Source: an uncultured Bryobacteraceae bacterium
GTDB lineage: Bacteria > Acidobacteriota > Terriglobia > Bryobacterales > Bryobacteraceae
Direction of reading: 5' to 3'
Assembly: GCA_938003835.1 (NCBI GenBank)
Contig: CALKXJ010000002.1
Location: forward strand, 248,001-312,000
Length of the DNA: 64,000 nt
This document shows positions 1 through 64,000 of the stretch, one piece after another. Under the pieces are notes generated by a model. It searched no databases. It saw only the letters and a program-made list of their open reading frames with translations, and was not told the DNA's origin. The first letter of the stretch is position 1. Every line of letters starts with the position of its first letter. Position numbers and translations under genes: made by a program.

Positions 1-831
1 GCGCAGCCGCTCCGGATGCTCGACGAAATCGAAACCGAAGCGACCCTTGACGCAGAGGAATTCACCGTTCAGCCCCGAGCGATCCCGGTTGTTGGCGCGA
101 ATGATGGCGTCGTTGCGCACGCCGAGCGTGGTCTTGCAACCGTTGGAGCAGTGGGCGCAGATGGTGCCCACATGCTGCATCTCCCAGGGGCGGGTCTTGT
201 AACGGTAGCGGCCGCTGGTGAGCGCCCCCACCGGGCAGATGTCGATGCACATGCCGCACTCGTCACATTCCAGGTGATCGCCCCGGTTCGGCCCGATCTC
301 GGTATAGACGCCCCGGTGTACCACACCGAGCGCCTTGACGCCGAGACCTTCATCGCAGATGCGGACGCAGCGGTAGCAGAGGATGCAGCGCGGCGCGTCG
401 AAGTAGACGAGCGGGGAGAACTGCTTCTCCTCGGTGTGAACCTTCTGCTCGAGGAAGCGGCTCTCGCCGGCCCCGTAGCGGAAGACCATGTCCTGGAGCT
501 CGCACTCGCCGCCCTTGTCGCAGACGGGGCAGTCCAGCGGGTGGTTGGTGAGCAGGAACTCGAGCATCGCCTTGCGGGCCTCGACCACCGCAGGCGTCTC
601 GGTGTGCACCACCATGCCCGGCTGCGCGACGAGCGTGCAGGCGGTCAGGAGCTTCGGCGCCTTCTTCACCTCCACCAGGCACATGCGGCAGGCCGCCTGG
701 AGCGCAAGGCCGTCGTAATAACAGAAGGCGGGGATCTCAATGCCGGCGGCCTTGGCGGCGTTGATCACCAGCGTGCCCGCCGGCACCTCGACCTGCTTGC
801 CGTCAATCGTAAGCTTTACCAGTTCCTCCAT
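1..831 (-). CDS. nuoG: NADH-quinone oxidoreductase subunit G (partial, N-terminal 277 residues)
   Basis: Iron-sulfur subunit of the peripheral arm of respiratory complex I, passing electrons from the FMN subunit towards quinone. Only the N-terminal 277 residues are visible; the gene runs off the left edge. Cysteine sets seen in order: C37/C48/C51/C65 ([2Fe-2S]); H97/C101/C104/C110 (His-ligated N5 type); C149/C152/C155/C159 and C189/C192/C195/C199 (two ferredoxin-like [4Fe-4S]); and C225/C228/C232/C260, which fits the additional N7 cluster known from some bacteria. The ATG overlaps the nuoF stop as TGATG, so translation is probably coupled. The rest of the molybdopterin-oxidoreductase-like part, and any nuoH onward, lie outside the window. 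Confidence 0.95.
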   Translation of the reverse strand, partial: MEELVKLTIDGKQVEVPAGTLVINAAKAAGIEIPAFCYYDGLALQAACRMCLVEVKKAPKLLTACTLVAQPGMVVHTETPAVVEARKAMLEFLLTNHPLDCPVCDKGGECELQDMVFRYGAGESRFLEQKVHTEEKQFSPLVYFDAPRCILCYRCVRICDEGLGVKALGVVHRGVYTEIGPNRGDHLECDECGMCIDICPVGALTSGRYRYKTRPWEMQHVGTICAHCSNGCKTTLGVRNDAIIRANNRDRSGLNGEFLCVKGRFGFDFVEHPERLR

Positions 832-2132
832 CACACCACCACCAGCGGGGTCTCGACGGCGACCTTCTTGGGCAGCCGCGCCTCGAACTCCTCGCGGAAC
901 TTCTGGACGTAGGAGATGGTCGGCATGGCCGCAGCGTCGCCCAGCGGGCAGAAGGTCCGCCCCAGCATGTTGCGGGAGATTTCGGCGACCAGGTCGATGT
1001 CGGAGGGCTGGCCGCGCCCGGCATCCAGCCGTTCGAGGATCTTGCGCAGCCAGATGGTGCCCTCGCGGCAGGGGACGCACCAGCCGCAGCTTTCGTGCTG
1101 GTAAAAGCGCATGACGCGCACGGCGACCTTCACCATGTCGGTGGTCTCGTCCATGACGATGACGCCGCCCGAGCCGAGCATGCTGCCCGCCTTGGCCACC
1201 GAGTCGAAATCCATGGCCACGTCGCACTCCTCGGCTTTGAGTATGGGGCAGGAGGTGCCGCCGGGAATCACCGCCTTGAGCTTGCGGCCGCCGCGGATGC
1301 CGCCGCCGACCTCCTCGATCATGCGCAGCAGGTTGAAGCCCATCGGCAGCTCGTAAACCCCGGGGCGGTTGACGTGCCCGGAGAGAGCAAACAGGCGCGT
1401 GCCGCCGTTGCGGGGCGTGCCAAGGGCGGCGAAGGCGGCGCCCCCGTCGCGCAGGATGGCCGGGACGGCGCAGAAGGTTTCCACGTTGTTGAGCACCGTC
1501 GGGCACCCGAAAGCGCCGGAGACGGCCGGGAAGGGCGGCCGGATGCGCGGCTGGCCCCGCTTGCCCTCGAGCGATTCGAGCAGCGCCGACTCCTCACCGC
1601 ACTCATAGGAGCCCGCGCCCGTGTGCGTGTAGACGTCGAAGTTCATGCCCGTGCCGAGGATGTTCCGGCCCAGATAGCCGCGCGCGTAGGCCTCCTCGAT
1701 GGCCCGGTCCAGGATCTCGATGATGTAGCGGTACTCGCCGCGGATATAGATGTAGCCGGTCTCGGCACCCACCGCGCGGGCAGCGATCAGCATGCCCTCG
1801 AGCAACTGGTGCGGGTCGTTTTCCATGAGCACCCGGTCCTTGCAGGTGCCCGGCTCGCCCTCGTCGGCGTTCACCACCACGTACTTGGGCTTGGGCGACT
1901 CGCGCGGCACGAAGCTCCACTTCAGGCCCGCCGGAAATCCGGCGCCGCCGCGACCGCGGAGGTTGGAAATCTTCACCTCCTCGATGATGCGTTCCGGCGG
2001 CATTTCGAGCGCCTTGCGGAAGCCCACGTAGCCGTCGGTGGCCAGGTACGTATCGATCGACTGCGAGTTGGGCAGCCCGAAGCGCCGGGTTAGGACCCGA
2101 ACCTCGAGCGGATGCGGTTCGTTATAAAGCAT
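831..2132 (-). CDS. nuoF: NADH-quinone oxidoreductase subunit F (FMN/NADH binding)
   Basis: Subunit that oxidises NADH on FMN and feeds complex I. The 433-residue product carries the Gly-rich FMN/NADH motif GRGGAGFPAG at 60-69 and the N3 [4Fe-4S] ligands C349, C352, C355 (in ESCGWCVPC) and C395. An open frame extends 40 codons upstream into nuoE, but the ATG at 2132 gives the normal family N-terminus and lies 5 bases after the nuoE stop. It overlaps nuoG by one base pattern TGATG. Length and motifs are typical, with nothing missing. Confidence 0.96.
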   Translation of the reverse strand: MLYNEPHPLEVRVLTRRFGLPNSQSIDTYLATDGYVGFRKALEMPPERIIEEVKISNLRGRGGAGFPAGLKWSFVPRESPKPKYVVVNADEGEPGTCKDRVLMENDPHQLLEGMLIAARAVGAETGYIYIRGEYRYIIEILDRAIEEAYARGYLGRNILGTGMNFDVYTHTGAGSYECGEESALLESLEGKRGQPRIRPPFPAVSGAFGCPTVLNNVETFCAVPAILRDGGAAFAALGTPRNGGTRLFALSGHVNRPGVYELPMGFNLLRMIEEVGGGIRGGRKLKAVIPGGTSCPILKAEECDVAMDFDSVAKAGSMLGSGGVIVMDETTDMVKVAVRVMRFYQHESCGWCVPCREGTIWLRKILERLDAGRGQPSDIDLVAEISRNMLGRTFCPLGDAAAMPTISYVQKFREEFEARLPKKVAVETPLVVV

Positions 2133-2137
2133 CGCCG

Positions 2138-2620
2138 TCAGGAGACCTTTCGCAAATCTTCGATCAGCCGGTCGAGCCTCTCGCGCGTCACCCAGTGGTG
2201 GTAGTCGTAGTTGACCTGGAGCGCGGGCGCCCAAGAGCAGGCGCCGATACACTCGACCTCCTCGAGCGAGAACAGCCCGTCCGGCGTGACGCCGTGATTG
2301 TCAATGCCCAGCTTCTCCTTGAGGTACTCGAACAGTTCGGCGCCGCCGAGCAGCATGCAACTGATGTTGGTGCAGACCTGGAAGTGGTACCTGCCGCGAG
2401 GCTCCTTGTGGAGCATCGAGTAGTAGCTGACCACCTCTTCGATCTCGAGCGGGCTCACCTTGAGCCGGCGCGAGATCTCCTGGACCACCTCGGGTGTGAT
2501 GGCGCCCACTTCGTCCTGCGCAAACAGCAGCATCGGAATGAGCGCGGCCCGCTCGCGGCCCGGCGGATAGTGCGTCACCAGCCGGGCGAATTTGGCTTCA
2601 AGTTCCGGGGAGAAGGTCAT
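2138..2620 (-). CDS. nuoE: NADH-quinone oxidoreductase subunit E (24 kDa)
   Basis: Thioredoxin-like subunit holding the off-pathway [2Fe-2S] cluster N1a of complex I, partner of NuoF. 160 residues from the ATG at 2620. With a TTG-initiated reading two residues longer, C85, C90, C126 and C130 are the four cluster ligands, in a C-x4-C ... C-x3-C arrangement (CTNISC and CIGAC). The ATG is preferred because it sits two bases after the nuoD stop, while the upstream TTG overlaps that stop. Full length for the family. Confidence 0.95.
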   Translation of the reverse strand: MTFSPELEAKFARLVTHYPPGRERAALIPMLLFAQDEVGAITPEVVQEISRRLKVSPLEIEEVVSYYSMLHKEPRGRYHFQVCTNISCMLLGGAELFEYLKEKLGIDNHGVTPDGLFSLEEVECIGACSWAPALQVNYDYHHWVTRERLDRLIEDLRKVS

Positions 2621-2622
2621 CG

Positions 2623-3825
2623 TCAACGGTCCACGTCGCCCAACACGAAATCGAGACTCCCCATCGCGGCGATGGTGTCGGCCAGCAGGCGGTTCTCGAT
2701 CATCATGGGGAGCGCCTGAAGGTTGGCGAAGCTCGGCGTGCGCATGAAGACGCGATAGGGCTTGGAAGTGCCGTCGCTCACGACGTAATAGCCGAGCTCG
2801 CCGCGCGGCGACTCCACTGCCTGGTAGACCTCGCCGGCCGGCACCTGGAAGCCCTCGGTGACGATCTTGAAGTGGTAGATGAGCGCCTCCATCTGCGTCT
2901 TCATCTTCTCGCGATCCGGCAACACCACCTTGGGGGCGTCGGCCTGATAGGGCCCCTCGGGCATTCCGGCAAGCGCCTGCTCGACGATGCGCGCGCTCTG
3001 GCGCATCTCCTCGAGCCGCACGAGATACCGGGCATAGACGTCGCCCTCGGTCCGGGTCGGCACGATGAAATCGAACTTCTCGTAGCTCGAGTAAGGCTCC
3101 GTCTTGCGGATATCCCAGGCTAGGCCGGAGGCGCGCAGCACCGGGCCGGTGACGCCCAGATCGATCAGGTCAGCCAGCGGCAGGCAGCCGATGCCCTGGG
3201 TCCGCCGGAGCCAGATCGGGTTGCGCGTCAGCAGATCCTCGTACTCCTGGACCTTGGCCGGAAAGCCGCGGATGAACTTCGCCACCGCGCGGTCCCAGCC
3301 CCGCGGCGGCTCGAGCGCCAGCCCGCCGATGCGGATGTAGCTGGTCATCATCCGCTGGCCGGAGAACATCTCGAAGATCCGCAGGATGTCCTCGCGCTCG
3401 CGGAAGCAGTAGAGGAAGACGCTCATGGCGCCGATGTCGAGCGCCTGGGTGCCCAACCACACCAGATGGCTGTTGATGCGCGTCAGCTCGGCCAGCAACA
3501 CCCGCATCCACTGAGCCTTCGGCGGGATCTCGAGACCGAGCAGCTTCTCGACCGCCAGCGCGTAGCAGAGATTGTTGGAGAGATTCGCCAGGTAGTCGAC
3601 CCGGTCGGTAAGCGTCACCGCCTGTTGCCAGGTCAGCGCCTCGCACTGCTTCTCGATGCCGGTGTGGAGGAAGCCGATGTCCGGCTCAGCCTTGCGGATG
3701 AATTCCCCTTCAATCTCCACCACCAGGCGCAGCACGCCGTGCGTGGAGGGGTGCTGGGGCCCCAGATTCAGCGTCAGCCGGCGCCCAGCGGCGGCGGCAG
3801 GTGCGTCGACGGCGGCGTCGTTCAT
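2623..3825 (-). CDS. nuoD: NADH-quinone oxidoreductase subunit D (49 kDa)
   Basis: Complex I subunit that forms the quinone-binding cavity together with NuoB. The product has 400 residues and begins with a short Ala-rich leader followed by the signature LGPQHPSTHGVLRL. The frame stays open 72 codons upstream inside nuoC, but the ATG at 3825 overlaps the nuoC stop as ATGA and gives the usual length, so I chose it. Separate nuoC and nuoD genes are present, not the fused nuoCD of some proteobacteria. Its obligate structural partner NuoB is not encoded in this operon segment. Confidence 0.96.
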   Translation of the reverse strand: MNDAAVDAPAAAAGRRLTLNLGPQHPSTHGVLRLVVEIEGEFIRKAEPDIGFLHTGIEKQCEALTWQQAVTLTDRVDYLANLSNNLCYALAVEKLLGLEIPPKAQWMRVLLAELTRINSHLVWLGTQALDIGAMSVFLYCFREREDILRIFEMFSGQRMMTSYIRIGGLALEPPRGWDRAVAKFIRGFPAKVQEYEDLLTRNPIWLRRTQGIGCLPLADLIDLGVTGPVLRASGLAWDIRKTEPYSSYEKFDFIVPTRTEGDVYARYLVRLEEMRQSARIVEQALAGMPEGPYQADAPKVVLPDREKMKTQMEALIYHFKIVTEGFQVPAGEVYQAVESPRGELGYYVVSDGTSKPYRVFMRTPSFANLQALPMMIENRLLADTIAAMGSLDFVLGDVDR

Positions 3826-4316
3826 GGCTCGTCCTTGTAGCTGTATTTGAAGCCGTGCACCGGATAGTCCTTGCGCAGCGGATGGCCCTCCCAGTCCTCG
3901 GGAAGCATGATGCGGCGCAGGTTGGGGTGGCCGCGGAAGCGGATCCCGAACAGATCGAAGACCTCCCGCTCGTACCAGTTGGCCGAGCGCCATAGCGCGG
4001 TAAGCGAGTCGAGCTCGGCATCCTGCTCCGCCACCCGACACTTCAGCCGCAGCCGCAATTGCCGGCTGATCGAGTGCAGCAGGTACACCACCTCAAAACG
4101 GGGATCAAGCGGGTACCAGTCTACCGCCGTGATGCCGGCCAAGCGCTCGAATTGCTGCCCGTTCTTCAGGAACCGGCAGACTTCAACGAGCGAGGCGGGC
4201 GCAAGGTAGACGATCATCTGGCCGCGGTCGGTGCGAAGCTCGAGGATGGCGTCCGGAAAACGGGCCTCGATCGCCTGCACAGCGGGCGAGGATTCAGCGA
4301 CTTGGGCGTTCATCAC
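3822..4316 (-). CDS. nuoC: NADH-quinone oxidoreductase subunit C (30 kDa)
   Basis: Hydrophilic complex I subunit that packs against NuoD. 164 residues; the family signature is visible near the C-terminus (YEREVFDLFGIRFRGHPNLR, followed by a PEDWEGHPLRKDYP-type motif). Two adjacent Met codons open the frame (4316 and 4313) and either may be used. It follows nuoA after only 6 bases, which leaves no room for nuoB, the gene that normally separates the two. Confidence 0.94.
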   Translation of the reverse strand: MMNAQVAESSPAVQAIEARFPDAILELRTDRGQMIVYLAPASLVEVCRFLKNGQQFERLAGITAVDWYPLDPRFEVVYLLHSISRQLRLRLKCRVAEQDAELDSLTALWRSANWYEREVFDLFGIRFRGHPNLRRIMLPEDWEGHPLRKDYPVHGFKYSYKDEP

Positions 4317-4322
4317 GGGCCT

Positions 4323-4718
4323 CTACGCCTGGCTGCCGGCGGGCTCTTCCCGAGACCAATCCAGCACCCCTTTCTTCCAGATGTAGTAAAAGCCCCAAAG
4401 GATCAAATCGATGAACAGGAACATCACCAGGAACCCGTACAGCCCGAGTTCGCCGTAGACGACCGCCCAGGGATAGAGGAACACCAGCTCGACGTCGAAC
4501 AGGATGAAGACCATCGCCACCAGGTAGAACTTGACGGAGAAGCGCTCCCGGGTGGAGCCGACGGGAACCATGCCGCTTTCATAGGGCATGTCCTTGGCCC
4601 GGGTGCGGACGCGCTTGCCCAGCAGCCAGGAGCCCACCACCATGCCCGCGGCGATGGCGATGGCGATAAGTACCTGAACCAGAATGGGAAAGTAGATCTC
4701 CGGGTAAGAGCTTGGCAT
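4323..4718 (-). CDS. nuoA: NADH-quinone oxidoreductase subunit A
   Basis: Small membrane subunit of complex I. 131 residues with three predicted transmembrane helices (about 8-34, 64-85, 91-112) and the conserved DVELVFLYPW motif containing the membrane acidic residue of the family. It is the first gene of the minus-strand operon A-C-D-E-F-G and has a strong promoter immediately upstream (4735-4764), giving a leader of only about 10 bases. Confidence 0.95.
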   Translation of the reverse strand: MPSSYPEIYFPILVQVLIAIAIAAGMVVGSWLLGKRVRTRAKDMPYESGMVPVGSTRERFSVKFYLVAMVFILFDVELVFLYPWAVVYGELGLYGFLVMFLFIDLILWGFYYIWKKGVLDWSREEPAGSQA

Positions 4719-4742
4719 GAGGACTCTTACCTCGACTATAAT
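4712..4742 (+). promoter_or_regulatory. Candidate promoter of thiS
   Basis: TTGGCA at 4712-4717 and a consensus TATAAT at 4737-4742, with a rather long 19-base spacer. It overlaps the divergent nuo promoter. The -10 box is convincing; the -35 assignment is tentative. Confidence 0.45.
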
Positions 4743-4764
4743 GAGGCCGCAAAGAGCGTGTCAA
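4735..4764 (-). promoter_or_regulatory. Promoter of the nuo operon
   Basis: On the minus strand a perfect TTGACA (4764-4759) is followed after 18 bases by TATAGT (4740-4735), a near-consensus sigma-70 type promoter ending about 16 bases before the nuoA ATG. The -10 box overlaps a plus-strand TATAAT for thiS, so the two promoters probably compete for RNA polymerase. Confidence 0.7.
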
Positions 4765-4769
4765 ACCGC

Positions 4770-4994
4770 ATGCCCGCCCCCGAGAACAAGCTGGTCGAGA
4801 TCACCGTCAACGGCGAGCGGCGAAGCGTGCCCGCGGGCCAGACGATTCTCGAGCTGCTCGCGAGCCTCGGCATTCCGCCCGAGCGAGTCGCCATCGAGTT
4901 CAATCGCGAGATTCTGCGGCGCGAACATTGGGGCTCGACCGCCCTCAACGGCGGCGAACAGCTTGAAATCGTTCACTTTGTTGGCGGCGGCTGA
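4770..4994 (+). CDS. thiS: Sulfur carrier protein ThiS
   Basis: Ubiquitin-like carrier that is thiocarboxylated on its C-terminal glycine and donates sulfur to the thiazole ring of thiamine. 74 residues: an ITVNGE start strand, PAGQTILELL, AIEFNREI, and a C-terminus VHFVGGG with the required terminal Gly-Gly. No thiG, thiF or other thiamine gene lies next to it, so it is a solitary copy here. Its last 22 bases overlap the 3' end of the convergent gene at 4973. No clear Shine-Dalgarno precedes the ATG. Confidence 0.9.
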   Translation: MPAPENKLVEITVNGERRSVPAGQTILELLASLGIPPERVAIEFNREILRREHWGSTALNGGEQLEIVHFVGGG

Positions 4995-7900
4995 CGCGGG
5001 TCCCAGTGGCGCACCTGGCGCGCGGCGCCGAAGCGCAGCCGTAGCATCGCATCCTCGATCTGGCCGAGCTTCCACCGCACCAGCTCCGGCGTGAACAGCC
5101 CGCCGCGAATGATCCCGCCGCCGTCGCTCGCGAAGCCCAGGCGCGAGTCGGCCTCGAGAAGCGGCAGCACCCCTTCGACGTTGGCACGCTCTCTCTCGAG
5201 GATTTCGAGCAGCCTCTCGGCGGGCGCGCCGCTGTCCCGCGCCTGGATCCACTCGATGAGATTCAGCGTCGTCTCGAGTGCCGCAACGATCGTGCGCGCG
5301 ATGCGATACTCGGCCGCGGCCGCCGGCGCCCGCTCGAGCAGCGTCGCACCCTCGGCGAAGCCGTCGCGCACCCGCCGCAGATATTTCGCCGTGATCTGGG
5401 GCCCCCAGGGCTTGGTCCATTCCAGATCGTTCTGCCAGCTCCGCCAGCGCCCGAACGTGGGCACCGAGGCGTCAAGGAAGAACGGGTTGCTCGGCCCTTT
5501 CTGAAGCGGACCGGGGACGCGCGCGACGTTGTCCGAATAAGGGAACTCGCGGATCGCCTCGGTGAACCGCCGCCAGGCCAGGAGGACATTTGGAACAGCC
5601 TCGGGACCGTACTCGATTTGGGCCAGTTCCTCGAGCGGCTCGGCGGGCTCGGGGTCCCACGACATGCGGTTGATCAGCCGCGCCGGGGGCGACGGCGTGT
5701 AGCCGTAGTGGCTCCAGTTGCCGAACCAGCCGGCGAGAGAAAACTCGCGCATCCTGCGGATGCGGGCCAGCCACTGCTCCATCGCCGGAATATACGGCAC
5801 GAAGATGAACTCCTGGCTGACGGCGTGTTCGGTCTTGGCGATGAAGTTGAGGCCGAGCTTCTGCGTGATGCGATACTGCTCGAGCCAGTGATCCGGCGGG
5901 CCGATGAGCGTCAGGTTGTAGTCGCCGGTAAAGTGCCGAATGCCGTCGCGCTCCACCAGCCCGCCTTTCGAGAAGTCGCACTGATGGATGATGTCCCTGG
6001 GAAGCAGGGCGAACAGCCGTTCGAGCCAGCGGGTGTCCTGGCCGTAGTTCCAGGCGATGAGGCGCTTGCCGGGCCCGCCCGCCCCTCGCATGGAGTCCCG
6101 GATCAGGACGAGCAGGTCGCGCGTGAGCTCTTCGCGCGGCTGCTGCCGGCAGCGCGGACAGCGGCTGTGGTTGTGCTCGTCGTTGGCACAGTGGAAGAAG
6201 CCCTCGCTGTCATAGATGACAACCAGGCCGGCCAGCTCCGGCGCGCGCTCGAAGATCCGCCGGACGGTCTCGGCGTAGAACTCCCGCGTGGCCCGCTGCG
6301 AGATGCACAGGGGATTGCCCCAGCCCTGCCCGCGCAGCTCGGGGTGGCGCGCATAGAACCACTCCGGCATGTGACGGTTATAGCCGGTGGCCAGATAGAC
6401 CCAGACGTCGATGCCGTAGCGGGCGGCGCGCCGGGCCAGAGCGCTCAGGCGTTCCAGCCGGAGCGGGGCGTCCGGATCATCGAGCTCGGGGAAGATCTTG
6501 GAGTCGGTCACTGCCTCCTCAACGTTCAACCACACCCAGATGCCGTTGAAGCCGTCGCGCGAGATGCGGCGCAACAGGCCGTCCGTGTAGACAAGCTCGC
6601 GCGAGCTTTCCGTGAGGCGGTCGCCGCCGGGGACCGGCGCGGTGGTGATGCGTATGGGGAAGCGCGGCCGGCGCTCGAGGATGCGCGGCGCCACCTCGGG
6701 CGAACGAGCCAGCAGCATCTGATCTTCGAGTTCGTAAACACCACGAAGCAGGCCTCGGGGCTCAGCGGCGGTGAGCCGGATTCTGGCCGGGCCGATCTCG
6801 AGGCGGAACGCCTCCCCGCCCGGGGCGCGGGGCGAAAGAGCAAGCTCGATCGGGCGGCCGCCCGAACCGATCGAGGCCCCCCAGGTCAACAGGAACTCGC
6901 GCAGATGCGCGACGGCTTGTTCGGCGACCGCGCTGGGCGAGCCGGAGAAGCGGACCTCGAAACGCCCCCTGGACGGCGCCGCCGACCTCGGAGGTTGGTA
7001 GGCTCCCATCATCCGTCCGAGGAACTCGAAGCGCTCCTCGCGGTCCGGCCGGGCGGCGCCGATGGGACGGAACGAGAGCGCGAACTCGGGCGCAAGCCTA
7101 GTCCCGCCGAGGGGTCGCGGCCCAAAGACAGTGAAGAAGTCGCGGGGTGCTAACCCTTTCTCCGCTTGGAGCTCGAACCATACGGTCGCGTCCGGCGCAA
7201 GCTCCTGCGGCGGCACCGGGGCCTCCACCCAGAGGTCAAAAAGAGGTTGGATGTCGCCGGCGGCGACGCGCGCCACGCCGAGTTCCTCACCACCCGGGCG
7301 GGTTCCATAGCGCACCACCAGGGCCCCGGGATCGCCCGTGCGCGCCAGCCGGAGGGACAGCCCGCGGAATGTGCCGCCCGCGCGCAAGCTCCCGCGGATC
7401 CGGTTCCCCGCGTGAGCGTCGAGCCGGTGTGTCACGTAAGGCAGCGTCTCCGGCGCCGGATCGGAGATGCCCGGCAACCACTGTAGGCTCGGCCACAAGC
7501 GGTATTCGTAGTTCCTTCCCGGTGGTTTTTCCGGACGCAGCCAGCGATCGAGGAATTCAAACGCGCCGATGCCGTGAATCTCGTGGCGCCCCTCGAAGCG
7601 ATCCCGAACGATGCGATCCTCGGCCTCCCAGGCCCGCGCAATCGCCGCCACCTCGCTCCAGGCGCGCTCGTGCCAGGGCGGAAAGGTGGTGCCGTCGCGC
7701 AGAGCGAACTCGACCATCACCGCGCGGGGGTAGAAGGCCGCCAGCAACTCGACGTGCGTGAAGCGGTTGAGCACGTCCCAGTTGAAGAAGTCCTCGTCCA
7801 CATGCAGCAGATAGCTGGTGCGCTCGATCTCGTTGGTGATCTTGCGGCGCCAGTCGTTGAAGTGCCCGGAGACAACCGTCGCGCGAAAGCGCGGCTCGAG

Positions 7901-9727
7901 CGGCCCCATCCAGATGGTGGAATAGCCGCCGTAGGAGAGCCCGTAGTAGCCGATCCGGTCGCGATCGACGAAGTCGAGCGACTCGAGGAAGTCCACGATG
8001 CGGCGCAGCTTGGCCGCCTCGATGCTCGTGCGCATGCGCCCCAGGGCGGCCGCCTGGCGCACCAGCGGGTTGACGAGTTCGGCCTGCGGGATGGGGACGG
8101 TGACGTAGGGGGCAAAGACGACGTAGCCGGCTTCGGCGAGGCGCGCGCCGAAGCCGTGGTAGACCGTGTCGGGACTCTCGCCCTGGAGCGTGACATCCTT
8201 CGGCTTGCCGCCCAGGCCGTGTTGCGCGACCACGGCCGGCAGGCGCCCGGCGCCGGAGCGCGGCACCAGCAGTTGGCCGTAGGCTTCCACTCCCTTGACC
8301 ACGTCGAGCAGGACGTCGAAGGCCGCGTAGCGGTCGGTGAGCTTGATCAGGCGCGTGCGCGGCTTAAGCGGGGTTCCGTCGTCGGGCGTCTCGCCAACCA
8401 GGCGCCGGAGCTCCGCGACGAGCTCGCGGGCCTTGGCCTCGCGCGCTCCCGGCGGCGTTTCCGCCAGATTCCAGCGCCGGCGCCGGACTTGGTCGGAGGC
8501 TTCATTCCGCCGGCGCACGTAGTCGAGCAGGGCTTCAAAATGCCGGTTGCGGCGCTCCTGGACCTCGACCGCCGGAAGCCTCCCGGAGAGTTCGAAAGAC
8601 GCGGTGGCCTCGGCGGCGCCCAGCAGCCGGGCGCTTTCGGCCGCCATGGCCTCGAACCCACCGGCGACGTAACGCAACTCCCCGCCCGCCTTGTGTCGGT
8701 CGAAATACCGCCGGGCGCGCTCGAACTCGATGGTGCCCGCGGCGGTGTCGACCACGAGCGGCCGGGGCGCCACCAAGGCCGCCACTTCCGCATCGCCAAA
8801 CTCGAGCAGTTGACCGTAGATGATGCGATCCACGGGCTCGCGCCAGCACTCCTCGCGGGCAGAAAAATAACCCGAAACGGCCGCCAGGCGGAGGCGCTCA
8901 TCCAGGGCGGCGGCGTAAAGGGCGGTCATGCCGCCCTGGCCGCGGCCGAGAACGCCGATCCGCGCCGGATCGACGTCCTCTCGCGCACCGAGCGCGGTAA
9001 GAAGCGCGCGAACCTGATCGGCCTCCATGCCGGTGAGCGTGCGCCCGTTCACGAAGGCCAGCCGGTGGAGGATGTGCCGCCGGTCCTTAAGCGGAAAGCT
9101 GGCGGAAGCCCGCAGTTGCGCTGACAGCGGATGATCGGTGGTGCGTTCCACCATCACCGGCAGACATACGAGGACGTCGCGCGCGAGCAGGTGGACCAAC
9201 CACGGCGCCGGCGTGCGGCCCTCCTCGATGCCTGCAAACCGCTCCGCCGGCTCATCCTCCGGCCCGATGACGATGAGCGCCGGCTTGCGCGGCGCGCCGC
9301 CTGTAGGCGCGAGCAGCACACCGAGAGCGGCGTGGCCGCCCTCGAGTGGCACGCGAATCTCCTCGATCTTGAGCTCCGGCCAGGCGCCTAGCAGTGCCGT
9401 TTCCGCCGCCGCATGCCCGCCGCCCGCGCTGCCGAGCAGCGTCTCCAGGCGCTTTCTCCGCTCGCCGGCGTTTTGCGGATAGGACTTCCAGAGCTCGTCC
9501 CGCCGCGCGGGCGTGGCGGCAATCTCGCGCAGGAAGTAATCCTGGATCTGCCGTTGCTGGATGTCAAAGATGTTCGCGGGCAGCTCGAGCAAAGAAGTTC
9601 CCGGCAGCGCCACATTCACCGGGCGGGTGCGCAGCGGCGGATCGATGCGGGCCAGGATCGCCTCCTCGGAGGCTTGACCCCACACCGCCGCCGCGCCGGC
9701 GAGCAGCAGGAAGAGGGCTCGGAACAT
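4973..9727 (-). CDS. Secreted multidomain protein: two alpha/beta-hydrolase (AXE-like) domains plus glycoside-hydrolase-like domain
   Basis: About 1584 residues from the ATG at 9727; the frame stays open upstream to 9760. A Sec signal peptide (MFRALFLLLAGAAAVWGQA) shows export. Domain 1 (about 125-385) is an alpha/beta-hydrolase whose nucleophile elbow reads GRGQGG (about 261-266), with Gly in place of Ser, so it is probably inactive. Domain 2 (about 470-735) is a related acetyl-xylan-esterase/dienelactone-hydrolase type domain with an intact GLSYGG elbow (about 596-601) and a candidate His in HEIHG. A beta-rich linker leads to a TIM-barrel glycoside-hydrolase-like C-terminal part (about 920-1584) containing S-E-x4-C followed by CPRC (about 1174-1193), shared with the gene at 26824. 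Likely a polysaccharide deacetylating/degrading enzyme; the substrate is unknown. The start is chosen because a TACAAT box lies exactly 7 bases upstream. Confidence 0.7.
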   Translation of the reverse strand: MFRALFLLLAGAAAVWGQASEEAILARIDPPLRTRPVNVALPGTSLLELPANIFDIQQRQIQDYFLREIAATPARRDELWKSYPQNAGERRKRLETLLGSAGGGHAAAETALLGAWPELKIEEIRVPLEGGHAALGVLLAPTGGAPRKPALIVIGPEDEPAERFAGIEEGRTPAPWLVHLLARDVLVCLPVMVERTTDHPLSAQLRASASFPLKDRRHILHRLAFVNGRTLTGMEADQVRALLTALGAREDVDPARIGVLGRGQGGMTALYAAALDERLRLAAVSGYFSAREECWREPVDRIIYGQLLEFGDAEVAALVAPRPLVVDTAAGTIEFERARRYFDRHKAGGELRYVAGGFEAMAAESARLLGAAEATASFELSGRLPAVEVQERRNRHFEALLDYVRRRNEASDQVRRRRWNLAETPPGAREAKARELVAELRRLVGETPDDGTPLKPRTRLIKLTDRYAAFDVLLDVVKGVEAYGQLLVPRSGAGRLPAVVAQHGLGGKPKDVTLQGESPDTVYHGFGARLAEAGYVVFAPYVTVPIPQAELVNPLVRQAAALGRMRTSIEAAKLRRIVDFLESLDFVDRDRIGYYGLSYGGYSTIWMGPLEPRFRATVVSGHFNDWRRKITNEIERTSYLLHVDEDFFNWDVLNRFTHVELLAAFYPRAVMVEFALRDGTTFPPWHERAWSEVAAIARAWEAEDRIVRDRFEGRHEIHGIGAFEFLDRWLRPEKPPGRNYEYRLWPSLQWLPGISDPAPETLPYVTHRLDAHAGNRIRGSLRAGGTFRGLSLRLARTGDPGALVVRYGTRPGGEELGVARVAAGDIQPLFDLWVEAPVPPQELAPDATVWFELQAEKGLAPRDFFTVFGPRPLGGTRLAPEFALSFRPIGAARPDREERFEFLGRMMGAYQPPRSAAPSRGRFEVRFSGSPSAVAEQAVAHLREFLLTWGASIGSGGRPIELALSPRAPGGEAFRLEIGPARIRLTAAEPRGLLRGVYELEDQMLLARSPEVAPRILERRPRFPIRITTAPVPGGDRLTESSRELVYTDGLLRRISRDGFNGIWVWLNVEEAVTDSKIFPELDDPDAPLRLERLSALARRAARYGIDVWVYLATGYNRHMPEWFYARHPELRGQGWGNPLCISQRATREFYAETVRRIFERAPELAGLVVIYDSEGFFHCANDEHNHSRCPRCRQQPREELTRDLLVLIRDSMRGAGGPGKRLIAWNYGQDTRWLERLFALLPRDIIHQCDFSKGGLVERDGIRHFTGDYNLTLIGPPDHWLEQYRITQKLGLNFIAKTEHAVSQEFIFVPYIPAMEQWLARIRRMREFSLAGWFGNWSHYGYTPSPPARLINRMSWDPEPAEPLEELAQIEYGPEAVPNVLLAWRRFTEAIREFPYSDNVARVPGPLQKGPSNPFFLDASVPTFGRWRSWQNDLEWTKPWGPQITAKYLRRVRDGFAEGATLLERAPAAAAEYRIARTIVAALETTLNLIEWIQARDSGAPAERLLEILERERANVEGVLPLLEADSRLGFASDGGGIIRGGLFTPELVRWKLGQIEDAMLRLRFGAARQVRHWDPRQPPPTK

Positions 9728-9734
9728 ATCCGGC

Positions 9735-9740
9735 ATTGTA
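9735..9740 (-). promoter_or_regulatory. -10 box, putative leaderless start of the 9727 gene
   Basis: Minus-strand TACAAT ends 7 bases before the ATG at 9727. The arrangement, including the following GCCGG, is repeated before the gene starting at 14965. No Shine-Dalgarno can fit, so a leaderless mRNA is likely. Confidence 0.45.
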
Positions 9741-9813
9741 CGGACCGGCTCTACGCACAATCGATCTCAATCCTCGATCGTTAACCGCGCAGCCGGTGAT
9801 CAAGGCCCGCAGT

Positions 9814-10539
9814 TCAGCGGGAAGGAAGCGGCAGCGGGATCCCGGGCGGGTGCGGGTTCCCGCCGGGATCGGGAAACTCTTCCGGGAAGCGCTCCCATAG
9901 CCGGGCGAGAATCAGGTTGGCAAGTAACGTCGTGCCCACGTGGTTTGGATGCACCCAATCGGCGAAGACATCCTGCTTGCGCAGCAGCACCTGTCGTCCC
10001 TGATGTTCCACGGTGAGCCCGCCGCGCTCCAGGCGCCGAACGGCCGCCTCTAGGTCGATCACGACAAGCCGGGGGAACTCGCGCTCGAGTTGCGCCAGGT
10101 AGCGATTGACGTGCCGGTGGCGGAGGAACACCTGGGGAGGCATGTTGCCGAGCACAACGACAGCGCCGGTCGCCTGGAGCCGGTCGATGTAATCGCGCAG
10201 ATAAAGCCGCTCACGCTCGGACAGCCAGAGCGAGAACTTGAAGTCGTGAAAGAACAGGTCGACGGCAACAATGAGCGTCGGGCGCGCCGCCACGACGCGG
10301 TCGAGATACGGGCGAAGCTCGCGGCTGGCGGCGCCCCCCTGCGCCAGAACGAACACCTGAGTTTCCGGCGTGCCCATGTGTTGCGCCAGGATGCGGCCGG
10401 GCGAAGGTGCCTTCTCCTCGGCGGAGACGCTAGCGCCGAAGATCACCACCCGGTCGAACAAAGCGGCCTTGAGCGGCAGGCAGGCCGCCAGAATCGGCAA
10501 GGCGAGCACCGCGCGCGCGGCGGGCACGGGCGCCTTCAA
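9814..10539 (-). CDS. SGNH/GDSL-like hydrolase family protein, exported
   Basis: 241 residues if the TTG at 10539 is used; a GTG at 10527 is the alternative. The TTG overlaps the stop of the upstream Gfo/Idh gene as TTGA. The N-terminus is hydrophobic with an LPILAAC stretch, so it may be a secreted protein or lipoprotein. SGNH blocks seen: FGAS with Ser37 (in place of the usual GDS) and DWVHPNHVG with Asp194/His197. Block III normally carries Asn but reads DLFFHD here, so catalysis is uncertain. A carbohydrate esterase role would fit the neighbourhood, by inference only. Confidence 0.65.
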   Translation of the reverse strand: MKAPVPAARAVLALPILAACLPLKAALFDRVVIFGASVSAEEKAPSPGRILAQHMGTPETQVFVLAQGGAASRELRPYLDRVVAARPTLIVAVDLFFHDFKFSLWLSERERLYLRDYIDRLQATGAVVVLGNMPPQVFLRHRHVNRYLAQLEREFPRLVVIDLEAAVRRLERGGLTVEHQGRQVLLRKQDVFADWVHPNHVGTTLLANLILARLWERFPEEFPDPGGNPHPPGIPLPLPSR

Positions 10540-11858
10540 ACGATCTCCGGGACCACGTAAGGCTTCCGGTAGTCGCGCGTGAGCATCCGGTTGGCTTCCT
10601 CGTCGCCGATGAAGCGCTCCGCCTGGGGGTCGATGCGCAGCCGCCGCCTTAGCCGATAGGCGATGTTGGCCAGATGGCAGAAGGCGGCGGCGGCCACGCC
10701 GATTTCGACGCCGGCGGTGAGAACCTTGGGGTCGCGCTTGCGCACCGCCTCGAGGAAGTTGCGCATGTGGGGCTCGGTGTCCCAGATGCGCGGCTCTTCG
10801 GGCCGCCCCTCCATCACCAGCTCTCGATTGTCGCCCTTGTAGACGCGGAAGCCGTAAGGATCGACCACCATGTAGCCCTCGGCGCCGAAGAAGATGTTGC
10901 CCACGTAGTTGCTGCCGATGATCGGGCTCGAGCCCTCGGGCGGACTGGGCAGGTTGCGCACGTCGAAGACGATCTCGGCGTCGCCGAAGTCGAACTCGGC
11001 CTGCTGCGTGTTCGGCGTCTCCTGGTCGTCCTTCCAGAGGTACTTGCCGCCCATCGAGGAGACCTCGCGCGGGAAGCTGTAGCGGTTGAGGCCCCAGAGG
11101 TTCTGATCCATTTCGTGAACGCCCTGGTTGCCGATGTCGCCGTTGCCGGTGTCCCAGAACCAGTGCCAGTTGTAGGCGTACTTGTTCTTGCTGTAAGGCT
11201 TCATCGGGGCGGGCCCAAGAAACTTGTCCCAGTCGACGCCGGGCGGAACCGGCTCGTCCGGCGTGTGCCCGATCGAGCGCCGGCGCCGGAAGCACAGCCC
11301 CCGCGCCATATAGACCGTGCCGATGACGCCCTCTTCGAGCAGTTTCATCGCCTTCTGCTTGTGCCGGATGCTGCGACCCTGCGAGCCGACCTGAACGATC
11401 CGGTTGTACTTGCGCGCCGCCCGGACCATCTGCCGGCCTTCAAAAATGTTGTGGCTGGCCGGCTTCTCCACATAGACGTCCTTGCCCGCCTGGCAGGCCC
11501 AGATGGTCGCCAGCGCATGCCAGTGGTTCGGTGTGGCGATCGAGACTGCGTCGATCGATTTGTCCTCGAACAACTCACGCATGTCGGCATACTCTTTGGG
11601 CTTAGCTCCGCGGAGCTTCTCCGCCAAAGCCATGGCGCGCTCCCGGCTGGCCTGATTGACATCGCAGATCGCGGCCACGTCGGCTTCGGGAATCGCGCTC
11701 CAGGTATTGATGTGGTCGCGGCCTCGGCCGCCGACGCCGATGACGCCGATGCGGACGCGGTCGTTGGCCCCCAGAATCGGCCGGCCGCGCGTGGCAACGG
11801 CGGCGCTCGCCGTCCAGAGGAAGCTGCGGCGGGTGTTGTCTGGGCTCGAAGTTCGCAT
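10536..11858 (-). CDS. Gfo/Idh/MocA family oxidoreductase, Tat-exported
   Basis: 440-residue NAD(P)-dependent sugar oxidoreductase type protein. A Tat motif (TRRSFLW) opens a signal sequence of about 30 residues. A Rossmann nucleotide-binding stretch VIGVGGRGR (39-47) follows, then EKP at 131-133 with the catalytic Lys of the family, and a C-terminal substrate domain. This exported subtype is common in Acidobacteria, Planctomycetes and Verrucomicrobia; its substrates are mostly unknown. It overlaps the downstream SGNH gene and is divergent from the S9 peptidase, 68 bases away. Confidence 0.85.
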   Translation of the reverse strand: MRTSSPDNTRRSFLWTASAAVATRGRPILGANDRVRIGVIGVGGRGRDHINTWSAIPEADVAAICDVNQASRERAMALAEKLRGAKPKEYADMRELFEDKSIDAVSIATPNHWHALATIWACQAGKDVYVEKPASHNIFEGRQMVRAARKYNRIVQVGSQGRSIRHKQKAMKLLEEGVIGTVYMARGLCFRRRRSIGHTPDEPVPPGVDWDKFLGPAPMKPYSKNKYAYNWHWFWDTGNGDIGNQGVHEMDQNLWGLNRYSFPREVSSMGGKYLWKDDQETPNTQQAEFDFGDAEIVFDVRNLPSPPEGSSPIIGSNYVGNIFFGAEGYMVVDPYGFRVYKGDNRELVMEGRPEEPRIWDTEPHMRNFLEAVRKRDPKVLTAGVEIGVAAAAFCHLANIAYRLRRRLRIDPQAERFIGDEEANRMLTRDYRKPYVVPEIV

Positions 11859-11913
11859 GGACGTGCTCCGGTCATACGAGTCTAGCGCAAGGGGGAAGGC
11901 GCCGCGGCCTTGT

Positions 11914-11919
11914 TATGCT
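11914..11919 (+). promoter_or_regulatory. -10 box, putative leaderless start of the S9 peptidase gene
   Basis: TATGCT ends 7 bases before the ATG at 11927. This favours that ATG over the one at 11915, which lies inside the box. Confidence 0.35.
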
Positions 11920-11926
11920 GGCCGTC

Positions 11927-14026
11927 ATGAGGCGTCTCGTTGCATTTCTCCTGGTGGTCTGTGTCGTCCCGGCGGCGGCCAGGCGGCCCATCACCCACGA
12001 GGATGTATGGCTGGCCAGGCGCGTCGGAAGCCCTGTCATCAGCCCGGACGGCCGCTGGGTGGTCGTCTCGGTTACGGAACCTGCCTACGAGTCCGACAAG
12101 CAGGTTTCCGACCTCTGGCTCGTGCCTGCCGACGCAAGCGCCGAACCGCGCCGGCTGACTTCGACCAAAGGCGGCGAAGACGGCGTCGTCTGGGCGCCCG
12201 ACAGCCGCCGGATCGCGTTCACGGCGAAGCGCGAAGGCGACGAGGCCGCCCAGATTTACGTGCTCTCGCTCGATGGCGGCGAGGCGGTGCGGTATACCCA
12301 GCTTTCGACCGGCGCGCAGAACCCGCGCTGGAGTCCCGACGGCGGCCGGCTTCTGTTTGAGAGCGAAGTCTACCCCGGCGCGGCCGACGACGCCGAAAAC
12401 AAGAAGATCATCGAGGAACGCAAGAAGCGCAAGTGGAACGCCCGCATCTACGAGAGCTTTCCCATCCGCTTTTGGGATCGCTGGCTGCCAGAGACGCGCC
12501 CTCATGTCTTCGTGATGGAGGCGAAAGCTGGGGCGCCGGTGAAGGATCTTCTCGCCGGTACGAAGTTTGCCGCGCAGCCGGGTTTCTCCGGCGCGCCAAG
12601 CGGTCTGGCCGGGTTCTCCTTACAGCCGGTGTGGGCGCCGGACGGCGGCTCGATCGTCTTTGCCGCTTCGCTCGATCGCGACCGTGCGGCCTGGGCCTTC
12701 CCTACGACACACCTCTACCGGCTGCCGGTCGAGGGCGGCGAGCCGCAGCCGCTCACCTCCGGGCGTGACAGCTTCACCGAGCCGATGTTTTCGCCGGACG
12801 GCCGGGCGTTGTACGCGAAGTTCTCCCGCGACCCGGAGGTCTCCCTGTACAGCAACACGCTGCTGGCGCGCATTCCCTGGCCGGGTGGAGGCAAGCCCGA
12901 AATTCTCGGCGCCGCGCTCGACCGCTCTGTCGGCGAGGCGGCTTTCACGCCGGATGGCCGCGCCATTTACTTCATCGCCGAGGAAGCGGGCCACGACAAA
13001 ATCTTCGTCATCAATGCCGATGGCAGCGGCGGCCGGCGCGCCTTCGACATCTCACGGGGCTGCTACGGCGCTCTGGCCATCGCTGAAAAGTCGGCGGAGC
13101 CGGTCATCGTGGCGACCTTCCAGGCCACCACGCAGCCGGCCGAAGTGGTGCGCATCGACCCGGCAGCCGGCAGCCACCGGATGCTGACGGGCTTCAACGC
13201 CGAGCGGATCGCCGAAATCGACTGGCAGGAGCCCGAGCACTTCTGGTTCACTTCGCGGCGCGGCGCCCGCATCCACAACATGATCGTCAAGCCGCCCGCG
13301 ATGGAGCCCGGCAGGAAGTACCCGCTGCTTGTGTTCATGCACGGCGGCCCGCACAACATGTGGAAGGACCAGTTCTTCCTGCGCTGGAACTTTCAGTACA
13401 TGGCAGCGCAGGGCTACGTCGTTCTGATGACCAACTACAGCGGTTCGACCGGTTTCGGCGAAAAGTTCGCCGACTCGATCAACCGCGACGTGCTGCGGCT
13501 GCCGGCCGAGGAGATCAACGAGGCGGCCGACGAGGCCATCCGCCGCTATGCGTTCATCGACGGCGCCCGCCAGGTGGCCGGCGGCGCCAGCTACGGCGGC
13601 TATCTCGCCAACTGGATGCAGGCCACCACGACGCGCTATAAGGCGCTCTTCAACCACGCCGGCCTCACCAACAACGAGTCGATGTACGGCACCACCGACG
13701 GCGGCTTTTTCTGGGAGAAGCGCTACGGCGGACCGGTCTGGGAAGGCAAGGGACAGTGGCAGAAACAGAACCCGTTGCGTTTTGCGGCCCACTTCCGCAC
13801 GCCGATGCTGGTGACGCACGGCGAGCGCGACTACCGCGTACCCTACGGCCAGGCCCTGGAAGTCTACAAACTTCTCCAGCGGCAGCGCGTCCCGGCCAAG
13901 TTGATCATCTTCCCCGAAGAGAACCACTGGATCCTGAACGGCGAGAACAACCGGTTCTTCTTCGAGGAGCTGTTTCGCTTCCTCGACCGGTTCGTGAAGG
14001 GCGAGGCCGCGGTCCGCGCCGATTGA
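11927..14026 (+). CDS. Secreted S9 family serine peptidase (acylaminoacyl-peptidase/DPP-like)
   Basis: 699 residues from the ATG at 11927. A signal peptide (MRRLVAFLLVVCVVPAAA) is followed by a beta-propeller of WD40-like repeats (about 25-420, several SPDG/APDG turns), then the alpha/beta-hydrolase catalytic domain. The catalytic triad is visible: Ser555 in GGASYGG, Asp635 in HGERDYRVPYG and His667 in EENHW. It cleaves short peptides from the N-terminal side in its family and presumably works in the periplasm or outside. It converges with the Gfo/Idh gene at 14030, only 3 bases away. Confidence 0.9.
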   Translation: MRRLVAFLLVVCVVPAAARRPITHEDVWLARRVGSPVISPDGRWVVVSVTEPAYESDKQVSDLWLVPADASAEPRRLTSTKGGEDGVVWAPDSRRIAFTAKREGDEAAQIYVLSLDGGEAVRYTQLSTGAQNPRWSPDGGRLLFESEVYPGAADDAENKKIIEERKKRKWNARIYESFPIRFWDRWLPETRPHVFVMEAKAGAPVKDLLAGTKFAAQPGFSGAPSGLAGFSLQPVWAPDGGSIVFAASLDRDRAAWAFPTTHLYRLPVEGGEPQPLTSGRDSFTEPMFSPDGRALYAKFSRDPEVSLYSNTLLARIPWPGGGKPEILGAALDRSVGEAAFTPDGRAIYFIAEEAGHDKIFVINADGSGGRRAFDISRGCYGALAIAEKSAEPVIVATFQATTQPAEVVRIDPAAGSHRMLTGFNAERIAEIDWQEPEHFWFTSRRGARIHNMIVKPPAMEPGRKYPLLVFMHGGPHNMWKDQFFLRWNFQYMAAQGYVVLMTNYSGSTGFGEKFADSINRDVLRLPAEEINEAADEAIRRYAFIDGARQVAGGASYGGYLANWMQATTTRYKALFNHAGLTNNESMYGTTDGGFFWEKRYGGPVWEGKGQWQKQNPLRFAAHFRTPMLVTHGERDYRVPYGQALEVYKLLQRQRVPAKLIIFPEENHWILNGENNRFFFEELFRFLDRFVKGEAAVRAD

Positions 14027-14029
14027 GCT

Positions 14030-14965
14030 TCAGCGGAGCCGCACCGGACGGCCGCCCTGCTCCTTGCTCTTCTGAGCGGCGTCCATGAAAGCGAACAGCT
14101 CCAGCGTCTCCTCGACCGGCACCGGCGGAACGCCCGTCTGGAAGAACTTGACAATTTCTCGCAACATCGGCGTATAGCTCGATTTGGCCTCGGGCGGGCT
14201 CACGTTGACGCCTTTGGGACGAAAGACCACGGCGCCGTAGTTGTAGCCGGCCTTCTGCGAGCGGACCGTGCCGATCCGGCCGTCCCTCCAGCGACCTGTC
14301 ACCACGTCGGCCGTGTCCGTCGAGACGCGCGTGACCTCCTCACAACCGGGTCCCATCAGCGCGTAGAGCATCTCGATGGGATGAATGGCGTACCAGGAAA
14401 GCTCGAGCGAATGGTGCGGCTCATAAGGCCCCGGCCCCCAGGTGATCACGCCGACGGCGTCGTCGGCCTTCGTCGCCAGAACGTGCTCGCTCCAGCGGAG
14501 CGAGGAGGAGCTGAACCACGCGATGTTGTGCTGGCGCGCCAGGCGCGCAATCTCGCGGGCGTCTTCGAGCGTGGCCGCCAGGGGTTTATCAATGAACACC
14601 GGCTTTCCGCACTTCACCGCCTCCCGGAACTGGGGAAGGTGCGTGCGGCCGTCCACGCTTTCGAGCAGCAAAGCGTCCACCTTACCGCACAGCGAAGCGA
14701 TGTCGGGGACGATTTCGACACCCCACTCCCTGGCCAGCTGCTCGGCGTACTTGTCCACCCGCGTGTAGCTCGCCTCGACGTCGGGGCTGCCGCCCTTGAA
14801 GGCCGCCACCACACGGGCGCCCTCGACCTTATCCGGACCCGGAGGCCCGTTGAAGGACTTGGTGAAGGCGATGACGTGAGAGGTGTCGGTGCCGATGAGG
14901 CCAAGTCGCAGCTCCGCGGAAAATAGAAGTGGCGCCAGCAACAGTGCGCTGAAGAGTCGGCTCAT
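14030..14965 (-). CDS. Gfo/Idh/MocA family oxidoreductase with Sec signal
   Basis: 311 residues from the ATG at 14965. It has a short hydrophobic N-terminus (LFSALLLAPLLFSA) and no twin-arginine motif, unlike the other members in the window. The Rossmann start is degenerate (GLIGTDTSH instead of GxGxxG), and FIDKP at 124-128 keeps the catalytic Lys. The loss of the glycine pattern raises doubt about dinucleotide binding. An ATG three codons upstream lies inside the TACAAT box and is less likely. Confidence 0.8.
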   Translation of the reverse strand: MSRLFSALLLAPLLFSAELRLGLIGTDTSHVIAFTKSFNGPPGPDKVEGARVVAAFKGGSPDVEASYTRVDKYAEQLAREWGVEIVPDIASLCGKVDALLLESVDGRTHLPQFREAVKCGKPVFIDKPLAATLEDAREIARLARQHNIAWFSSSSLRWSEHVLATKADDAVGVITWGPGPYEPHHSLELSWYAIHPIEMLYALMGPGCEEVTRVSTDTADVVTGRWRDGRIGTVRSQKAGYNYGAVVFRPKGVNVSPPEAKSSYTPMLREIVKFFQTGVPPVPVEETLELFAFMDAAQKSKEQGGRPVRLR

Positions 14966-14972
14966 GACCGGC

Positions 14973-14982
14973 ATTGTACACT
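14973..14982. promoter_or_regulatory. Overlapping divergent -10 boxes (Gfo/Idh and recG)
   Basis: Minus-strand TACAAT (14978-14973) lies 7 bases before the ATG at 14965. Plus-strand TACACT (14977-14982) lies 8 and 11 bases before the TTG/GTG candidates of recG. The two boxes share the central TGTACA palindrome. No good -35 is visible on either side. Confidence 0.4.
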
Positions 14983-14993
14983 AGGCTTCTTTG

Positions 14994-17090
14994 GTGGACC
15001 TGGCCACGCCGCTCACCTACGTGAAGGGCATCGGGCCGCCGCGCGCCGCCGTGCTCGAGTCCAAAGGCCTGCGCACGGTGGAGGACCTGCTCACCTATGC
15101 GCCGTTTCGCTACGAGGACCGCACCAACCTGAAGCCGGTGGCGCAACTGGCGCCGGGTGAAACCGCCACGGTGATCGCCGAAGTCCGCACGGCGCGCCTG
15201 GCCGCCTTCGAGCGGAAGCGGCTCGGGCTGTTCGAGGCCACCTTCCGTGACGGCTCCGGCGAGACGCTGCTGGCCAAATGGTTTCACGCCGAGTATCTGG
15301 CCCACGTGCTCGAGCCCGGCCTCAAAGTGGCCCTGTTCGGCAAGGTGGAGTTCGACCCCTACAGCGGCCGCCTCGTCATGCTCCATCCGGAGTACGAAAT
15401 CCTGAGTGCGGCCGACGAGGCCGAGGCAGGGCTGCACACGGGCCGGATCGTGGCGATCTACGAGGCGGCAGGCAAGATCACCACGCGCGTCTTCCGCACC
15501 CTCATCCATCGCGTGCTCGAGACGCTGAAGCCGGTCCCGGACCCCCTGCCGGAGACCGTCCGGCGGCGACTGGGGCTCGTGGAGCGATGGGCAGCCATCC
15601 GCGAGCTGCATTTTCCCGCGCCCGGTACGGATCTGCGCGCGCTGAACGCCTTTCGCACGCCCGCGCAATTCCGCATGATCTTCGAGGAGCTGTTCTGGCT
15701 GGAGTGCGGCCTGGCACTCAAGCGGCGCAAGGCGCGCCTCAGGGAGGGTATCGCCTTCGAACTCAACGACCGGGTGCGGGAGAAGATCAAACAGATGCTG
15801 CCCTTCAAGCCCACCGCGGCGCAGAAGCGGGTGCTCGCGGAGATCGCGCGCGACATGGCCGCCCCGCATCCGATGAACCGGCTGCTCCAGGGTGACGTCG
15901 GCAGCGGCAAGACGCTGGTGGCGGCCGAGGCGGCTATCATCGCCATCGAGAACGGCTATCAGGTGGTCGTGCTCGCGCCGACGGAGATTCTCGCCGGCCA
16001 GCACCAGTACTATTTCAAGCAACTGTTCGCGCGGCTCGGCTATGTGGTGGCGCTGCTCGTCGGTTCGATGTCGGCGCGCGAGAAGCGCCAGGCGAAGAGG
16101 CTGCTGGCCGAAGGGAAGATCCAGATGGTGGTGGGCACGCACGCGCTGCTCGAGGAGGACGTGGCCTTCCACCGGCTCGGGCTGGTGATCATCGACGAGC
16201 AGCACCGCTTCGGCGTGATGCAGCGGCTGCGGCTGATGGAGAAGGCTGCCGCTCCGGATGTCCTGGTGATGACGGCCACGCCCATCCCGCGCACCCTCGC
16301 GCTGACGCTGTACGGAGACCTGGATACGTCGATTCTCGACGAGCTGCCCCCGGGCCGCAAGCCCGTCAAGACCTATCACGTCACCGAGGACCGCATCGAA
16401 CAGGTCTATAGCTTCCTGGCGCGCGAGATCGAGAAGGGCCGCCAGGCGTACGTAGTCTACCCGGTCATCGAAGAGTCCGAGACCCGGGCGCTCAAGGCGG
16501 CCGAGCAAATGTACCGGCACCTGAGCGAAGTGGTCTTTCCGGGCGTCAAGATCGGCCTGCTCCACGGCCGCCTGGGCGCCGAGGAGAAGGAAGCCGTCAT
16601 GACCGCCTTCAAGCAGGGCGAAATCCGCATCCTGGTTTCGACGACCGTGGTGGAGGTGGGCGTCGATGTGCCCAACGCGACGGTGATGGTGATCGAGCAG
16701 GCCGAGCGGTTCGGCCTGGCGCAGCTTCATCAGTTGCGCGGGCGCGTCGGGCGCGGCGCCGAACAAAGCTACTGCATCCTGGTGACGGGCAAGTTGAACG
16801 AGGCGGCCCAGGAACGCATCCGGACGCTGGTCGAGTCGACCGACGGCTTCAAGATCGCCGAGGCGGATCTCCGGCTGCGCGGGCCGGGCGAGTTCTTCGG
16901 CACGCGGCAATCGGGCCTGCCGGCGTTCCGCCTGGCCAACATCATCCGGGACCAGGAGATCCTCGAGCTGGCGCGCAGCGAGGCCGAAGCCTTTGTCGAG
17001 CAGCCTCCCTCGCCCGAGGAGCTCAGGCGTGCGGTGGCTTACATTCGCGAGCACTGGCAGCGGCGCTACGGGCTGGTGCAGGTCGGTTGA
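14994..17090 (+). CDS. recG: ATP-dependent DNA helicase RecG
   Basis: Branch-migration helicase that reverses stalled replication forks and processes Holliday junctions. 698 residues from the GTG at 14994 (TTG at 14991 is the alternative), typical of the family. It contains an N-terminal wedge/OB domain (about 1-240), then the helicase motifs: Walker A GDVGSGKT, DEQH, MTATPIPRT and the C-terminal QLRGRVGRG. It is followed 4 bases later by rsmD, a common gene order, so the two are probably co-transcribed. Confidence 0.96.
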   Translation: MDLATPLTYVKGIGPPRAAVLESKGLRTVEDLLTYAPFRYEDRTNLKPVAQLAPGETATVIAEVRTARLAAFERKRLGLFEATFRDGSGETLLAKWFHAEYLAHVLEPGLKVALFGKVEFDPYSGRLVMLHPEYEILSAADEAEAGLHTGRIVAIYEAAGKITTRVFRTLIHRVLETLKPVPDPLPETVRRRLGLVERWAAIRELHFPAPGTDLRALNAFRTPAQFRMIFEELFWLECGLALKRRKARLREGIAFELNDRVREKIKQMLPFKPTAAQKRVLAEIARDMAAPHPMNRLLQGDVGSGKTLVAAEAAIIAIENGYQVVVLAPTEILAGQHQYYFKQLFARLGYVVALLVGSMSAREKRQAKRLLAEGKIQMVVGTHALLEEDVAFHRLGLVIIDEQHRFGVMQRLRLMEKAAAPDVLVMTATPIPRTLALTLYGDLDTSILDELPPGRKPVKTYHVTEDRIEQVYSFLAREIEKGRQAYVVYPVIEESETRALKAAEQMYRHLSEVVFPGVKIGLLHGRLGAEEKEAVMTAFKQGEIRILVSTTVVEVGVDVPNATVMVIEQAERFGLAQLHQLRGRVGRGAEQSYCILVTGKLNEAAQERIRTLVESTDGFKIAEADLRLRGPGEFFGTRQSGLPAFRLANIIRDQEILELARSEAEAFVEQPPSPEELRRAVAYIREHWQRRYGLVQVG

Positions 17091-17094
17091 GGCG

Positions 17095-17625
17095 ATGCGC
17101 GTGATCGGAGGCGCCTACCGAAGCCGGAGGATCCGCAGTCTGCGCGGACTCGACGTGAGGCCGACGCCGGACCGGCTGCGCGAGGCACTGTTCAACGTCC
17201 TGGCGCCGCGCCTGGAGGGCACGGTTTTCATCGACGCCTATGCCGGCACGGGCGCCGTGGGCATCGAGGCCCTGAGCCGCGGCGCCGCCCGTGTGATCTT
17301 CATCGAGTGGAAGCGTGCGGCGGTGGAGCGGATCCGGGAAAATCTGCGGTCGCTCGGCATCAAGCAGAACTTCGAGATCCACCACGCCAGGGCCGCCGCG
17401 GCGCTCGAGCGCCTCCGCGGCGACATCGTCTTTCTCGATCCGCCTTACGAGCTCGCGCAGGAATACGAGGCTTCGCTGGGTGCGCTCGGCCGGAGGCCGC
17501 CTTCGCTGGTGGTGGTCCAGCATGCCTGTCGCCAAACGCTGGCCGAGCGCTACGGCGCGCTCGAGCGCACGCGCACGCTCCGGCACGGCGACAACTGCCT
17601 GAGCTTTTACGAACCTGCCGCGTAG
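17095..17625 (+). CDS. rsmD: 16S rRNA (guanine(966)-N(2))-methyltransferase RsmD
   Basis: SAM-dependent methyltransferase acting on G966 of 16S rRNA. 176 residues from the ATG at 17095, beginning MRVIGG, the standard family start. Motif I is DAYAGTGAVGIEALSRGA and the catalytic motif is DPPY (in IVFLDPPYELA). Open frame exists further upstream inside recG but is not part of the protein. The stop codon abuts a GC hairpin shared with the convergent RidA gene. Confidence 0.95.
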   Translation: MRVIGGAYRSRRIRSLRGLDVRPTPDRLREALFNVLAPRLEGTVFIDAYAGTGAVGIEALSRGAARVIFIEWKRAAVERIRENLRSLGIKQNFEIHHARAAAALERLRGDIVFLDPPYELAQEYEASLGALGRRPPSLVVVQHACRQTLAERYGALERTRTLRHGDNCLSFYEPAA

Positions 17626-17644
17626 CGCGATTCGATCCCGCGCT
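17624..17644. terminator. GC hairpin between convergent genes
   Basis: AGCGCG (17624-17629) pairs perfectly with CGCGCT (17639-17644) around a 9-base loop, exactly between the rsmD stop and the RidA stop. There is no U-tract, so it would be a non-canonical bidirectional terminator. Confidence 0.4.
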
Positions 17645-17656
17645 CCTGCGGTACGC

Positions 17657-18859
17657 CTACTTCACGGCGATCAGCGAGATCTGCTCGAGCATCGGCCAGC
17701 GGCCTTCTGCGTCCGGCTTGCGCTCGACCGGCGGCAGAGGCTGCACCGTCGTGCGCGTGGGCGGAGCGCCTGAAAAGTACGACCCGTAGACCTTGTTCAT
17801 CTTGGGAAATTCATTCAGGTCGTCGACGTAAACGTTGGCCGCCACCACGTGCGAAAAGTCCAGCCCGGCCTCCTCGAGTCCGTCGAGCAGATTCCGCATC
17901 GACTGGCGCACCTGAAGCTCAATCTCCGGCGCCCAGATGCCGCTGTTCGGCCCCGGAATGAAACCGCTTTTGGCCGAGCAGTAAAGCGTATCGCCGGCAA
18001 AGACGCAGGGACTCGCCGTCGGGCTGGGCGGCATGTTCTTGGGCCGCACCGCGCGACGCTGGGAGAGGTCCCGCACGGCCACGCCCGTCAGCTCGAAGTT
18101 CGAGCCCGCCGGCAACTCGTTCATGCGGATCGTCGCCCGCGCCGGCGTGTTGCCGAACTCGAAGTACTGGGCGTAGACCTTGTTCATCGTCTCCATGGGC
18201 ATCGCCGCGCTCAGATACGGATTCGTGAAGACCAGGTGGGCGTGGCTCAAGCCGGCAGCTTTGAGCACCTTGCCCGCGCGCTCGAGCGCCACGCGCACCT
18301 CCTCGGCCGGATCCGCCGGCGCGCGCCCGGTGGCCAAATCCCGCCCGTTCACGGCCGCCAGGTAGAAACGGTCGTGGGTCAGCACGCCGCGGCCCTCGCC
18401 GCCGGGCAGCTCCACCACCTTCTTGTTGGCGAGCTCCCGTACGGCCACCACCGTGATCTCGATCGGCGTGTCCGTAGGCATGCGCTTGACGCCGACCACG
18501 GCCCGCGCCGGCGGATTCCTGGAGAAGTAGGTCCGCCAGATCCGGTCCACGGTGTCGAGATCCGACATCCGTTCGAGGTAGAGGTGGGCGTAGACCACAT
18601 GCTCCATCGTCAGCCCGGCGGCCTCGACGATGGATTTGACATTCTCCAGGCATTGCCGGGCCTGCGCCTCCACACCCTCCGGCTGCTTGCCGTCGGGAGC
18701 GCGCACGCCCTGCCCGGAGACGTATAAATAGTCGCCCACCAGGATGCCCGGGCTGTAGGGACCCACCGGGGGCGGGCCCACCGGCGGCACGATGACGCGC
18801 CGCTCGGCGCCGCCGGCGGCGCTAGCGACAACCAACGTGAACAACAGGGTCTTGACCAT
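17657..18859 (-). CDS. Exported protein with three tandem RidA (YjgF/UK114) domains
   Basis: 400 residues from the ATG at 18859, starting with a signal peptide (MVKTLLFTLVVASAAGGA). Three RidA-like domains follow, at about 21-141, 148-263 and 277-400. Each keeps the arginine of the family active pocket (R119, R241, R369 in PAR/PAR/PTR contexts). At the position of E. coli RidA Glu120, which supports deamination of 2-iminobutyrate, I see Thr136, Thr258 and Ser395, so imine deaminase activity is doubtful (alignment done by eye). Canonical RidA is a cytoplasmic single-domain trimer; this looks like a covalent, exported trimer. An ATG at 18883 would add eight residues. Confidence 0.8.
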   Translation of the reverse strand: MVKTLLFTLVVASAAGGAERRVIVPPVGPPPVGPYSPGILVGDYLYVSGQGVRAPDGKQPEGVEAQARQCLENVKSIVEAAGLTMEHVVYAHLYLERMSDLDTVDRIWRTYFSRNPPARAVVGVKRMPTDTPIEITVVAVRELANKKVVELPGGEGRGVLTHDRFYLAAVNGRDLATGRAPADPAEEVRVALERAGKVLKAAGLSHAHLVFTNPYLSAAMPMETMNKVYAQYFEFGNTPARATIRMNELPAGSNFELTGVAVRDLSQRRAVRPKNMPPSPTASPCVFAGDTLYCSAKSGFIPGPNSGIWAPEIELQVRQSMRNLLDGLEEAGLDFSHVVAANVYVDDLNEFPKMNKVYGSYFSGAPPTRTTVQPLPPVERKPDAEGRWPMLEQISLIAVK

Positions 18860-18915
18860 CCTCGCTGTGCCTCTCTCGGCCATTGTCGCACGGCGCCACA
18901 GCCGCGCCGTTGCGA

Positions 18916-18921
18916 TAAGAT
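18916..18921 (+). promoter_or_regulatory. -10 box, putative leaderless start of the 18929 gene
   Basis: TAAGAT ends 7 bases before the ATG at 18929. No Shine-Dalgarno is possible in the gap. Confidence 0.4.
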
Positions 18922-18928
18922 TGCGGGT

Positions 18929-19240
18929 ATGCCGAAAGCCAGGAGCCCGATGTTTGAAGTCGAATGTCCGGTCTGCCAGGCGACGCTGAAGATCGACCCC
19001 GCAACGAAAGCGGTCATCAGCCACCGCGAAAAACCAAAGCCGGCCGCCATCGAGGATCTCGACGCCGCCGTCGCCAAATTGCGCGGCGAAGCCGCCCGCC
19101 GCGAGGAGCTCTTCAGGAAATCGATCGAGGAACAGAAGACGCGCCAGGAGGTGCTGGCCAAGAAGTTCGACGAGCTGTTCAAGCAGGCCAAGGAGAAGCC
19201 GGAGAGCCCTCGGCCGCTCAAAGATATCGATCTGGACTAG
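18929..19240 (+). CDS. Small zinc-ribbon/coiled-coil protein
   Basis: 103 residues, function unknown. The N-terminus has a single CxxC (C13 and C16, VECPVC), suggestive of half a zinc ribbon completed by dimerisation. Residues about 40-90 are charged and heptad-like (LDAAVAKLRGEAARREELF), so a coiled coil is likely. An internal ATG at 18950 would remove the first seven residues. It lies 20 bases before the downstream Gfo/Idh gene on the same strand and may be co-transcribed. Confidence 0.7.
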   Translation: MPKARSPMFEVECPVCQATLKIDPATKAVISHREKPKPAAIEDLDAAVAKLRGEAARREELFRKSIEEQKTRQEVLAKKFDELFKQAKEKPESPRPLKDIDLD

Positions 19241-19260
19241 ACCACAAGGAGATGAATGAC

Positions 19261-20445
19261 ATGGCGGTCATCAGCCGACGGCGTGCTCTGGCAGGGGCCG
19301 CCGCCAACCTTATGATCCTGCCGTCGGAGACGGTCTTTGGCTCGCAAGCCAACTCGGCGGTGAGCTTCGGAATTATCGGCACGGGAGGCCGCGGGCGCTA
19401 CGTGGGTACGCACATGGCGCGCGATCCGCGGGCACGCCTTACGGCCATTTGCGATGTTTTCCCGGACCGCATCGATCTGGCCAAGACGCAGGTGCCGGGC
19501 GCCGACAAGGCGCGCGCCTTCCGGGACTACCGTGACCTGCTCGCCCAAAGCGACGTCGATGCGGTGCTCATCGCCACGCCCGTTTTCCTGCACCCGGAGC
19601 ACTTCGAGGCCGCCGCGGCGGCGGGCAAGCACATCTATTGCGAAAAGCCCGCCGGCGCCGATGTGGCGGGCGTCAAGCGCCTCATGCGCGCCGCCGAGAA
19701 GGCCGACAGGAGCAAGACCCTCGCCTTCGGCTTCCAGCAGCGCTTCAGCCCCGAGTACCTGGCCGCCGAGCGGATCCTGCGCGAGGGCAAGATCGGCAAG
19801 ATGACGCTCATGCTGAGCTACTGGATCCTGGGCGGGCCGCCGCCGGAGCGCTTCGAATCCAAGTACCCGCCGGAGGAGGAGAAGCTCCGCCACTGGGCCC
19901 GCTGGACAGAGCTCTCGGGCGGGCCGATCGTCGAGCAGGACTGCCACGGCCTGGACACTTTGAACTGGTTCGCCCGGGCCCGCCCGCTGAGCGCCGTCGG
20001 ACGCGGTGGCCTCCGCTATCCGGTTCCCTACGGCGACTGGACTTCCGACCACCACGACATCATCTACACCTATCCGGATGGCCTCACCGGCTGGCTGCTC
20101 TCCATCAAGTTCACGGCCGGCTATCGCGACGTCAAGGAGCAGTTTTATGGCTCGAAGGGGATGCTCGAGACGGCGCGGACCTACTACAAGTGGCACGGCC
20201 CGATCCCGACCTCGCCGCTCACCAATGCCGACGACTTGAGAGACCGCAGCCTGATTGAACGCGCCGATTCCAAGCGCGAGATCACCATCGATGCGGTGGA
20301 GGCCTTCTTCACCAGCATCGTCGAGGGAAAACCGTTCAGCATGGCGAGGGATGCCGCCGAGAGCACCCTGACGGCGATTCTCGGGCGGATGGCGCACGAA
20401 TACAGGCGCGAAGTCACCTGGGAGGAGATGATGCGCTCGGCTTAA
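19261..20445 (+). CDS. Gfo/Idh/MocA family oxidoreductase, Tat-exported
   Basis: 394 residues from the ATG at 19261, chosen because AAGGAG (19246-19251) lies 9 bases upstream, whereas it abuts the earlier in-frame ATG at 19252. Twin arginines (SRRRALAG) suggest Tat export. The Rossmann motif is IIGTGGRGR and the catalytic motif is CEKP (127-130). The C-terminal part follows the usual alpha/beta fold, with a long stretch around WTSDHHDIIYTYPDG. It is convergent with the DUF6807 gene, 7 bases apart. The substrate is unknown. Confidence 0.85.
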   Translation: MAVISRRRALAGAAANLMILPSETVFGSQANSAVSFGIIGTGGRGRYVGTHMARDPRARLTAICDVFPDRIDLAKTQVPGADKARAFRDYRDLLAQSDVDAVLIATPVFLHPEHFEAAAAAGKHIYCEKPAGADVAGVKRLMRAAEKADRSKTLAFGFQQRFSPEYLAAERILREGKIGKMTLMLSYWILGGPPPERFESKYPPEEEKLRHWARWTELSGGPIVEQDCHGLDTLNWFARARPLSAVGRGGLRYPVPYGDWTSDHHDIIYTYPDGLTGWLLSIKFTAGYRDVKEQFYGSKGMLETARTYYKWHGPIPTSPLTNADDLRDRSLIERADSKREITIDAVEAFFTSIVEGKPFSMARDAAESTLTAILGRMAHEYRREVTWEEMMRSA

Positions 20446-20452
20446 AGGGCGC

Positions 20453-21379
20453 CTACCGGCGGGCGAAGTGCGCGTAGAGCTCCGCCAGAGCGGCAGCGTG
20501 CGCGTCGCCGGAGTGAATGACGACGCGGTAGCGAAAGCGCATCGTTTCGCCCGGCCGGAGCACGGCGCTGCCATCCCGGCTCTTGTCGCCGGTGAAGTCG
20601 CGCTCGCCGAAAACGTTGGCCGCGAACAGGCCGTAGCCGCGTGCGTGCCAATAGGTCGGGTGGCGGAAGCTGGACGGATGATCGAAGATAGCGATGCCTA
20701 GCGTTTCGCCCTCCACTTGGCCGGAATAGTCCATCCACGGCGCGCGCGTGCCCCAAACCTGCTTCTCGCCGCTGCGGCCGTCGGCGCTCACCAGGCGGCC
20801 GCCGCGGGTCTCGTTCATCGACTCGGCCACGCGGATGGCGAAAGTTCCCTCTTTCGTATCGCCGAATCGAACCTCCCGTACGCCCCTCAGCTCAATGTCA
20901 AAGTCGATGAGCCGGAGCGCAGGATCGGAATGGAAGACCATCCTGCGCAGCTCGGTGAGCAGCACGGCGCCGTCCGGCGCCAGCCAGTCGAACTCGGCGG
21001 TGAGCGAACCTTTTCGCGCCCCGTTTTCGAGCTTGACGAGCCGCTTGAGGGCGATGCGGCCGAACTTGCCGCCCCGGCGCTCGGCGGTGGCGGACCAGAA
21101 ATCGAAGCCGTTGACGTCGCCGTGAGCGAACCACAGGCCTTGATGATGGGGATGATCATGGCGCTCGCCTGCGACCACCTCCATGGGATAACGCCGCGTG
21201 ACGATCTTGCCGGAGGCCGAGCGCAGCGGGTGCAGGTAGGGCTTGCTGGTCTCAGGACCAAAAAACAGTTCGGTGAAAGGCCGTCCGTCGATCTCGATGC
21301 GAACGCTGGTGTCGCCTGGCTGAAAAACCACGCCGGCGACGGCGGGCAGCGCCGCCAGCAGCAGGCACGCCTCTCTCAT
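20453..21379 (-). CDS. DUF6807 (PmoA-like) secreted protein
   Basis: 308 residues from the ATG at 21379, starting with a signal peptide (MREACLLLAALPAVAG). It carries the signature HDHPHHQGLWFAHGDVNG in the first third, and a beta-rich remainder with HPTYWHARGYGLFAANVFG. The family is annotated in databases as methane-oxygenase PmoA-like, but members in Acidobacteria and Planctomycetes sit with sugar oxidoreductases and have no shown link to methane. A role beside the exported oxidoreductase at 19261 is inferred from position only. Confidence 0.8.
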   Translation of the reverse strand: MREACLLLAALPAVAGVVFQPGDTSVRIEIDGRPFTELFFGPETSKPYLHPLRSASGKIVTRRYPMEVVAGERHDHPHHQGLWFAHGDVNGFDFWSATAERRGGKFGRIALKRLVKLENGARKGSLTAEFDWLAPDGAVLLTELRRMVFHSDPALRLIDFDIELRGVREVRFGDTKEGTFAIRVAESMNETRGGRLVSADGRSGEKQVWGTRAPWMDYSGQVEGETLGIAIFDHPSSFRHPTYWHARGYGLFAANVFGERDFTGDKSRDGSAVLRPGETMRFRYRVVIHSGDAHAAALAELYAHFARR

Positions 21380-21465
21380 GTAAGCAAGTAGAGCAGATCG
21401 CACGCACCAGCGGCAACCATCGGGCCCGGGGCGCTGTGGCGACCCGCTGGGGGCCGACGTCCGGG

Positions 21466-21495
21466 TTGCAATGGGCTTGCAAGACTGTGTAGCAT
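21466..21495 (+). promoter_or_regulatory. Candidate promoter of the TonB receptor gene
   Basis: TTGCAA (21466-21471), an 18-base spacer, then TAGCAT (21490-21495). A transcript would start near 21502, leaving a short leader with the strong AGGAGGT at 21514-21520. Confidence 0.4.
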
Positions 21496-21524
21496 CTGCT
21501 AGATCCTTAGTTCAGGAGGTCGCA

Positions 21525-24500
21525 ATGGGGAGTTTTAAGAAACCACGGGGAAAGACCCGCGTCGGCTATGCCTTGCCGTTGACGTGGTCCATGCTGATGC
21601 TGGCCGTTCTGTCGGGGGCGCCGCCGCTGGCGGCTCAGGTGGCCACCGCTGAGCTCTCCGGCACCGTAACGGATCCGACCGGCGCCGCTGTGCCGAACGC
21701 CACAGTAACGGCCATCAACGCCGCCACGGGCGTCGTCGTTCGGGAGACGTTGACCAGCGCCGGCGGCGAGTACGTGATGACCTTCCTTCCGCCGGGAACT
21801 TACACGCTCACCGCTGAGGCGCCCGGCTTTCGCAAGCTCCAGCAGACCGGCGTGACGTTGAACGTCAACCAGCGCGCGCGCCTCGATCTGCGCCTGGAGG
21901 TGGGCCAGGTGACCGAGACCGTCGAGGTGCAGGCAACGGCGCCGCTGCTCGAAAGCCAGTCCTCCTCGCTCGGCAGCGTCATCGGCGAGCGCTTCGTCAG
22001 CGAGTTGCCGCTCAACGGGCGAAACTTCGTGCAACTGGCGATCCTCACGCCCGGGGTCAACGGAACCGGATACTCGACTCCCGGCACCATCCAAAGCGGA
22101 ACCCGGCCTGACGATCGGCGGCCCGGCACCGAGATCTTCTCCAACGGCAATCGCGAGGGGTCGAACAACTTCCTCTACGACGGCGTGGACAACAACGAGC
22201 GTCTGATCCAGCTCATCGTTTACCGGCCGGCGGTTGAAGCGATCCGCGAGTTCAAGGTGCAGACGAACATGTTCTCGGCCGATGTCGGGCGCAACTCGGG
22301 CGCCGTCGTCGATGTAATCACCAAGAGCGGGACCAACGAGATCCACGGCGCCGCCTTCTACTTCCACCGCAACTCGGCGATGGACGCCAAGAACTTCTTT
22401 ACGCGGCCGGGCGCATCGGTCCCGCCGTTCCGCTACAACCAGTTCGGCTTTGCCGTGGGCGGGCCAATCGTGCGCAATCGGACCTTCTGGTTTGCCGACT
22501 ACGAAGGCTTCCGGCGCAGTCTGCTGAACACCACGACGCGGACCGTGCCGACGCTCGCCATGCGGCAGGGCGATTTCTCCGGCCAGCCCAATACGATCTT
22601 CGATCCGCTGACCACGACGCCGCAGGGCTCCGGTTTCGTGCGCACGCCCTTCCCGGGCAACCGCATCCCCGCCAATCGCTGGGATCCGGTCACGGCGAAA
22701 TTAATGAACGCCTATCCGGCCCCGCAGACCCCGGGCCTGGCCAACAATTACGTCGCCGAGCTTAAACAGACGCAAGATTGGGATCAGGGCGACATCCGCG
22801 TCGACCATCAGTTCACGCCGAACGACAATTTCTTTGCCCGCTACTCGATCCAACACACCACCACCTTCGCCCCGAACACGTTCCCGGAGGTGCAGATTCC
22901 CGGTGTCTCGCGCAAGGTGGGCGTCGGCAACGAAGACTCCTTCGCCGGCCCGGCCTTCAACCCTGTTCAGCACGCCGTGGCCAGCTACGTCAAGGTGCTC
23001 TCGCCGCGCCTGGTGAACGACTTTCGCATTGGGTTCAACCGCTTCCGGTTGGACTACACCGATGTCAGCCACGTTCCCGGCGGCAAGCTGGGTGTCGAGC
23101 TGGGGGTCCCGAACGCTAACGGCCATCCGCTGCAAACCGTCTTTCCAATCTTCAGCCCGGCCGGCTACACCGGCGTCGGCCACAGCCGCTCGCTGCCGAT
23201 CTACCGGCGGAGCAACACCTTCCAGTACACCGACAACGTCACGTACACGAGCGGCGCGCACACGCTCAAGTTCGGGGCGACCGTCATCCGCCGGCAGATC
23301 ACCGAGTATCAGACCAACCGCGGCAACGGGCGGTTCAACTTCTCGGCCGCCTTCACGGATTCGCGGCAGGGCGGCGGCACCGGCCACGCCATGGCCAGCT
23401 TCCTGCTCGGCTACGCCAATCTGATCGAGCAGGATTACACGCTGGCCTGGACGGGACAGCGCGGCTGGGAGCACGGCCTCTACGTTGCCGACGACTGGCG
23501 CATCAACCGGCGCCTGACGTTCAATCTCGGACTACGCTGGGAGTACTTTAGCCCCTACACCGAGGTGGCCGACCGGATCGCGAATTTCGATCTGGCCACG
23601 GCTACGATGAAAATCGCCGGCCGGGACGGAGTCGACCGGCGCCTCGGCATGCAGAGGGACTTCAAAAACTTCGCGCCGCGCTTCGGCTTCGCCTGGCGCT
23701 TGATGGAACACACGGTGCTTCGCGGCGGCTACGGCATCTTCTACAATCCGAACGGCAACGGCGGAGCGCTCATGCGGCTGTTCCGGCACGTGCCTTTCGG
23801 TCCGGTCTACAGCGTCACGCCCGGCGACGTCTTTGTCGGCCCGCGCGTGAGCGACGGCTTCCCGCCGCCTCCAGAAGTCGATTTCCGCGTGGCTGCCGAC
23901 CCGTACGGAGTGGTCTTCAGCGTTCCGAGCTATTACACCTCGGCTTACGCCCAGCAGTACAACCTCACCCTTCAGCACGAGGTCGCCCCCTGGCAGATGC
24001 TGTTCAAAGTAGCCTACGTGGGCAATCTCGGGCGGAGGTTAGGCACCGTCTACGACTACAACCAGCCGGAGCCTGGTCCCGGGACGGTGATCAGCCGCAG
24101 GCCGTACGGACAGATTCGCCCGCGACTGACCAGCGTCAACCTGGCCGTCTCGGACGGCCTGAGCAACTACAACGCCCTGCAAGTCTCCGTCGACAAGCGC
24201 TTCAGCCACGGTTTCGCCATGCTGCTCGCCTACACCTGGTCCCATGCGATCGATACCGTCGGAACCGAGTTCGGCGGGGGCACGGGGACGCCCCAGGACC
24301 GCCGGTGCCGCCGGTGTGACCGCAGCAATGCATCCTTCGACCTCCGGCACCGGGCCACGATCTCCTGGACCTATCATTTGCCGTTTGGCAAGGGCCGGAG
24401 GTGGATGAGTCAGGGCAACGTGAGCGAGTATCTGTTCGGCGGCTGGCAGCTCAACGGAATCACCACGCTTCAGACCGGCCTGCCGTTCACGCCGTCGCTC

Positions 24501-24878
24501 GCCAACCCGAACACCAACGGAGCAGGCGGAAGCCGTCCGGACGTCAACGGGAACCCGGTGCTGCCCTCCAGCGAGCGCTCCATCCGCCGCTGGTTCAACA
24601 CGAGCGTCTTCTCACGGCCGAATGAAATCCGCTTCGGCAACGCCGGACGAAACATTTTGTTCGGTCCGGGACGGGTGAACTTCGACATGTCGCTATTCAA
24701 GCACTTCCCCATCTCCGAACGCTTCACGCTGGAGCTGCGCGGGGAGGCATTCAACATCTGGAATACGCCGCAATTCGGCTTCCCGGACGCCACCATCGGC
24801 TCACCGACCGCCGGCACGATCTCGAGCACGGTGGGCAACCCGCGCCAGATTCAGATCGGCACGCGGCTGGAGTTCTGA
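21525..24878 (+). CDS. TonB-dependent receptor, Oar-like, with N-terminal carboxypeptidase-regulatory domain
   Basis: 1117-residue outer-membrane protein. The start at 21525 follows AGGAGGT by 4 bases. Order: long signal peptide ending near PPLAAQ; a Cna-B/carboxypeptidase-regulatory-like domain (about 40-125, ELSGTVTDPTGAAVPNATVT); a plug domain with the characteristic LPLNGRNFVQL; and a large beta-barrel ending in Phe (TRLEF), the recognition signal for the BAM machine. This expanded Solibacter-type family is assumed to take up oligosaccharides or other large ligands. Genes for the phosphatase/glycohydrolase fusion and a Tat-exported hydrolase follow on the same strand, so it may import their substrate. 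Confidence 0.9.
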   Translation: MGSFKKPRGKTRVGYALPLTWSMLMLAVLSGAPPLAAQVATAELSGTVTDPTGAAVPNATVTAINAATGVVVRETLTSAGGEYVMTFLPPGTYTLTAEAPGFRKLQQTGVTLNVNQRARLDLRLEVGQVTETVEVQATAPLLESQSSSLGSVIGERFVSELPLNGRNFVQLAILTPGVNGTGYSTPGTIQSGTRPDDRRPGTEIFSNGNREGSNNFLYDGVDNNERLIQLIVYRPAVEAIREFKVQTNMFSADVGRNSGAVVDVITKSGTNEIHGAAFYFHRNSAMDAKNFFTRPGASVPPFRYNQFGFAVGGPIVRNRTFWFADYEGFRRSLLNTTTRTVPTLAMRQGDFSGQPNTIFDPLTTTPQGSGFVRTPFPGNRIPANRWDPVTAKLMNAYPAPQTPGLANNYVAELKQTQDWDQGDIRVDHQFTPNDNFFARYSIQHTTTFAPNTFPEVQIPGVSRKVGVGNEDSFAGPAFNPVQHAVASYVKVLSPRLVNDFRIGFNRFRLDYTDVSHVPGGKLGVELGVPNANGHPLQTVFPIFSPAGYTGVGHSRSLPIYRRSNTFQYTDNVTYTSGAHTLKFGATVIRRQITEYQTNRGNGRFNFSAAFTDSRQGGGTGHAMASFLLGYANLIEQDYTLAWTGQRGWEHGLYVADDWRINRRLTFNLGLRWEYFSPYTEVADRIANFDLATATMKIAGRDGVDRRLGMQRDFKNFAPRFGFAWRLMEHTVLRGGYGIFYNPNGNGGALMRLFRHVPFGPVYSVTPGDVFVGPRVSDGFPPPPEVDFRVAADPYGVVFSVPSYYTSAYAQQYNLTLQHEVAPWQMLFKVAYVGNLGRRLGTVYDYNQPEPGPGTVISRRPYGQIRPRLTSVNLAVSDGLSNYNALQVSVDKRFSHGFAMLLAYTWSHAIDTVGTEFGGGTGTPQDRRCRRCDRSNASFDLRHRATISWTYHLPFGKGRRWMSQGNVSEYLFGGWQLNGITTLQTGLPFTPSLANPNTNGAGGSRPDVNGNPVLPSSERSIRRWFNTSVFSRPNEIRFGNAGRNILFGPGRVNFDMSLFKHFPISERFTLELRGEAFNIWNTPQFGFPDATIGSPTAGTISSTVGNPRQIQIGTRLEF

Positions 24879-24901
24879 GACGCACCTTCCGCCGGGCCGC
24901 A

Positions 24902-26797
24902 ATGGAACAAGAGAGTCCATTGAGGGGTTATGAGTCGCAACTGAAGGCGGCAATCGAAGCGGCTCTTGCTGCGGGAAGATTCTTGAGACAAGCCTTCCAT
25001 GCGGGGCGCGATGGAGTGGACGCCGAGGCGGAACATCTCATCCGGACCATTTTGGTCGAAAGTTTTCCGGATTACGGTTACTGCGGCGAGGAAACGGGGG
25101 AGTCGGGGCCACGGAACGGAAATCAGCACCTCTGGCTTGTCGATCCATTGGATGGAACGAGCGCCTTTGCCCAGGGGTGGCGCGGGCCGTCGGCATCGAT
25201 CGCGCTGCTCAGAGCGGGCAAGCCGGTCCTCGGTGTGGTTTATGCCTTCTGCTGGCCTGACGACGAGGGCGAGCTGTTCGCCTGGGCTGAAGGGATGCCG
25301 CACCTGGTGCGAAACAATCGCACGGCGCCCTTGCGCCACGATGCTCCCGACACCGTCGCTCTCTCACAGAATGCCGACAAAAAGGCTCGCCTGAATGCGG
25401 AGCTGACGGCGCCGTACCGCTTCCGCAACGTGGCCAGCATCGCCCTGCGCCTGGCGCTGGTGGCCGCCCGTGAGGTCCGCGCCTGCAACTCGCTCCACGC
25501 TCCGGTGGGCTGGGACTACGCCGCCGGGCATGCCTTGCTCCGTGCCGCGGGTCTGGAACTGGTGGACGAAAATGGACAGCCGGTTGTCTACACGCCCGCT
25601 GGCGCCAGCGCGTGCGGGGGCTTCTGCACCGGCGGTCCGCCGGAGCTCGCCCGCGAGCTCTCTCGGCGTGACTGGCGAAGACTCTCTTGCGAGCCGGGCG
25701 ATCCTGAAGAGCCTCACGATCTGTGCCGTCCCAGTCGCCAGAGGCTCGTCTCCGACGCACCTCTTCTGCGGCGTGCCCAGGGGTGCCTGCTGGGCCAACT
25801 TGCCGGCGACGCACTGGGCTCGCTGGTCGAGTTTCAGACGCGAGAATCGATCGCCGCATGCTACCCGGAGGGCCTGCGGCTTCTGGCGGACGGCGGCACC
25901 TACCAGACCATCGCCGGCCAGCCGACCGACGACTCCGAGATGGCGCTGATGCTGGCCCGCTCCCTCTTGGAGGCGGGCGGTTACGATCCTGAGGTCACCG
26001 CCAGGGCGTACCGCTGGTGGTACGACTCCGGGCCATTCGACATTGGCACCACCGTCAGGACCGCGCTCGCTGCGGGCGGGTTCGATCCGGCTCGCAAATC
26101 GGGCTCGTTGGCTGCCGCCTGCCGCCGGGCCGCCAACCATGGCAGCAAGGCCAACGGCGCCCTGATGCGGGTCTCGCCCCTTGGCATCCTGGGCGCCGGG
26201 GCCTCACCGGAGCGCGCCTCCCGCTGGGCGGACGAGGACGCGCAGCTCACCCACCCGAATCCCGAATGCCGCCACGCCAATTCGATCTTCGCCGCCAGCC
26301 TCGCCTTTGCGATCCGCGAGGGTGCGGATGCGCGCGCAACCTATGAGTTCGCTCTGGCCGAAGCCCGGCGCATCGAGGCGGAGGCGAACGTCCGGCACGC
26401 ACTGGAGGCGGCGCGCCGGGAGCCGCCGCGGAGCTACACCAGCCAGCAAGGCTATGTCCTCATCGCGTTCCAGAACGCGTTCTTCCAGGCGCTTCATGCG
26501 CCCTCGCTCGAAGAGGGCGTCGTCAACACCGTCATGCAGGGTGGAGACACCGACACCAACGGCGCCATCGCCGGTGCGCTGCTCGGCGCCATCTACGGGC
26601 GCCATGCGATCCCGTTCCAGTGGTTGGATCGGGTGCTCACGGCGAGGCCGATCCGGAGCCTGGCGGGCGTCCTGCGCCCTCGGCCGAAAGCCTTGTGGCC
26701 CGTGGATGCGTTGATTCTGGCAGAACAACTGCTCTGGCTCGGAAAAAATCATGCAATGACGGAGCCTGCGCCAGGACCCAAGCGGCAACGCCGTTGA
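24902..26797 (+). CDS. Fusion of inositol-monophosphatase-family phosphatase and ADP-ribosylglycohydrolase
   Basis: 631 residues, cytoplasmic (no signal). N-terminal domain (about 1-250) is an IMPase-superfamily phosphatase with all metal motifs: GEETGE (62-67), DPLDGTSAF (81-89) and WDYAAGH (204-210). C-terminal domain (about 288-615) is an ADP-ribosylglycohydrolase (DraG/ARH fold) with GDALGS (302-307), TDDSEM (342-347) and GGDTDTNGAIAGALLGA (548-564), the Mg-binding triads of active enzymes. No stop or frameshift separates the two. The combination suggests sequential removal of a phosphate and a ribosyl or glycosyl group from one metabolite. The gene begins 23 bases after the TonB receptor and ends 26 bases before a Tat-exported hydrolase-like gene. 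No Shine-Dalgarno is evident at the ATG. Confidence 0.85.
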   Translation: MEQESPLRGYESQLKAAIEAALAAGRFLRQAFHAGRDGVDAEAEHLIRTILVESFPDYGYCGEETGESGPRNGNQHLWLVDPLDGTSAFAQGWRGPSASIALLRAGKPVLGVVYAFCWPDDEGELFAWAEGMPHLVRNNRTAPLRHDAPDTVALSQNADKKARLNAELTAPYRFRNVASIALRLALVAAREVRACNSLHAPVGWDYAAGHALLRAAGLELVDENGQPVVYTPAGASACGGFCTGGPPELARELSRRDWRRLSCEPGDPEEPHDLCRPSRQRLVSDAPLLRRAQGCLLGQLAGDALGSLVEFQTRESIAACYPEGLRLLADGGTYQTIAGQPTDDSEMALMLARSLLEAGGYDPEVTARAYRWWYDSGPFDIGTTVRTALAAGGFDPARKSGSLAAACRRAANHGSKANGALMRVSPLGILGAGASPERASRWADEDAQLTHPNPECRHANSIFAASLAFAIREGADARATYEFALAEARRIEAEANVRHALEAARREPPRSYTSQQGYVLIAFQNAFFQALHAPSLEEGVVNTVMQGGDTDTNGAIAGALLGAIYGRHAIPFQWLDRVLTARPIRSLAGVLRPRPKALWPVDALILAEQLLWLGKNHAMTEPAPGPKRQRR

Positions 26798-26823
26798 ATC
26801 TGCTACCGTCCCTGGTTGGGTCC

Positions 26824-29421
26824 ATGAACCGCAGGGAATTCCTTCTCGGGGGCGCCGCATTCTGCGCCCTCAGCCGCGGCTCCGCCGCTCCGCCCATTCC
26901 GGAGCCGCACTTCCCCAGCCGCCTCTACCAGTACGTCTGGCGGAACTGGGAGCTCGCCAATACTCCCCGCCTGGCCCAGGTAATCGGCGCCCGCGAAGCC
27001 GACATTCTCGAACTCGGCGCCTCGATGGGTCTTCCCCCGAAGCGGCCGCTGGGCGAGGATCAGCTCCGGCGCCTCTACATCACCGTCATCCGCCAGAACT
27101 GGCACCTGTTGCCGGAGGAGCAGATCATCGCGCTGCTCGGCTGGGACCGCGAAAAGTTCGCCTTCACGCTCAAGGAGGACGATTTTCTCGACCATAAGCT
27201 CGGGCCGAAGCCGGATTGTCCCAGGCTGGTTTGGGAGGCGCCGCCGCCCGAGCACCGGCGCCAGGCGGCGCGCATCCGCGACATTCTCCGGCAGACGCTC
27301 GGCCGCGAGCTCGGCGAGGCGGGCGAGGAAGCTTTCGCGTTCGTGCGGCAACTTGCTTCCACCCAATTGCGCCCCTTGCGCGAGCGCTCGCGGCGTCCCT
27401 CCGCCGCCGAGGTCGACCTCACGCGCGGATGGAGCATCCGCGCCCCGCAACAGGAGCCGCTGGCCGGCGCTGCCCGCCGCTTCGCGCAATATCTGCGCGC
27501 GGCGATGGAGGTTGAGGTTCCGCTGGGCGATACGGGACGGGCCATCCGCTTCGCTCTCGACCCCCGGCGGCTGGGCGGCGCCGAGGATTTCGAAGTCGAG
27601 GTCGGAGAGGAGGAGATCCGCATCAGCGGCGGGGCCGAGGCGGGCCTGCTCCGGGCCCTCTACTGGCTCCAGGACGAGATGGAGCTTCGCGCCGGGCCGT
27701 TTCTCGAAAAGGGCGTCCACCGCCGCGCCGCCGTCTGGCATCCTCGCTTCTCTTACTCCTACGTAGCGCTTTACGGCGACCCGTTGCTTGAGCCGGAGGT
27801 CGATCCATTTCCCGAGGGATACCTGGAGAAGCTCGCGCGCTCCGGCGCCGACGGCGTCTGGATGCAGGCGGTCCTGCACACGCTGGCGCCGGCGAAGCAG
27901 TTTCCGGAGTTCGGCGCGGGCTGGGAGCGGCGCCTGGAGAGACTGGCCGTGCTGGTGGAGCGCGCCGCCCGCTACGGGATCAAGATTTACCTTTACCTGA
28001 ACGAACCGCGCGCCATGCCGGCCGCGTTCTTCGAGAAGCACCCGGAGATTCGCGGCAGCCGTTACCAGGATCTTTATGCCATGTGCACCAGCGTGCCCGC
28101 GGTGCGCACCTGGATCGCGGACGCCATCGCCCACGTCACCGGGCACGTCCCCGGTCTCGGCGGGTGGTTCACCATCACCATGTCGGAGAACCACACCAAC
28201 TGCTTTTCGCACGGCGGAGCCTGGGGAGGGGGCGCCCCCTCGGCGAAGGATTGCCCCCGTTGCTCTCGGCGCACCAGTTGGGAGGTTCTCGCCGAGCTGA
28301 TCAAGACCTTCCGCGACGGCATCCGCAGCCGAAGCGAGACGGCCGAGCTGATCGTTTGGGACTGGGGTTGGGGCGATGAGCTGGCTCGAAACCTTATCCC
28401 GCGGCTGCCGGAAGACGTTTACTTCCAAAGCATCAGTGAATGGGAGGCGCCGGTGCGCCGCGGGGGCGTCGAGACGCGCGTCGGCGAGTACTCGATTTCG
28501 GTGGTTGGCCCCGGCCCCCGCGCCACGCGCAACTGGGACCTGGCCCGAAGGCACGGCCTCAAGACGTCGGCGAAGGTCCAGTTCAACGTTACCTGGGAGA
28601 TCTCCGCCGTCCCTTACGTTCCCGTGCCCCACCTGATCGCCGAACACTGCGAGAATCTGCGCCAGGCCGGCGTCTCCGGGCTGATGCTTTCCTGGACCTG
28701 CGGCGGGTATCCATCGCCCAACATGGAGGTGGCGAAAGCTTTCTTCTTCGATCCGGCCAAACCGGCTGCGGAGGCCATCCTGGAAGTCGCCCGGCGGCGC
28801 TTCGGCGAGGCGGCCGCCGCAGATGTAGTCGAGGCCTGGCGGTGTTTCAGTGAAGCCTATCGCGAGTATCCTTACGGCGTGGCGATCTACATCATCCCCA
28901 CCCAGCACGGACCGGCAAACCTCTTGCGGTTCGAACCGACAGGCCACCGGCCCGGCATGATCCTCTTCCCGCACGATGACGTCAAAGCCTGGTGCGGCCC
29001 CTACCCGCCCGAAATCGTGGCGTCCCAGTTCGCCAGGATGGCCTCGATGTGGGAGGAAGGGCTGGTGGCGCTACGCCGGGTCGCCGGGAAGATTTCACCG
29101 CAGAAGAGGCCGGCGCTCGAGGCCGAGCTCGCCGTCGCCGAGACCTGCCGGAACCACTTTCTGAGCACGGCCCACCAGGTGGAGTTCTACGTCCTGCGCG
29201 ACAGGCTGAGGGAAGAGCCCGCGCGGCGGGACGAGATCATACGGCGCATGCGGGCCCTCGCGGAGGCCGAACTCGAGGTGGCGCGCCGGCAGTATCCGAT
29301 CGCCCGGCGCAACTCGACCATCGCCTTCGAAGCCTCGAACCACTACTACTACCGGCCTCTCGATCTGGCGGAGAAGATCCTCAACTGCCGGCGCCTGCTC
29401 GATCACGAGCTCGTCCTCTGA
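26824..29421 (+). CDS. Tat-exported glycoside-hydrolase-like protein (DUF4838/GH67-like)
   Basis: 865 residues from the ATG at 26824. A Tat signal (MNRREFLLGGAAFCALS) opens the protein. A region of about 280 residues of unknown fold is followed by a TIM-barrel glycoside-hydrolase-like part with SGADGVWMQAV, YLYLNEPRAMP and MSENHTNC (453-460), then CPRC (477-480), a likely structural metal site. It shares this S-E-x4-C ... CPRC layout and several flanking blocks with the C-terminal half of the giant protein at 4973-9727. Relationship to DUF4838/alpha-glucuronidase-like families is suggested by the cysteine pattern. A Glu in the SEN motif is a candidate acid/base. Probably acts on a glycan outside the cytoplasm. 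Confidence 0.7.
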   Translation: MNRREFLLGGAAFCALSRGSAAPPIPEPHFPSRLYQYVWRNWELANTPRLAQVIGAREADILELGASMGLPPKRPLGEDQLRRLYITVIRQNWHLLPEEQIIALLGWDREKFAFTLKEDDFLDHKLGPKPDCPRLVWEAPPPEHRRQAARIRDILRQTLGRELGEAGEEAFAFVRQLASTQLRPLRERSRRPSAAEVDLTRGWSIRAPQQEPLAGAARRFAQYLRAAMEVEVPLGDTGRAIRFALDPRRLGGAEDFEVEVGEEEIRISGGAEAGLLRALYWLQDEMELRAGPFLEKGVHRRAAVWHPRFSYSYVALYGDPLLEPEVDPFPEGYLEKLARSGADGVWMQAVLHTLAPAKQFPEFGAGWERRLERLAVLVERAARYGIKIYLYLNEPRAMPAAFFEKHPEIRGSRYQDLYAMCTSVPAVRTWIADAIAHVTGHVPGLGGWFTITMSENHTNCFSHGGAWGGGAPSAKDCPRCSRRTSWEVLAELIKTFRDGIRSRSETAELIVWDWGWGDELARNLIPRLPEDVYFQSISEWEAPVRRGGVETRVGEYSISVVGPGPRATRNWDLARRHGLKTSAKVQFNVTWEISAVPYVPVPHLIAEHCENLRQAGVSGLMLSWTCGGYPSPNMEVAKAFFFDPAKPAAEAILEVARRRFGEAAAADVVEAWRCFSEAYREYPYGVAIYIIPTQHGPANLLRFEPTGHRPGMILFPHDDVKAWCGPYPPEIVASQFARMASMWEEGLVALRRVAGKISPQKRPALEAELAVAETCRNHFLSTAHQVEFYVLRDRLREEPARRDEIIRRMRALAEAELEVARRQYPIARRNSTIAFEASNHYYYRPLDLAEKILNCRRLLDHELVL

Positions 29422-29430
29422 GCGAGTGCT

Positions 29431-29444
29431 CCCGCTATCGCGGG
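29431..29444. terminator. Small GC hairpin between convergent genes
   Basis: CCCGC (29431-29435) and GCGGG (29440-29444) pair around TATC, between the end of the hydrolase-like gene and the end of the CoA-binding gene. No U-tract on either strand. Confidence 0.3.
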
Positions 29445-29899
29445 TACGCGCCGGTGAGCTTGAGCAGCGAGGCGTGAACGCGGTGCAGCAGCGAGGCGCC
29501 CTCGAAGAACATCCACGGGCAGTAGCCGGGCACGACGGCGATGCCTCTCTGCTCACAGAAGGCGACCGCTTGCTCGTCGACTGCGCCACGGCCCACCGCC
29601 CGGTACATCCACACGCGCGGGATGCCCGCGGCGGCGCACTCCTCGACCAGCGACCAGGTGAGCCGCGCCGGCGTCAGCAGCAGCACGCCCTCCACGGGTG
29701 GTGTGATTTCGCGGAGGCTTCGGGCGCAAGGCCGCCCTTCGATCTCGGCGGCCACGGGATGCACCGGCACCATGTCGTAGCCGCGCTTAAGGAACTCCCG
29801 GAAGAGCATCCGGCTGAAGTCCCGCCCATTTCGCGACACGCCGGCCATCGCCAGGCGCCGCTGGCGGAGGAAATCCTCGATCCGCTGGAATGCGCTCAT
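29435..29899 (-). CDS. CoA-binding domain protein
   Basis: 154 residues forming one CoA-binding (Rossmann-like, succinyl-CoA synthetase alpha-type) domain: AMAGVSRNGRDFS, YDMVPVHPVA and a C-terminal GYCPWMFF stretch. Start at 29899 is supported by AGGAGG 8 bases upstream; an upstream GTG overlaps that site. Standalone proteins of this family are widespread with unknown roles in acyl-CoA handling. Divergent from the TPR operon at 29945. Confidence 0.8.
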   Translation of the reverse strand: MSAFQRIEDFLRQRRLAMAGVSRNGRDFSRMLFREFLKRGYDMVPVHPVAAEIEGRPCARSLREITPPVEGVLLLTPARLTWSLVEECAAAGIPRVWMYRAVGRGAVDEQAVAFCEQRGIAVVPGYCPWMFFEGASLLHRVHASLLKLTGAYPR

Positions 29900-29932
29900 G
29901 CGGGGCACCTCCTGGGTTTCAGGCTAGCAGGC

Positions 29933-29938
29933 TAGACT
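29933..29938 (+). promoter_or_regulatory. -10 box, putative leaderless start of the TPR operon
   Basis: TAGACT ends 6 bases before the ATG at 29945; the intervening AAAAGT carries no ribosome binding site. Confidence 0.35.
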
Positions 29939-29944
29939 AAAAGT

Positions 29945-31159
29945 ATGTGGGCCGCCCTGGCCGGCGCCGTCCTGCTTCTGCTCCAGGCCGACCCTGCCGC
30001 ACGCGGACTCCAAGCCCTGGAGGCGGGCAATTACGCGGAGGCGGCCGAGGCGTTCGAGCAGGCCGTCGCGCGAGATCCGGACGATTACGCCGCGCATTTC
30101 CACCTCGCCTTCGCGCGGACGATGCTCGGCGAGCGAGACCGGGCGATCTCCGGCTACCGCAAAGTGCTCGAGCTCAAGCCGGGGCTCTATCAGGCGCAGC
30201 TCAACCTGGGAATCCTGCTGCTCGAGGCCGAACAGCCTGCCGAAGCGCTCCCGCTTCTCAAGGCGGCGGCGGCGCAACAGCCAGACCAGTTCCAGCCCAA
30301 CTACCACCTGGCACGCGCGCTCGATGCCGTGGCCGACGATGCCGGTGCCGAGGAGCAGTTCCGAAAGGCGGTGGCCATTGACCCGAAGAGCGCCCCGGCG
30401 CGGATCGGCCTGGGCCGGGCGCTGGCCAACCAGCTCAAGTTCGACGAGGCGCTGGCGGCTTATCGGGAGGCGGCCGGCCTCGACCCGGAATTCCGGGGTT
30501 ATCTGATCGAACTGGCGGCACGCCTGGAGGAGAAAGGGCACGCTGAGCGGGCCATCGCGCTATACCGGGAATGCCCGCCGTCGCCCGAGGTGGACGAACG
30601 GCTGGGGAACCTCTTGCTCGAGGCCGGCAAGGTGGAGGAGGCGCTGCCGCACCTGGAAGCGGCCGTGAAGGCTTCGCCGACGCCGGCCAATCAATTTCTG
30701 CTGGGGGTTGCCTATCTCAAGAGCAAGCGGCTCGAGGAAGCCGCGCCGCTGCTCGAGGCGGCCCGGCAGGCGCGCCCCGACGATCTTCGCCTGCGGCTCA
30801 CCTACGGGCGCCTGCTCCGGGACCTGAAGAGATACTCGGCCGCGGCCGGGGAGTTCCTCGCCGCCGTCAGGCTCGCCCCGGACTCCAAGGAGGCCTGGAG
30901 CGAGCTGGCCGGAATGCTGGTGCTGCTGGACAACCGTCCCCAGGCGCTCGCGGCGCTCGGCCGGCTCGAAGCGCTCGAGCCCGGCAATGCGGCCGTACAC
31001 TTCCTCCGCGCGATGCTGCTCGACAAGGACAAGCAATACGGGCCGGCGCTCGCCAGCTATGAAAAATTTCTGGCGATGAGTGCGGGAGCGTATCCGGAGG
31101 AAGAGTTCAAGGCCCGGCAGCGGATCAAGGTGATCCGCAGGGAACTCGAGCGGCGATGA
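29945..31159 (+). CDS. Secreted or periplasmic TPR-repeat protein
   Basis: 404 residues made almost wholly of tetratricopeptide repeats (about nine to ten, from residue 15 to 390; e.g. AHFHLAFARTMLGERDRAIS) after a short hydrophobic N-terminus (MWAALAGAVLLLLQA) that may be a signal peptide or anchor. TPR arrays bind partner proteins, but no catalytic domain is present. The stop overlaps the next ATG (ATGA), so it is coupled to two small exported helical proteins, which could be its partners. Confidence 0.85.
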   Translation: MWAALAGAVLLLLQADPAARGLQALEAGNYAEAAEAFEQAVARDPDDYAAHFHLAFARTMLGERDRAISGYRKVLELKPGLYQAQLNLGILLLEAEQPAEALPLLKAAAAQQPDQFQPNYHLARALDAVADDAGAEEQFRKAVAIDPKSAPARIGLGRALANQLKFDEALAAYREAAGLDPEFRGYLIELAARLEEKGHAERAIALYRECPPSPEVDERLGNLLLEAGKVEEALPHLEAAVKASPTPANQFLLGVAYLKSKRLEEAAPLLEAARQARPDDLRLRLTYGRLLRDLKRYSAAAGEFLAAVRLAPDSKEAWSELAGMLVLLDNRPQALAALGRLEALEPGNAAVHFLRAMLLDKDKQYGPALASYEKFLAMSAGAYPEEEFKARQRIKVIRRELERR

Positions 31160-31602
31160 TCCGCTGGCCGTTTTCGCTCGTCCTGCTGGCGTTTGCGCAC
31201 TTCGGGGCAGCGCTCGCCGAGGCCGATCTCGAGGCGGTGCGGGCGGAGAAGAGGCTGGAGAGACGCGCGCGGCTGGCGCTTCAGAACGCCGACCGCATGA
31301 TCACGGCGGCACGCGAGGCCTATCAGGGCGGCGACGCCACGGCCGTGCGTTCCGCGCTCGAGGAGGTCGCCGCCTCCGTCGAGCTCTGTTATCAATCTCT
31401 GAAGGAGACCGGCAAGGACCCAAGGCGCAACTTCCGGCATTACAAGCACGCGGAAATCACCACCCGCCAGCTCCTGCGCCGGCTAGGCGGCTTTCGCGAC
31501 GAGATGAGCTATCTCGACCGCGAGTTGATCGAGCCCGTCATCGAACGGGTCGAGCGGGTCAACAAGGACCTGCTCCACGACATCATGGGAGGGCGGAAAT
31601 GA
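31156..31602 (+). CDS. Secreted alpha-helical protein of unknown function
   Basis: 148 residues; signal peptide (MIRWPFSLVLLAFAHFGAALA) followed by charged helical sequence without Cys or obvious motifs. The middle gene of a three-gene unit with overlapping ATGA junctions on both sides, between the TPR protein and another helical secreted protein. I do not recognise the family. Confidence 0.75.
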   Translation: MIRWPFSLVLLAFAHFGAALAEADLEAVRAEKRLERRARLALQNADRMITAAREAYQGGDATAVRSALEEVAASVELCYQSLKETGKDPRRNFRHYKHAEITTRQLLRRLGGFRDEMSYLDRELIEPVIERVERVNKDLLHDIMGGRK

Positions 31603-32246
31603 ACAGGGGTATTCTCGCCGGGATGGTGTGCGCCGGCGTGTTGCTGGCGGCCCAAGGCCGGGACTTTCTCACCACCGACGAGGCCGATCAGATCCGGTTG
31701 GTGCAGGAGCCGAATGCGCGGCTGAAGCTCTACGCCCAGTTTGCCGCTCAGCGCATCGACATGATCGAGCATCTGCTGGCCCGGGAGCGACCCGGCCGGA
31801 CCAACCTGATTCACGAAGCGCTCGAGGATTACATCAAGATCATCGAGACCATCGATACCGTGGCCGACGACGCGCTGCTGCGCGGCGAGCGGATCGAGGA
31901 GGGCATCGCCGCGGTCGCCGAGGCCCAGGAGAAATTCCTCGCGGCGCTCAAGAAGGTCCAGGCGGCGGCCCCGCGCGACATGGCACGCTATCGCTTCGCG
32001 TTGGAAAACGCCATCGAAACCACCCAGGACAGCCTCGAGATCAACCGGGAGGACCTGCGGGAGCGCTCCGCCCAGGCTGCCGAGCGCGAGAAGCAGCAGC
32101 GGAGGCGTCTGGAGGAGCTGATGACGCCGGAAAGTGTGCGCGAACGCCGCACCGAAGCCGAACAGATGCAGAAGAAGGAGGAGGAGCACAAGCGCAAAGC
32201 GCCGACGCTCTACCGCAAGGACGAAAAAAAACCCGAGCAGCCCTAG
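31599..32246 (+). CDS. Secreted coiled-coil protein of unknown function
   Basis: 215 residues; signal peptide (MNRGILAGMVCAGVLLAAQG), then helical segments and a highly charged coiled-coil tail (about 135-205, EREKQQRRRLEEL) ending in KDEKKPEQP. Last gene of the TPR unit. Its TAG stop lies in the palindrome CTAG (32243-32246), whose complement is also the TAG stop of the convergent GGDEF-like gene. Function unknown; a scaffold or periplasmic stress role is only a guess. Confidence 0.75.
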   Translation: MNRGILAGMVCAGVLLAAQGRDFLTTDEADQIRLVQEPNARLKLYAQFAAQRIDMIEHLLARERPGRTNLIHEALEDYIKIIETIDTVADDALLRGERIEEGIAAVAEAQEKFLAALKKVQAAAPRDMARYRFALENAIETTQDSLEINREDLRERSAQAAEREKQQRRRLEELMTPESVRERRTEAEQMQKKEEEHKRKAPTLYRKDEKKPEQP

Positions 32247-33280
32247 CTTCGAGGCGGGATCTCTCCGCTCTCGACGGCCGCTTCGGACTGGGAGGCGACG
32301 AATCGATCGATTCGCGAAGTGACGGCGTGAGCCGCGTCGAATTGGAAGACCGGCAGAATCGTCCAGGATGCCGTCACGGAAACGAGGCCGCTCCGTCCTT
32401 CCAATTCGATAAACTCCTCGTGCCGCTGGGTGGCGAAGTGGCGCACTTCGCGCTCCAGGGCGACCTCCGGCGCCTGGCGCTCGAGCAGGGCGACGAAGGC
32501 CGGCCCACTCCAGCGGAAAAGGGTGTCGCCCGCACGGAGAAGCCTCTGGAGGCGGGCCGCAAACGACCGGAGAATCTGGTCTCCGGCGGCATAGCCAAAC
32601 CGATTGTTGACAAGGGCGAGCCGGTCAACGACCAGGATCGCCACATAGGCGTGGCGTCTCTCAGCGCACGCCGCCTCGATGGCTCGCTCGGCCTCTGGCC
32701 GACCAGCCAGACCGGTAACCGGATCAAAACGCGGCTCGCGCCCGAGTCCGCCGGACAATCTCGAAACTTCAGCCTTCAGATGCGTAATCAGCTTTGCGGA
32801 CTCTTCTCGATGTCGTGCGGCCTCCTGCTCGAGCTCCCGAACACACTCAGCAAGCCGGGCTTTGAGCAGGCGAATATCCTCGATGGCCGATGCCCGTTCC
32901 ACCCGGCGGCTGATCTCTTTCAGGTTGGCGATCGAGCGTTCGCTTCCCGAGGAGAGCCGCTCCAGCCCTTCGGTGAGCACCGCCACCATCTGCTGCAACT
33001 CGAGAACCTGGGCCCGGATCAGGCGGCCGACCCGGTGGTTGTAGCCCTCCAGGGCTTTGATCGCCTCGCCCGCTACCACGAGGGCATCCTCGGGCTTCTG
33101 AGCTGCGTCCAGGCGGCGATCGAGCTCGGCCATCTCGGCGCGGAAGCGCTCCAGGTCAGTCGAGTCCGCCTCGACGGCGTGGAGCCGGATCGCTTCGACT
33201 AGAAGGTGGTTCACGCGCGCCCGGACACGGGCGAGTTCCTCGGTCTGCGCCGCTTCCAGGTATCGCTTGAGCGAGATCAT
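32243..33280 (-). CDS. Degenerate GGDEF-domain protein
   Basis: 345 residues: N-terminal coiled-coil region (about 1-180), then a GGDEF fold (about 185-325) recognised by DPVTGLAGR and DRLALVNNRFGYAAGDQIL. The active-site GGDEF is replaced by SGPAF (in FRWSGPAFVALL), which removes the metal-binding and catalytic acidic residues. Diguanylate cyclase activity is therefore unlikely; a GTP or c-di-GMP binding or purely structural role remains possible. Its ATG overlaps the stop of the upstream PAS gene (ATGA), so the two probably form a two-subunit sensor. Confidence 0.85.
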   Translation of the reverse strand: MISLKRYLEAAQTEELARVRARVNHLLVEAIRLHAVEADSTDLERFRAEMAELDRRLDAAQKPEDALVVAGEAIKALEGYNHRVGRLIRAQVLELQQMVAVLTEGLERLSSGSERSIANLKEISRRVERASAIEDIRLLKARLAECVRELEQEAARHREESAKLITHLKAEVSRLSGGLGREPRFDPVTGLAGRPEAERAIEAACAERRHAYVAILVVDRLALVNNRFGYAAGDQILRSFAARLQRLLRAGDTLFRWSGPAFVALLERQAPEVALEREVRHFATQRHEEFIELEGRSGLVSVTASWTILPVFQFDAAHAVTSRIDRFVASQSEAAVESGEIPPRS

Positions 33281-34620
33281 GGCCCACGCACGCCAGCCAC
33301 CTTCGGCCGACTCGCGCCGCTGGTGCTCCCGGCGCCCTCGGCTGCCGGCTTCGGGACCCGCTCGGTTAGAGTGTCGCGGAGGCGGCAGAGCTCTTCTTCA
33401 AGCCGGCGCGGGCGAGTGATGTCCGTGATCATCCCCAGCGCACCCAGGAATCTGCCTTCCTCGTTAAAATTGCCGCAGCCGGACACCAGGACCGGTATCG
33501 TCCGCCCGTCCCTGTGCAGAAAAGCCAACTCGAGTCGGCGCCTGAGTCCAACTTTGAGCTCCTCGAAGGCCTCGGCGGCGCGCTCACGCGACTCCGGCGC
33601 GACGAACTCAAGAAAGTGTCTGCCGAGCGCCTGCTGGCGTTCATAGCCGAGCAGCCTTGCCAGCTCCTCGTTCATGAAGGTAACAGCTCCCGCCGCGTCG
33701 GTCATCCAAACGCCTTCCTGGGCCGTTTCCGCAAGCCACCGCCAACGCCCTTCGCTTTGCTGGAGAGCCTGCTCGACGGCCAGGCGCTCGGTCAAGTCGA
33801 GGATCAGGGCCATCACGCCGGCAATCTCACCCTTAGCGTCGTACAGGGGCGCCGTGGAGAGCCTCAGCCGCAGCCGAGTGCCGTCTCTGCGCTGCTGAAC
33901 CACTTCCACGTCCCTGACGCCCTCGCCGGCGAAAGCGAGGTCCTGAATCCGGCGCGAATCCTCGTGCGCGAATTCCGGCATGATCTCATCGAGCGGTCTG
34001 CCCAGAATCTCGTCGGCGCTCCAGCCGAAGATCCGTTCGCAGGCCGGGTTCCAGAGGAGCAAGCGCCGATTTCGGTCGATGGCAGCGATGCCGGCCGGTG
34101 AGGCCTGAATGATGGCATCGTTGCGGAAGTAGTACTCCTGAAGTTCGTCGTGAAGCCGCCAGTGGTGGGTGACATCGCTGAAGGCGACGGCGACCTCCTG
34201 GGGCCGGAGTCGGAACGCGTACACCCGAAAAAGACCCCCGCAGCGCTCATCCTGATATTCGACCCGGTCGTTAAACCAGCTCCTTCCGGTGCGGATCACC
34301 TCGCGATACCTCTCCGGCACCTCGGTGGCCGCCAGGCTCGGAAAGGCCTCCTCGATCGGCTTGCCGATCAGATCGCGGTGTTCCAGCCCGAGGATGCGGT
34401 CGGCCGCGGCGTTGGCCCAGACGAGGATCAGGCGGTCGTCTGCCTCCAGACGGTAGGTGTAGAGTCCGAGCGGAAGGGCGTTGAGAATCTCCGCGTGGCA
34501 CCTCTCGGTCTCACGGAGGGCCGTTTCCGCCCGGCGCCTCCGCCCGAGATTGCGCGCGAGGACGCAGGCCGCCAGGGCGGCAAAACCGGCAACCAGCACG
34601 CTCCAAATTCCCGACTCCAT
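33277..34620 (-). CDS. Membrane-anchored multi-PAS sensor protein
   Basis: 447 residues: one N-terminal transmembrane helix (about 5-23), then three PAS domains with PAC-like ends (about 36-155, 156-285 and 286-410; e.g. WNPACERIFGWSADEILGRP and FMNEELARLLGYERQQALG). No histidine kinase, GGDEF, EAL or methyl-accepting domain is attached; the output is probably the degenerate GGDEF protein encoded by the overlapping downstream gene. Ligand or cofactor of the PAS domains cannot be read from sequence. Confidence 0.85.
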   Translation of the reverse strand: MESGIWSVLVAGFAALAACVLARNLGRRRRAETALRETERCHAEILNALPLGLYTYRLEADDRLILVWANAAADRILGLEHRDLIGKPIEEAFPSLAATEVPERYREVIRTGRSWFNDRVEYQDERCGGLFRVYAFRLRPQEVAVAFSDVTHHWRLHDELQEYYFRNDAIIQASPAGIAAIDRNRRLLLWNPACERIFGWSADEILGRPLDEIMPEFAHEDSRRIQDLAFAGEGVRDVEVVQQRRDGTRLRLRLSTAPLYDAKGEIAGVMALILDLTERLAVEQALQQSEGRWRWLAETAQEGVWMTDAAGAVTFMNEELARLLGYERQQALGRHFLEFVAPESRERAAEAFEELKVGLRRRLELAFLHRDGRTIPVLVSGCGNFNEEGRFLGALGMITDITRPRRLEEELCRLRDTLTERVPKPAAEGAGSTSGASRPKVAGVRGP

Positions 34621-34758
34621 CGTCGACCCGACTCCACAGACGGACGGCCCCTCACGGACGCCGGCGGGCGGGCAGGCGGCGCCTACCCTTTCCCCGGTTT
34701 TCTCATCGGTCGAATGGAAGGCCGGGTTTAATCTTGGTTACAACGCAGCGACGCGGCC

Positions 34759-36744
34759 CTACTGGCTTTGCGCCGGACGCTCGTAGGGAGTCTGGAGATA
34801 GCGGGCCGCCTCCTCCAGCGCCCCCTGGGTATTGTCCTTGGTTCGCAGCGCCAGGTTGTACTCGTTCACCGCGCGCTCGCGCTGGCCGGTGATGTCGAAG
34901 ATCTTGCCCAGGTTGATGTGCGACCAGACTTCGGTCCATTTGGGCTCGAGATCCCCGTTCAGGGCCTCGCGAAACTCGTTGGCCGCGGCCTGGTAGTTCC
35001 GCTGGAGGAAAAAGACCTCGGCGATCCGGAAGTGGGCGAGCGAGCTGTAGCGATTGACGTCGAGCGCCTTCTGATATTCCTTGAGCGCCTCGGCGAACTC
35101 ACCGATCTCGACAAGCTGCTCGCCGCGGCGGATGGCCACCCTCACGCGCATGTTGTCGTCAAAGCGCAGCACCTCGTTGTTCGGGTCGATGACGACGTTC
35201 TTCGGCTTGCCGAAGGTCTCGACGACGAACTCGGTGGAGGGCCCCACCACCTCGACCTCTTTCTCCTCCGGATTGCCCTCGGTTTCGATCTTGAGCGTCA
35301 CCGGCATCCGGAAGGTGTCCAGATCCTGCGTGATCTTGCCCATGATGCGGAAGCCGCTGCGCGTGCGGAAGACCGTGTATTCGATGTTGAACTCCGGAGC
35401 GCCGCTCGACTCGATCCACTGGATGAAGAAGCCCTGGAGATTCCGCCCGGAAACGGCCTCGGCGGCGGCACGGAAATCGTCGGTGAAGACTGCCTTCCAG
35501 GCATACTTTTCGGGGAACTCCTTGAGGAGCCGGGCGAAGGGCTCCTCCCCGATGACGCGCCGCAGCATGTGCAGCACCCCCGCCCCCTTGGCCGCCGTCG
35601 CCGCCCAGAATTCGGGCGAGTAATCCTCGAGGCGCGCCGACTGGATCAGCGGCACGTCCTCGACCGTCAGCGCCTCCACGAAGGCCTCGCGGACCTCGCT
35701 CTCCATCGCCGGCGGGCCGGCCGTCTCCCGCAACCAGACGAATTCGGCGTAGCGGGCCATGCCGTTGGTGAGCCAGAGGTGGTTGCGCGTGGCGGCGGAA
35801 ACCAGGTGGCCCCACCACTGCCGCGCAATCTGATTGACGAGCAGGCGCGAGTTGACCGTTTTGCCGATCCCCTCGGGAGACAAAAACAGCAGGCCCGGCC
35901 CGGCGTAACCGGTGGGCGCGCCGCTATCGGTCTGGATGACGGTGAGCGAGGCCTGGGGCGCGATGCCGAACAGACCGGAGAGGAAGCTCACCACTTTCCC
36001 GACCGCTTCGCCGTAGGCGGCCGCCATCGCCTCGGTCTCGCCGCGGAAGTAAAGGGTGGTCGTAACGCCCTCGCTCGTGACGAGGCGCGGCTCGCCCTGG
36101 ACCACGGCGATGCTGCCGGGAAAGGCCGGCTGGGTGAAGCGGGAACGGAAGCGCATCTGATCCGGCCCTGCCGCTTCGGAGGATTCTATGCCCCCGGCGA
36201 TCACTTTGTAGCCGCTCGGCACGGTGATCTCGAGTTCCGCCGTGTAGCGGTCGGCCGTGTAGTCGTTGACGGGGAACCAGCGCGCCGGGTAAAGCAGAAA
36301 GGCGTGATCCTGCCGGATGGCGGCGAAGGTCAGCCCCCAGACGGGCGACTCTTCCTTGCCGGTGAGCGTCCCGCGGTAGGAGAACCGCAGCGACCTTGAC
36401 TTCCCCTTGCCGAGCAGCTCGGGAAAACTCACCCGGACGGTGAAATCGTCGGCCGTGCGATCCGCAGGCAGCTCGGCGCCGTTCTCATCGACGACCCGCT
36501 CCAGCCGCAAGGCGTTGTGGAGCTGGAAGGAGACGCTCCGCAAACCCTCGTCGAGCGGCTGGAAACGAACCTCCACTTCGGCGGTCAAATCCTGGGTGCG
36601 CGGATGGACCTCCGCGCGAATGACATAATGCTCGACGTCGAGCCGCGCACTCTGGCGCTGCGCGAGCGCCGTGCTGAGCGGCGCCACGAGCAAGGCGGCG
36701 CCGGCAATGAGGCGCCACGCGCGGATCCGGACATTAAGCGACAT
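34759..36744 (-). CDS. Secreted M1-like pseudo-peptidase with C-terminal TPR
   Basis: 661 residues; signal peptide to about residue 29 (ending STALAQ). Residues about 35-530 have the M1 aminopeptidase (gluzincin) layout, but all zinc and catalytic positions are changed: HExxH is NQIAR (304-308, before QWWGHLV), and the WLNEG glutamate is Asn327 (WLTNG). Zinc peptidase activity is thus not expected. A C-terminal part of TPR repeats (about 545-650) implies protein binding. The first ATG overlaps the lpxB stop, so it may be co-expressed with lipid A synthesis. The next 138 bases (34621-34758) hold no recognisable gene. Confidence 0.85.
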   Translation of the reverse strand: MSLNVRIRAWRLIAGAALLVAPLSTALAQRQSARLDVEHYVIRAEVHPRTQDLTAEVEVRFQPLDEGLRSVSFQLHNALRLERVVDENGAELPADRTADDFTVRVSFPELLGKGKSRSLRFSYRGTLTGKEESPVWGLTFAAIRQDHAFLLYPARWFPVNDYTADRYTAELEITVPSGYKVIAGGIESSEAAGPDQMRFRSRFTQPAFPGSIAVVQGEPRLVTSEGVTTTLYFRGETEAMAAAYGEAVGKVVSFLSGLFGIAPQASLTVIQTDSGAPTGYAGPGLLFLSPEGIGKTVNSRLLVNQIARQWWGHLVSAATRNHLWLTNGMARYAEFVWLRETAGPPAMESEVREAFVEALTVEDVPLIQSARLEDYSPEFWAATAAKGAGVLHMLRRVIGEEPFARLLKEFPEKYAWKAVFTDDFRAAAEAVSGRNLQGFFIQWIESSGAPEFNIEYTVFRTRSGFRIMGKITQDLDTFRMPVTLKIETEGNPEEKEVEVVGPSTEFVVETFGKPKNVVIDPNNEVLRFDDNMRVRVAIRRGEQLVEIGEFAEALKEYQKALDVNRYSSLAHFRIAEVFFLQRNYQAAANEFREALNGDLEPKWTEVWSHINLGKIFDITGQRERAVNEYNLALRTKDNTQGALEEAARYLQTPYERPAQSQ

Positions 36745-37892
36745 CGTAGAACCCTTTCGGCAACAGCTCCACCACGCTGGCGGCGGCCTTCTCGAAGGGA
36801 TCCTCCTCGCCCGAGAGCGCCGCGGCGACGCGGGCCAGTTCCTGCTTCATGCGCCGCCGGGCCTCCTCGCCGCCGAGTAGCCGCCGGCCTTCAGCGGCCA
36901 GCGACTCCCCGCTCACTTCATTCTGTATCAATTCCGGCACCACCGGCCGGCCGGCGATCAGGTTCACCATCGAATAGAAAGGCACGTCGACCAGCAGACG
37001 ACCGAGCAACCAGCTCAGGGTGGTGACCCGGTAAAAGACCACCATCGGCGTGCCGAGGAGCGCCGCTTCGATGGTGACGGTGCCGCTGGCCGCCAGCGCC
37101 AGCTCTGCGTGGGCGATCGCGTTCCAGCTATCGCCCTCAATCACTTGGATGGTTTCCGAGGCAAACGGTTCCCAAAATCTGCCCAAGCCGGCGGCAGCCC
37201 AGCTCCCGGGCGGCAGCGCCAGGACGAAGGAGAGCGCCCGGTCCGCAGCCAGGCGCCGGGCTGCCTCGACCAGGTGCGGGAGATGCCGGCGGATCTCACC
37301 TGCGCGGCTGCCGGGCAGCAGCGCCACGATGGGACGATCGCCGGCAAGCCGGTACTTTCGAAGGAACTCCTCCCGCGTGAGCGTGGGCCGCGCCAGGCGC
37401 GCCAGTGGATGGCCGATGTAAAGCGCGGGCACGTTGTGGCGGCGGAAGAACTCCTCCTCGAACGGGAAAATGCAAAGCAGAAGCCGGACGTCACGCCGGA
37501 GGCGCCGCAGGCGGCCCTTGCGCCAGGCCCAGACCTGCGGCGCCACCAGGTAAACGATGGGAACGCCCAGGCGCGCCAGCGCCCGGGCGAGCCGCAGGTT
37601 GAAATCCGGGCTGTCGGTCAGGATGGCCAGATCGGGGCGCCGACGGCGGGCGGCGGCGACAATCTTCCGAAATTCGCCGTAAATCCTCGGGATGTGAGAG
37701 AGGACCTCGACCAGGCCGACCACGGCCAGGCTGGAGGCGTCGATGACGGGCTCCACACCGGCCGAGCGCATGCGGGGGCCGGCGCAGCCGAAAAAGCTCG
37801 CCGCAGGCAACCGGCGCCTCAGCGCCTCCACCAGTTGCGCCGCATAGAGATCGCCCGAGGCCTCGCCTGCCGTGACCAGGATGCGGGGCCTG

Positions 37893-39839
<1,947 letters not shown>

Positions 39840-39920
39840 CGCACCTCCGTCAATCTTATTAGTTTCGGGCGAATCGACTGCGGCTGCAACTTTATTTTCG
39901 CATCCTGGCGCCAAAACACG

Positions 39921-41414
39921 CTATGCCGGCCGGCGGGGCGTCAGATACCAGTCGAGCGCGTCCTGGAGTGCCAGCCCGGGCGGCTCGCGGCCGGCCTCCG
40001 GGTGAGTGGCGCGGAAGCGCCGGAGGGCCAACTCGAGCAGCTCGGCGGCCACCTCGGGATGGGCCGCGGAGCGGTCCGCGAACTCGCCGGGATCGGCCTC
40101 GACATCGAACAGGCGCAGGTAACGGCCCGGCGTCGGGCGGTCGGTCTGGTAGCCGTCGTCACGGGCGCGTTTGCCCGAGCAGTAGATGAGCTTCCAGCGC
40201 CGGGTGCGGATCATGAGCTCTTCGTTGTGCAGATATTCGCTGAAGACGTGACGGCGCGGCCGGGCGGGCCGGCCGCCGGCGAGATAGGGCGTGAGGCTTT
40301 CGCCCTGCATCCGCTCGAGCGGCGGGGCACCCAAAAACTCCAGCAGCGTCGGCGTCAGATCGAGCGACTCCGTCAGCTCCTCGACCACGCGCCCGGCCGG
40401 GATCCGGCCGGGAAAGCGGAAGATCAAGGGCACGCGGACGGCCGGCTCGTAGAAACAGTGTTTTTCGAAGCGGCCATGCTCGCCGAGCGAGTAGCCGTTG
40501 TCGCCCCAGTAGACGACCAGCGTCTCCTCGTCGAGCCCGGTGCCGGCCAGGGCATCGAGCACCACGCCGATGTTGCGGTCCAGAAAGGCCACCGCGGTGT
40601 AGTAGGCGGCGATGATCCCTTGCTTGTCGCGGTCGCTCAGCTCCCGGAAGATCAGCGGAATCTGCCAGGTGTCCTCGGGCCCCACACGCGGAACGGCGAA
40701 GCGCGCCGGATCGAAACGCTCGCGGTATTCGATCGGGAAATCGAATGGAGAGTGAGGTTCGAGAAAGCTGACCCACAGAGCGAAGGGCCGCCGGGGAGGC
40801 TTCCGAAGAAACGCCGCCGCCTTCCGGGCCAGGAAGGCGCCCGCCATGTCCTCCTGGTAGCGCGGGTAGGGGAGCTTGTCGGCGTTCAACCAGATGCGCG
40901 CCGGATCGCGGAAAGGCCGCCACGGCGGCTTCACCGGAATCTCCGGCGGAACCGGGCGCGGCTTCGCCTCCGCGCGCCAGGCTTCTTGAAACGCCCCGTC
41001 GACCAGCGCGATGTCGAAGCCGTGGATGCCGGGCGCGGGTTTCCGGTTGAAGTGCATCTTGCCGAAGGCGGCCGTGAGATAGCCGGCGCGCTGAAGCTGC
41101 TCGGCCAGCGTCACCTGTTCGTCGGCCAGCACGCTCGAAAGCAGCGGCACTCCGCAGGCATGCGGCAGCAGCCCGGTCAGCACCGACTGGCGCGAGGGCG
41201 TGCACATCGGATAGTTGACGTAGTGATGGGAGAAGCGAGTGCCCTGGCGCGCCAGGCGATCGAGGTTCGGCGTCTGGGCCAGCGGATTGCCGGCGGCCCC
41301 CAGCACGTCGTGGCGGTGGTCGTCACCGATCAGGAACAGGAGATTCGGCCGCCTGCTGGTGGGCGAGCACCCGACCAGCGCCGGAGCGCCCAGAAAGCTG
41401 CGTCGGCTGAGCAT
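39921..41414 (-). CDS. Sulfatase, Tat/lipoprotein-type export
   Basis: 497-residue arylsulfatase-family enzyme. Twin arginines (LSRRSFLG) and a lipobox LVGC suggest export as a lipoprotein. Metal ligands D31/D32 (GDDHRHD), the catalytic Cys71 in CTPSRQSVLTG, which is oxidised to formylglycine in active members, and a later WGDNGYSLGEHGRFEKH block are intact. It hydrolyses sulfate esters on polysaccharides or small molecules; the substrate is not predictable. Divergent from the TIM-barrel isomerase gene at 41471. Confidence 0.92.
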   Translation of the reverse strand: MLSRRSFLGAPALVGCSPTSRRPNLLFLIGDDHRHDVLGAAGNPLAQTPNLDRLARQGTRFSHHYVNYPMCTPSRQSVLTGLLPHACGVPLLSSVLADEQVTLAEQLQRAGYLTAAFGKMHFNRKPAPGIHGFDIALVDGAFQEAWRAEAKPRPVPPEIPVKPPWRPFRDPARIWLNADKLPYPRYQEDMAGAFLARKAAAFLRKPPRRPFALWVSFLEPHSPFDFPIEYRERFDPARFAVPRVGPEDTWQIPLIFRELSDRDKQGIIAAYYTAVAFLDRNIGVVLDALAGTGLDEETLVVYWGDNGYSLGEHGRFEKHCFYEPAVRVPLIFRFPGRIPAGRVVEELTESLDLTPTLLEFLGAPPLERMQGESLTPYLAGGRPARPRRHVFSEYLHNEELMIRTRRWKLIYCSGKRARDDGYQTDRPTPGRYLRLFDVEADPGEFADRSAAHPEVAAELLELALRRFRATHPEAGREPPGLALQDALDWYLTPRRPA

Positions 41415-41470
41415 CGTCGAGCGCGATTATATCGCCCGGGAGCCTGCGGCTGGGTTATTTTGATAGGGTC

Positions 41471-42532
41471 ATGACCCGGCGCAGCTTTCTGGTTTCAGCA
41501 ACGGCGCTGGCGACGGCGCCCGCTCTGGCCCAAAGAAAGATTCCCCTCGGGCTCGACGCTTACTCGGTGCGCGCGCTGCGCTGGAAGGCGTTCGAGCTGA
41601 TCGACTTTGCTGCGCGGCTCAAGCTGGACGCCCTGCAACTGGCCGTCCCGGGCGACTACGAGAGCCTGGAGGCGGGCCATCTGGAGCAAGTGCGCCGGCG
41701 GGCCGAAGAGGCCGGCCTGGCGCTCGATGCCGCGATCGGCTGCATCACGCCCACCACCAGGAGCTGGGGAAAGCGCACCGACCGGCCGGAGGACAACATT
41801 GCCATGGGGGTCCGCGTCGCCAAGGCGATTGGCGCGAAGGTGCTGCGCTGTTTCGTGGGCGGCCCGGCGGACCGGCCCATCGCGCCCCACATCGAGCCGA
41901 CACTCAAGGTCCTGCGGGCGGTCAAGAGCCGCCTGACGGGCGAAGGGATCAAGCTCGCTATCGAAAACCACGGGGATTTCCTGGCCACGGAACTGAGGCG
42001 CCTGATTGAAGAGGCCGGGCCGGAGGCGGTGGGTTGCTGCCTGGACACCGGCAATCCCGTCGCGGTCCTGGAGGACCCGCTCGAGACGCTCGAGGTGCTG
42101 GCGCCATACGTTGTCACCTCGCACGTGCGCGATTCGGTGGTCTGGGAGCACCCGCGCGGCGCCGCGTTTCAGTGGGTGGCTCTCGGGGACGGCACGATCG
42201 ATTTCAAGGAGTGGACCGCGCGCTTCGCCGCCCTCTGTCCCGGCGTGCCGATGCAGCTTGAGATCATCACCGGCCGGCCGCCGCAGGTGCTGCCTTTCCT
42301 CGAGCCGGATTTCTGGAAAACGCTCCCCGGGCGGACCGGAGCCGAGCTGGCGAGGTTCCTGAAGCTGGTGCGGGCCGGGCGGCCCTTCATGGGCTCGATG
42401 GTCATTGCGGGCTCAGCTGGGATGCCTCCCGAGTACGAAGCCGCCCTGCGCGTGCAGCAGCGCTACGACGTCGAACGGAGCGTCGAATACGCCCGGCGGG
42501 CGCTCGGCGTGGGGCTGCGCGGGCAAGCCTGA
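41471..42532 (+). CDS. Sugar phosphate isomerase/epimerase-type TIM barrel protein, Tat-exported
   Basis: 353 residues; Tat signal MTRRSFLVSATALATAPALA. A xylose-isomerase-like TIM barrel with the expected metal ligands in IENHGD (Glu), CLDTGNP (Asp), SHVRDS (His) and LEIITG (Glu). Likely isomerises or epimerises a sugar, or acts on an inositol-type substrate. A TATTTT box lies 9 bases before the ATG. Confidence 0.85.
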   Translation: MTRRSFLVSATALATAPALAQRKIPLGLDAYSVRALRWKAFELIDFAARLKLDALQLAVPGDYESLEAGHLEQVRRRAEEAGLALDAAIGCITPTTRSWGKRTDRPEDNIAMGVRVAKAIGAKVLRCFVGGPADRPIAPHIEPTLKVLRAVKSRLTGEGIKLAIENHGDFLATELRRLIEEAGPEAVGCCLDTGNPVAVLEDPLETLEVLAPYVVTSHVRDSVVWEHPRGAAFQWVALGDGTIDFKEWTARFAALCPGVPMQLEIITGRPPQVLPFLEPDFWKTLPGRTGAELARFLKLVRAGRPFMGSMVIAGSAGMPPEYEAALRVQQRYDVERSVEYARRALGVGLRGQA

Positions 42533-42543
42533 GAGAGGAATTC

Positions 42544-42565
42544 CCGGAGAGACCGGCGTCTCCGG
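42544..42565. terminator. Hairpin after the TIM-barrel gene
   Basis: CCGGAGA (42544-42550) and TCTCCGG (42559-42565) form a perfect 7-bp stem with an 8-base loop, 12 bases after the stop. No U-tract follows, so termination is uncertain. Confidence 0.35.
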
Positions 42566-42595
42566 CGCCACTAGATTGAAGGCGGGTGTGGCGCC

Positions 42596-43045
42596 ATGCG
42601 GACGATCGCACTGCTCGTGTCTGTTGCGGCCCTGGCGGCGGCCGAGCCGGGCGCCGGGCGCGTCGAATACGTCGGCGGGACCGTGGCGGCGCTCGCTGAG
42701 CGCCCCAAGGGCCGCCTGATTACCACGGACAACGATTTCCTGATCTTTCAATCGGGTCCGGTGCGCTACGCGGTGCGCTGGCAGCAGGTCACGCTGCTCG
42801 AATACGGGCAGCGGGTCAGCCGTCGCTACGCCATGGGGGTGATCGTCTCGCCCTTGCTGGTGCTAAGCAAGAGCCGGAAGCACTTCCTCACCGTCGGCTT
42901 CACCGACGAGGCCGGCGCGGCGCAGGCCATGGTCTTCCGCGTGGACAAAGACGACATCCGCTCGCTGCTGGTGGCGCTCGAGGTCCGGACCAATCTCAAG
43001 GTGGAGTATCAGGACGAGGACGCCCGGAGGGCCGGCAAAGGATGA
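42596..43045 (+). CDS. Small secreted protein of unknown function
   Basis: 149 residues; signal peptide (MRTIALLVSVAALAAAEPG) and a beta-rich body with YVGGTVAALAERPKGRL and ending KVEYQDEDARRAGKG. No family recognised. A TAGATT box (42572-42577) 18 bases upstream may be its -10. It is followed after 4 bases by another secreted protein gene, so the two are likely co-expressed. Confidence 0.7.
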   Translation: MRTIALLVSVAALAAAEPGAGRVEYVGGTVAALAERPKGRLITTDNDFLIFQSGPVRYAVRWQQVTLLEYGQRVSRRYAMGVIVSPLLVLSKSRKHFLTVGFTDEAGAAQAMVFRVDKDDIRSLLVALEVRTNLKVEYQDEDARRAGKG

Positions 43046-43049
43046 GGCC

Positions 43050-43685
43050 ATGAACTTCGCCTGGTGGTTGCTGCTTGTCAGCTCGGTGGGACTGGCGGCC
43101 GAGGAGGATCCCGGCCGGCGCCTGCTCGAGGTGCGGCGCATACACGTCGAGCGGCTCTCGGGCGGCGAAGGCGCGGACCAGATCCGCGACATGATCATCA
43201 GCAGCTTGCAGCGGACCGGCCTGTTCGTCCTGACGGAAAACCCGGAGCGGGCCGACGCCTTCTTGCGCGGCTCGGCCGAGGATCTCATCTACACCGACGT
43301 GTATCAGAGCGCCGAGGGCATCGACGCGCGCGGTGCGGTCGCGCTGGGCACGCCGCGGACCTCGACCGGACGCTACATCGGCGGGCGGGGGGTCTCGGCC
43401 AGCGCCGGGGCCGGGGAGAACGAGTCCAGCCGCATTCAGGAGCGCAAACACGAGGCGAGCGCGGCGGTGCGCCTCGTGGACCGCGACGGTGACGTGTTGT
43501 GGTCCACCATCCAGGAAAGCAAGGGCGCCAAATTCCGGGGCGCCGCCGCCGATGTGGCCGAGAAGATCACCCGGCAGCTCATGGCCGATCTCGAGCGGCT
43601 GCGCAAGGGCCCGCCAATCGGCACCATACGCGCCGAACCGCCGGCGCGCCGCTCAACGAACAATCCGGACCAGCTTCCGCGTTGA
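43050..43685 (+). CDS. Secreted protein of unknown function, distantly CsgG/DUF4136-like
   Basis: 211 residues; signal peptide (MNFAWWLLLVSSVGLAA), then a compact domain with LQRTGLFVLTENPERADAFL and AAVRLVDRDGDVLWSTIQES, features reminiscent of CsgG- or DUF4136-type outer-membrane lipoproteins, though no lipobox is present. The tail is Arg/Pro-rich. The last 33 bases overlap the convergent DUF167 gene. Confidence 0.65.
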   Translation: MNFAWWLLLVSSVGLAAEEDPGRRLLEVRRIHVERLSGGEGADQIRDMIISSLQRTGLFVLTENPERADAFLRGSAEDLIYTDVYQSAEGIDARGAVALGTPRTSTGRYIGGRGVSASAGAGENESSRIQERKHEASAAVRLVDRDGDVLWSTIQESKGAKFRGAAADVAEKITRQLMADLERLRKGPPIGTIRAEPPARRSTNNPDQLPR

Positions 43686-43925
43686 GCCCGTTCCCGCCAC
43701 GATCTTCACCGAAGACGCCGGAACGCCGAACAAACGGGCGAGGAACGCGCAGAGCTCGGCGTTCGCCTTTCCTTCCCGCGCCGGGGCCGCGATGCGCAGA
43801 CGGAGCGCCCCATCCGCCATGCGCCCGGCAATCTCGTTCCGCGCGGCGCCGGGGACCACTTTCACCGCGAGCGTGAGTTCGCCCCTGCGGCCGAGCTCGC
43901 CGGCCAGCTCCGCAAGGCCAGTCAC
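43653..43925 (-). CDS. DUF167/YggU family protein
   Basis: 90 residues from the GTG at 43925: LAVKVVPGAARNEIAGRM and APAREGKANAELCAFLA are the family signatures. Function is unknown throughout the family. It overlaps the convergent secreted gene by 33 bases and is divergent from trpC, whose candidate -10 lies in the 30-base gap. Confidence 0.85.
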   Translation of the reverse strand: MTGLAELAGELGRRGELTLAVKVVPGAARNEIAGRMADGALRLRIAAPAREGKANAELCAFLARLFGVPASSVKIVAGTGSTRKLVRIVR

Positions 43926-43955
43926 GGCGCCCCTGTTATGATGAGAAGTTCCCGG

Positions 43956-44741
43956 ATGAGGCCGGCCATACCCGATATTCTCTCCCGAATCGTCGAGGCG
44001 AAACGGGCGGGCGTGGAGGCGGTGCGGCGGCGCCGGGAGGAACTCGACCGGCTGGCAGAGCGGCGCGCGGCGGAGCGGCGAAACTTGCATGCGGCGCTCG
44101 CCGCACGGGATCCCGCCTTGATCGCTGAGATCAAACGGGCGTCGCCGAGCAAGGGGACCCTGGCGGAAGCGGTGGATCCGGTCAAGGTGGCGCGCGGCTA
44201 TGAAGAGGGCGGCGCGGCGGCTCTCTCCGTGCTGACGGATGAGGAGTTCTTCCGGGGAAGCCTCGCCGACCTCGAAGCGGCACGGGCGGCGGTGAAGCTG
44301 CCGGTGCTTCGCAAGGACTTCACCCTCGATGAGGTCCATGTGATCGAGGCGGCCGCCTCCGGCGCCGACGCCATCCTGCTGATTGCGGCCATCCTCGACG
44401 CCCGCCAGTTGCGCCGGTTGCGCGAGGCGGCAGCCTGCTACGGCATGGCGGCTCTCGTCGAAGTCCATGAGAAAGAGGAACTTGGCTTGGCGCTCGACTC
44501 CGGGGCGGAGATCATTGGCGTGAACAACCGCAACCTCCACACCTTCGAAGTCTCGCTCGAGACCTCGCTGCGGCTGGCCGAGAAGATCCCGCCCGGGGTG
44601 ATCCGGGTGAGCGAAAGCGGCATTCACTCGCGGGCCGACATCGAGCGGCTCCGTGCGGCCGGCTATCAGGCCTTCCTGGTGGGGGAGCACCTGATGCGGG
44701 CTCCGAATCCAACCGAGGCTTTGCGGGCGCTCATCGGATGA
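43956..44741 (+). CDS. trpC: Indole-3-glycerol phosphate synthase
   Basis: Closes the indole ring in tryptophan synthesis. 261 residues from the ATG at 43956; earlier ATGs at 43938 and 43941 fall inside a TATGAT box (43937-43942) that is probably the operon -10. Motifs: ILSRIVEAKR, EIKRASPSKG (with catalytic Lys), LRKDF and ESGIHS. It is the first gene of a plus-strand aromatic amino acid operon; trpE, trpG and trpD are not in the window. Confidence 0.95.
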   Translation: MRPAIPDILSRIVEAKRAGVEAVRRRREELDRLAERRAAERRNLHAALAARDPALIAEIKRASPSKGTLAEAVDPVKVARGYEEGGAAALSVLTDEEFFRGSLADLEAARAAVKLPVLRKDFTLDEVHVIEAAASGADAILLIAAILDARQLRRLREAAACYGMAALVEVHEKEELGLALDSGAEIIGVNNRNLHTFEVSLETSLRLAEKIPPGVIRVSESGIHSRADIERLRAAGYQAFLVGEHLMRAPNPTEALRALIG

Positions 44742-45337
44742 TGGTCAAGATCTGCGGCATCACCAACCGGGAGGACGCGCTGGCGGCGATCGAGGGAGGA
44801 GCCTCGGCGCTCGGCTTCAACTTCTGGCCGAAGAGCCCGCGGTATGTATCGCCGGAGCGGGCCGCGGAGCTGCTGGCCGTGCTGCCGGGCGTGGTGTGGC
44901 GGGTCGGAGTTTTCGTCAATGAACCGCCTGAGACGGTGGCGCAGATGGCGGAAGAGCTCGGCTTGGACGTCGTGCAGCTTCACGGGGAGGCTGCGGCTCC
45001 GGCCGGGCTGCGAGTCTGGAGAGCGTTGCCCGTCGATGCCGCGTTTCGAGCCGAGCTGCTCGACCTCTATCCGGCGGAGGCTTTTCTGCTGGACGCGCCC
45101 GCCGGAGCGCAAATCGGCGGCACGGGACGCTCCTTCGACTGGCGGCGGGCGGCGGGCTTGAAACACCGGATCATCCTGGCGGGAGGCCTGGATGCCGATA
45201 ACGTGCGCGAGGCGATCCGGACGGCGCGGCCCTGGGGCGTGGACGCCTGCTCGCGCCTGGAGTCGGCGCCGGGCAAGAAGGATCATCGGAAGATGGCGGC
45301 TTTTCTTAAGGCCGCGCTCGAGGAGGGCGACTCGTAA
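44738..45337 (+). CDS. trpF: Phosphoribosylanthranilate isomerase
   Basis: Amadori rearrangement step before TrpC in tryptophan synthesis. 199 residues; VKICGITN start with the catalytic Cys, [17 protein letters not shown] and [14 protein letters not shown] are all typical. The ATG overlaps the trpC stop, and its own stop overlaps the trpB start (TAATG). A standalone gene, not fused with trpC. Confidence 0.95.
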
Positions 45338-46542
45338 TGGGTGCGTTTCCTGATGCCCGCGGCCACTTTGGCCCCTATGGCGGGCGCTATGTGCCCGAGA
45401 TCCTGATGTCGCCGCTCGAGGAGCTGGAGGCGGCGTATCTCGAGGCGCGGCGGGATCCGAGCTTCCAGGCGGAGCTCGAGGAGCTGCTCGCCAACTACGC
45501 CGGGCGGCCGACCCCGCTCTACCAGGCGCGGCGGCTGAGCGAGCTCGCCGGCGGGGCGCGGATCTATTTCAAGCGCGAGGATCTGCTCCATACCGGCGCG
45601 CACAAGATCAACAACTGTCTCGGCCAGGTGCTGCTGGCGCGCCGCATGGGCAAGCGCCGCATCATCGCCGAAACCGGCGCCGGCCAGCATGGAGTGGCCA
45701 CCGCCACCGTCTGCGCGCTTTTTGGGATGGAGTGCGTGGTCTATATGGGGGTCGAGGACATGCGGCGGCAGCGGCTGAACGTCTTCCGCATGCGCCTGCT
45801 GGGCGCCAAAGTCGTCGGCGTCGACACGGGCAGTCGCACGCTGAAAGACGCCATCAGCGAGGCCATGCGCGACTGGGTCACCAACGTGGCCACCACGCAC
45901 TACCTGCTCGGCTCCGCTCTGGGCGCCCATCCCTACCCGATGATGGTGCGTGACTTCCAGCGCATCATCGGCGTCGAGGCCCGGAGGCAGATTCTCGAGG
46001 CCGAGGGGCGCCTGCCGGAGGCGATCTTCGCCTGCGTGGGCGGCGGCAGCAACGCGATTGGCATCTTTCATGCCTTTCTCGAGGACGAGGGCGTGCGGCT
46101 GATCGGAGTCGAAGCGGGCGGCGCGGGCGACGAGCTCGGCCGGCACGCGGCCCGGTTCCTCACCACCACGCCGGGTGTGCTGCACGGCACTTACAGCTAC
46201 CTGCTCCAGAACGAAGACGGCCAGGTGGCGCTTACCCACTCAGTTTCGGCTGGTCTCGATTATGCCGCCGTGGGGCCGGAGCACGCCTGGCTTTATGACC
46301 GCGGCCGCGCCGAATACGTTCGCGTGCGCGACGAAGAGGCGCTCGAGGCCGCCCGCACGCTGGCGCGCGTCGAAGGGCTGCTGCCCGCGCTCGAGTCGGC
46401 GCACGCGGTCGCCGAAGCGCTCAAGCGCGCCCGCCAGTTCTCCGGCGCGGTGATCGTCAACCTCTCCGGACGCGGCGACAAGGACATCGACATTTACCGG
46501 GAGCATTTCCAGGACCTTGACCCACCGCACGCCGACCACTAG
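45337..46542 (+). CDS. trpB: Tryptophan synthase beta chain
   Basis: PLP-dependent subunit that joins indole and serine to make tryptophan, in complex with TrpA. 401 residues; PLP Lys90 in HTGAHKINN, phosphate-binding GGGSNAIG, and [10 protein letters not shown] are intact. It is the classical TrpB1 type. The last 26 bases overlap the trpA start. Confidence 0.97.
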
Positions 46543-47341
46543 GATCAGCCGGCTTTTCGCGCGCCTGAGGGAGGAGGGCCGGCCGGCGCTGATCGCCTAT
46601 CTTACGGCCGGAGATCCGAGCCTGGAACGTACGCCGGCGCTGGTGGCCGCGCTCGAACGGGGCGGAGCGGACCTGATCGAGCTCGGCGTGCCGTTCTCGG
46701 ATCCGGTGGCCGATGGCCCGGTGATCCAGCGCGCTTCCGAGCGGGCGCTCAAAGCCGGCGCCACGCTTCGGGGAATTCTCGAGACGGCGCGACGCGTGCG
46801 GGCTGCGTCGGAGATTCCGATCCTGCTGTTCACCTACCTGAATCCCGCGCTGCGCTACGGCCTGGAGCGGCTCGCCATCGATGCCGCGCGGATCGGCATC
46901 GACGGCTGCCTGCTGACGGACCTGAGCGTCGAGGAAGCCGGCGGCTGGGTGAGCCTGGCGCGGAAGAACAACCTCGATACGGTTTTTCTGGCCGCGCCCA
47001 CCAGCACGCCGGAGCGCTTGCGGCTCGTGGCAAGCTATTCGACGGGATTCGTCTATCTGGTCTCGCGCACCGGAGTCACGGGAGAGCAGGCCCGGGTTTC
47101 CGAGGCGGTCGGGCCGCTGGTGGCCGCCATGCGCGCCATCACGCATCTGCCGCTGGCAGTCGGTTTCGGCATCTCGCGCCCCGAGCACGCCGCCAGCGTC
47201 GGCGCGATTGCCGACGGGGTGGTCGTCGGCTCGGCCTTCGTGCGGCTGGTGGAGGAGAGCGCCGGATCGGCGGAGCTCGAACAGCGGATCGAAAGCCTGG
47301 CCCAGGCGCTCCGGGCGGCACTGCCGGAGAGGAAGCGATGA
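46517..47341 (+). CDS. trpA: Tryptophan synthase alpha chain
   Basis: Cleaves indole-3-glycerol phosphate to indole, which is channelled to TrpB. 274 residues from a TTG at 46517, inside the trpB end; no ATG or GTG gives a complete N-terminus, so the TTG is the best choice. Catalytic motif [16 protein letters not shown], and phosphate-binding GFGISRPEH, are intact. The stop overlaps the chorismate mutase ATG. Confidence 0.95.
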
Positions 47342-47658
47342 ACCGCAAGGAGGCGCTCAAAGCGATTGCCGAATATCGCCGGCAGATCGATGAGGTGGAC
47401 CGGAAACTGGTGAGGCTGCTTAACGAGCGCACGCGGATCGTCGAGAAGCTCGGGCGCGTGAAGGAGCAGCTTCAGATGCCCATTTACGAGCCGAAGCGGG
47501 AGGATGAGGTCTTCCGCAACGTCCAGAGTTGCAATGAAGGCCCGCTGCCGCCGGACGCGCTGAAGCGGCTGTTCGAGCGCATTGTCGATGAGATGCGCAC
47601 GCTTCAGCGCATGAACCGGGAGACCCGGAACCGGCAGCGAACGCCGGAGATCGATTAG
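47338..47658 (+). CDS. Chorismate mutase (AroQ class)
   Basis: 106-residue all-helical enzyme converting chorismate to prephenate. Family pattern RRQIDEVDRKLVRLLNERT ... YEPKREDEV is clear. Standalone, not fused to DAHP synthase or to prephenate dehydrogenase/dehydratase. Positioned between trpA (ATGA overlap) and the DAHP synthase gene, it directs chorismate to tyrosine and phenylalanine. Confidence 0.92.
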   Translation: MNRKEALKAIAEYRRQIDEVDRKLVRLLNERTRIVEKLGRVKEQLQMPIYEPKREDEVFRNVQSCNEGPLPPDALKRLFERIVDEMRTLQRMNRETRNRQRTPEID

Positions 47659-47673
47659 GAGAGGGAACCGGCC

Positions 47674-48687
47674 ATGTTGGTGGTGATGGAGGAGGGAGCC
47701 AGGGAGCAACAGATCCAGGCGGTGATCGACCGTATGGTGTCGCTCGGCCTCACCGTGCACCGCTCGAGCGGGATTCGCCACACAGTGCTGGGCGGGGTGG
47801 GGCCGTCGGAGACGGTGGACTTGGCGCAGTTCGAGGTGATGCCGGGCGTCAAGGAGTGCCACCGCATCGCCTCGCCCTACAAGCTGGCCTCGCGGCAGTT
47901 CCGCCCTCAAGGCACGGTGGTGAAGGTGGGCCGCGTGGAGGTTGGCGGCGAGAGGTTGGTGATCATGGCCGGTCCCTGCGCGGTCGAAAGCGAGGAGCAG
48001 ATCGAGCAGGCGGCCGAGGCGGTGGCCCGCGCTGGAGCGGTGGTGCTGCGCGGCGGCGCCTTCAAGCCCCGGACCTCCCCCTACACGTTCCAGGGATTGG
48101 GCGAGCAGGGGCTGAAACTGCTGCGAGCGGCCGCTGACCGGCACGGCCTGGCGACGGTCACCGAGGTCATGGAGCCGGCGCAGATCCCTCTGGTGGCCGA
48201 ATACGCCGACATCCTCCAGGTCGGCGCGCGGAACATGCAGAACTACAACCTGCTGAGGGCGCTGGGTGAAGTGCGCAAGCCGGTGCTGCTCAAGCGCGGC
48301 CCGTCGGCCACCTTCGAAGAGTTGTTGCTGGCGGCCGAATACATCCTCTCCGGCGGCAACTACAACGTGATGCTCTGCGAGCGCGGCATCCGCACCTTCG
48401 AAACGTACTTGCGGTACACGATGGATATTGCGGCCATCCCGGTACTGCACAAGCTCACGCATCTACCCGTGGTGGCCGATCCGTCGCACGGCACCGGCCG
48501 GCGCGACATGGTGCTGCCGATGGCCCGCGCCGCCGTCGCCGCGGGCGTCGACGCCCTGATCCTCGAAGTGCACTGCGATCCCGACCGTGCCTGGAGCGAC
48601 GGCGCCCAGTCGCTGCGCCCCGAAGAGTTCACCGAGCTGATGGTCCAGCTACGCGCGATCGCCACGGTGCTGGGCCGCAAGCTCTGA
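47674..48687 (+). CDS. aroF: 3-deoxy-7-phosphoheptulonate (DAHP) synthase, type I-beta
   Basis: First enzyme of the shikimate pathway. 337 residues: N-terminal ferredoxin-like (ACT-type) domain of about 65 residues, as in the feedback-regulated Thermotoga maritima enzyme, then the TIM barrel with [37 protein letters not shown] and [13 protein letters not shown]. End-product inhibition through the N-domain is likely by analogy. A GGAGAGGGA stretch 5' of the ATG may serve as ribosome binding site. Confidence 0.95.
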
Positions 48688-48700
48688 CGGGTCCTCCTCG

Positions 48701-49540
48701 ATGGAAGTTGTCGCGATTGTCGGGGTCGGGCTGATCGGCGGTTCGTTTGCGCTGGCGCTGCGCAAGGCCGGCTTTCCAGGGCGGATTCTCGGGGTGAGCT
48801 CGCCGGCGACCGTCGCGGAGGCGCTGCGGCGAGGCGTCATCGACGAGCCGGTATCGCTCGAGGAAGCGGCTCGAAGAAGCGATCTGATCTATCTCTCCCA
48901 GCCGATCCGCCGCATCCTCGAGACCCTTGCGCAACTGGAGGGCGCCATTCGCCCGGAGTCGCTCGTCACCGATGCCGGCAGCACGAAAGCCGAGATCTGT
49001 CGCGCGGCCGTAAGGCATCTGAAAGGGGCGCGGTTCCTCGGCGGCCATCCGATGGCGGGCAAGGAAAGCCGCGGAGTCGAAGAGGCTGAGCCGGACCTGT
49101 TCCGTGACCGCACCTATGTGCTGACGCCGGCGGCGCCGGAGGATCTCGACTGGCCGCAGGCCCTCGAGTTCCTCGACTGGATTCGGCGCATCGGCGCCCG
49201 CCCGGTGGTCCTGGACGCCGAGGAGCACGACCGGCTAGTGGCCTTCACCTCCCACCTGCCCCAGTTGGCCTCGACGGCCCTGGCGGCCATGCTCGAGGCG
49301 CAGGAGCAGCCGGAGCGCCTCGAGGAGGTTGCCGGGCCCGGACTCCGCGACATGACGCGGCTTGCGCGGAGTCCCTTCGAGATCTGGCAGGACATCCTCG
49401 AAACCAATTCCGAAGCGGTCCGGGAGGCGCTCGAGGCCTACATGCGGGAGCTCGAGGCAATCCGGGCGAGCCTGGGCGACAAGCTGGAGCAGCGGTTTCG
49501 CCGCGGAGCCGAATTCGCCCGGCGCCTGCGCGCGCGCTGA
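48701..49540 (+). CDS. tyrA: Prephenate dehydrogenase
   Basis: NAD-dependent oxidative decarboxylation of prephenate to 4-hydroxyphenylpyruvate for tyrosine. 279 residues; [17 protein letters not shown] nucleotide motif, [24 protein letters not shown] and [16 protein letters not shown] with the catalytic and substrate-binding His residues. No C-terminal ACT domain. Last gene of the aromatic operon; convergent with the response regulator gene. Confidence 0.95.
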
Positions 49541-49546
49541 GAACGC

Positions 49547-49562
49547 GACGCCGGCGGGCGTC
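49547..49562. terminator. GC hairpin between convergent tyrA and response regulator
   Basis: GACGCC (49547-49552) and GGCGTC (49557-49562) form a perfect 6-bp stem with a GGCG loop, reaching into the response regulator stop. No U-tract. Confidence 0.4.
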
Positions 49563-50172
49563 AGTGGCCGAGAGCGACCAGCACCCGCTCGGTAATCTCC
49601 TCGATCATGGCGGGCAGCGCCCGATCGAGAGCGATGGTGATTGCCGCGCGGACGCGCTCGGGGTCAATGCTGGTTGCAGCGGCGCCGGGGGCTTCGGTTG
49701 CCGCAGTCAGTGCCGGCTGGGAGGCGGGCTCCGAGCCGCCGGCGATGGATCGCTGGGCGCCCAGCTCGGCGGCGACCTGCTCGGCGAACAGCCCGCGGGC
49801 AAACTCGGCCGCCTGCACCAGCGGCTTGATGGTCTCCACCACGGCCGAGGCCTCGAACGGCTTCTTGATCACGGCGTCGGCGCCCACGCGGCGCGCCTCG
49901 GCCTCATCGAACGGCTCGAGCAGGCCGGCGGTCAGCACCACACGCACGTGGCGGTGGCGAGGATGGCTCTTGACATACTCGCAGAGGGCGTAGCCGGACT
50001 TGCGCGGCAGGAAGACGTCGGCAAGAATCAGGTCCGGGTCGACGTCCTCGAGGCGCACCAGAGCTGTCTCACCGTCGGTGACGGTGACCACCTCGTAGCC
50101 TTCCTCGCGCAGGATTCGCTCGCCCATGCGCTGGGCATGGGGGGAGTCGTCAGCCAGGAGGATACGGTTCAT
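49561..50172 (-). CDS. Response regulator with C-terminal helical tail
   Basis: 203 residues from the ATG at 50172. Receiver domain (about 1-118) with the phospho-acceptor Asp52 (LILADVFLPRKSG), Thr81 and Lys104 (VIKKPF). No DNA-binding domain; the Ala-rich tail ends in a helix (IEEITERVLVALGH). It overlaps bamD by ATGA, an unusual pairing. The cognate kinase is not obvious in the window. Frame extends further upstream inside bamD, but the receiver begins at this Met. Confidence 0.92.
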   Translation of the reverse strand: MNRILLADDSPHAQRMGERILREEGYEVVTVTDGETALVRLEDVDPDLILADVFLPRKSGYALCEYVKSHPRHRHVRVVLTAGLLEPFDEAEARRVGADAVIKKPFEASAVVETIKPLVQAAEFARGLFAEQVAAELGAQRSIAGGSEPASQPALTAATEAPGAAATSIDPERVRAAITIALDRALPAMIEEITERVLVALGH

Positions 50173-51254
50173 TTCCGGCTCGCGCCGCGGCGGGCGTCGG
50201 GCTTGGTGTCGAGCGCGGTGGCGTCGCTGGCCGGCGAAGCGGTCACGTCGGCGCCGAAGGCGCTCGAGGAGCCGCCGGGGACGGGAACGCTCACCGGGAT
50301 GGTAGGCCGGAGAGGGCCGTCGGCGGGCGTGCCGGACTTGGCCGCCGACTTGACGTTGGGGCTCTTCTTGAAGACGCCCCAGAAGCGTCCCATCAAGCCG
50401 AGCTTCTCGGCATTCTCGAGCTCGTACTCCATCCGGGCGATCGCCACCGGGTCGGGTTCGGGAATCTCGCGCTCCATCGCTTTCAGGCGCCTCTTGGCGT
50501 CTTCGACCAGTGGGCTCAGCGGGTAATTCCGGACGATCTCCTGGTAAGCCTTGGCGCTCTGCTCGATGAAGCGCGGCCCCATCTTGGCGTAGCCCTCGCC
50601 AACGCGCCAGAGCGCCTGGTCGGCCTTGCTGTAAAGCGGATAGTGGTTGACCAGTGTGTCCAGGCGGTTGACCGAGGCCGGATAGCTGCCTTTCTTGAAG
50701 TAGAAATCGCCGACGCGGTACTCGCTTTCGGCGATCACCTCCTGGACCTCGCGCAACCGCTGCTGCATCTGGGGCGCGAACTTGCTGTTGGGGAACTGCA
50801 CCATGAGCTGGCGGCACTCCTCGTCGGCGCGCAGCGCGTGCTTCGGATCGCGATCCGGCTTCTCCATCTGCCGGTAGTGGATCATGCAGATGCGCGACTG
50901 GGCTTCGGCCGCCTCCTCGAGCGTCGGATAGAACAGGATGAAGTCCTTGTACTCGGCTTCGGCCTGCGCCAGGGCGTGGCTGCCGCCCTCGCGGAACCAG
51001 CTATCGGCGATGGCCAGCTTGGCTTTCGCCAGAAATTCGCTGGTGTCGTAGGTGTTGATCAGCGTCTGCAAGGTGAGCCGCGCGACCTGGTAGCGACCCT
51101 TTTCGAGGTCCTGGATCGCCTTGTCGAAGAGAACCTTGTCCGGCTGGACGGTGTCCTGCGTGATCGGGTTCTCGTACTTGCGGCGGCGGAAGCAGCCGGT
51201 CAGCAAGACGACGACCAGCGCCAGCACCACTAAGGTTCGCCACTGCCTCATCAT
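50169..51254 (-). CDS. bamD: Outer membrane assembly lipoprotein BamD
   Basis: Periplasmic TPR lipoprotein of the BAM complex, which inserts beta-barrels into the outer membrane. 361 residues from the ATG at 51254, supported by GGAGG 5 bases upstream. Lipobox LLTGC after a hydrophobic segment; five TPR-like repeats (about 40-265). The C-terminal 90 residues are a low-complexity Pro/Ser/Ala tail not typical of E. coli BamD. Coupled to a response regulator by a 4-base overlap. Confidence 0.9.
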   Translation of the reverse strand: MMRQWRTLVVLALVVVLLTGCFRRRKYENPITQDTVQPDKVLFDKAIQDLEKGRYQVARLTLQTLINTYDTSEFLAKAKLAIADSWFREGGSHALAQAEAEYKDFILFYPTLEEAAEAQSRICMIHYRQMEKPDRDPKHALRADEECRQLMVQFPNSKFAPQMQQRLREVQEVIAESEYRVGDFYFKKGSYPASVNRLDTLVNHYPLYSKADQALWRVGEGYAKMGPRFIEQSAKAYQEIVRNYPLSPLVEDAKRRLKAMEREIPEPDPVAIARMEYELENAEKLGLMGRFWGVFKKSPNVKSAAKSGTPADGPLRPTIPVSVPVPGGSSSAFGADVTASPASDATALDTKPDARRGASRK

Positions 51255-51294
51255 AACCACCTCCGTTGGACGCGCCTCGCCGGCTGCACGGTTG

Positions 51295-51969
51295 CTAAAC
51301 TCTGACGGCGGTTGCCTGTGCGGCCAGGCGCATCATTTCGGCCACGGTCGCCGCCGGATCGGCGCTGCGAAAGACGCTGGAGCCGGTCACGATCCAGTCG
51401 GCGCCCGCGCGCACGAGCTCGACGAGGTTGTCCCCGTTGACCCCGCCGTCGATCTCGATCGGAAACGTCAGGCCGAGCCGGCTGCGGCGGTCCGCCAGAT
51501 CCCGGATCTTGCCCAGGCAGTAAGGGATCAGCTCCTGGCCGCCGAAGCCCGGGTTGACGGTCATCAACAGCACGAAGTCCGCCACGGGGAGCACGTAGTC
51601 GAGCGTGCTGAGCGAAGTGGCCGGATTCAGGACCACGCCGGCCGTGGCGCCCAGCGACTGGATGAACCGGAGCGTGCGGTCCAGGTGCGGGCACGTCTCC
51701 TGGTGCACGGAGACCTGGTCGGCTCCCGCGGCGATGAAACTTTCGATGTGCCGCTCGGGCTTTTCGATCATGAGGTGGACGTCGAGCCTCAGCCGTGTGA
51801 CTCGGCGGATCGATTCGACCACCGGCGGGCCGATGGTCATGTTCGGCACGAAATGCCCGTCCATGACGTCCAGGTGGAGCATGCGCACCCCGGCCGCCTC
51901 CACCCGTGCGATCTCCTCGCCCAGGCGCGCGAAATCGGCGGAGAGGATCGAGGGGACAATCTCAACCAT
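51295..51969 (-). CDS. rpe: Ribulose-phosphate 3-epimerase
   Basis: Interconverts ribulose-5-phosphate and xylulose-5-phosphate (pentose phosphate pathway). 224 residues; VPSILSADFARL, HLDVMDGHFVPNMTIGP, VNPGFGGQ and EIDGGV carry the metal and catalytic residues. It begins 9 bases after the rsmB stop, so is likely co-transcribed with it. Confidence 0.96.
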   Translation of the reverse strand: MVEIVPSILSADFARLGEEIARVEAAGVRMLHLDVMDGHFVPNMTIGPPVVESIRRVTRLRLDVHLMIEKPERHIESFIAAGADQVSVHQETCPHLDRTLRFIQSLGATAGVVLNPATSLSTLDYVLPVADFVLLMTVNPGFGGQELIPYCLGKIRDLADRRSRLGLTFPIEIDGGVNGDNLVELVRAGADWIVTGSSVFRSADPAATVAEMMRLAAQATAVRV

Positions 51970-51978
51970 TGAGAGAGA

Positions 51979-53160
51979 CTATCTCGATGTTAGCACGGCG
52001 CCGAAAAAGCCGTCCCCGGCTTCCCGGCCCGGGATGCGGCGCATCACCGTCTCCAGACGCACCTGGCCGGCCGATTGGGCCAGCACCTCGCCGACAACCT
52101 GCTCGTTCTCCTCGGCCTCGAGCGAGCAGGTGGAGTAGACCAGGCGGCCGCCCGGGGCGAGTGCACCGAGGGCTTGCCGCAACATGGCCACCTGGCGGCG
52201 GTGATGACGCTCGAGGTCCTCAGGCTTGAGGCGCCACTTGATCTCGGGGTTGCGCCCGAGCGTTCCGGTGCCCGAGCAGGGGGCGTCGAGCAGGATCCTC
52301 TCGAACGGCCGCTGGAAGGGCATGGGCCGCGTGGCGTCCAGCACCACCAGCGCGGCGTCCAAGTCTCTGATTTCTAACAGCTTGTCGAGCTTGTTGTCGG
52401 CGGCCACGGCGTTTAATGGCGTCTCGAGCGCCTGCGCTGTCTTGTTGCCCGGTGCGGCGCAGACATCGAGGAAGGATTGCCCCGGCCGGAGTTCGAGCAG
52501 GGGAACGATGGCCTGCGAGCTGATGTCCTGAAGGCGAAACTGCCCGGGCTCGCCCCCAAGCAACCGGTAACAGCCTGGGATTTCGGTGGGCGCCAGGTCC
52601 AGTCGCGCGGCTTCGTCCTCACGGCCGGCGGGAACCCGGATGTAGCGCTCCGGCGGTTTGAGGAAGGCGCGGGCGATTCCGGCCGCCAACTCGCTTCCGA
52701 ACTGGCGTTCCCAACTGGCGAGCAGCCAGGCAGGGGTCGACAGCTCGATCGTGCGATCCGGCCAGGGCACCGGCGCCCGATCGACCTTTCGGAGTACGGC
52801 ATTGACCAATCCCGCGGCCGAGCGCTTGTGTGCCCGCTTGATGAGTTCAACTGCTTCGGAGACGGCGGCGTGAGGCGGAACGCGCTCCAGGTACCGAAGC
52901 TGGTAGATCGCCATGCGCAACACCAGAGCCACCTCCCGGTCGAGGCGCGCGGCCGGGTGCCCCGAATACCGCTCGATGAGATAGTCCAGTTGAGCCCGAA
53001 AACGAAGAACCCCGAAGACGATCTCGCTGGCGAGGCCCGCATCGCGGGTCGAAAGCGCGGCGGTGCGACTGCGCAACAGATCGGAGGCGTAGCCGCCTCC
53101 CTCGACGCGCCGCAGCACTTCGTAGGCGGCAATGCGCGCGGGCGAGATGCGGGCCGACAT
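51979..53160 (-). CDS. rsmB: 16S rRNA (cytosine(967)-C(5))-methyltransferase RsmB
   Basis: SAM-dependent m5C methyltransferase. 393 residues from the ATG at 53160: N-terminal NusB-like RNA-binding domain (about 1-140, ARIAAYEVLRRVEGGGYA), then the Rossmann methyltransferase with DVCAAPGNKT, catalytic-cysteine motif LDAPCSGTGTLGRNP and YSTCSLEAEENE. The frame is open upstream, but that part belongs to antisense of ttcA. A minus-strand TATTAT (53205-53200) lies about 40 bases upstream. Confidence 0.94.
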   Translation of the reverse strand: MSARISPARIAAYEVLRRVEGGGYASDLLRSRTAALSTRDAGLASEIVFGVLRFRAQLDYLIERYSGHPAARLDREVALVLRMAIYQLRYLERVPPHAAVSEAVELIKRAHKRSAAGLVNAVLRKVDRAPVPWPDRTIELSTPAWLLASWERQFGSELAAGIARAFLKPPERYIRVPAGREDEAARLDLAPTEIPGCYRLLGGEPGQFRLQDISSQAIVPLLELRPGQSFLDVCAAPGNKTAQALETPLNAVAADNKLDKLLEIRDLDAALVVLDATRPMPFQRPFERILLDAPCSGTGTLGRNPEIKWRLKPEDLERHHRRQVAMLRQALGALAPGGRLVYSTCSLEAEENEQVVGEVLAQSAGQVRLETVMRRIPGREAGDGFFGAVLTSR

Positions 53161-53198
53161 AAACAAACGCGAAGGCGCGGGCTGCGCAAACCTTTCCC

Positions 53199-53205
53199 TA
53201 TAATA
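53199..53205. promoter_or_regulatory. Shared divergent -10 region, rsmB and ttcA
   Basis: TATAAT (53199-53204, plus strand) and TATTAT (53205-53200, minus strand) overlap in the same seven bases between the two genes. No clear -35 on either side. Confidence 0.45.
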
Positions 53206-53214
53206 TGGATTAGC

Positions 53215-53997
53215 TTGGAGATCCAGAAGGCAGTCCTCCGGAAGGTAGGGGAAGCAATCGGGCGGTTTAACATGATTCGCGACGGGGACCGCATCGCCGT
53301 CGCCGTCTCCGGAGGCAAGGATTCGCTGACGCTGCTCGAGGCGTTGCTCGCGCTGCGGCAGAAGGCGCCGATCGAATTCTCGCTCACCGCTTTCACGGTG
53401 GAGCAGGGCAAATTCCTGCGCCCGGTCGAGCCGCTGAGGGTGCACCTGGAGGCGCGTGGCGTCCCCTGGGTCTACTACCACGACATTCCCTCCTTTCGGT
53501 TGCTGCGCGAGCAGCCGGAGCATGGCTGCGACCTGTGCAGCCGCTACCGGCGCCGTGCCGTCTACGAGATTGCCAGCGGCTTGGGCGCCAATGTCATCGC
53601 CTTCGGGCACACCGCCGACGATTTCTGCGAAGCGTTTCTCAGGAACGCGCTTTTCACGGGCAAGCTGAGCGCGCTGCCGCCGGTGGCGCACTCCCGCGAC
53701 CGCCAATTCCGGCTGATTCGCCCCCTGCTTTACGTCACCGAGGAGATGACGTCCGCCTTCGCGCGCGCGCTCGAGCTGCCGCTGGTGCCCTGCGGCTGTT
53801 CGCAGAAGACGGGCACAGTGCGCGAGCGGATCCGCGGCATGCTCGCCGAGCTCGAAAAAGAATATCCCACGGTGAAGCAGAACCTGCTGACCGCCATGGG
53901 GAATCTTCAGCTCGAGCGGCTGCTCGACGTGCGCTATCTGGGCGAGCAGACCCCAGCCATGGCCGCCGATCCCCTGCCGGTCCTACCGGCTGACTGA
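53215..53997 (+). CDS. ttcA: tRNA 2-thiocytidine biosynthesis protein TtcA
   Basis: PP-loop ATPase that thiolates C32 of certain tRNAs. 260 residues from the TTG at 53215, the only usual start codon upstream of the conserved VGEAIGRFNMIRDGDRI; it lies 10 bases after a consensus TATAAT. Motifs: AVSGGKDSLT PP-loop, CDLCSR CxxC for the iron-sulfur cluster, and a third Cys region VPCGC. Divergent from rsmB, another RNA modification gene. Confidence 0.9.
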   Translation: MEIQKAVLRKVGEAIGRFNMIRDGDRIAVAVSGGKDSLTLLEALLALRQKAPIEFSLTAFTVEQGKFLRPVEPLRVHLEARGVPWVYYHDIPSFRLLREQPEHGCDLCSRYRRRAVYEIASGLGANVIAFGHTADDFCEAFLRNALFTGKLSALPPVAHSRDRQFRLIRPLLYVTEEMTSAFARALELPLVPCGCSQKTGTVRERIRGMLAELEKEYPTVKQNLLTAMGNLQLERLLDVRYLGEQTPAMAADPLPVLPAD

Positions 53998-54025
53998 GGC
54001 GGCGCGCCCCCGCCGGGGTGCGCGA

Positions 54026-54031
54026 TAAAAT
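54026..54031 (+). promoter_or_regulatory. -10 box before the enolase-superfamily pair
   Basis: TAAAAT 33 bases before the chosen ATG at 54065; leaves room for the GGGAGG ribosome binding site at 54053-54058. Confidence 0.35.
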
Positions 54032-54064
54032 AGCCGGAATCGAACCATGACAGGGAGGCAGCCG

Positions 54065-55426
54065 ATGAAGCGATCTGTCGCACAGATGATGGGACGCCGC
54101 GGGTTCCTGCGCCGGGCGGCGGGGATAGCCGCTGCGGGTTTCTGGGCCGACGAGACGATTGAGGCCTACCAGCAGAATGTCAACACGAATTCGAAGCCCT
54201 CGGATCTCAAGATCACCGACCTGCGCGTGGCGGTGGTCACCGGCGCTCCGTTCACCTGCCCGCTGCTGCGGATCGACACCAACCAGGGAATTCACGGTCT
54301 GGGCGAGGTGCGCGACGGGGCGAGCGAGACCTACGCGCTGATGCTCAAGAGCCGCATCCTTGGCGAAAACCCGTGTAACGTGGACAAGATCTTTCGCAAG
54401 ATTAAGCAGTTCGGCTGGCACGGGCGGCAGGGCGGCGGCGTCTCGGGCATCGAGATGGCGTTGTGGGATCTGGCCGGAAAGGCCTACAACGTTCCGGTCT
54501 GGCAACTGCTCGGCGGAAAGTTCCGGGACAGGATCCGCTGCTACGCCGACACGGAGATGTCCCCGGACCCCAAAGAGTATGCGCGCCGGATGAAGGAGCG
54601 CCTCGACCGCGGCTTTACGTATCTCAAGATGGATCTCGGCATCGGGCTGGTGGCCAAGACGCCGGGGACGCTGACGCAGCCGCTCGGCCAGACGCCGCGC
54701 GACGTTTTCATGACGCAGCACATGTTCACCGGAATCGAGGTGACCGACAAGGGCATCGGGATGATGGCCGACTACGTGGGCCAGGTCCGCGACATCATCG
54801 GCATGGAGGTGCCGCTGGCGGCCGATCATTTCGGCCACATCGGGGTCAACTCCTGCATCCGGCTGGCCAAGGCGCTCGAGAAGTACAACATGGCCTGGCT
54901 CGAGGACATGATCCCGTGGATGCACATGGAGCTGATGAAGAAGATCACGGACGCGGTGGAGGTGCCCATCCTCACCGGCGAAGACATCTACCTCAAGGAG
55001 GACTTCATCAAGCTGGCGCAGATGCACGCGGTCGACATCGTGCATCCGGACCTGGCGACCGCAGGCGGCATCCTCGAGACGAAGAAGATCGGCGATGCCT
55101 GCCAGGAGTATGGCGTGCCGATGGCGATGCACTTTGCAGGCACGCCGGTCTCCTGCATGGCGAACGTGCACTGCGCGGCGGCCACCGAGGGTTTTCTGGT
55201 GCTCGAGTTCCACTCGGCCGACATCCCCTGGTGGGACGACATGGTCGAGGGGATCGACAAACCCATCGTCAACCGCGGCTTCATCAAGGTTCCCGACGGG
55301 CCGGGCCTGGGAATCCGGCTGGTTGACGAGGTGGTCAAGAAGCATCTGCATCCCAAAAAGCCCGGATACTTCGAGCCGACCGATCAGTGGAACAACGAGC
55401 GGTCGCACGACCGGCTGTGGAGCTGA
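54065..55426 (+). CDS. Enolase-superfamily (mandelate racemase/dehydratase type) enzyme, Tat-exported
   Basis: 453 residues from the ATG at 54065, preferred over 54047 because GGGAGG precedes it by 6 bases. Tat signal (GRRGFLRRAAGIAAAGF). Two-domain enolase fold: capping domain to about 155, then a barrel with K188/D190 (YLKMDLG) and candidate Mg ligands D254 (AADHFGH), E280 (WLEDMIPW) and E306 (TGEDIY). Probably an acid-sugar dehydratase or epimerase of the mandelate racemase/galactonate dehydratase group. The next gene, a related enzyme, starts 6 bases after its stop. Confidence 0.85.
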   Translation: MKRSVAQMMGRRGFLRRAAGIAAAGFWADETIEAYQQNVNTNSKPSDLKITDLRVAVVTGAPFTCPLLRIDTNQGIHGLGEVRDGASETYALMLKSRILGENPCNVDKIFRKIKQFGWHGRQGGGVSGIEMALWDLAGKAYNVPVWQLLGGKFRDRIRCYADTEMSPDPKEYARRMKERLDRGFTYLKMDLGIGLVAKTPGTLTQPLGQTPRDVFMTQHMFTGIEVTDKGIGMMADYVGQVRDIIGMEVPLAADHFGHIGVNSCIRLAKALEKYNMAWLEDMIPWMHMELMKKITDAVEVPILTGEDIYLKEDFIKLAQMHAVDIVHPDLATAGGILETKKIGDACQEYGVPMAMHFAGTPVSCMANVHCAAATEGFLVLEFHSADIPWWDDMVEGIDKPIVNRGFIKVPDGPGLGIRLVDEVVKKHLHPKKPGYFEPTDQWNNERSHDRLWS

Positions 55427-55432
55427 GGCGCC

Positions 55433-56755
55433 ATGCGACGCAGAAATTTTCTGGCCGCGCTACTGGCGTCCGCCCCTCTCAAAGCGGCCCAGAGGCCTGT
55501 TCGGGCGCCCTCGAACCTCAAGATCACCGACGTTCAGGTCCTGGTGACCAACCCCGAGCAGGCGCCGATGACCAACTACGTGCTGGTGAAGATCACCACC
55601 AGCGAGCCCGGCCTGTACGGCTGGGGCGACGCCACCTGCACGGGCAGCGAGTTGGCGGTGGCCCAGATGCTCGAAGAGCATCTGAAGCCCGCGCTGCTCG
55701 GCCGGAACCCGATGGAGCTCGAAAGCCTCTGGCAGACGGTGTATCTGCTGCCGTACTACCGCTCGGGCTCGGTCCACATGTCGGCCGTCAGCGGCATTGA
55801 CATGGCGCTGTGGGACATCAAGGGCAAGGTGGCCGGGCTGCCGGTCTACGAGCTGCTCGGCGGCAAGGTTCGCAAGGAGCTGCTCACCTACCGCAGCGTC
55901 GGCGGCCGGAGCTTCGAGGAGGTCGAGGACGGCGTTCGGCGGCTCATGGAGCGCGGCTACAAGGTGATCAAGGTCCAGGTGGCGCCGCCGGGGGCCGAAT
56001 CGGGCTACGCCGTGCCCTCTTCCCCGCGAGTGGAGCAGGCCACGCGCGAGGCCTACGAGAAGGGCCTGCCGCCGGCGCAGGTCTGGGAGCCGGAACCCTA
56101 CGTGCGCACTCTGCCCAGGTTGCTCGAACACCTGCGCAAGAGGGTGGGCGAGGAGATCGGCTTGCTGCACGACGTGCACGAGCGGATCACCCCGTCCCAG
56201 GCGATTGTGCTCGCCAAGGCCGTCGAACCGTACAACCTGTTCTTCTTCGAAGATCCGCTCCGCCCGGAGCACCTGGACACGTTCCGCATCATCCGGCAGC
56301 AGGCGAGCACGCCGATCGCCATGGGCGAAATCTTCGTCGGCATCTGGGAAGGTCTCGAGCTGATCACGGAGCACTTGATCGACTACGTGCGCCACGATCT
56401 GGCGCACGTGGGCGGCATCACCGCGGGCAAGAAGATCGCCACGCTGTGCGAGCCCTACGGCATTCTAACCGCCTGGCACGGCCCCGGCAACATCTCGCCC
56501 ATTACCCACATGGCCAACTGCCACGTCAGCTACGCCGTGCCCAACTTCGGCATCCAGGAATACTCGGTCGACTGGAAAGCCGGCATCGACGAGGTCTTCT
56601 CGGCCAAGCCCGTCTACCGCGACGGCGCCATCACGATCGGGGAGGCGCCGGGGCTGGGCGTCGACGTCAACGAGGCGGTGGCGCGCAAACGGCCCTACGT
56701 GCGCCGGATGCGTCCGACCATCCGGAGAGCTGACGAGACCCCCTGGCCCTACTGA
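55433..56755 (+). CDS. Enolase-superfamily dehydratase, mannonate dehydratase/RspA-like, exported
   Basis: 440 residues; N-terminal arginines (MRRRNFLAALLASA) suggest Tat export. Barrel ligands D247 (LLHDVHERITPSQA), E273 (FFEDPLRPE) and E299 (MGEIFVG), plus His349 in WHGPGNISPITHM, match the D-mannonate dehydratase (ManD/RspA) subgroup. The end RRADETPWPY also fits that group. Tandem with the preceding paralog, from which it differs clearly, so the two may act on different acid sugars. Confidence 0.85.
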   Translation: MRRRNFLAALLASAPLKAAQRPVRAPSNLKITDVQVLVTNPEQAPMTNYVLVKITTSEPGLYGWGDATCTGSELAVAQMLEEHLKPALLGRNPMELESLWQTVYLLPYYRSGSVHMSAVSGIDMALWDIKGKVAGLPVYELLGGKVRKELLTYRSVGGRSFEEVEDGVRRLMERGYKVIKVQVAPPGAESGYAVPSSPRVEQATREAYEKGLPPAQVWEPEPYVRTLPRLLEHLRKRVGEEIGLLHDVHERITPSQAIVLAKAVEPYNLFFFEDPLRPEHLDTFRIIRQQASTPIAMGEIFVGIWEGLELITEHLIDYVRHDLAHVGGITAGKKIATLCEPYGILTAWHGPGNISPITHMANCHVSYAVPNFGIQEYSVDWKAGIDEVFSAKPVYRDGAITIGEAPGLGVDVNEAVARKRPYVRRMRPTIRRADETPWPY

Positions 56756-56780
56756 CCGGGGGAGGCGGTCGCCGGCTTGC

Positions 56781-56786
56781 TAGGAT
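56781..56786 (+). promoter_or_regulatory. Possible -10 before the small membrane pair
   Basis: TAGGAT 13 bases before the ATG at 56800. Weak evidence; no -35 seen. Confidence 0.25.
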
Positions 56787-56799
56787 AGCCCTTAAGCGG

Positions 56800-57219
56800 A
56801 TGTCGAAGAAGCAAAAGCCCAAACGGGAGCCTCTGCCCCCGCTCAACGTCTGGGGTCATGTGGTGGCGCTCGCCTGGCTGGTGCCGGGCGGCGGCCATTT
56901 CCTGCAAAAAAGGCACGTCCGGGGCGCCATTCTGGGCGGAACGATCACGCTGACGTTCCTGCTCGGCCTGCTGATGCGCGGGAGCATGTTCACGCCGCGC
57001 ACGGGCGACCTGCTGACCACGATCATCAACGTCGGCGGGTTTCTGGGTAACCTGGCCTCGGGCCTGCTCTACCTTCTCACCATCTGGCTCGGCTATGCGC
57101 AGCCCGACGTGGCCGGCCACGTCCACGACTACGGCACAAAGTTCCTGGTGGCCGCGGGGCTGATGAACATCCTGGCGATGGTGGATGCTTTTGAAATCGC
57201 CGCGGGGAGGAAGGACTGA
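56800..57219 (+). CDS. Small multi-spanning membrane protein
   Basis: 139 residues with about four hydrophobic segments (about 20-34, 44-60, 72-98, 108-128) after a basic N-terminus (MSKKQKPKREPLPPL). The motif WLVPGGGHFLQKRHVRGAI is distinctive and resembles the DUF6677-type membrane proteins of Acidobacteria (recognition tentative). Stop overlaps the next start (TGATG). Function unknown. Confidence 0.75.
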   Translation: MSKKQKPKREPLPPLNVWGHVVALAWLVPGGGHFLQKRHVRGAILGGTITLTFLLGLLMRGSMFTPRTGDLLTTIINVGGFLGNLASGLLYLLTIWLGYAQPDVAGHVHDYGTKFLVAAGLMNILAMVDAFEIAAGRKD

Positions 57220-57404
57220 TGCCGAAAGTGACCCTGACGCACTTTGAAGCGAGCCTGCTCATGGCCTTTCTGATTTCGGTGGTGCTGGGCGTGGTGAGCC
57301 GGCGGACCGACGAGGAGCGGTTGCGCTACGGGCTGCGCTGCTTCGGCTACTTCCTGCTGGCGATCTTCGGCCTGGCCTGGCTGATGCGGCTCGGCCACGG
57401 CTAG
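57219..57404 (+). CDS. Very small membrane protein
   Basis: 61 residues with two hydrophobic helices (about 10-27 and 42-58), separated by a charged loop (SRRTDEERLRYG). Coupled to the preceding membrane protein gene by a one-base overlap, so probably a partner of it. Confidence 0.65.
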   Translation: MPKVTLTHFEASLLMAFLISVVLGVVSRRTDEERLRYGLRCFGYFLLAIFGLAWLMRLGHG

Positions 57405-57419
57405 GGGCGAGTAGGGGAA

Positions 57420-57445
57420 GCCGCGGTGCTCAGGAGCCCCGCGGC
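57420..57445. terminator. GC hairpin between convergent membrane gene and rseP
   Basis: GCCGCGG (57420-57426) and CCGCGGC (57439-57445) form a perfect 7-bp stem around a 12-base loop, spanning the rseP stop. No U-tract. Confidence 0.4.
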
Positions 57446-58752
57446 AGGACCTTGGTCAGGTCGTTATAGAGCACGAAGGCCACCACCATCATCAGGAAAA
57501 CGAAGCCGACTTTGATGATGGCCTCCTTCACCGGCAGGCTGAGGTCGCGCCGCAGGGCCATTTCGATTAACAGCAGCAGGATCACCCCGCCGTCCAGGAT
57601 CGGAATGGGCAGCAGGTTGAAGATCGCCAGGTTCAGGCTGACCAGCGCCATCAGCGCAAGAAAGCTGGTTGCACCCTCGCGCGCGGCGTCGCCGCTCAAC
57701 TGCGCGATGCGGATCGGCCCCTCCAGACTCTTGGCGGACATGCGGCGCTCGATGATGCCCTTGAGAAACTCGTAGATCAGCCCGGCGCTCCGCCAGTTTT
57801 GCCGGAGCGACTCGACGAAAGCCTGAGGGAGCGGCAGGCGCGTGTACTCGAGACGCGGGCGCTGGGCAATGCCGATCATCCAGCGCTTTTCACCGTCGAT
57901 TTCCTTGAGCACAGGCTCGACGGTTACCTTTCCCTCGACGCCGTTGCGCGAGTAGGTAATCTCGAGCGGCTTGCCTTGGCTCGCCTTGGCGGCCTCCACC
58001 AGCGTGAGCGCCGAGCGAACCGGTACGCCGTCGACGGCGACGATGACGTCGCCGATCTGAAGACCGGACTTCTGGGCGTTGGTGCCCTCGACCCAGCCCG
58101 CGATCTCGATGTCGACGCCGTGGGACCAGCCGGCATAGCCGATTCCGGTGCGCTCGTGCAGTTCTGGGGTGACCGAGAGCGGAATCCGCTGGCCGTCGCG
58201 TTCGATCACCAGGCGGAGGGGCCGGCGGGCGCTCGCCACCTCCTTGACCAGAATCTCCTCCCAGCTCGGGTTGGGGCGGCCTTCGAGTTCGACGATCCGG
58301 TCGCCTTCGCGGATGCCGGCGCGGGCGGCCGGAGAACCTGGGTCCACGCGGGCAATCACGCCGGGCTCGGAGGCGCGGGCCGGCTTCGGGTACTTGTACA
58401 TGAACAGGCCGGTGAGCACCGCGACGGCGAGCACCACGTTCATGAACGGGCCGGCGGCTGCGATGATGAGCCGTTGCCAGCGCGGCTTGGCGAGGAAGCT
58501 GCGCGGGTCTTCGCTCGCCTGATCCCCCGGCTGCTCGCCCTGCATCTTGACATAACCGCCGAAGAGGATCAGCGAGAAACGGAAGTCGGTATCGCCCCGG
58601 CGGAAACCGAACAGGCGCGGCCCGAAGCCGAAGCTAAAAGTCTCCACGCGAACGTCGAAGAGGCGGGCGGCCCAGTAGTGGCCGAGCTCGTGGACCATGA
58701 TCATGATCCCGAGCAGCACGAGCACCCACCAGATGTTTTCAAAGATGATCAT
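57430..58752 (-). CDS. rseP: Site-2 intramembrane protease RseP
   Basis: Membrane metalloprotease that cleaves anti-sigma factors or signal peptides within the membrane. 440 residues: HELGH zinc motif at 21-25 in the first helix, two periplasmic PDZ domains (around DPGSPAARAGIREGDRIV and EGTNAQKSGLQIGDVIVAVD), and the second zinc motif NLLPIPILDGG in a C-terminal helix. ATG overlaps the dxr stop (ATGA); the dxr-rseP order is common in bacteria. Confidence 0.95.
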   Translation of the reverse strand: MIIFENIWWVLVLLGIMIMVHELGHYWAARLFDVRVETFSFGFGPRLFGFRRGDTDFRFSLILFGGYVKMQGEQPGDQASEDPRSFLAKPRWQRLIIAAAGPFMNVVLAVAVLTGLFMYKYPKPARASEPGVIARVDPGSPAARAGIREGDRIVELEGRPNPSWEEILVKEVASARRPLRLVIERDGQRIPLSVTPELHERTGIGYAGWSHGVDIEIAGWVEGTNAQKSGLQIGDVIVAVDGVPVRSALTLVEAAKASQGKPLEITYSRNGVEGKVTVEPVLKEIDGEKRWMIGIAQRPRLEYTRLPLPQAFVESLRQNWRSAGLIYEFLKGIIERRMSAKSLEGPIRIAQLSGDAAREGATSFLALMALVSLNLAIFNLLPIPILDGGVILLLLIEMALRRDLSLPVKEAIIKVGFVFLMMVVAFVLYNDLTKVLPRGS

Positions 58753-59963
58753 CGAGCTGGGTCATCCTTCCGAGCAGGGGTGGCCGCGCCGACGCGACGG
58801 CGCACGATTTCGCGGGCCACCCGGCGAGATTCGCGGTCGATCTCCAGAACCTCGGCGATCGAGGAGGCTTCGCGCGAGGGAACCCGAGCCAGGGTCTCTT
58901 CGGCAACCTCGGCAATCGCCGGAAAGGGGATCTGCCGGTTCAAGAACGCCTCGACCCCCACCTCGTCGGCAGCGTTCAACGTGCATCCTGCGGAGCCGCC
59001 TGCTCTTTGGGCGTCGTAGGCCAGCCGGAGCAGGGGGAACTTGTCCAGATCCGGGGGCGAGAAGTTCCAGCAGCGGGGGCGAGAGAAGTCGTAGCGCTCG
59101 ACAGGGGCTTCGATGCGCTCCGGATAGGTCAGGGCGTACTGAATCGGCATCCGCATATCGGTGACCGAGATTTGGGCGATCAGGCTGCCGTCGGTGTATT
59201 CGACCAGGGCGTGGACCGACGACTGGGGATGGATCACCACCTCGACCTGGTCCGGCGAGAGTCCGAAAAGCCAGCACGCCTCGATGACTTCAAAGCCCTT
59301 GTTCATGAGCGTGGCCGAGTCGATGGTGATGCGGCGGCCCATCTTCCAGGTGGGATGATTCAGGGCCTGCTCGGGGGTCACCTCCGCGAGCTTCTCGCGC
59401 GGGGTCTCCCGGAAGGGGCCCCCGGAGGCGGTCAGAATCAGGCGCGCCACCTCCTGCCGGCGACCGGCTTTTAGGCACTGGTGAGCACCGTTGTGTTCGC
59501 TATCCACCGGGATGATCTCCGCGCGGGCCTGGCGGGCGGCCTCGAGCACCAGACGTCCGCTGGCGACGAGCACCTCCTTGTTGGCGAGTCCGATCTGCTT
59601 GCCCCGCTTGACCGCCTCGTAGGTGGCCTCAAGGCCCGCGACCCCGACGATCGCCGACATGACAAAGTCCACCTCCGGCGCGGCCGCTGCGGCCACTCTC
59701 GCCTCCGAACCGCAGGCCAGCTCCGGCCATTGCTGGACCGCGAGGGACGTCTCGCGCAGTCTTTCTGTTAGATTCCCCAGGGCGCGTTCGGTTGCAACAA
59801 CCGCCACACGCGGGCGGAACTCGACAATCTGGGCGGCGAGCGCCTCGACGTTCTCGCCGGCCACCAGCGCATAGATCCGGTAGCGTTCCCGGTGCCGCCG
59901 GACGACATCCAAAGTGTTGACGCCGATCGAGCCGGTGGAGCCGAGGATGGTCAGATTGCGCAT
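58749..59963 (-). CDS. dxr: 1-deoxy-D-xylulose 5-phosphate reductoisomerase
   Basis: Second step of the MEP isoprenoid pathway, NADPH-dependent, cytoplasmic. 404 residues from the ATG at 59963 (an upstream TTG is the next in-frame start). ILGSTGSIGVNTLDV is the NADPH motif and PVDSEHNGAHQCL the metal/substrate loop. Preceded by an unusually long leader of about 158 bases with two hairpins and a good promoter at 60129-60157. Confidence 0.95.
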   Translation of the reverse strand: MRNLTILGSTGSIGVNTLDVVRRHRERYRIYALVAGENVEALAAQIVEFRPRVAVVATERALGNLTERLRETSLAVQQWPELACGSEARVAAAAAPEVDFVMSAIVGVAGLEATYEAVKRGKQIGLANKEVLVASGRLVLEAARQARAEIIPVDSEHNGAHQCLKAGRRQEVARLILTASGGPFRETPREKLAEVTPEQALNHPTWKMGRRITIDSATLMNKGFEVIEACWLFGLSPDQVEVVIHPQSSVHALVEYTDGSLIAQISVTDMRMPIQYALTYPERIEAPVERYDFSRPRCWNFSPPDLDKFPLLRLAYDAQRAGGSAGCTLNAADEVGVEAFLNRQIPFPAIAEVAEETLARVPSREASSIAEVLEIDRESRRVAREIVRRRVGAATPARKDDPAR

Positions 59964-60036
59964 CAACGGTTCGGGTCTTGCGCGGCCCGCTGATGGAATG
60001 ATAACACTGTCGCGGGGCGTTGCCGGATGGCGGGTG

Positions 60037-60071
60037 CCTCTGAAGGGGTGCCGGGGAGGTTGCTTCAGGGG
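60037..60071. other. Stem-loop within the dxr leader region
   Basis: CCTCTGAAG (60037-60045) pairs with CTTCAGGGG (60063-60071), 9 bp including one G-U, with a 17-base loop. On the plus strand it is followed by TCTTTTTT (60072-60079), which looks like an intrinsic terminator, yet no plus-strand gene precedes it; both flanking genes are on the minus strand, where it would be an internal leader hairpin of dxr. Confidence 0.45.
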
Positions 60072-60101
60072 TCTTTTTTGTGAGGTTAGTCTCGCTTTGG
60101 T

Positions 60102-60115
60102 GGGAGTTGCCTCCC
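60102..60115. other. Second small hairpin in the dxr leader
   Basis: GGGAG (60102-60106) and CTCCC (60111-60115) pair around TTGC (GCAA on the minus strand, a stable GNRA-type tetraloop). Confidence 0.4.
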
Positions 60116-60128
60116 CGGCCTACTTCCA

Positions 60129-60157
60129 ATAATAATATATGATTTTCGGGAATGCAA
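60129..60157 (-). promoter_or_regulatory. Promoter of dxr-rseP
   Basis: Minus-strand TTGCAT (60157-60152), exactly 17 bases, then TATTAT (60134-60129). Transcription would begin near 60122, about 158 bases before the dxr ATG. Confidence 0.55.
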
Positions 60158-60175
60158 GCGAAAAGTTCGTCCGGG

Positions 60176-61069
60176 TCAGATTTTCTTCACCTGAACCCCC
60201 GCGATATCCTCTAACACTCTGATAATACTGGAGAAATCATCATCGCCGAAGCCGCGAGCAATCGCCGCCTGGTAGATCTGCGCCGTCACCGCCGTGATCG
60301 GCACTGGTACGTGGCACTCCTCGGCGAGCTCCAGAGCGTGCCGGAGGTCCTTTTGCATCCACTTGACGGAGAAGTGGGTGGAAAAGTCCCGGCGTAACAC
60401 GTAAGGTGCTTTAAACGCAATCAGTCCCGAGCGTGCCGCGGTGTTGTTCAGCACCTCGAGCATCAGCTCCGGGTCGATGCCGGCTTTCACCGCCAGCACC
60501 ATCCCCTCGGAGAAGGCCTCCAGGATATTGGATTGGATCAGATTCTGCGCCAGCTTGACGCGCAGCCCCATGCCGGGGCCGCCACAGTAGAAAAGCTGGG
60601 AACCCATCGGCTCGAAAAACGAGCGGACCCGTTCGAAGATCTCCCGCTCGCCGCCGATCATGAAAGTGAGCTTGGCGTTTTCGGCTCCCAGCTTGGAGCC
60701 GGTGCAGGGAGCATCTAGCAGGAAGGCGCCCGCCTGGCGGAGCCGCTCGCCCATCCGGAGGCTGGCGGAGACCGAGATGGTGCTGATGTCGGCGACGACC
60801 GCCCCCGGGCTGACGCCTTCGATGAGACCGGCCGGACCGAGGATGACCTGCTCCGACATCGCGGTGTCGCCCACGCAGACAAAGACGCACTCGGCGTTCC
60901 GGGCCACCTCGCGGGGAGTGGAGCAGGCGTGGGCGCCCTCCTCCTGCGCCAGCCGGACCGCCTTCTGGGCGGTGTGCGACCAGACCCATAGCTCGTGGCC
61001 CGCACGCCGCAGGTTGCGAGCCATCGGATAGCCCATGATGCCCAAGCCAAGATAGCCGAGTTTCGCCAT
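60176..61069 (-). CDS. NAD(P)-dependent oxidoreductase, 3-hydroxyisobutyrate/tartronate-semialdehyde reductase family
   Basis: 297 residues: N-terminal Rossmann domain with GYLGLGIMGYPMARNLRRAG, substrate-binding DAPCTGSKLGAENA, and the catalytic lysine in RVKLAQNLIQSN of the helical C-domain. The family reduces or oxidises short beta-hydroxyacids (3-hydroxyisobutyrate, tartronate semialdehyde) and includes glyoxylate/succinic semialdehyde reductases. Divergent from another hydroxyacid dehydrogenase, with which it shares a symmetrical promoter region. Confidence 0.88.
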   Translation of the reverse strand: MAKLGYLGLGIMGYPMARNLRRAGHELWVWSHTAQKAVRLAQEEGAHACSTPREVARNAECVFVCVGDTAMSEQVILGPAGLIEGVSPGAVVADISTISVSASLRMGERLRQAGAFLLDAPCTGSKLGAENAKLTFMIGGEREIFERVRSFFEPMGSQLFYCGGPGMGLRVKLAQNLIQSNILEAFSEGMVLAVKAGIDPELMLEVLNNTAARSGLIAFKAPYVLRRDFSTHFSVKWMQKDLRHALELAEECHVPVPITAVTAQIYQAAIARGFGDDDFSSIIRVLEDIAGVQVKKI

Positions 61070-61089
61070 GACCGCGATGGAAAACCCTC

Positions 61090-61120
61090 ATTGTACGACG
61101 CGGTTACGCTGTGCGACAAT
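61090..61120. promoter_or_regulatory. Symmetric face-to-face divergent promoter
   Basis: Plus strand: TTGTAC (61091-61096), 18 bases, GACAAT (61115-61120), then GTG at 61129. Minus strand: TTGTCG (61119-61114), 18 bases, TACAAT (61095-61090), then ATG at 61069. Each -35 overlaps the other promoter's -10, so only one direction can be occupied at a time. Confidence 0.5.
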
Positions 61121-61128
61121 GGCCTGCC

Positions 61129-62118
61129 GTGAAGCCATCAGTTCTCATCACCAAGCGGGTCTATCCGGAAGCGGTTGAACTCCTGCGGGAGCGTTACGAG
61201 GTTGACTACGAGGCCACCGATGACGGCCTGAGTGCCGAGCAGCTCGTCGAACGCCTTCGGGGCAAACAGGCGGTGATGAGCCAGCTCACGGACAAATTCA
61301 ACCGGGAGGTCATCGCGCGGCTCGAGGGCTTGAAGATCATCGCCAATGTCGCCGTGGGCTACGACAATGTCGACGTAGCGGCGGCCACCGAGGCGGGCAT
61401 CCTGGTGTCGAACACGCCAGACGTGTTGACGGATTCGACAGCGGACCTGGCCTTCGCGCTGCTTTTGGCCACCGCGCGGCGGATCGTCGAGGGGCATGCT
61501 TTTGTGCATTCCGGGCGTTGGAAGAAATGGGCGATCGACCTGATGGTGGGGCTCGACGTGCACCATAAAACGCTGGGGATCATCGGCTTCGGGCGTATCG
61601 GCCAGGCGGTGGGCCGTCGCGCGCGGGGTTTTTCCATGCGCGTGCTTTATCACGACGCCGTGCGGGCGCCGGCTGAAGTGGAGCGGGAGCTGGGCGCCGA
61701 GGCCGCAGATTTCGAAACGTTGCTTGCCGAGTCGGACTTCGTGAGCCTGCATGTGCCGCTGACAGCTTCGACCCGGCACCTGATCGGCCCCGGCGAGCTC
61801 CGGCGGATGAAGCGGACCGCCATCCTCGTGAACACCTCGCGGGGCCCCGTGGTGGACGAGGCGGCGCTGGCCGAGGCTCTGCACCAGGGAGTGATCGCCG
61901 GCGCCGGCCTGGACGTCTTCGAGCGGGAGCCGGAGGTGCATCCGGGCCTGCTCAACCTCCCTCAGGCGGTGCTGGCGCCCCACATCGGCAGCGCCACCAT
62001 CGAGACACGCCGCAAGATGTGCCTGATGGCGGCGGAAAACGTCCTGGCGGCGATCGAGGGGCGGCGCCCGCCGAACCTCGTAAACCCGGAGCTTTGGGAA
62101 CGCAGGGCTCGGGGCTGA
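61129..62118 (+). CDS. D-2-hydroxyacid dehydrogenase (glyoxylate reductase/glycerate dehydrogenase type)
   Basis: 329 residues from the GTG at 61129, 8 bases after a GACAAT box; another GTG at 61111 lies upstream of the box. NAD motif GFGRIGQAVGRRA, catalytic Arg in NTSRGPVVDE, Glu in FEREPEVHPGL and His in APHIGSATIETR are intact and most similar to GyaR-type glyoxylate reductases. With the divergent semialdehyde reductase it could serve glyoxylate/glycerate metabolism (inference). Confidence 0.92.
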   Translation: MKPSVLITKRVYPEAVELLRERYEVDYEATDDGLSAEQLVERLRGKQAVMSQLTDKFNREVIARLEGLKIIANVAVGYDNVDVAAATEAGILVSNTPDVLTDSTADLAFALLLATARRIVEGHAFVHSGRWKKWAIDLMVGLDVHHKTLGIIGFGRIGQAVGRRARGFSMRVLYHDAVRAPAEVERELGAEAADFETLLAESDFVSLHVPLTASTRHLIGPGELRRMKRTAILVNTSRGPVVDEAALAEALHQGVIAGAGLDVFEREPEVHPGLLNLPQAVLAPHIGSATIETRRKMCLMAAENVLAAIEGRRPPNLVNPELWERRARG

Positions 62119-62132
62119 AGCGCGGGCAGGCC

Positions 62133-62145
62133 GGGCTGAGAGCCC
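62133..62145 (+). terminator. Weak hairpin before wecB
   Basis: GGGCT (62133-62137) and AGCCC (62141-62145) with a GAG loop, followed by TGTAATTTCT. A poor intrinsic terminator for the dehydrogenase gene; TGTAAT (62146-62151) may instead be a -10 for wecB. Confidence 0.3.
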
Positions 62146-62165
62146 TGTAATTTCTGGAGGACCAA

Positions 62166-62174
62166 ATGCTATGA
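62166..62174 (+). other. Two-codon minigene (ATG CTA TGA) ahead of wecB
   Basis: GGAGG (62156-62160) is spaced 5 bases from an ATG at 62166 that encodes only Met-Leu before TGA. This is the best ribosome binding site in the region, yet it is out of frame with wecB, whose ATG at 62179 has only AAGG directly in front. Confidence 0.4.
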
Positions 62175-62178
62175 AGGC

Positions 62179-63330
62179 ATGCGAAAGGTCCTCTTCATCT
62201 TCGGTACCCGACCGGAGGCGATCAAGCTCTGCCCGCTGGTGCACCGGCTGGAGCGCGAACCAGAGCTGACCGTCAGGGTCTGTGTCACCGGCCAGCACCG
62301 GGCGATGCTCGATCAGGTGCTCGAGGCCTTCCGGGTCCGTCCGGATCACGATTTGAACCTGATGCGGCCGGAGCAGTCGCTTGCCGAGTCGACGTCGCGA
62401 ATCCTGGCGGCGCTCGAGCCGGTGCTGGCGGAGGAGTCGCCGGATCTGGTGCTGGTCCAGGGCGACACCACATCGACGCTTTGCGGGGCGCTGGCCGCCT
62501 ATTACCACCGGGTTCCGCTCGGCCACATCGAAGCCGGGCTGCGGACCGGCGACCTCTACCAGCCGTTTCCCGAAGAGGCAAACCGGGTTCTTGCTGGGCG
62601 CCTGGCGACGCTGCACTTCGCCGCCACCGAATGGGCGGCCGCGAACCTGCTGGCCGAGGGGGTGGACCCGAAGCGCGTCTGGGTGACGGGCAACACGGTC
62701 ATCGATGCGGTGCTGTACGTGGTTCGGGAACTCGAGGCCGGAAGGTTGAAGGGCGGCGACTGGTCCGCGCTCGATCCGCGCCGGAAGCTCATCGTCGTGA
62801 CCGCGCACCGCCGGGAAAGTTTCGGAAAGGGGATCGAGCAGATCTGCCGAGCGCTGGCGCGGTTGGCCTCGCGCGACGACGTCCAGGTCGTTTTTCCCGT
62901 GCATTTGAATCCCAACGTTCGGAAACCCGTTGAGCGAATTCTCGCGGGCCGCCCCAACGTTTTGCTTACGCCGCCGCTCGATTACGTCTCGTTTATCGAT
63001 CTGATGCGCCGGGCCTATCTGCTGATCACCGACTCCGGCGGGGTCCAGGAGGAAGGCCCCTCGCTCGGCAAGCCGATTCTGGTCACCCGCGAGAAGACCG
63101 AGCGGCCGGAAGCGGTGCGTGCCGGGACCGTCCTGCTGGTTGGCGCCGACGAAGAGCGCATCCTCGATGCGGCCGAAGGCCTGCTGGATGACCCGCGCCG
63201 GCGGGCAGCGATGGCGCGCATTCACAACCCGTATGGCGACGGGCGCGCGAGCGATCGGATCGCCGGCGTAATTCGTTCATTTTTCGAGAGTATTTCATCC
63301 GATATTGCCGCGTTTTCTGCGACGGCCTGA
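62179..63330 (+). CDS. wecB: UDP-N-acetylglucosamine 2-epimerase (non-hydrolysing)
   Basis: Interconverts UDP-GlcNAc and UDP-ManNAc for surface polysaccharide synthesis. 383 residues; FGTRPEAIKLCPLVHRL, VQGDTTSTL, HIEAGLRTGD, VTAHRRESFGKG and TDSGGVQEEGPSLGKP are all family hallmarks with catalytic acidic residues and His. The in-frame sequence upstream of 62179 contains no start codon before a TGA, so this ATG is used although its ribosome binding site is poor. Confidence 0.95.
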   Translation: MRKVLFIFGTRPEAIKLCPLVHRLEREPELTVRVCVTGQHRAMLDQVLEAFRVRPDHDLNLMRPEQSLAESTSRILAALEPVLAEESPDLVLVQGDTTSTLCGALAAYYHRVPLGHIEAGLRTGDLYQPFPEEANRVLAGRLATLHFAATEWAAANLLAEGVDPKRVWVTGNTVIDAVLYVVRELEAGRLKGGDWSALDPRRKLIVVTAHRRESFGKGIEQICRALARLASRDDVQVVFPVHLNPNVRKPVERILAGRPNVLLTPPLDYVSFIDLMRRAYLLITDSGGVQEEGPSLGKPILVTREKTERPEAVRAGTVLLVGADEERILDAAEGLLDDPRRRAAMARIHNPYGDGRASDRIAGVIRSFFESISSDIAAFSATA

Positions 63331-63364
63331 CACGCATTTTCGGGGAAAATTTCCAGCCTGCCAG

Positions 63365-63370
63365 TATAAT
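63365..63370 (+). promoter_or_regulatory. -10 box of the Clp-like gene
   Basis: Consensus TATAAT; no convincing -35 at the usual distance. The predicted leader of about 92 bases contains two hairpins. Confidence 0.45.
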
Positions 63371-63380
63371 GAAGCCGGAC

Positions 63381-63439
63381 AAGAGGTGCGCCGAAAGCGG
63401 GGCGCCTCTTCGACGGACGCCAGCTCCGTTTCGGCGTCC
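63381..63439 (+). other. Two consecutive hairpins in the leader of the Clp-like gene
   Basis: Hairpin 1: AAGAGG..GCGCC (63381-63392) with GGCGCCTCTT (63401-63410), bulged stem, 8-base loop. Hairpin 2: GGACGCC (63415-63421) with GGCGTCC (63433-63439), perfect 7 bp, 11-base loop. Both lie between the -10 box and the AAAGGAG site (63454-63460), without a U-tract. Confidence 0.45.
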
Positions 63440-63468
63440 ATCTCCCCACCCCGAAAGGAGCGCTACCG

Positions 63469-64000
63469 ATGTTGGAGGCCATGAGAAGCGCCGCCGGCCG
63501 AAAAGCAGGCGCGGAGACCCCGGTGGATCTGGCGGAGGCCCTGGCGGCCCGGCTGGTGGGCCAGCCGGCGGCCATCGAGGCGATCGTGCCCTACGTGCGC
63601 ATGTACCAGGCCAATCTGGCGCCCGAAGGCCGGCCGGTAGGCGTTTTCCTGCTGCTCGGGCCCACGGGCACCGGCAAGACGCGAACGGTGGAGTGTCTTG
63701 CCGAGGTGCTGCACGGCAGCGAGAGGAAGCTGCTTAAGATCGACTGCGGGGAGTTCCAGATGGAGCACGAGGTGGCGCGGCTGATCGGCGCGCCTCCGGG
63801 TTACCTGGGACACCGCGAAACCCAGCCGATGATCACGCAGCAAAAGCTCAACGCCGTCACCAGCGAGCGCTGCGGGCTCTCGCTCGTGCTCTTCGACGAG
63901 ATCGAGAAGGCGGCTTCCTCGCTCGGGCGACTTCTGCTTGGAGTGCTCGACAAAGCGGTGCTGCACCTCGGCGACAACACGGTGGTCAACTTTGAAAACA
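63469..64000 (+). CDS. Clp-like AAA+ ATPase (partial, N-terminal 177 residues)
   Basis: Runs off the right edge. AAAGGAG lies 8 bases before the ATG. Begins almost directly with a ClpA/ClpB second-ATPase-like (D2) domain: LVGQPAAIEAIV, Walker A GPTGTGKT (64-71), GAPPGYLGH pore/insertion region, and Walker B LVLFDEIEKA (149-158). The N-terminal substrate domain and first ATPase domain of ClpA/ClpB are absent, so this is a short, single-ring Clp-type unfoldase or a related AAA+ chaperone. The C-terminal part is not visible. Confidence 0.85.
   Translation, partial: MLEAMRSAAGRKAGAETPVDLAEALAARLVGQPAAIEAIVPYVRMYQANLAPEGRPVGVFLLLGPTGTGKTRTVECLAEVLHGSERKLLKIDCGEFQMEHEVARLIGAPPGYLGHRETQPMITQQKLNAVTSERCGLSLVLFDEIEKAASSLGRLLLGVLDKAVLHLGDNTVVNFEN

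Follow-up and report, generated by a model that had tools for sequence, protein, structure and literature searches.

An IMPase-superfamily phosphatase fused to an ADP-ribosylglycohydrolase in an uncultured Bryobacteraceae bacterium and across bacterial phyla

The window, that is, the whole 64,000-nt stretch of DNA analysed here from an uncultured Bryobacteraceae bacterium, encodes a single protein in which a phosphatase of the IMPase superfamily is fused to an ARH-type ADP-ribosylglycohydrolase (ARG; Table 1). This is a real, conserved two-enzyme architecture and is apparently undescribed: no account of an IMPase-ARH fusion was found in the literature searched, from which many subscription papers are missing. 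The best reading of our comparisons is that the protein represents an IMPase variant of the known pairing of ARG enzymes with phosphatases. We put the probability that it is a bifunctional cytosolic ADP-ribosyl eraser and phosphatase, the IMPase version of the pairing that Iyer et al. predicted, at slightly above one half.

Domain architecture and predicted fold

The preliminary description of this DNA had placed a phosphatase and an ADP-ribosylglycohydrolase in one chain, and this is borne out by a single 631-aa ORF with both metal sites complete. The motifs it quoted (DPLDGTSAF, WDYAAGH, GDALGS, TDDSEM and GGDTDTNGAIAG) are all found in this ORF. Pfam Inositol_P (PF00459) matches residues 15–234 with 99.2 bits, against a cut-off of 27, and ADP_ribosyl_GH (PF03747) matches residues 294–571 with 219.5 bits, against a gathering cut-off of 26.2. 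No signal peptide was seen at the N terminus on inspection by eye.

Table 1. Features of the fusion protein and of its flanking genes (positions are those of the window; residues are those of the window protein)
Feature	Position	Strand	Remarks
Fused IMPase-superfamily phosphatase and ARH/ADP-ribosylglycohydrolase	24902..26797	+	631 aa; ATG start, TGA stop
IMPase-superfamily domain, aa 11–262	24932..25687	+	Pfam, structure match, conservation
Short linker, aa 263–284	25688..25753	+	block pLDDT 93–95, high-confidence prediction
ARH/ARG domain, aa 285–619	25754..26758	+	Pfam, structure match, conservation
Predicted IMPase metal/catalytic residues	D40, E63, D81, D84, T86, D205		taken by us to be IMPase D47, E70, D90, D93, T95, D220
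ARG metal/catalytic residues	D303, E310 (Glu flap), T342-D343-D344, D380, H451 (TH motif), D549-x-D551-T552		
TonB-dependent-receptor-like gene, upstream	21471..24878	+	start uncertain, 21471 or later; OMP_b-brl_4/carboxypeptidase-regulatory type
865-aa protein, downstream, Tat-like N terminus, weakly glycoside-hydrolase-like	26824..29421	+	

An AlphaFold2 model computed from an input alignment of 15 fusions has a mean pLDDT of 92.2 and a pTM of 0.92, so the placement of the two domains relative to each other is confidently predicted. When residues 283–620 were compared with known structures by VIA-align, the best match was Tri1 (PDB 6dre; Z 39.1), followed by a Thermus protein (2yzw; Z 38.4), DraG (2woc; Z 37.4), ARH3 (Z about 34–35) and ARH1 (Z about 30). 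Residues 10–265 matched IMPase/SuhB structures with Z scores of 27–29 (SuhB 3luz, Z 29.0). No PDB chain convincingly spanning both halves was among the matches listed by Foldseek or VIA-align. Tri1 is the ARH-type immunity protein of a T6SS toxin pair; unlike the fusion it has no phosphatase domain, the identity is 26%, and no toxin gene was seen beside the fusion.

Distribution and mobility

Scan patterns derived from the single sequence proved specific to the window and found no relative; an alignment-based scan of 84,980 genomes recovered 452 relatives. All of the best 80 of these carry both domains in one ORF and in the same order (one, L138, with a truncated phosphatase half), and neither chance nor an assembly artefact explains such a fusion. 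The possibility raised in the preliminary description that the fusion is unique to one assembly is thus clearly dismissed by the genome-wide search for the two-domain architecture that it had proposed. Judged by their titles, the best 80 of the 452 come from Acidobacteriota, Planctomycetota, Chloroflexota, Myxococcota, Verrucomicrobia, Hydrogenedentes, Armatimonadetes, Riflebacteria, Gemmatimonadota, Synergistetes and Proteobacteria. Fusion-bearing isolates include Sorangium cellulosum So0157-2 (L157), Minicystis rosea (L171), Gemmobacter nectariphilus (L188), Ruegeria marisrubri (L192), Azospirillum ramasamyi and Rhodobacter sp. CZR27.

At closer range the distribution is patchy. The 237 genomes from the same family include about a dozen carriers of the fusion, and several more were found among 396 genomes spread across the phylum. 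The genome of the window itself has one copy, and its other IMPase-like genes are some 30–40% identical to it over partial stretches; in the source organism the fusion is an isolated copy. Four plasmid or chromid records also carry the fusion, and the gene appears to move between genomes. Where the plasmid copies are annotated, they are named only 'inositol monophosphatase family protein', a label that hides the ADP-ribosylhydrolase half in databases. Phage records contained no full-length match, the listed matches spanning the ARG half only. The per-residue codon score of the fusion gene is the lowest among the 48 genes of the window that encode more than 150 aa, which hints at transfer, with amino-acid composition as a confounder.

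Active sites and family membership

By score and residues, the two halves are assigned to the ARH family PF03747 and the IMPase superfamily PF00459. Conservation was scored over 88 aligned fusions at six phosphatase and ten ARG positions. All six phosphatase positions are intact in 78 of these proteins and all ten ARG positions in 83, the window protein being among both, and the two sets are intact together in 75 of the 88. The expectation in the preliminary description of two active sites in one chain therefore gains support, as both sets of residues have been kept in most of the family. In alignment A2 the six phosphatase residues are invariant.

In the ARG half, D380 aligns with Asp97 of DraG and is Asp in 86 of the 88 fusions; according to the review by Rack et al. 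(2020; PMC7050489), Asp97 is crucial for DraG, whereas ARH1 and ARH3 lack it. The role of the Glu flap is likewise taken from that review, and the roles of the ARG residues also from PMC9503650. The resemblance to DraG (PDB 2woc and 3g9d) covers the fold (Z 37), the metal ligands, the Glu flap and the Asp97 position. However, DraG has no fused phosphatase, and the adenine-binding ExxA motif of DraG (Glu121) is not conserved in the fusions: the window protein has HGSK, and the family is variable here, followed by S-Q-A-N-G. The position of DraG Tyr212 is Tyr in the window protein but mostly Trp across the family. These two differences suggest that the fusions may differ in how they recognise the base or its surroundings. 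The window protein scores 140.8 bits with the DraG equivalog model TIGR02662, far below the cut-off of 337.05; with this score and no ExxA motif, assignment as a DraG orthologue was rejected despite the Asp97 equivalent.

The phosphatase half shares its fold and all six catalytic residues with CysQ and SuhB/IMPase but scores well under every equivalog cut-off: 80 bits against 228.8 for the CysQ 3'(2'),5'-bisphosphate nucleotidase (TIGR01331) and 49.7 bits against 332 for inositol-1-monophosphatase/SuhB (NF008027). CysQ is nevertheless its best NCBIfam model, below cut-off as it is, whereas a PDB profile search favours SuhB/IMPase. In a midpoint-rooted tree the phosphatase halves from the fusions group as a single clade (support 0.88), separate from the 15 stand-alone IMPases sampled.

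Evolutionary history

In the ARG tree, fusion lineages extend to the base of the clade and ARG-only relatives are nested within it, although several inner supports are weak. This topology would fit a single fusion event followed by losses of the phosphatase half. One apparent case of separate IMPase and ARG genes, considered as a Rosetta-stone pair (L089 in genome G144), was discarded: an alignment of its DNA with L087 reveals a single additional G in a run of seven. On this comparison the split reflects a frameshift, which probably arose through misassembly or a recent mutation.

Nested ARG-only relatives would also be consistent with a phosphatase half that mainly serves the ARH enzyme as a module for binding or regulation, with phosphatase activity being secondary or lost in places. 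Four fusions (L035, L084, L038 and L086) have indeed lost IMPase residues while keeping the ARG metal and TH residues. Two of these, L035 and L084, belong with L083, which keeps the phosphatase site, to the closest relatives of the window protein. The preservation of all six phosphatase residues in the large majority of fusions, including the window protein, argues against such a module, as does the reverse loss in two others. In L100 (8025–9815) and L102 (8529–10271) it is ARG residues that are degraded (for example, D343A and D549G/D551G) and not those of the phosphatase, which mirrors L035 and L084. We consider a mainly regulatory role quite unlikely.

Neighbouring genes in the window

The fusion gene had been suggested to belong to an uptake-and-degradation locus together with the TonB receptor upstream and the exported, glycoside-hydrolase-like protein downstream. 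The distances given to these co-directional genes, 23 and 26 nt, are correct, and no terminator-like site lies on the + strand between the three genes. The identification of the neighbours holds in part. The upstream product is a TonB-type protein, but it comes from a very large family in this genome. The downstream product does have a Tat-like N terminus, but its match to Glyco_hydro_20b is sub-threshold (23.6 versus 26.1 bits).

Tabulating neighbours, as the preliminary description had advised, did not turn up either gene as a conserved partner. Among 1,422 genes called on 107 loci, no neighbour is common to the fusion family. At the 106 loci other than the window, a homologue of the hydrolase was never found near the fusion, and the receptor family is represented at one locus, by a weak match six genes off and on the opposite strand. 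The hydrolase occurs in 43 of the 237 family genomes, on a different contig from the fusion wherever both are listed, and its seven closest relatives have different neighbours. With no link elsewhere, a large receptor family and the hydrolase relatives located elsewhere, the uptake locus is rejected as a conserved arrangement. In addition, the predicted compartments of the proteins differ, and short co-directional gaps are frequent in the window. A role of the fusion in such a locus is thus very improbable, and co-transcription of the three genes in the source organism alone is possible.

The receptor family shows a striking expansion, with 130 stretches matching the receptor gene (21471–24878) in the 5-Mb genome. 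The window also encodes a 1587-aa protein (4973–9736) with distant homology, at about 32% identity, to the 865-aa hydrolase-like protein. A DUF6807 protein (20453–21379; 281 bits) adjoins a Gfo/Idh-type dehydrogenase (19252–20445), possibly as a sugar-catabolism pair.

Gene context in relatives

Most of the approximately 85 fusion neighbourhoods lack defence or ADP-ribose genes; a minority of the relatives have accessory genes of these kinds. In G142 a regulator lies 7 nt beyond the fusion; it combines an N-terminal RtcR domain with a sigma-54 AAA domain and an HTH (PADLOC RtcR_PspF2 CARF_AAA_HTH, 424 bits), and after it comes an ARPP-1 protein (PF20208, 302 bits). ARPP-1 is found beside the fusion in both G142 and G144. 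In a member of the Hydrogenedentes (L123), a HIRAN-ARPP-1 protein is the convergent neighbour.

Several proteobacterial loci, plasmid-borne ones among them, combine the fusion with nucleases, Nudix proteins or WYL regulators. Rhodobacter sp. CZR27 has a Nudix gene 8 nt downstream, with a TM0106-type (RecB-like) nuclease-helicase and a WYL protein close by. In Gemmobacter the fusion is followed by a homologue that joins the Nudix domain and the next ORF, and McrC and a probable McrB are adjacent. A WYL/WCX regulator lies two genes upstream of the fusion in Pseudomonas luteola, with a TM0106-type (RecB-like) nuclease beyond it, and an Mrr endonuclease lies near the fusion in Azospirillum ramasamyi. 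At the window, no Nudix or WYL gene was seen among the part of the neighbours that was scanned, and the ARPP-1 gene of this genome is on a different contig from the fusion. ARPP-1 is present in 5 of about 12 fusion genomes versus 38 of the remaining genomes among the 237 of the family, a suggestive figure that is confounded by genus.

A PADLOC comparison of adjacent with distant genes gave no convincing general enrichment of defence genes beside the fusions. The matches at the +/-1 positions were mostly to generic kinase and AAA models, and once these were removed no clear signal was left, so a general enrichment was rejected.

Some further genes recur near the fusion or its ARG-only relatives. 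An AAA ATPase, weakly IetA-like, adjoins the fusion on two separate branches of the family: it is divergent in the nearest relatives of the window, L035 (8825–10159), L083 (10624–11991) and L084 (11921–13162), and on the same strand in the more distant L088 (12409–13821). Directly downstream of the fusion, L035 (12606–12809), L083 (8005–8208) and L084 (9141–9344) share a conserved ORF of 67 aa that consists of two nearly identical repeats (..IYVYDERGRVLYTR..); none was seen at the window. Five Rhodobacterales loci have a small recombinase-like gene running divergently from the fusion (L186:9237–9857, L188:473–1093, L189:9229–10029, L192:9223–9924 and L204:6231–6845). Of the close ARG-only relatives, one lies beside a NADAR protein (L104:8078–8626), which was seen at no fusion, and another overlaps a PDC-S68 candidate defence helicase (L112:242–3970).

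Comparison with ARG-centred systems and proposed function

Iyer, Burroughs, Anantharaman and Aravind (2022; PMC9503650) predicted widespread bacterial systems centred on ARG. According to their section on these systems (3.8), slightly more than 55% have a phosphatase coupled to the ARG, either within one polypeptide or as an adjacent one, and more than 42% have a Nudix or a WYL transcription factor nearby; viral ADP-ribosylation would be removed and the ADP-ribose then processed further. The systems are described as having variable modules such as NADAR/Macro, restriction-type nucleases and ARPP, and as lacking a coupled ADP-ribosyltransferase or sirtuin. The fusion resembles these systems as described there in joining an ARG and a phosphatase in one polypeptide and in that some of its relatives adjoin ARPP-1, Nudix, WYL, NADAR, nucleases or helicases. 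In contrast, its phosphatase is of the IMPase superfamily, outside the four kinds that the section names (rhodanese-phosphatase, calcineurin-like, HD and HAD), and no accessory genes were seen at most fusion loci, among them the window as far as its neighbours were scanned. That paper nowhere uses the word 'inositol', and the lineages listed in its ARG section do not include Acidobacteriota.

A true fusion of two enzymes with two conserved active sites makes sequential action on a phosphorylated ribosyl compound, as first proposed from the DNA sequence, a reasonable expectation. The ARH domain, with its DraG-type residues, would hydrolyse ADP-ribosyl adducts, or closely related ribosyl ones, at the C1'' glycosidic bond, and the N-terminal domain would then take a phosphate monoester off the released product or off the former site of the adduct. 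Plain ADP-ribose has no phosphate monoester, so the natural substrate is likely to be phosphorylated at the 2' or 1'' position, or else the phosphatase would act on Nudix products or nucleic-acid ends. Candidates for its substrate are thus 2'- or 1''-phosphorylated ADP-ribose, a nucleic-acid end phosphate, and AMP or ribose-5-phosphate from a separate Nudix enzyme.

KptA/Tpt1 is a classic source of phosphorylated ADP-ribose and a possible source of 1''-phosphorylated products. Its gene (PF01885) was found in 4 of the 237 family genomes and in none with the fusion, and a role on KptA/Tpt1 RNA-repair products was therefore rejected. SCO5809, an ARH-like protein of Streptomyces, takes ADP-ribose off RNA phosphate ends (PMC11833690), which is one argument for considering nucleic-acid end phosphates as a route that could join the two halves. 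The ADP-ribosyl mark or its product might itself bear the phosphate monoester, as NADP-derived 2'-phospho-ADP-ribose or as ADP-ribose on a nucleic-acid phosphate end, and be erased in one pass; we regard this as rather unlikely.

The purpose of the enzyme would be to undo ADP-ribosylation that phages or other attackers have imposed, as Iyer et al. predict for the ARG-phosphatase pairing. The eraser reading is supported by the folds, the fusion at all of the best loci, the plasmid copies, the intact sites, D380, the recurring ARG-phosphatase theme and the context in relatives. It is weakened by the many loci without defence or ADP-ribose genes and by the neighbours in the window, which fit no such system; by a phosphatase step that needs a specific product, given the chemistry of ADP-ribose; and by the lack of KptA/Tpt1 in the fusion genomes of the family, the unconserved ExxA motif and the loss of the IMPase site in several close relatives.

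The main rival is a housekeeping role in salvage or metabolite repair with no part in conflict. The substrate of the ARH domain would then be a small metabolite with a ribosyl or glycosyl group, such as O-acetyl-ADP-ribose, a phosphoribosyl compound or a damaged nucleotide, from which the CysQ/IMPase-like domain would remove phosphate. The usual lack of conserved or defence-related neighbours is what one would see for a stand-alone metabolic gene, both sites are conserved across many phyla, and CysQ, the best-scoring though sub-cut-off model of the phosphatase domain, is a small-molecule nucleotidase. However, the patchy presence within the family, the plasmid copies together with flanking restriction genes in proteobacteria, and the ARPP-1 neighbours in two lineages speak against salvage, which we judge somewhat unlikely.

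Implications

Whichever bond and phosphate are its targets, the fusion offers a single purifiable protein with which to ask what lies behind the frequent pairing of ARG enzymes with phosphatases, since the actions of the two fused halves must fit one substrate path. If the ADP-ribosyl mark does bear a phosphate, the family would represent an undescribed class of ADP-ribosylation reversal.
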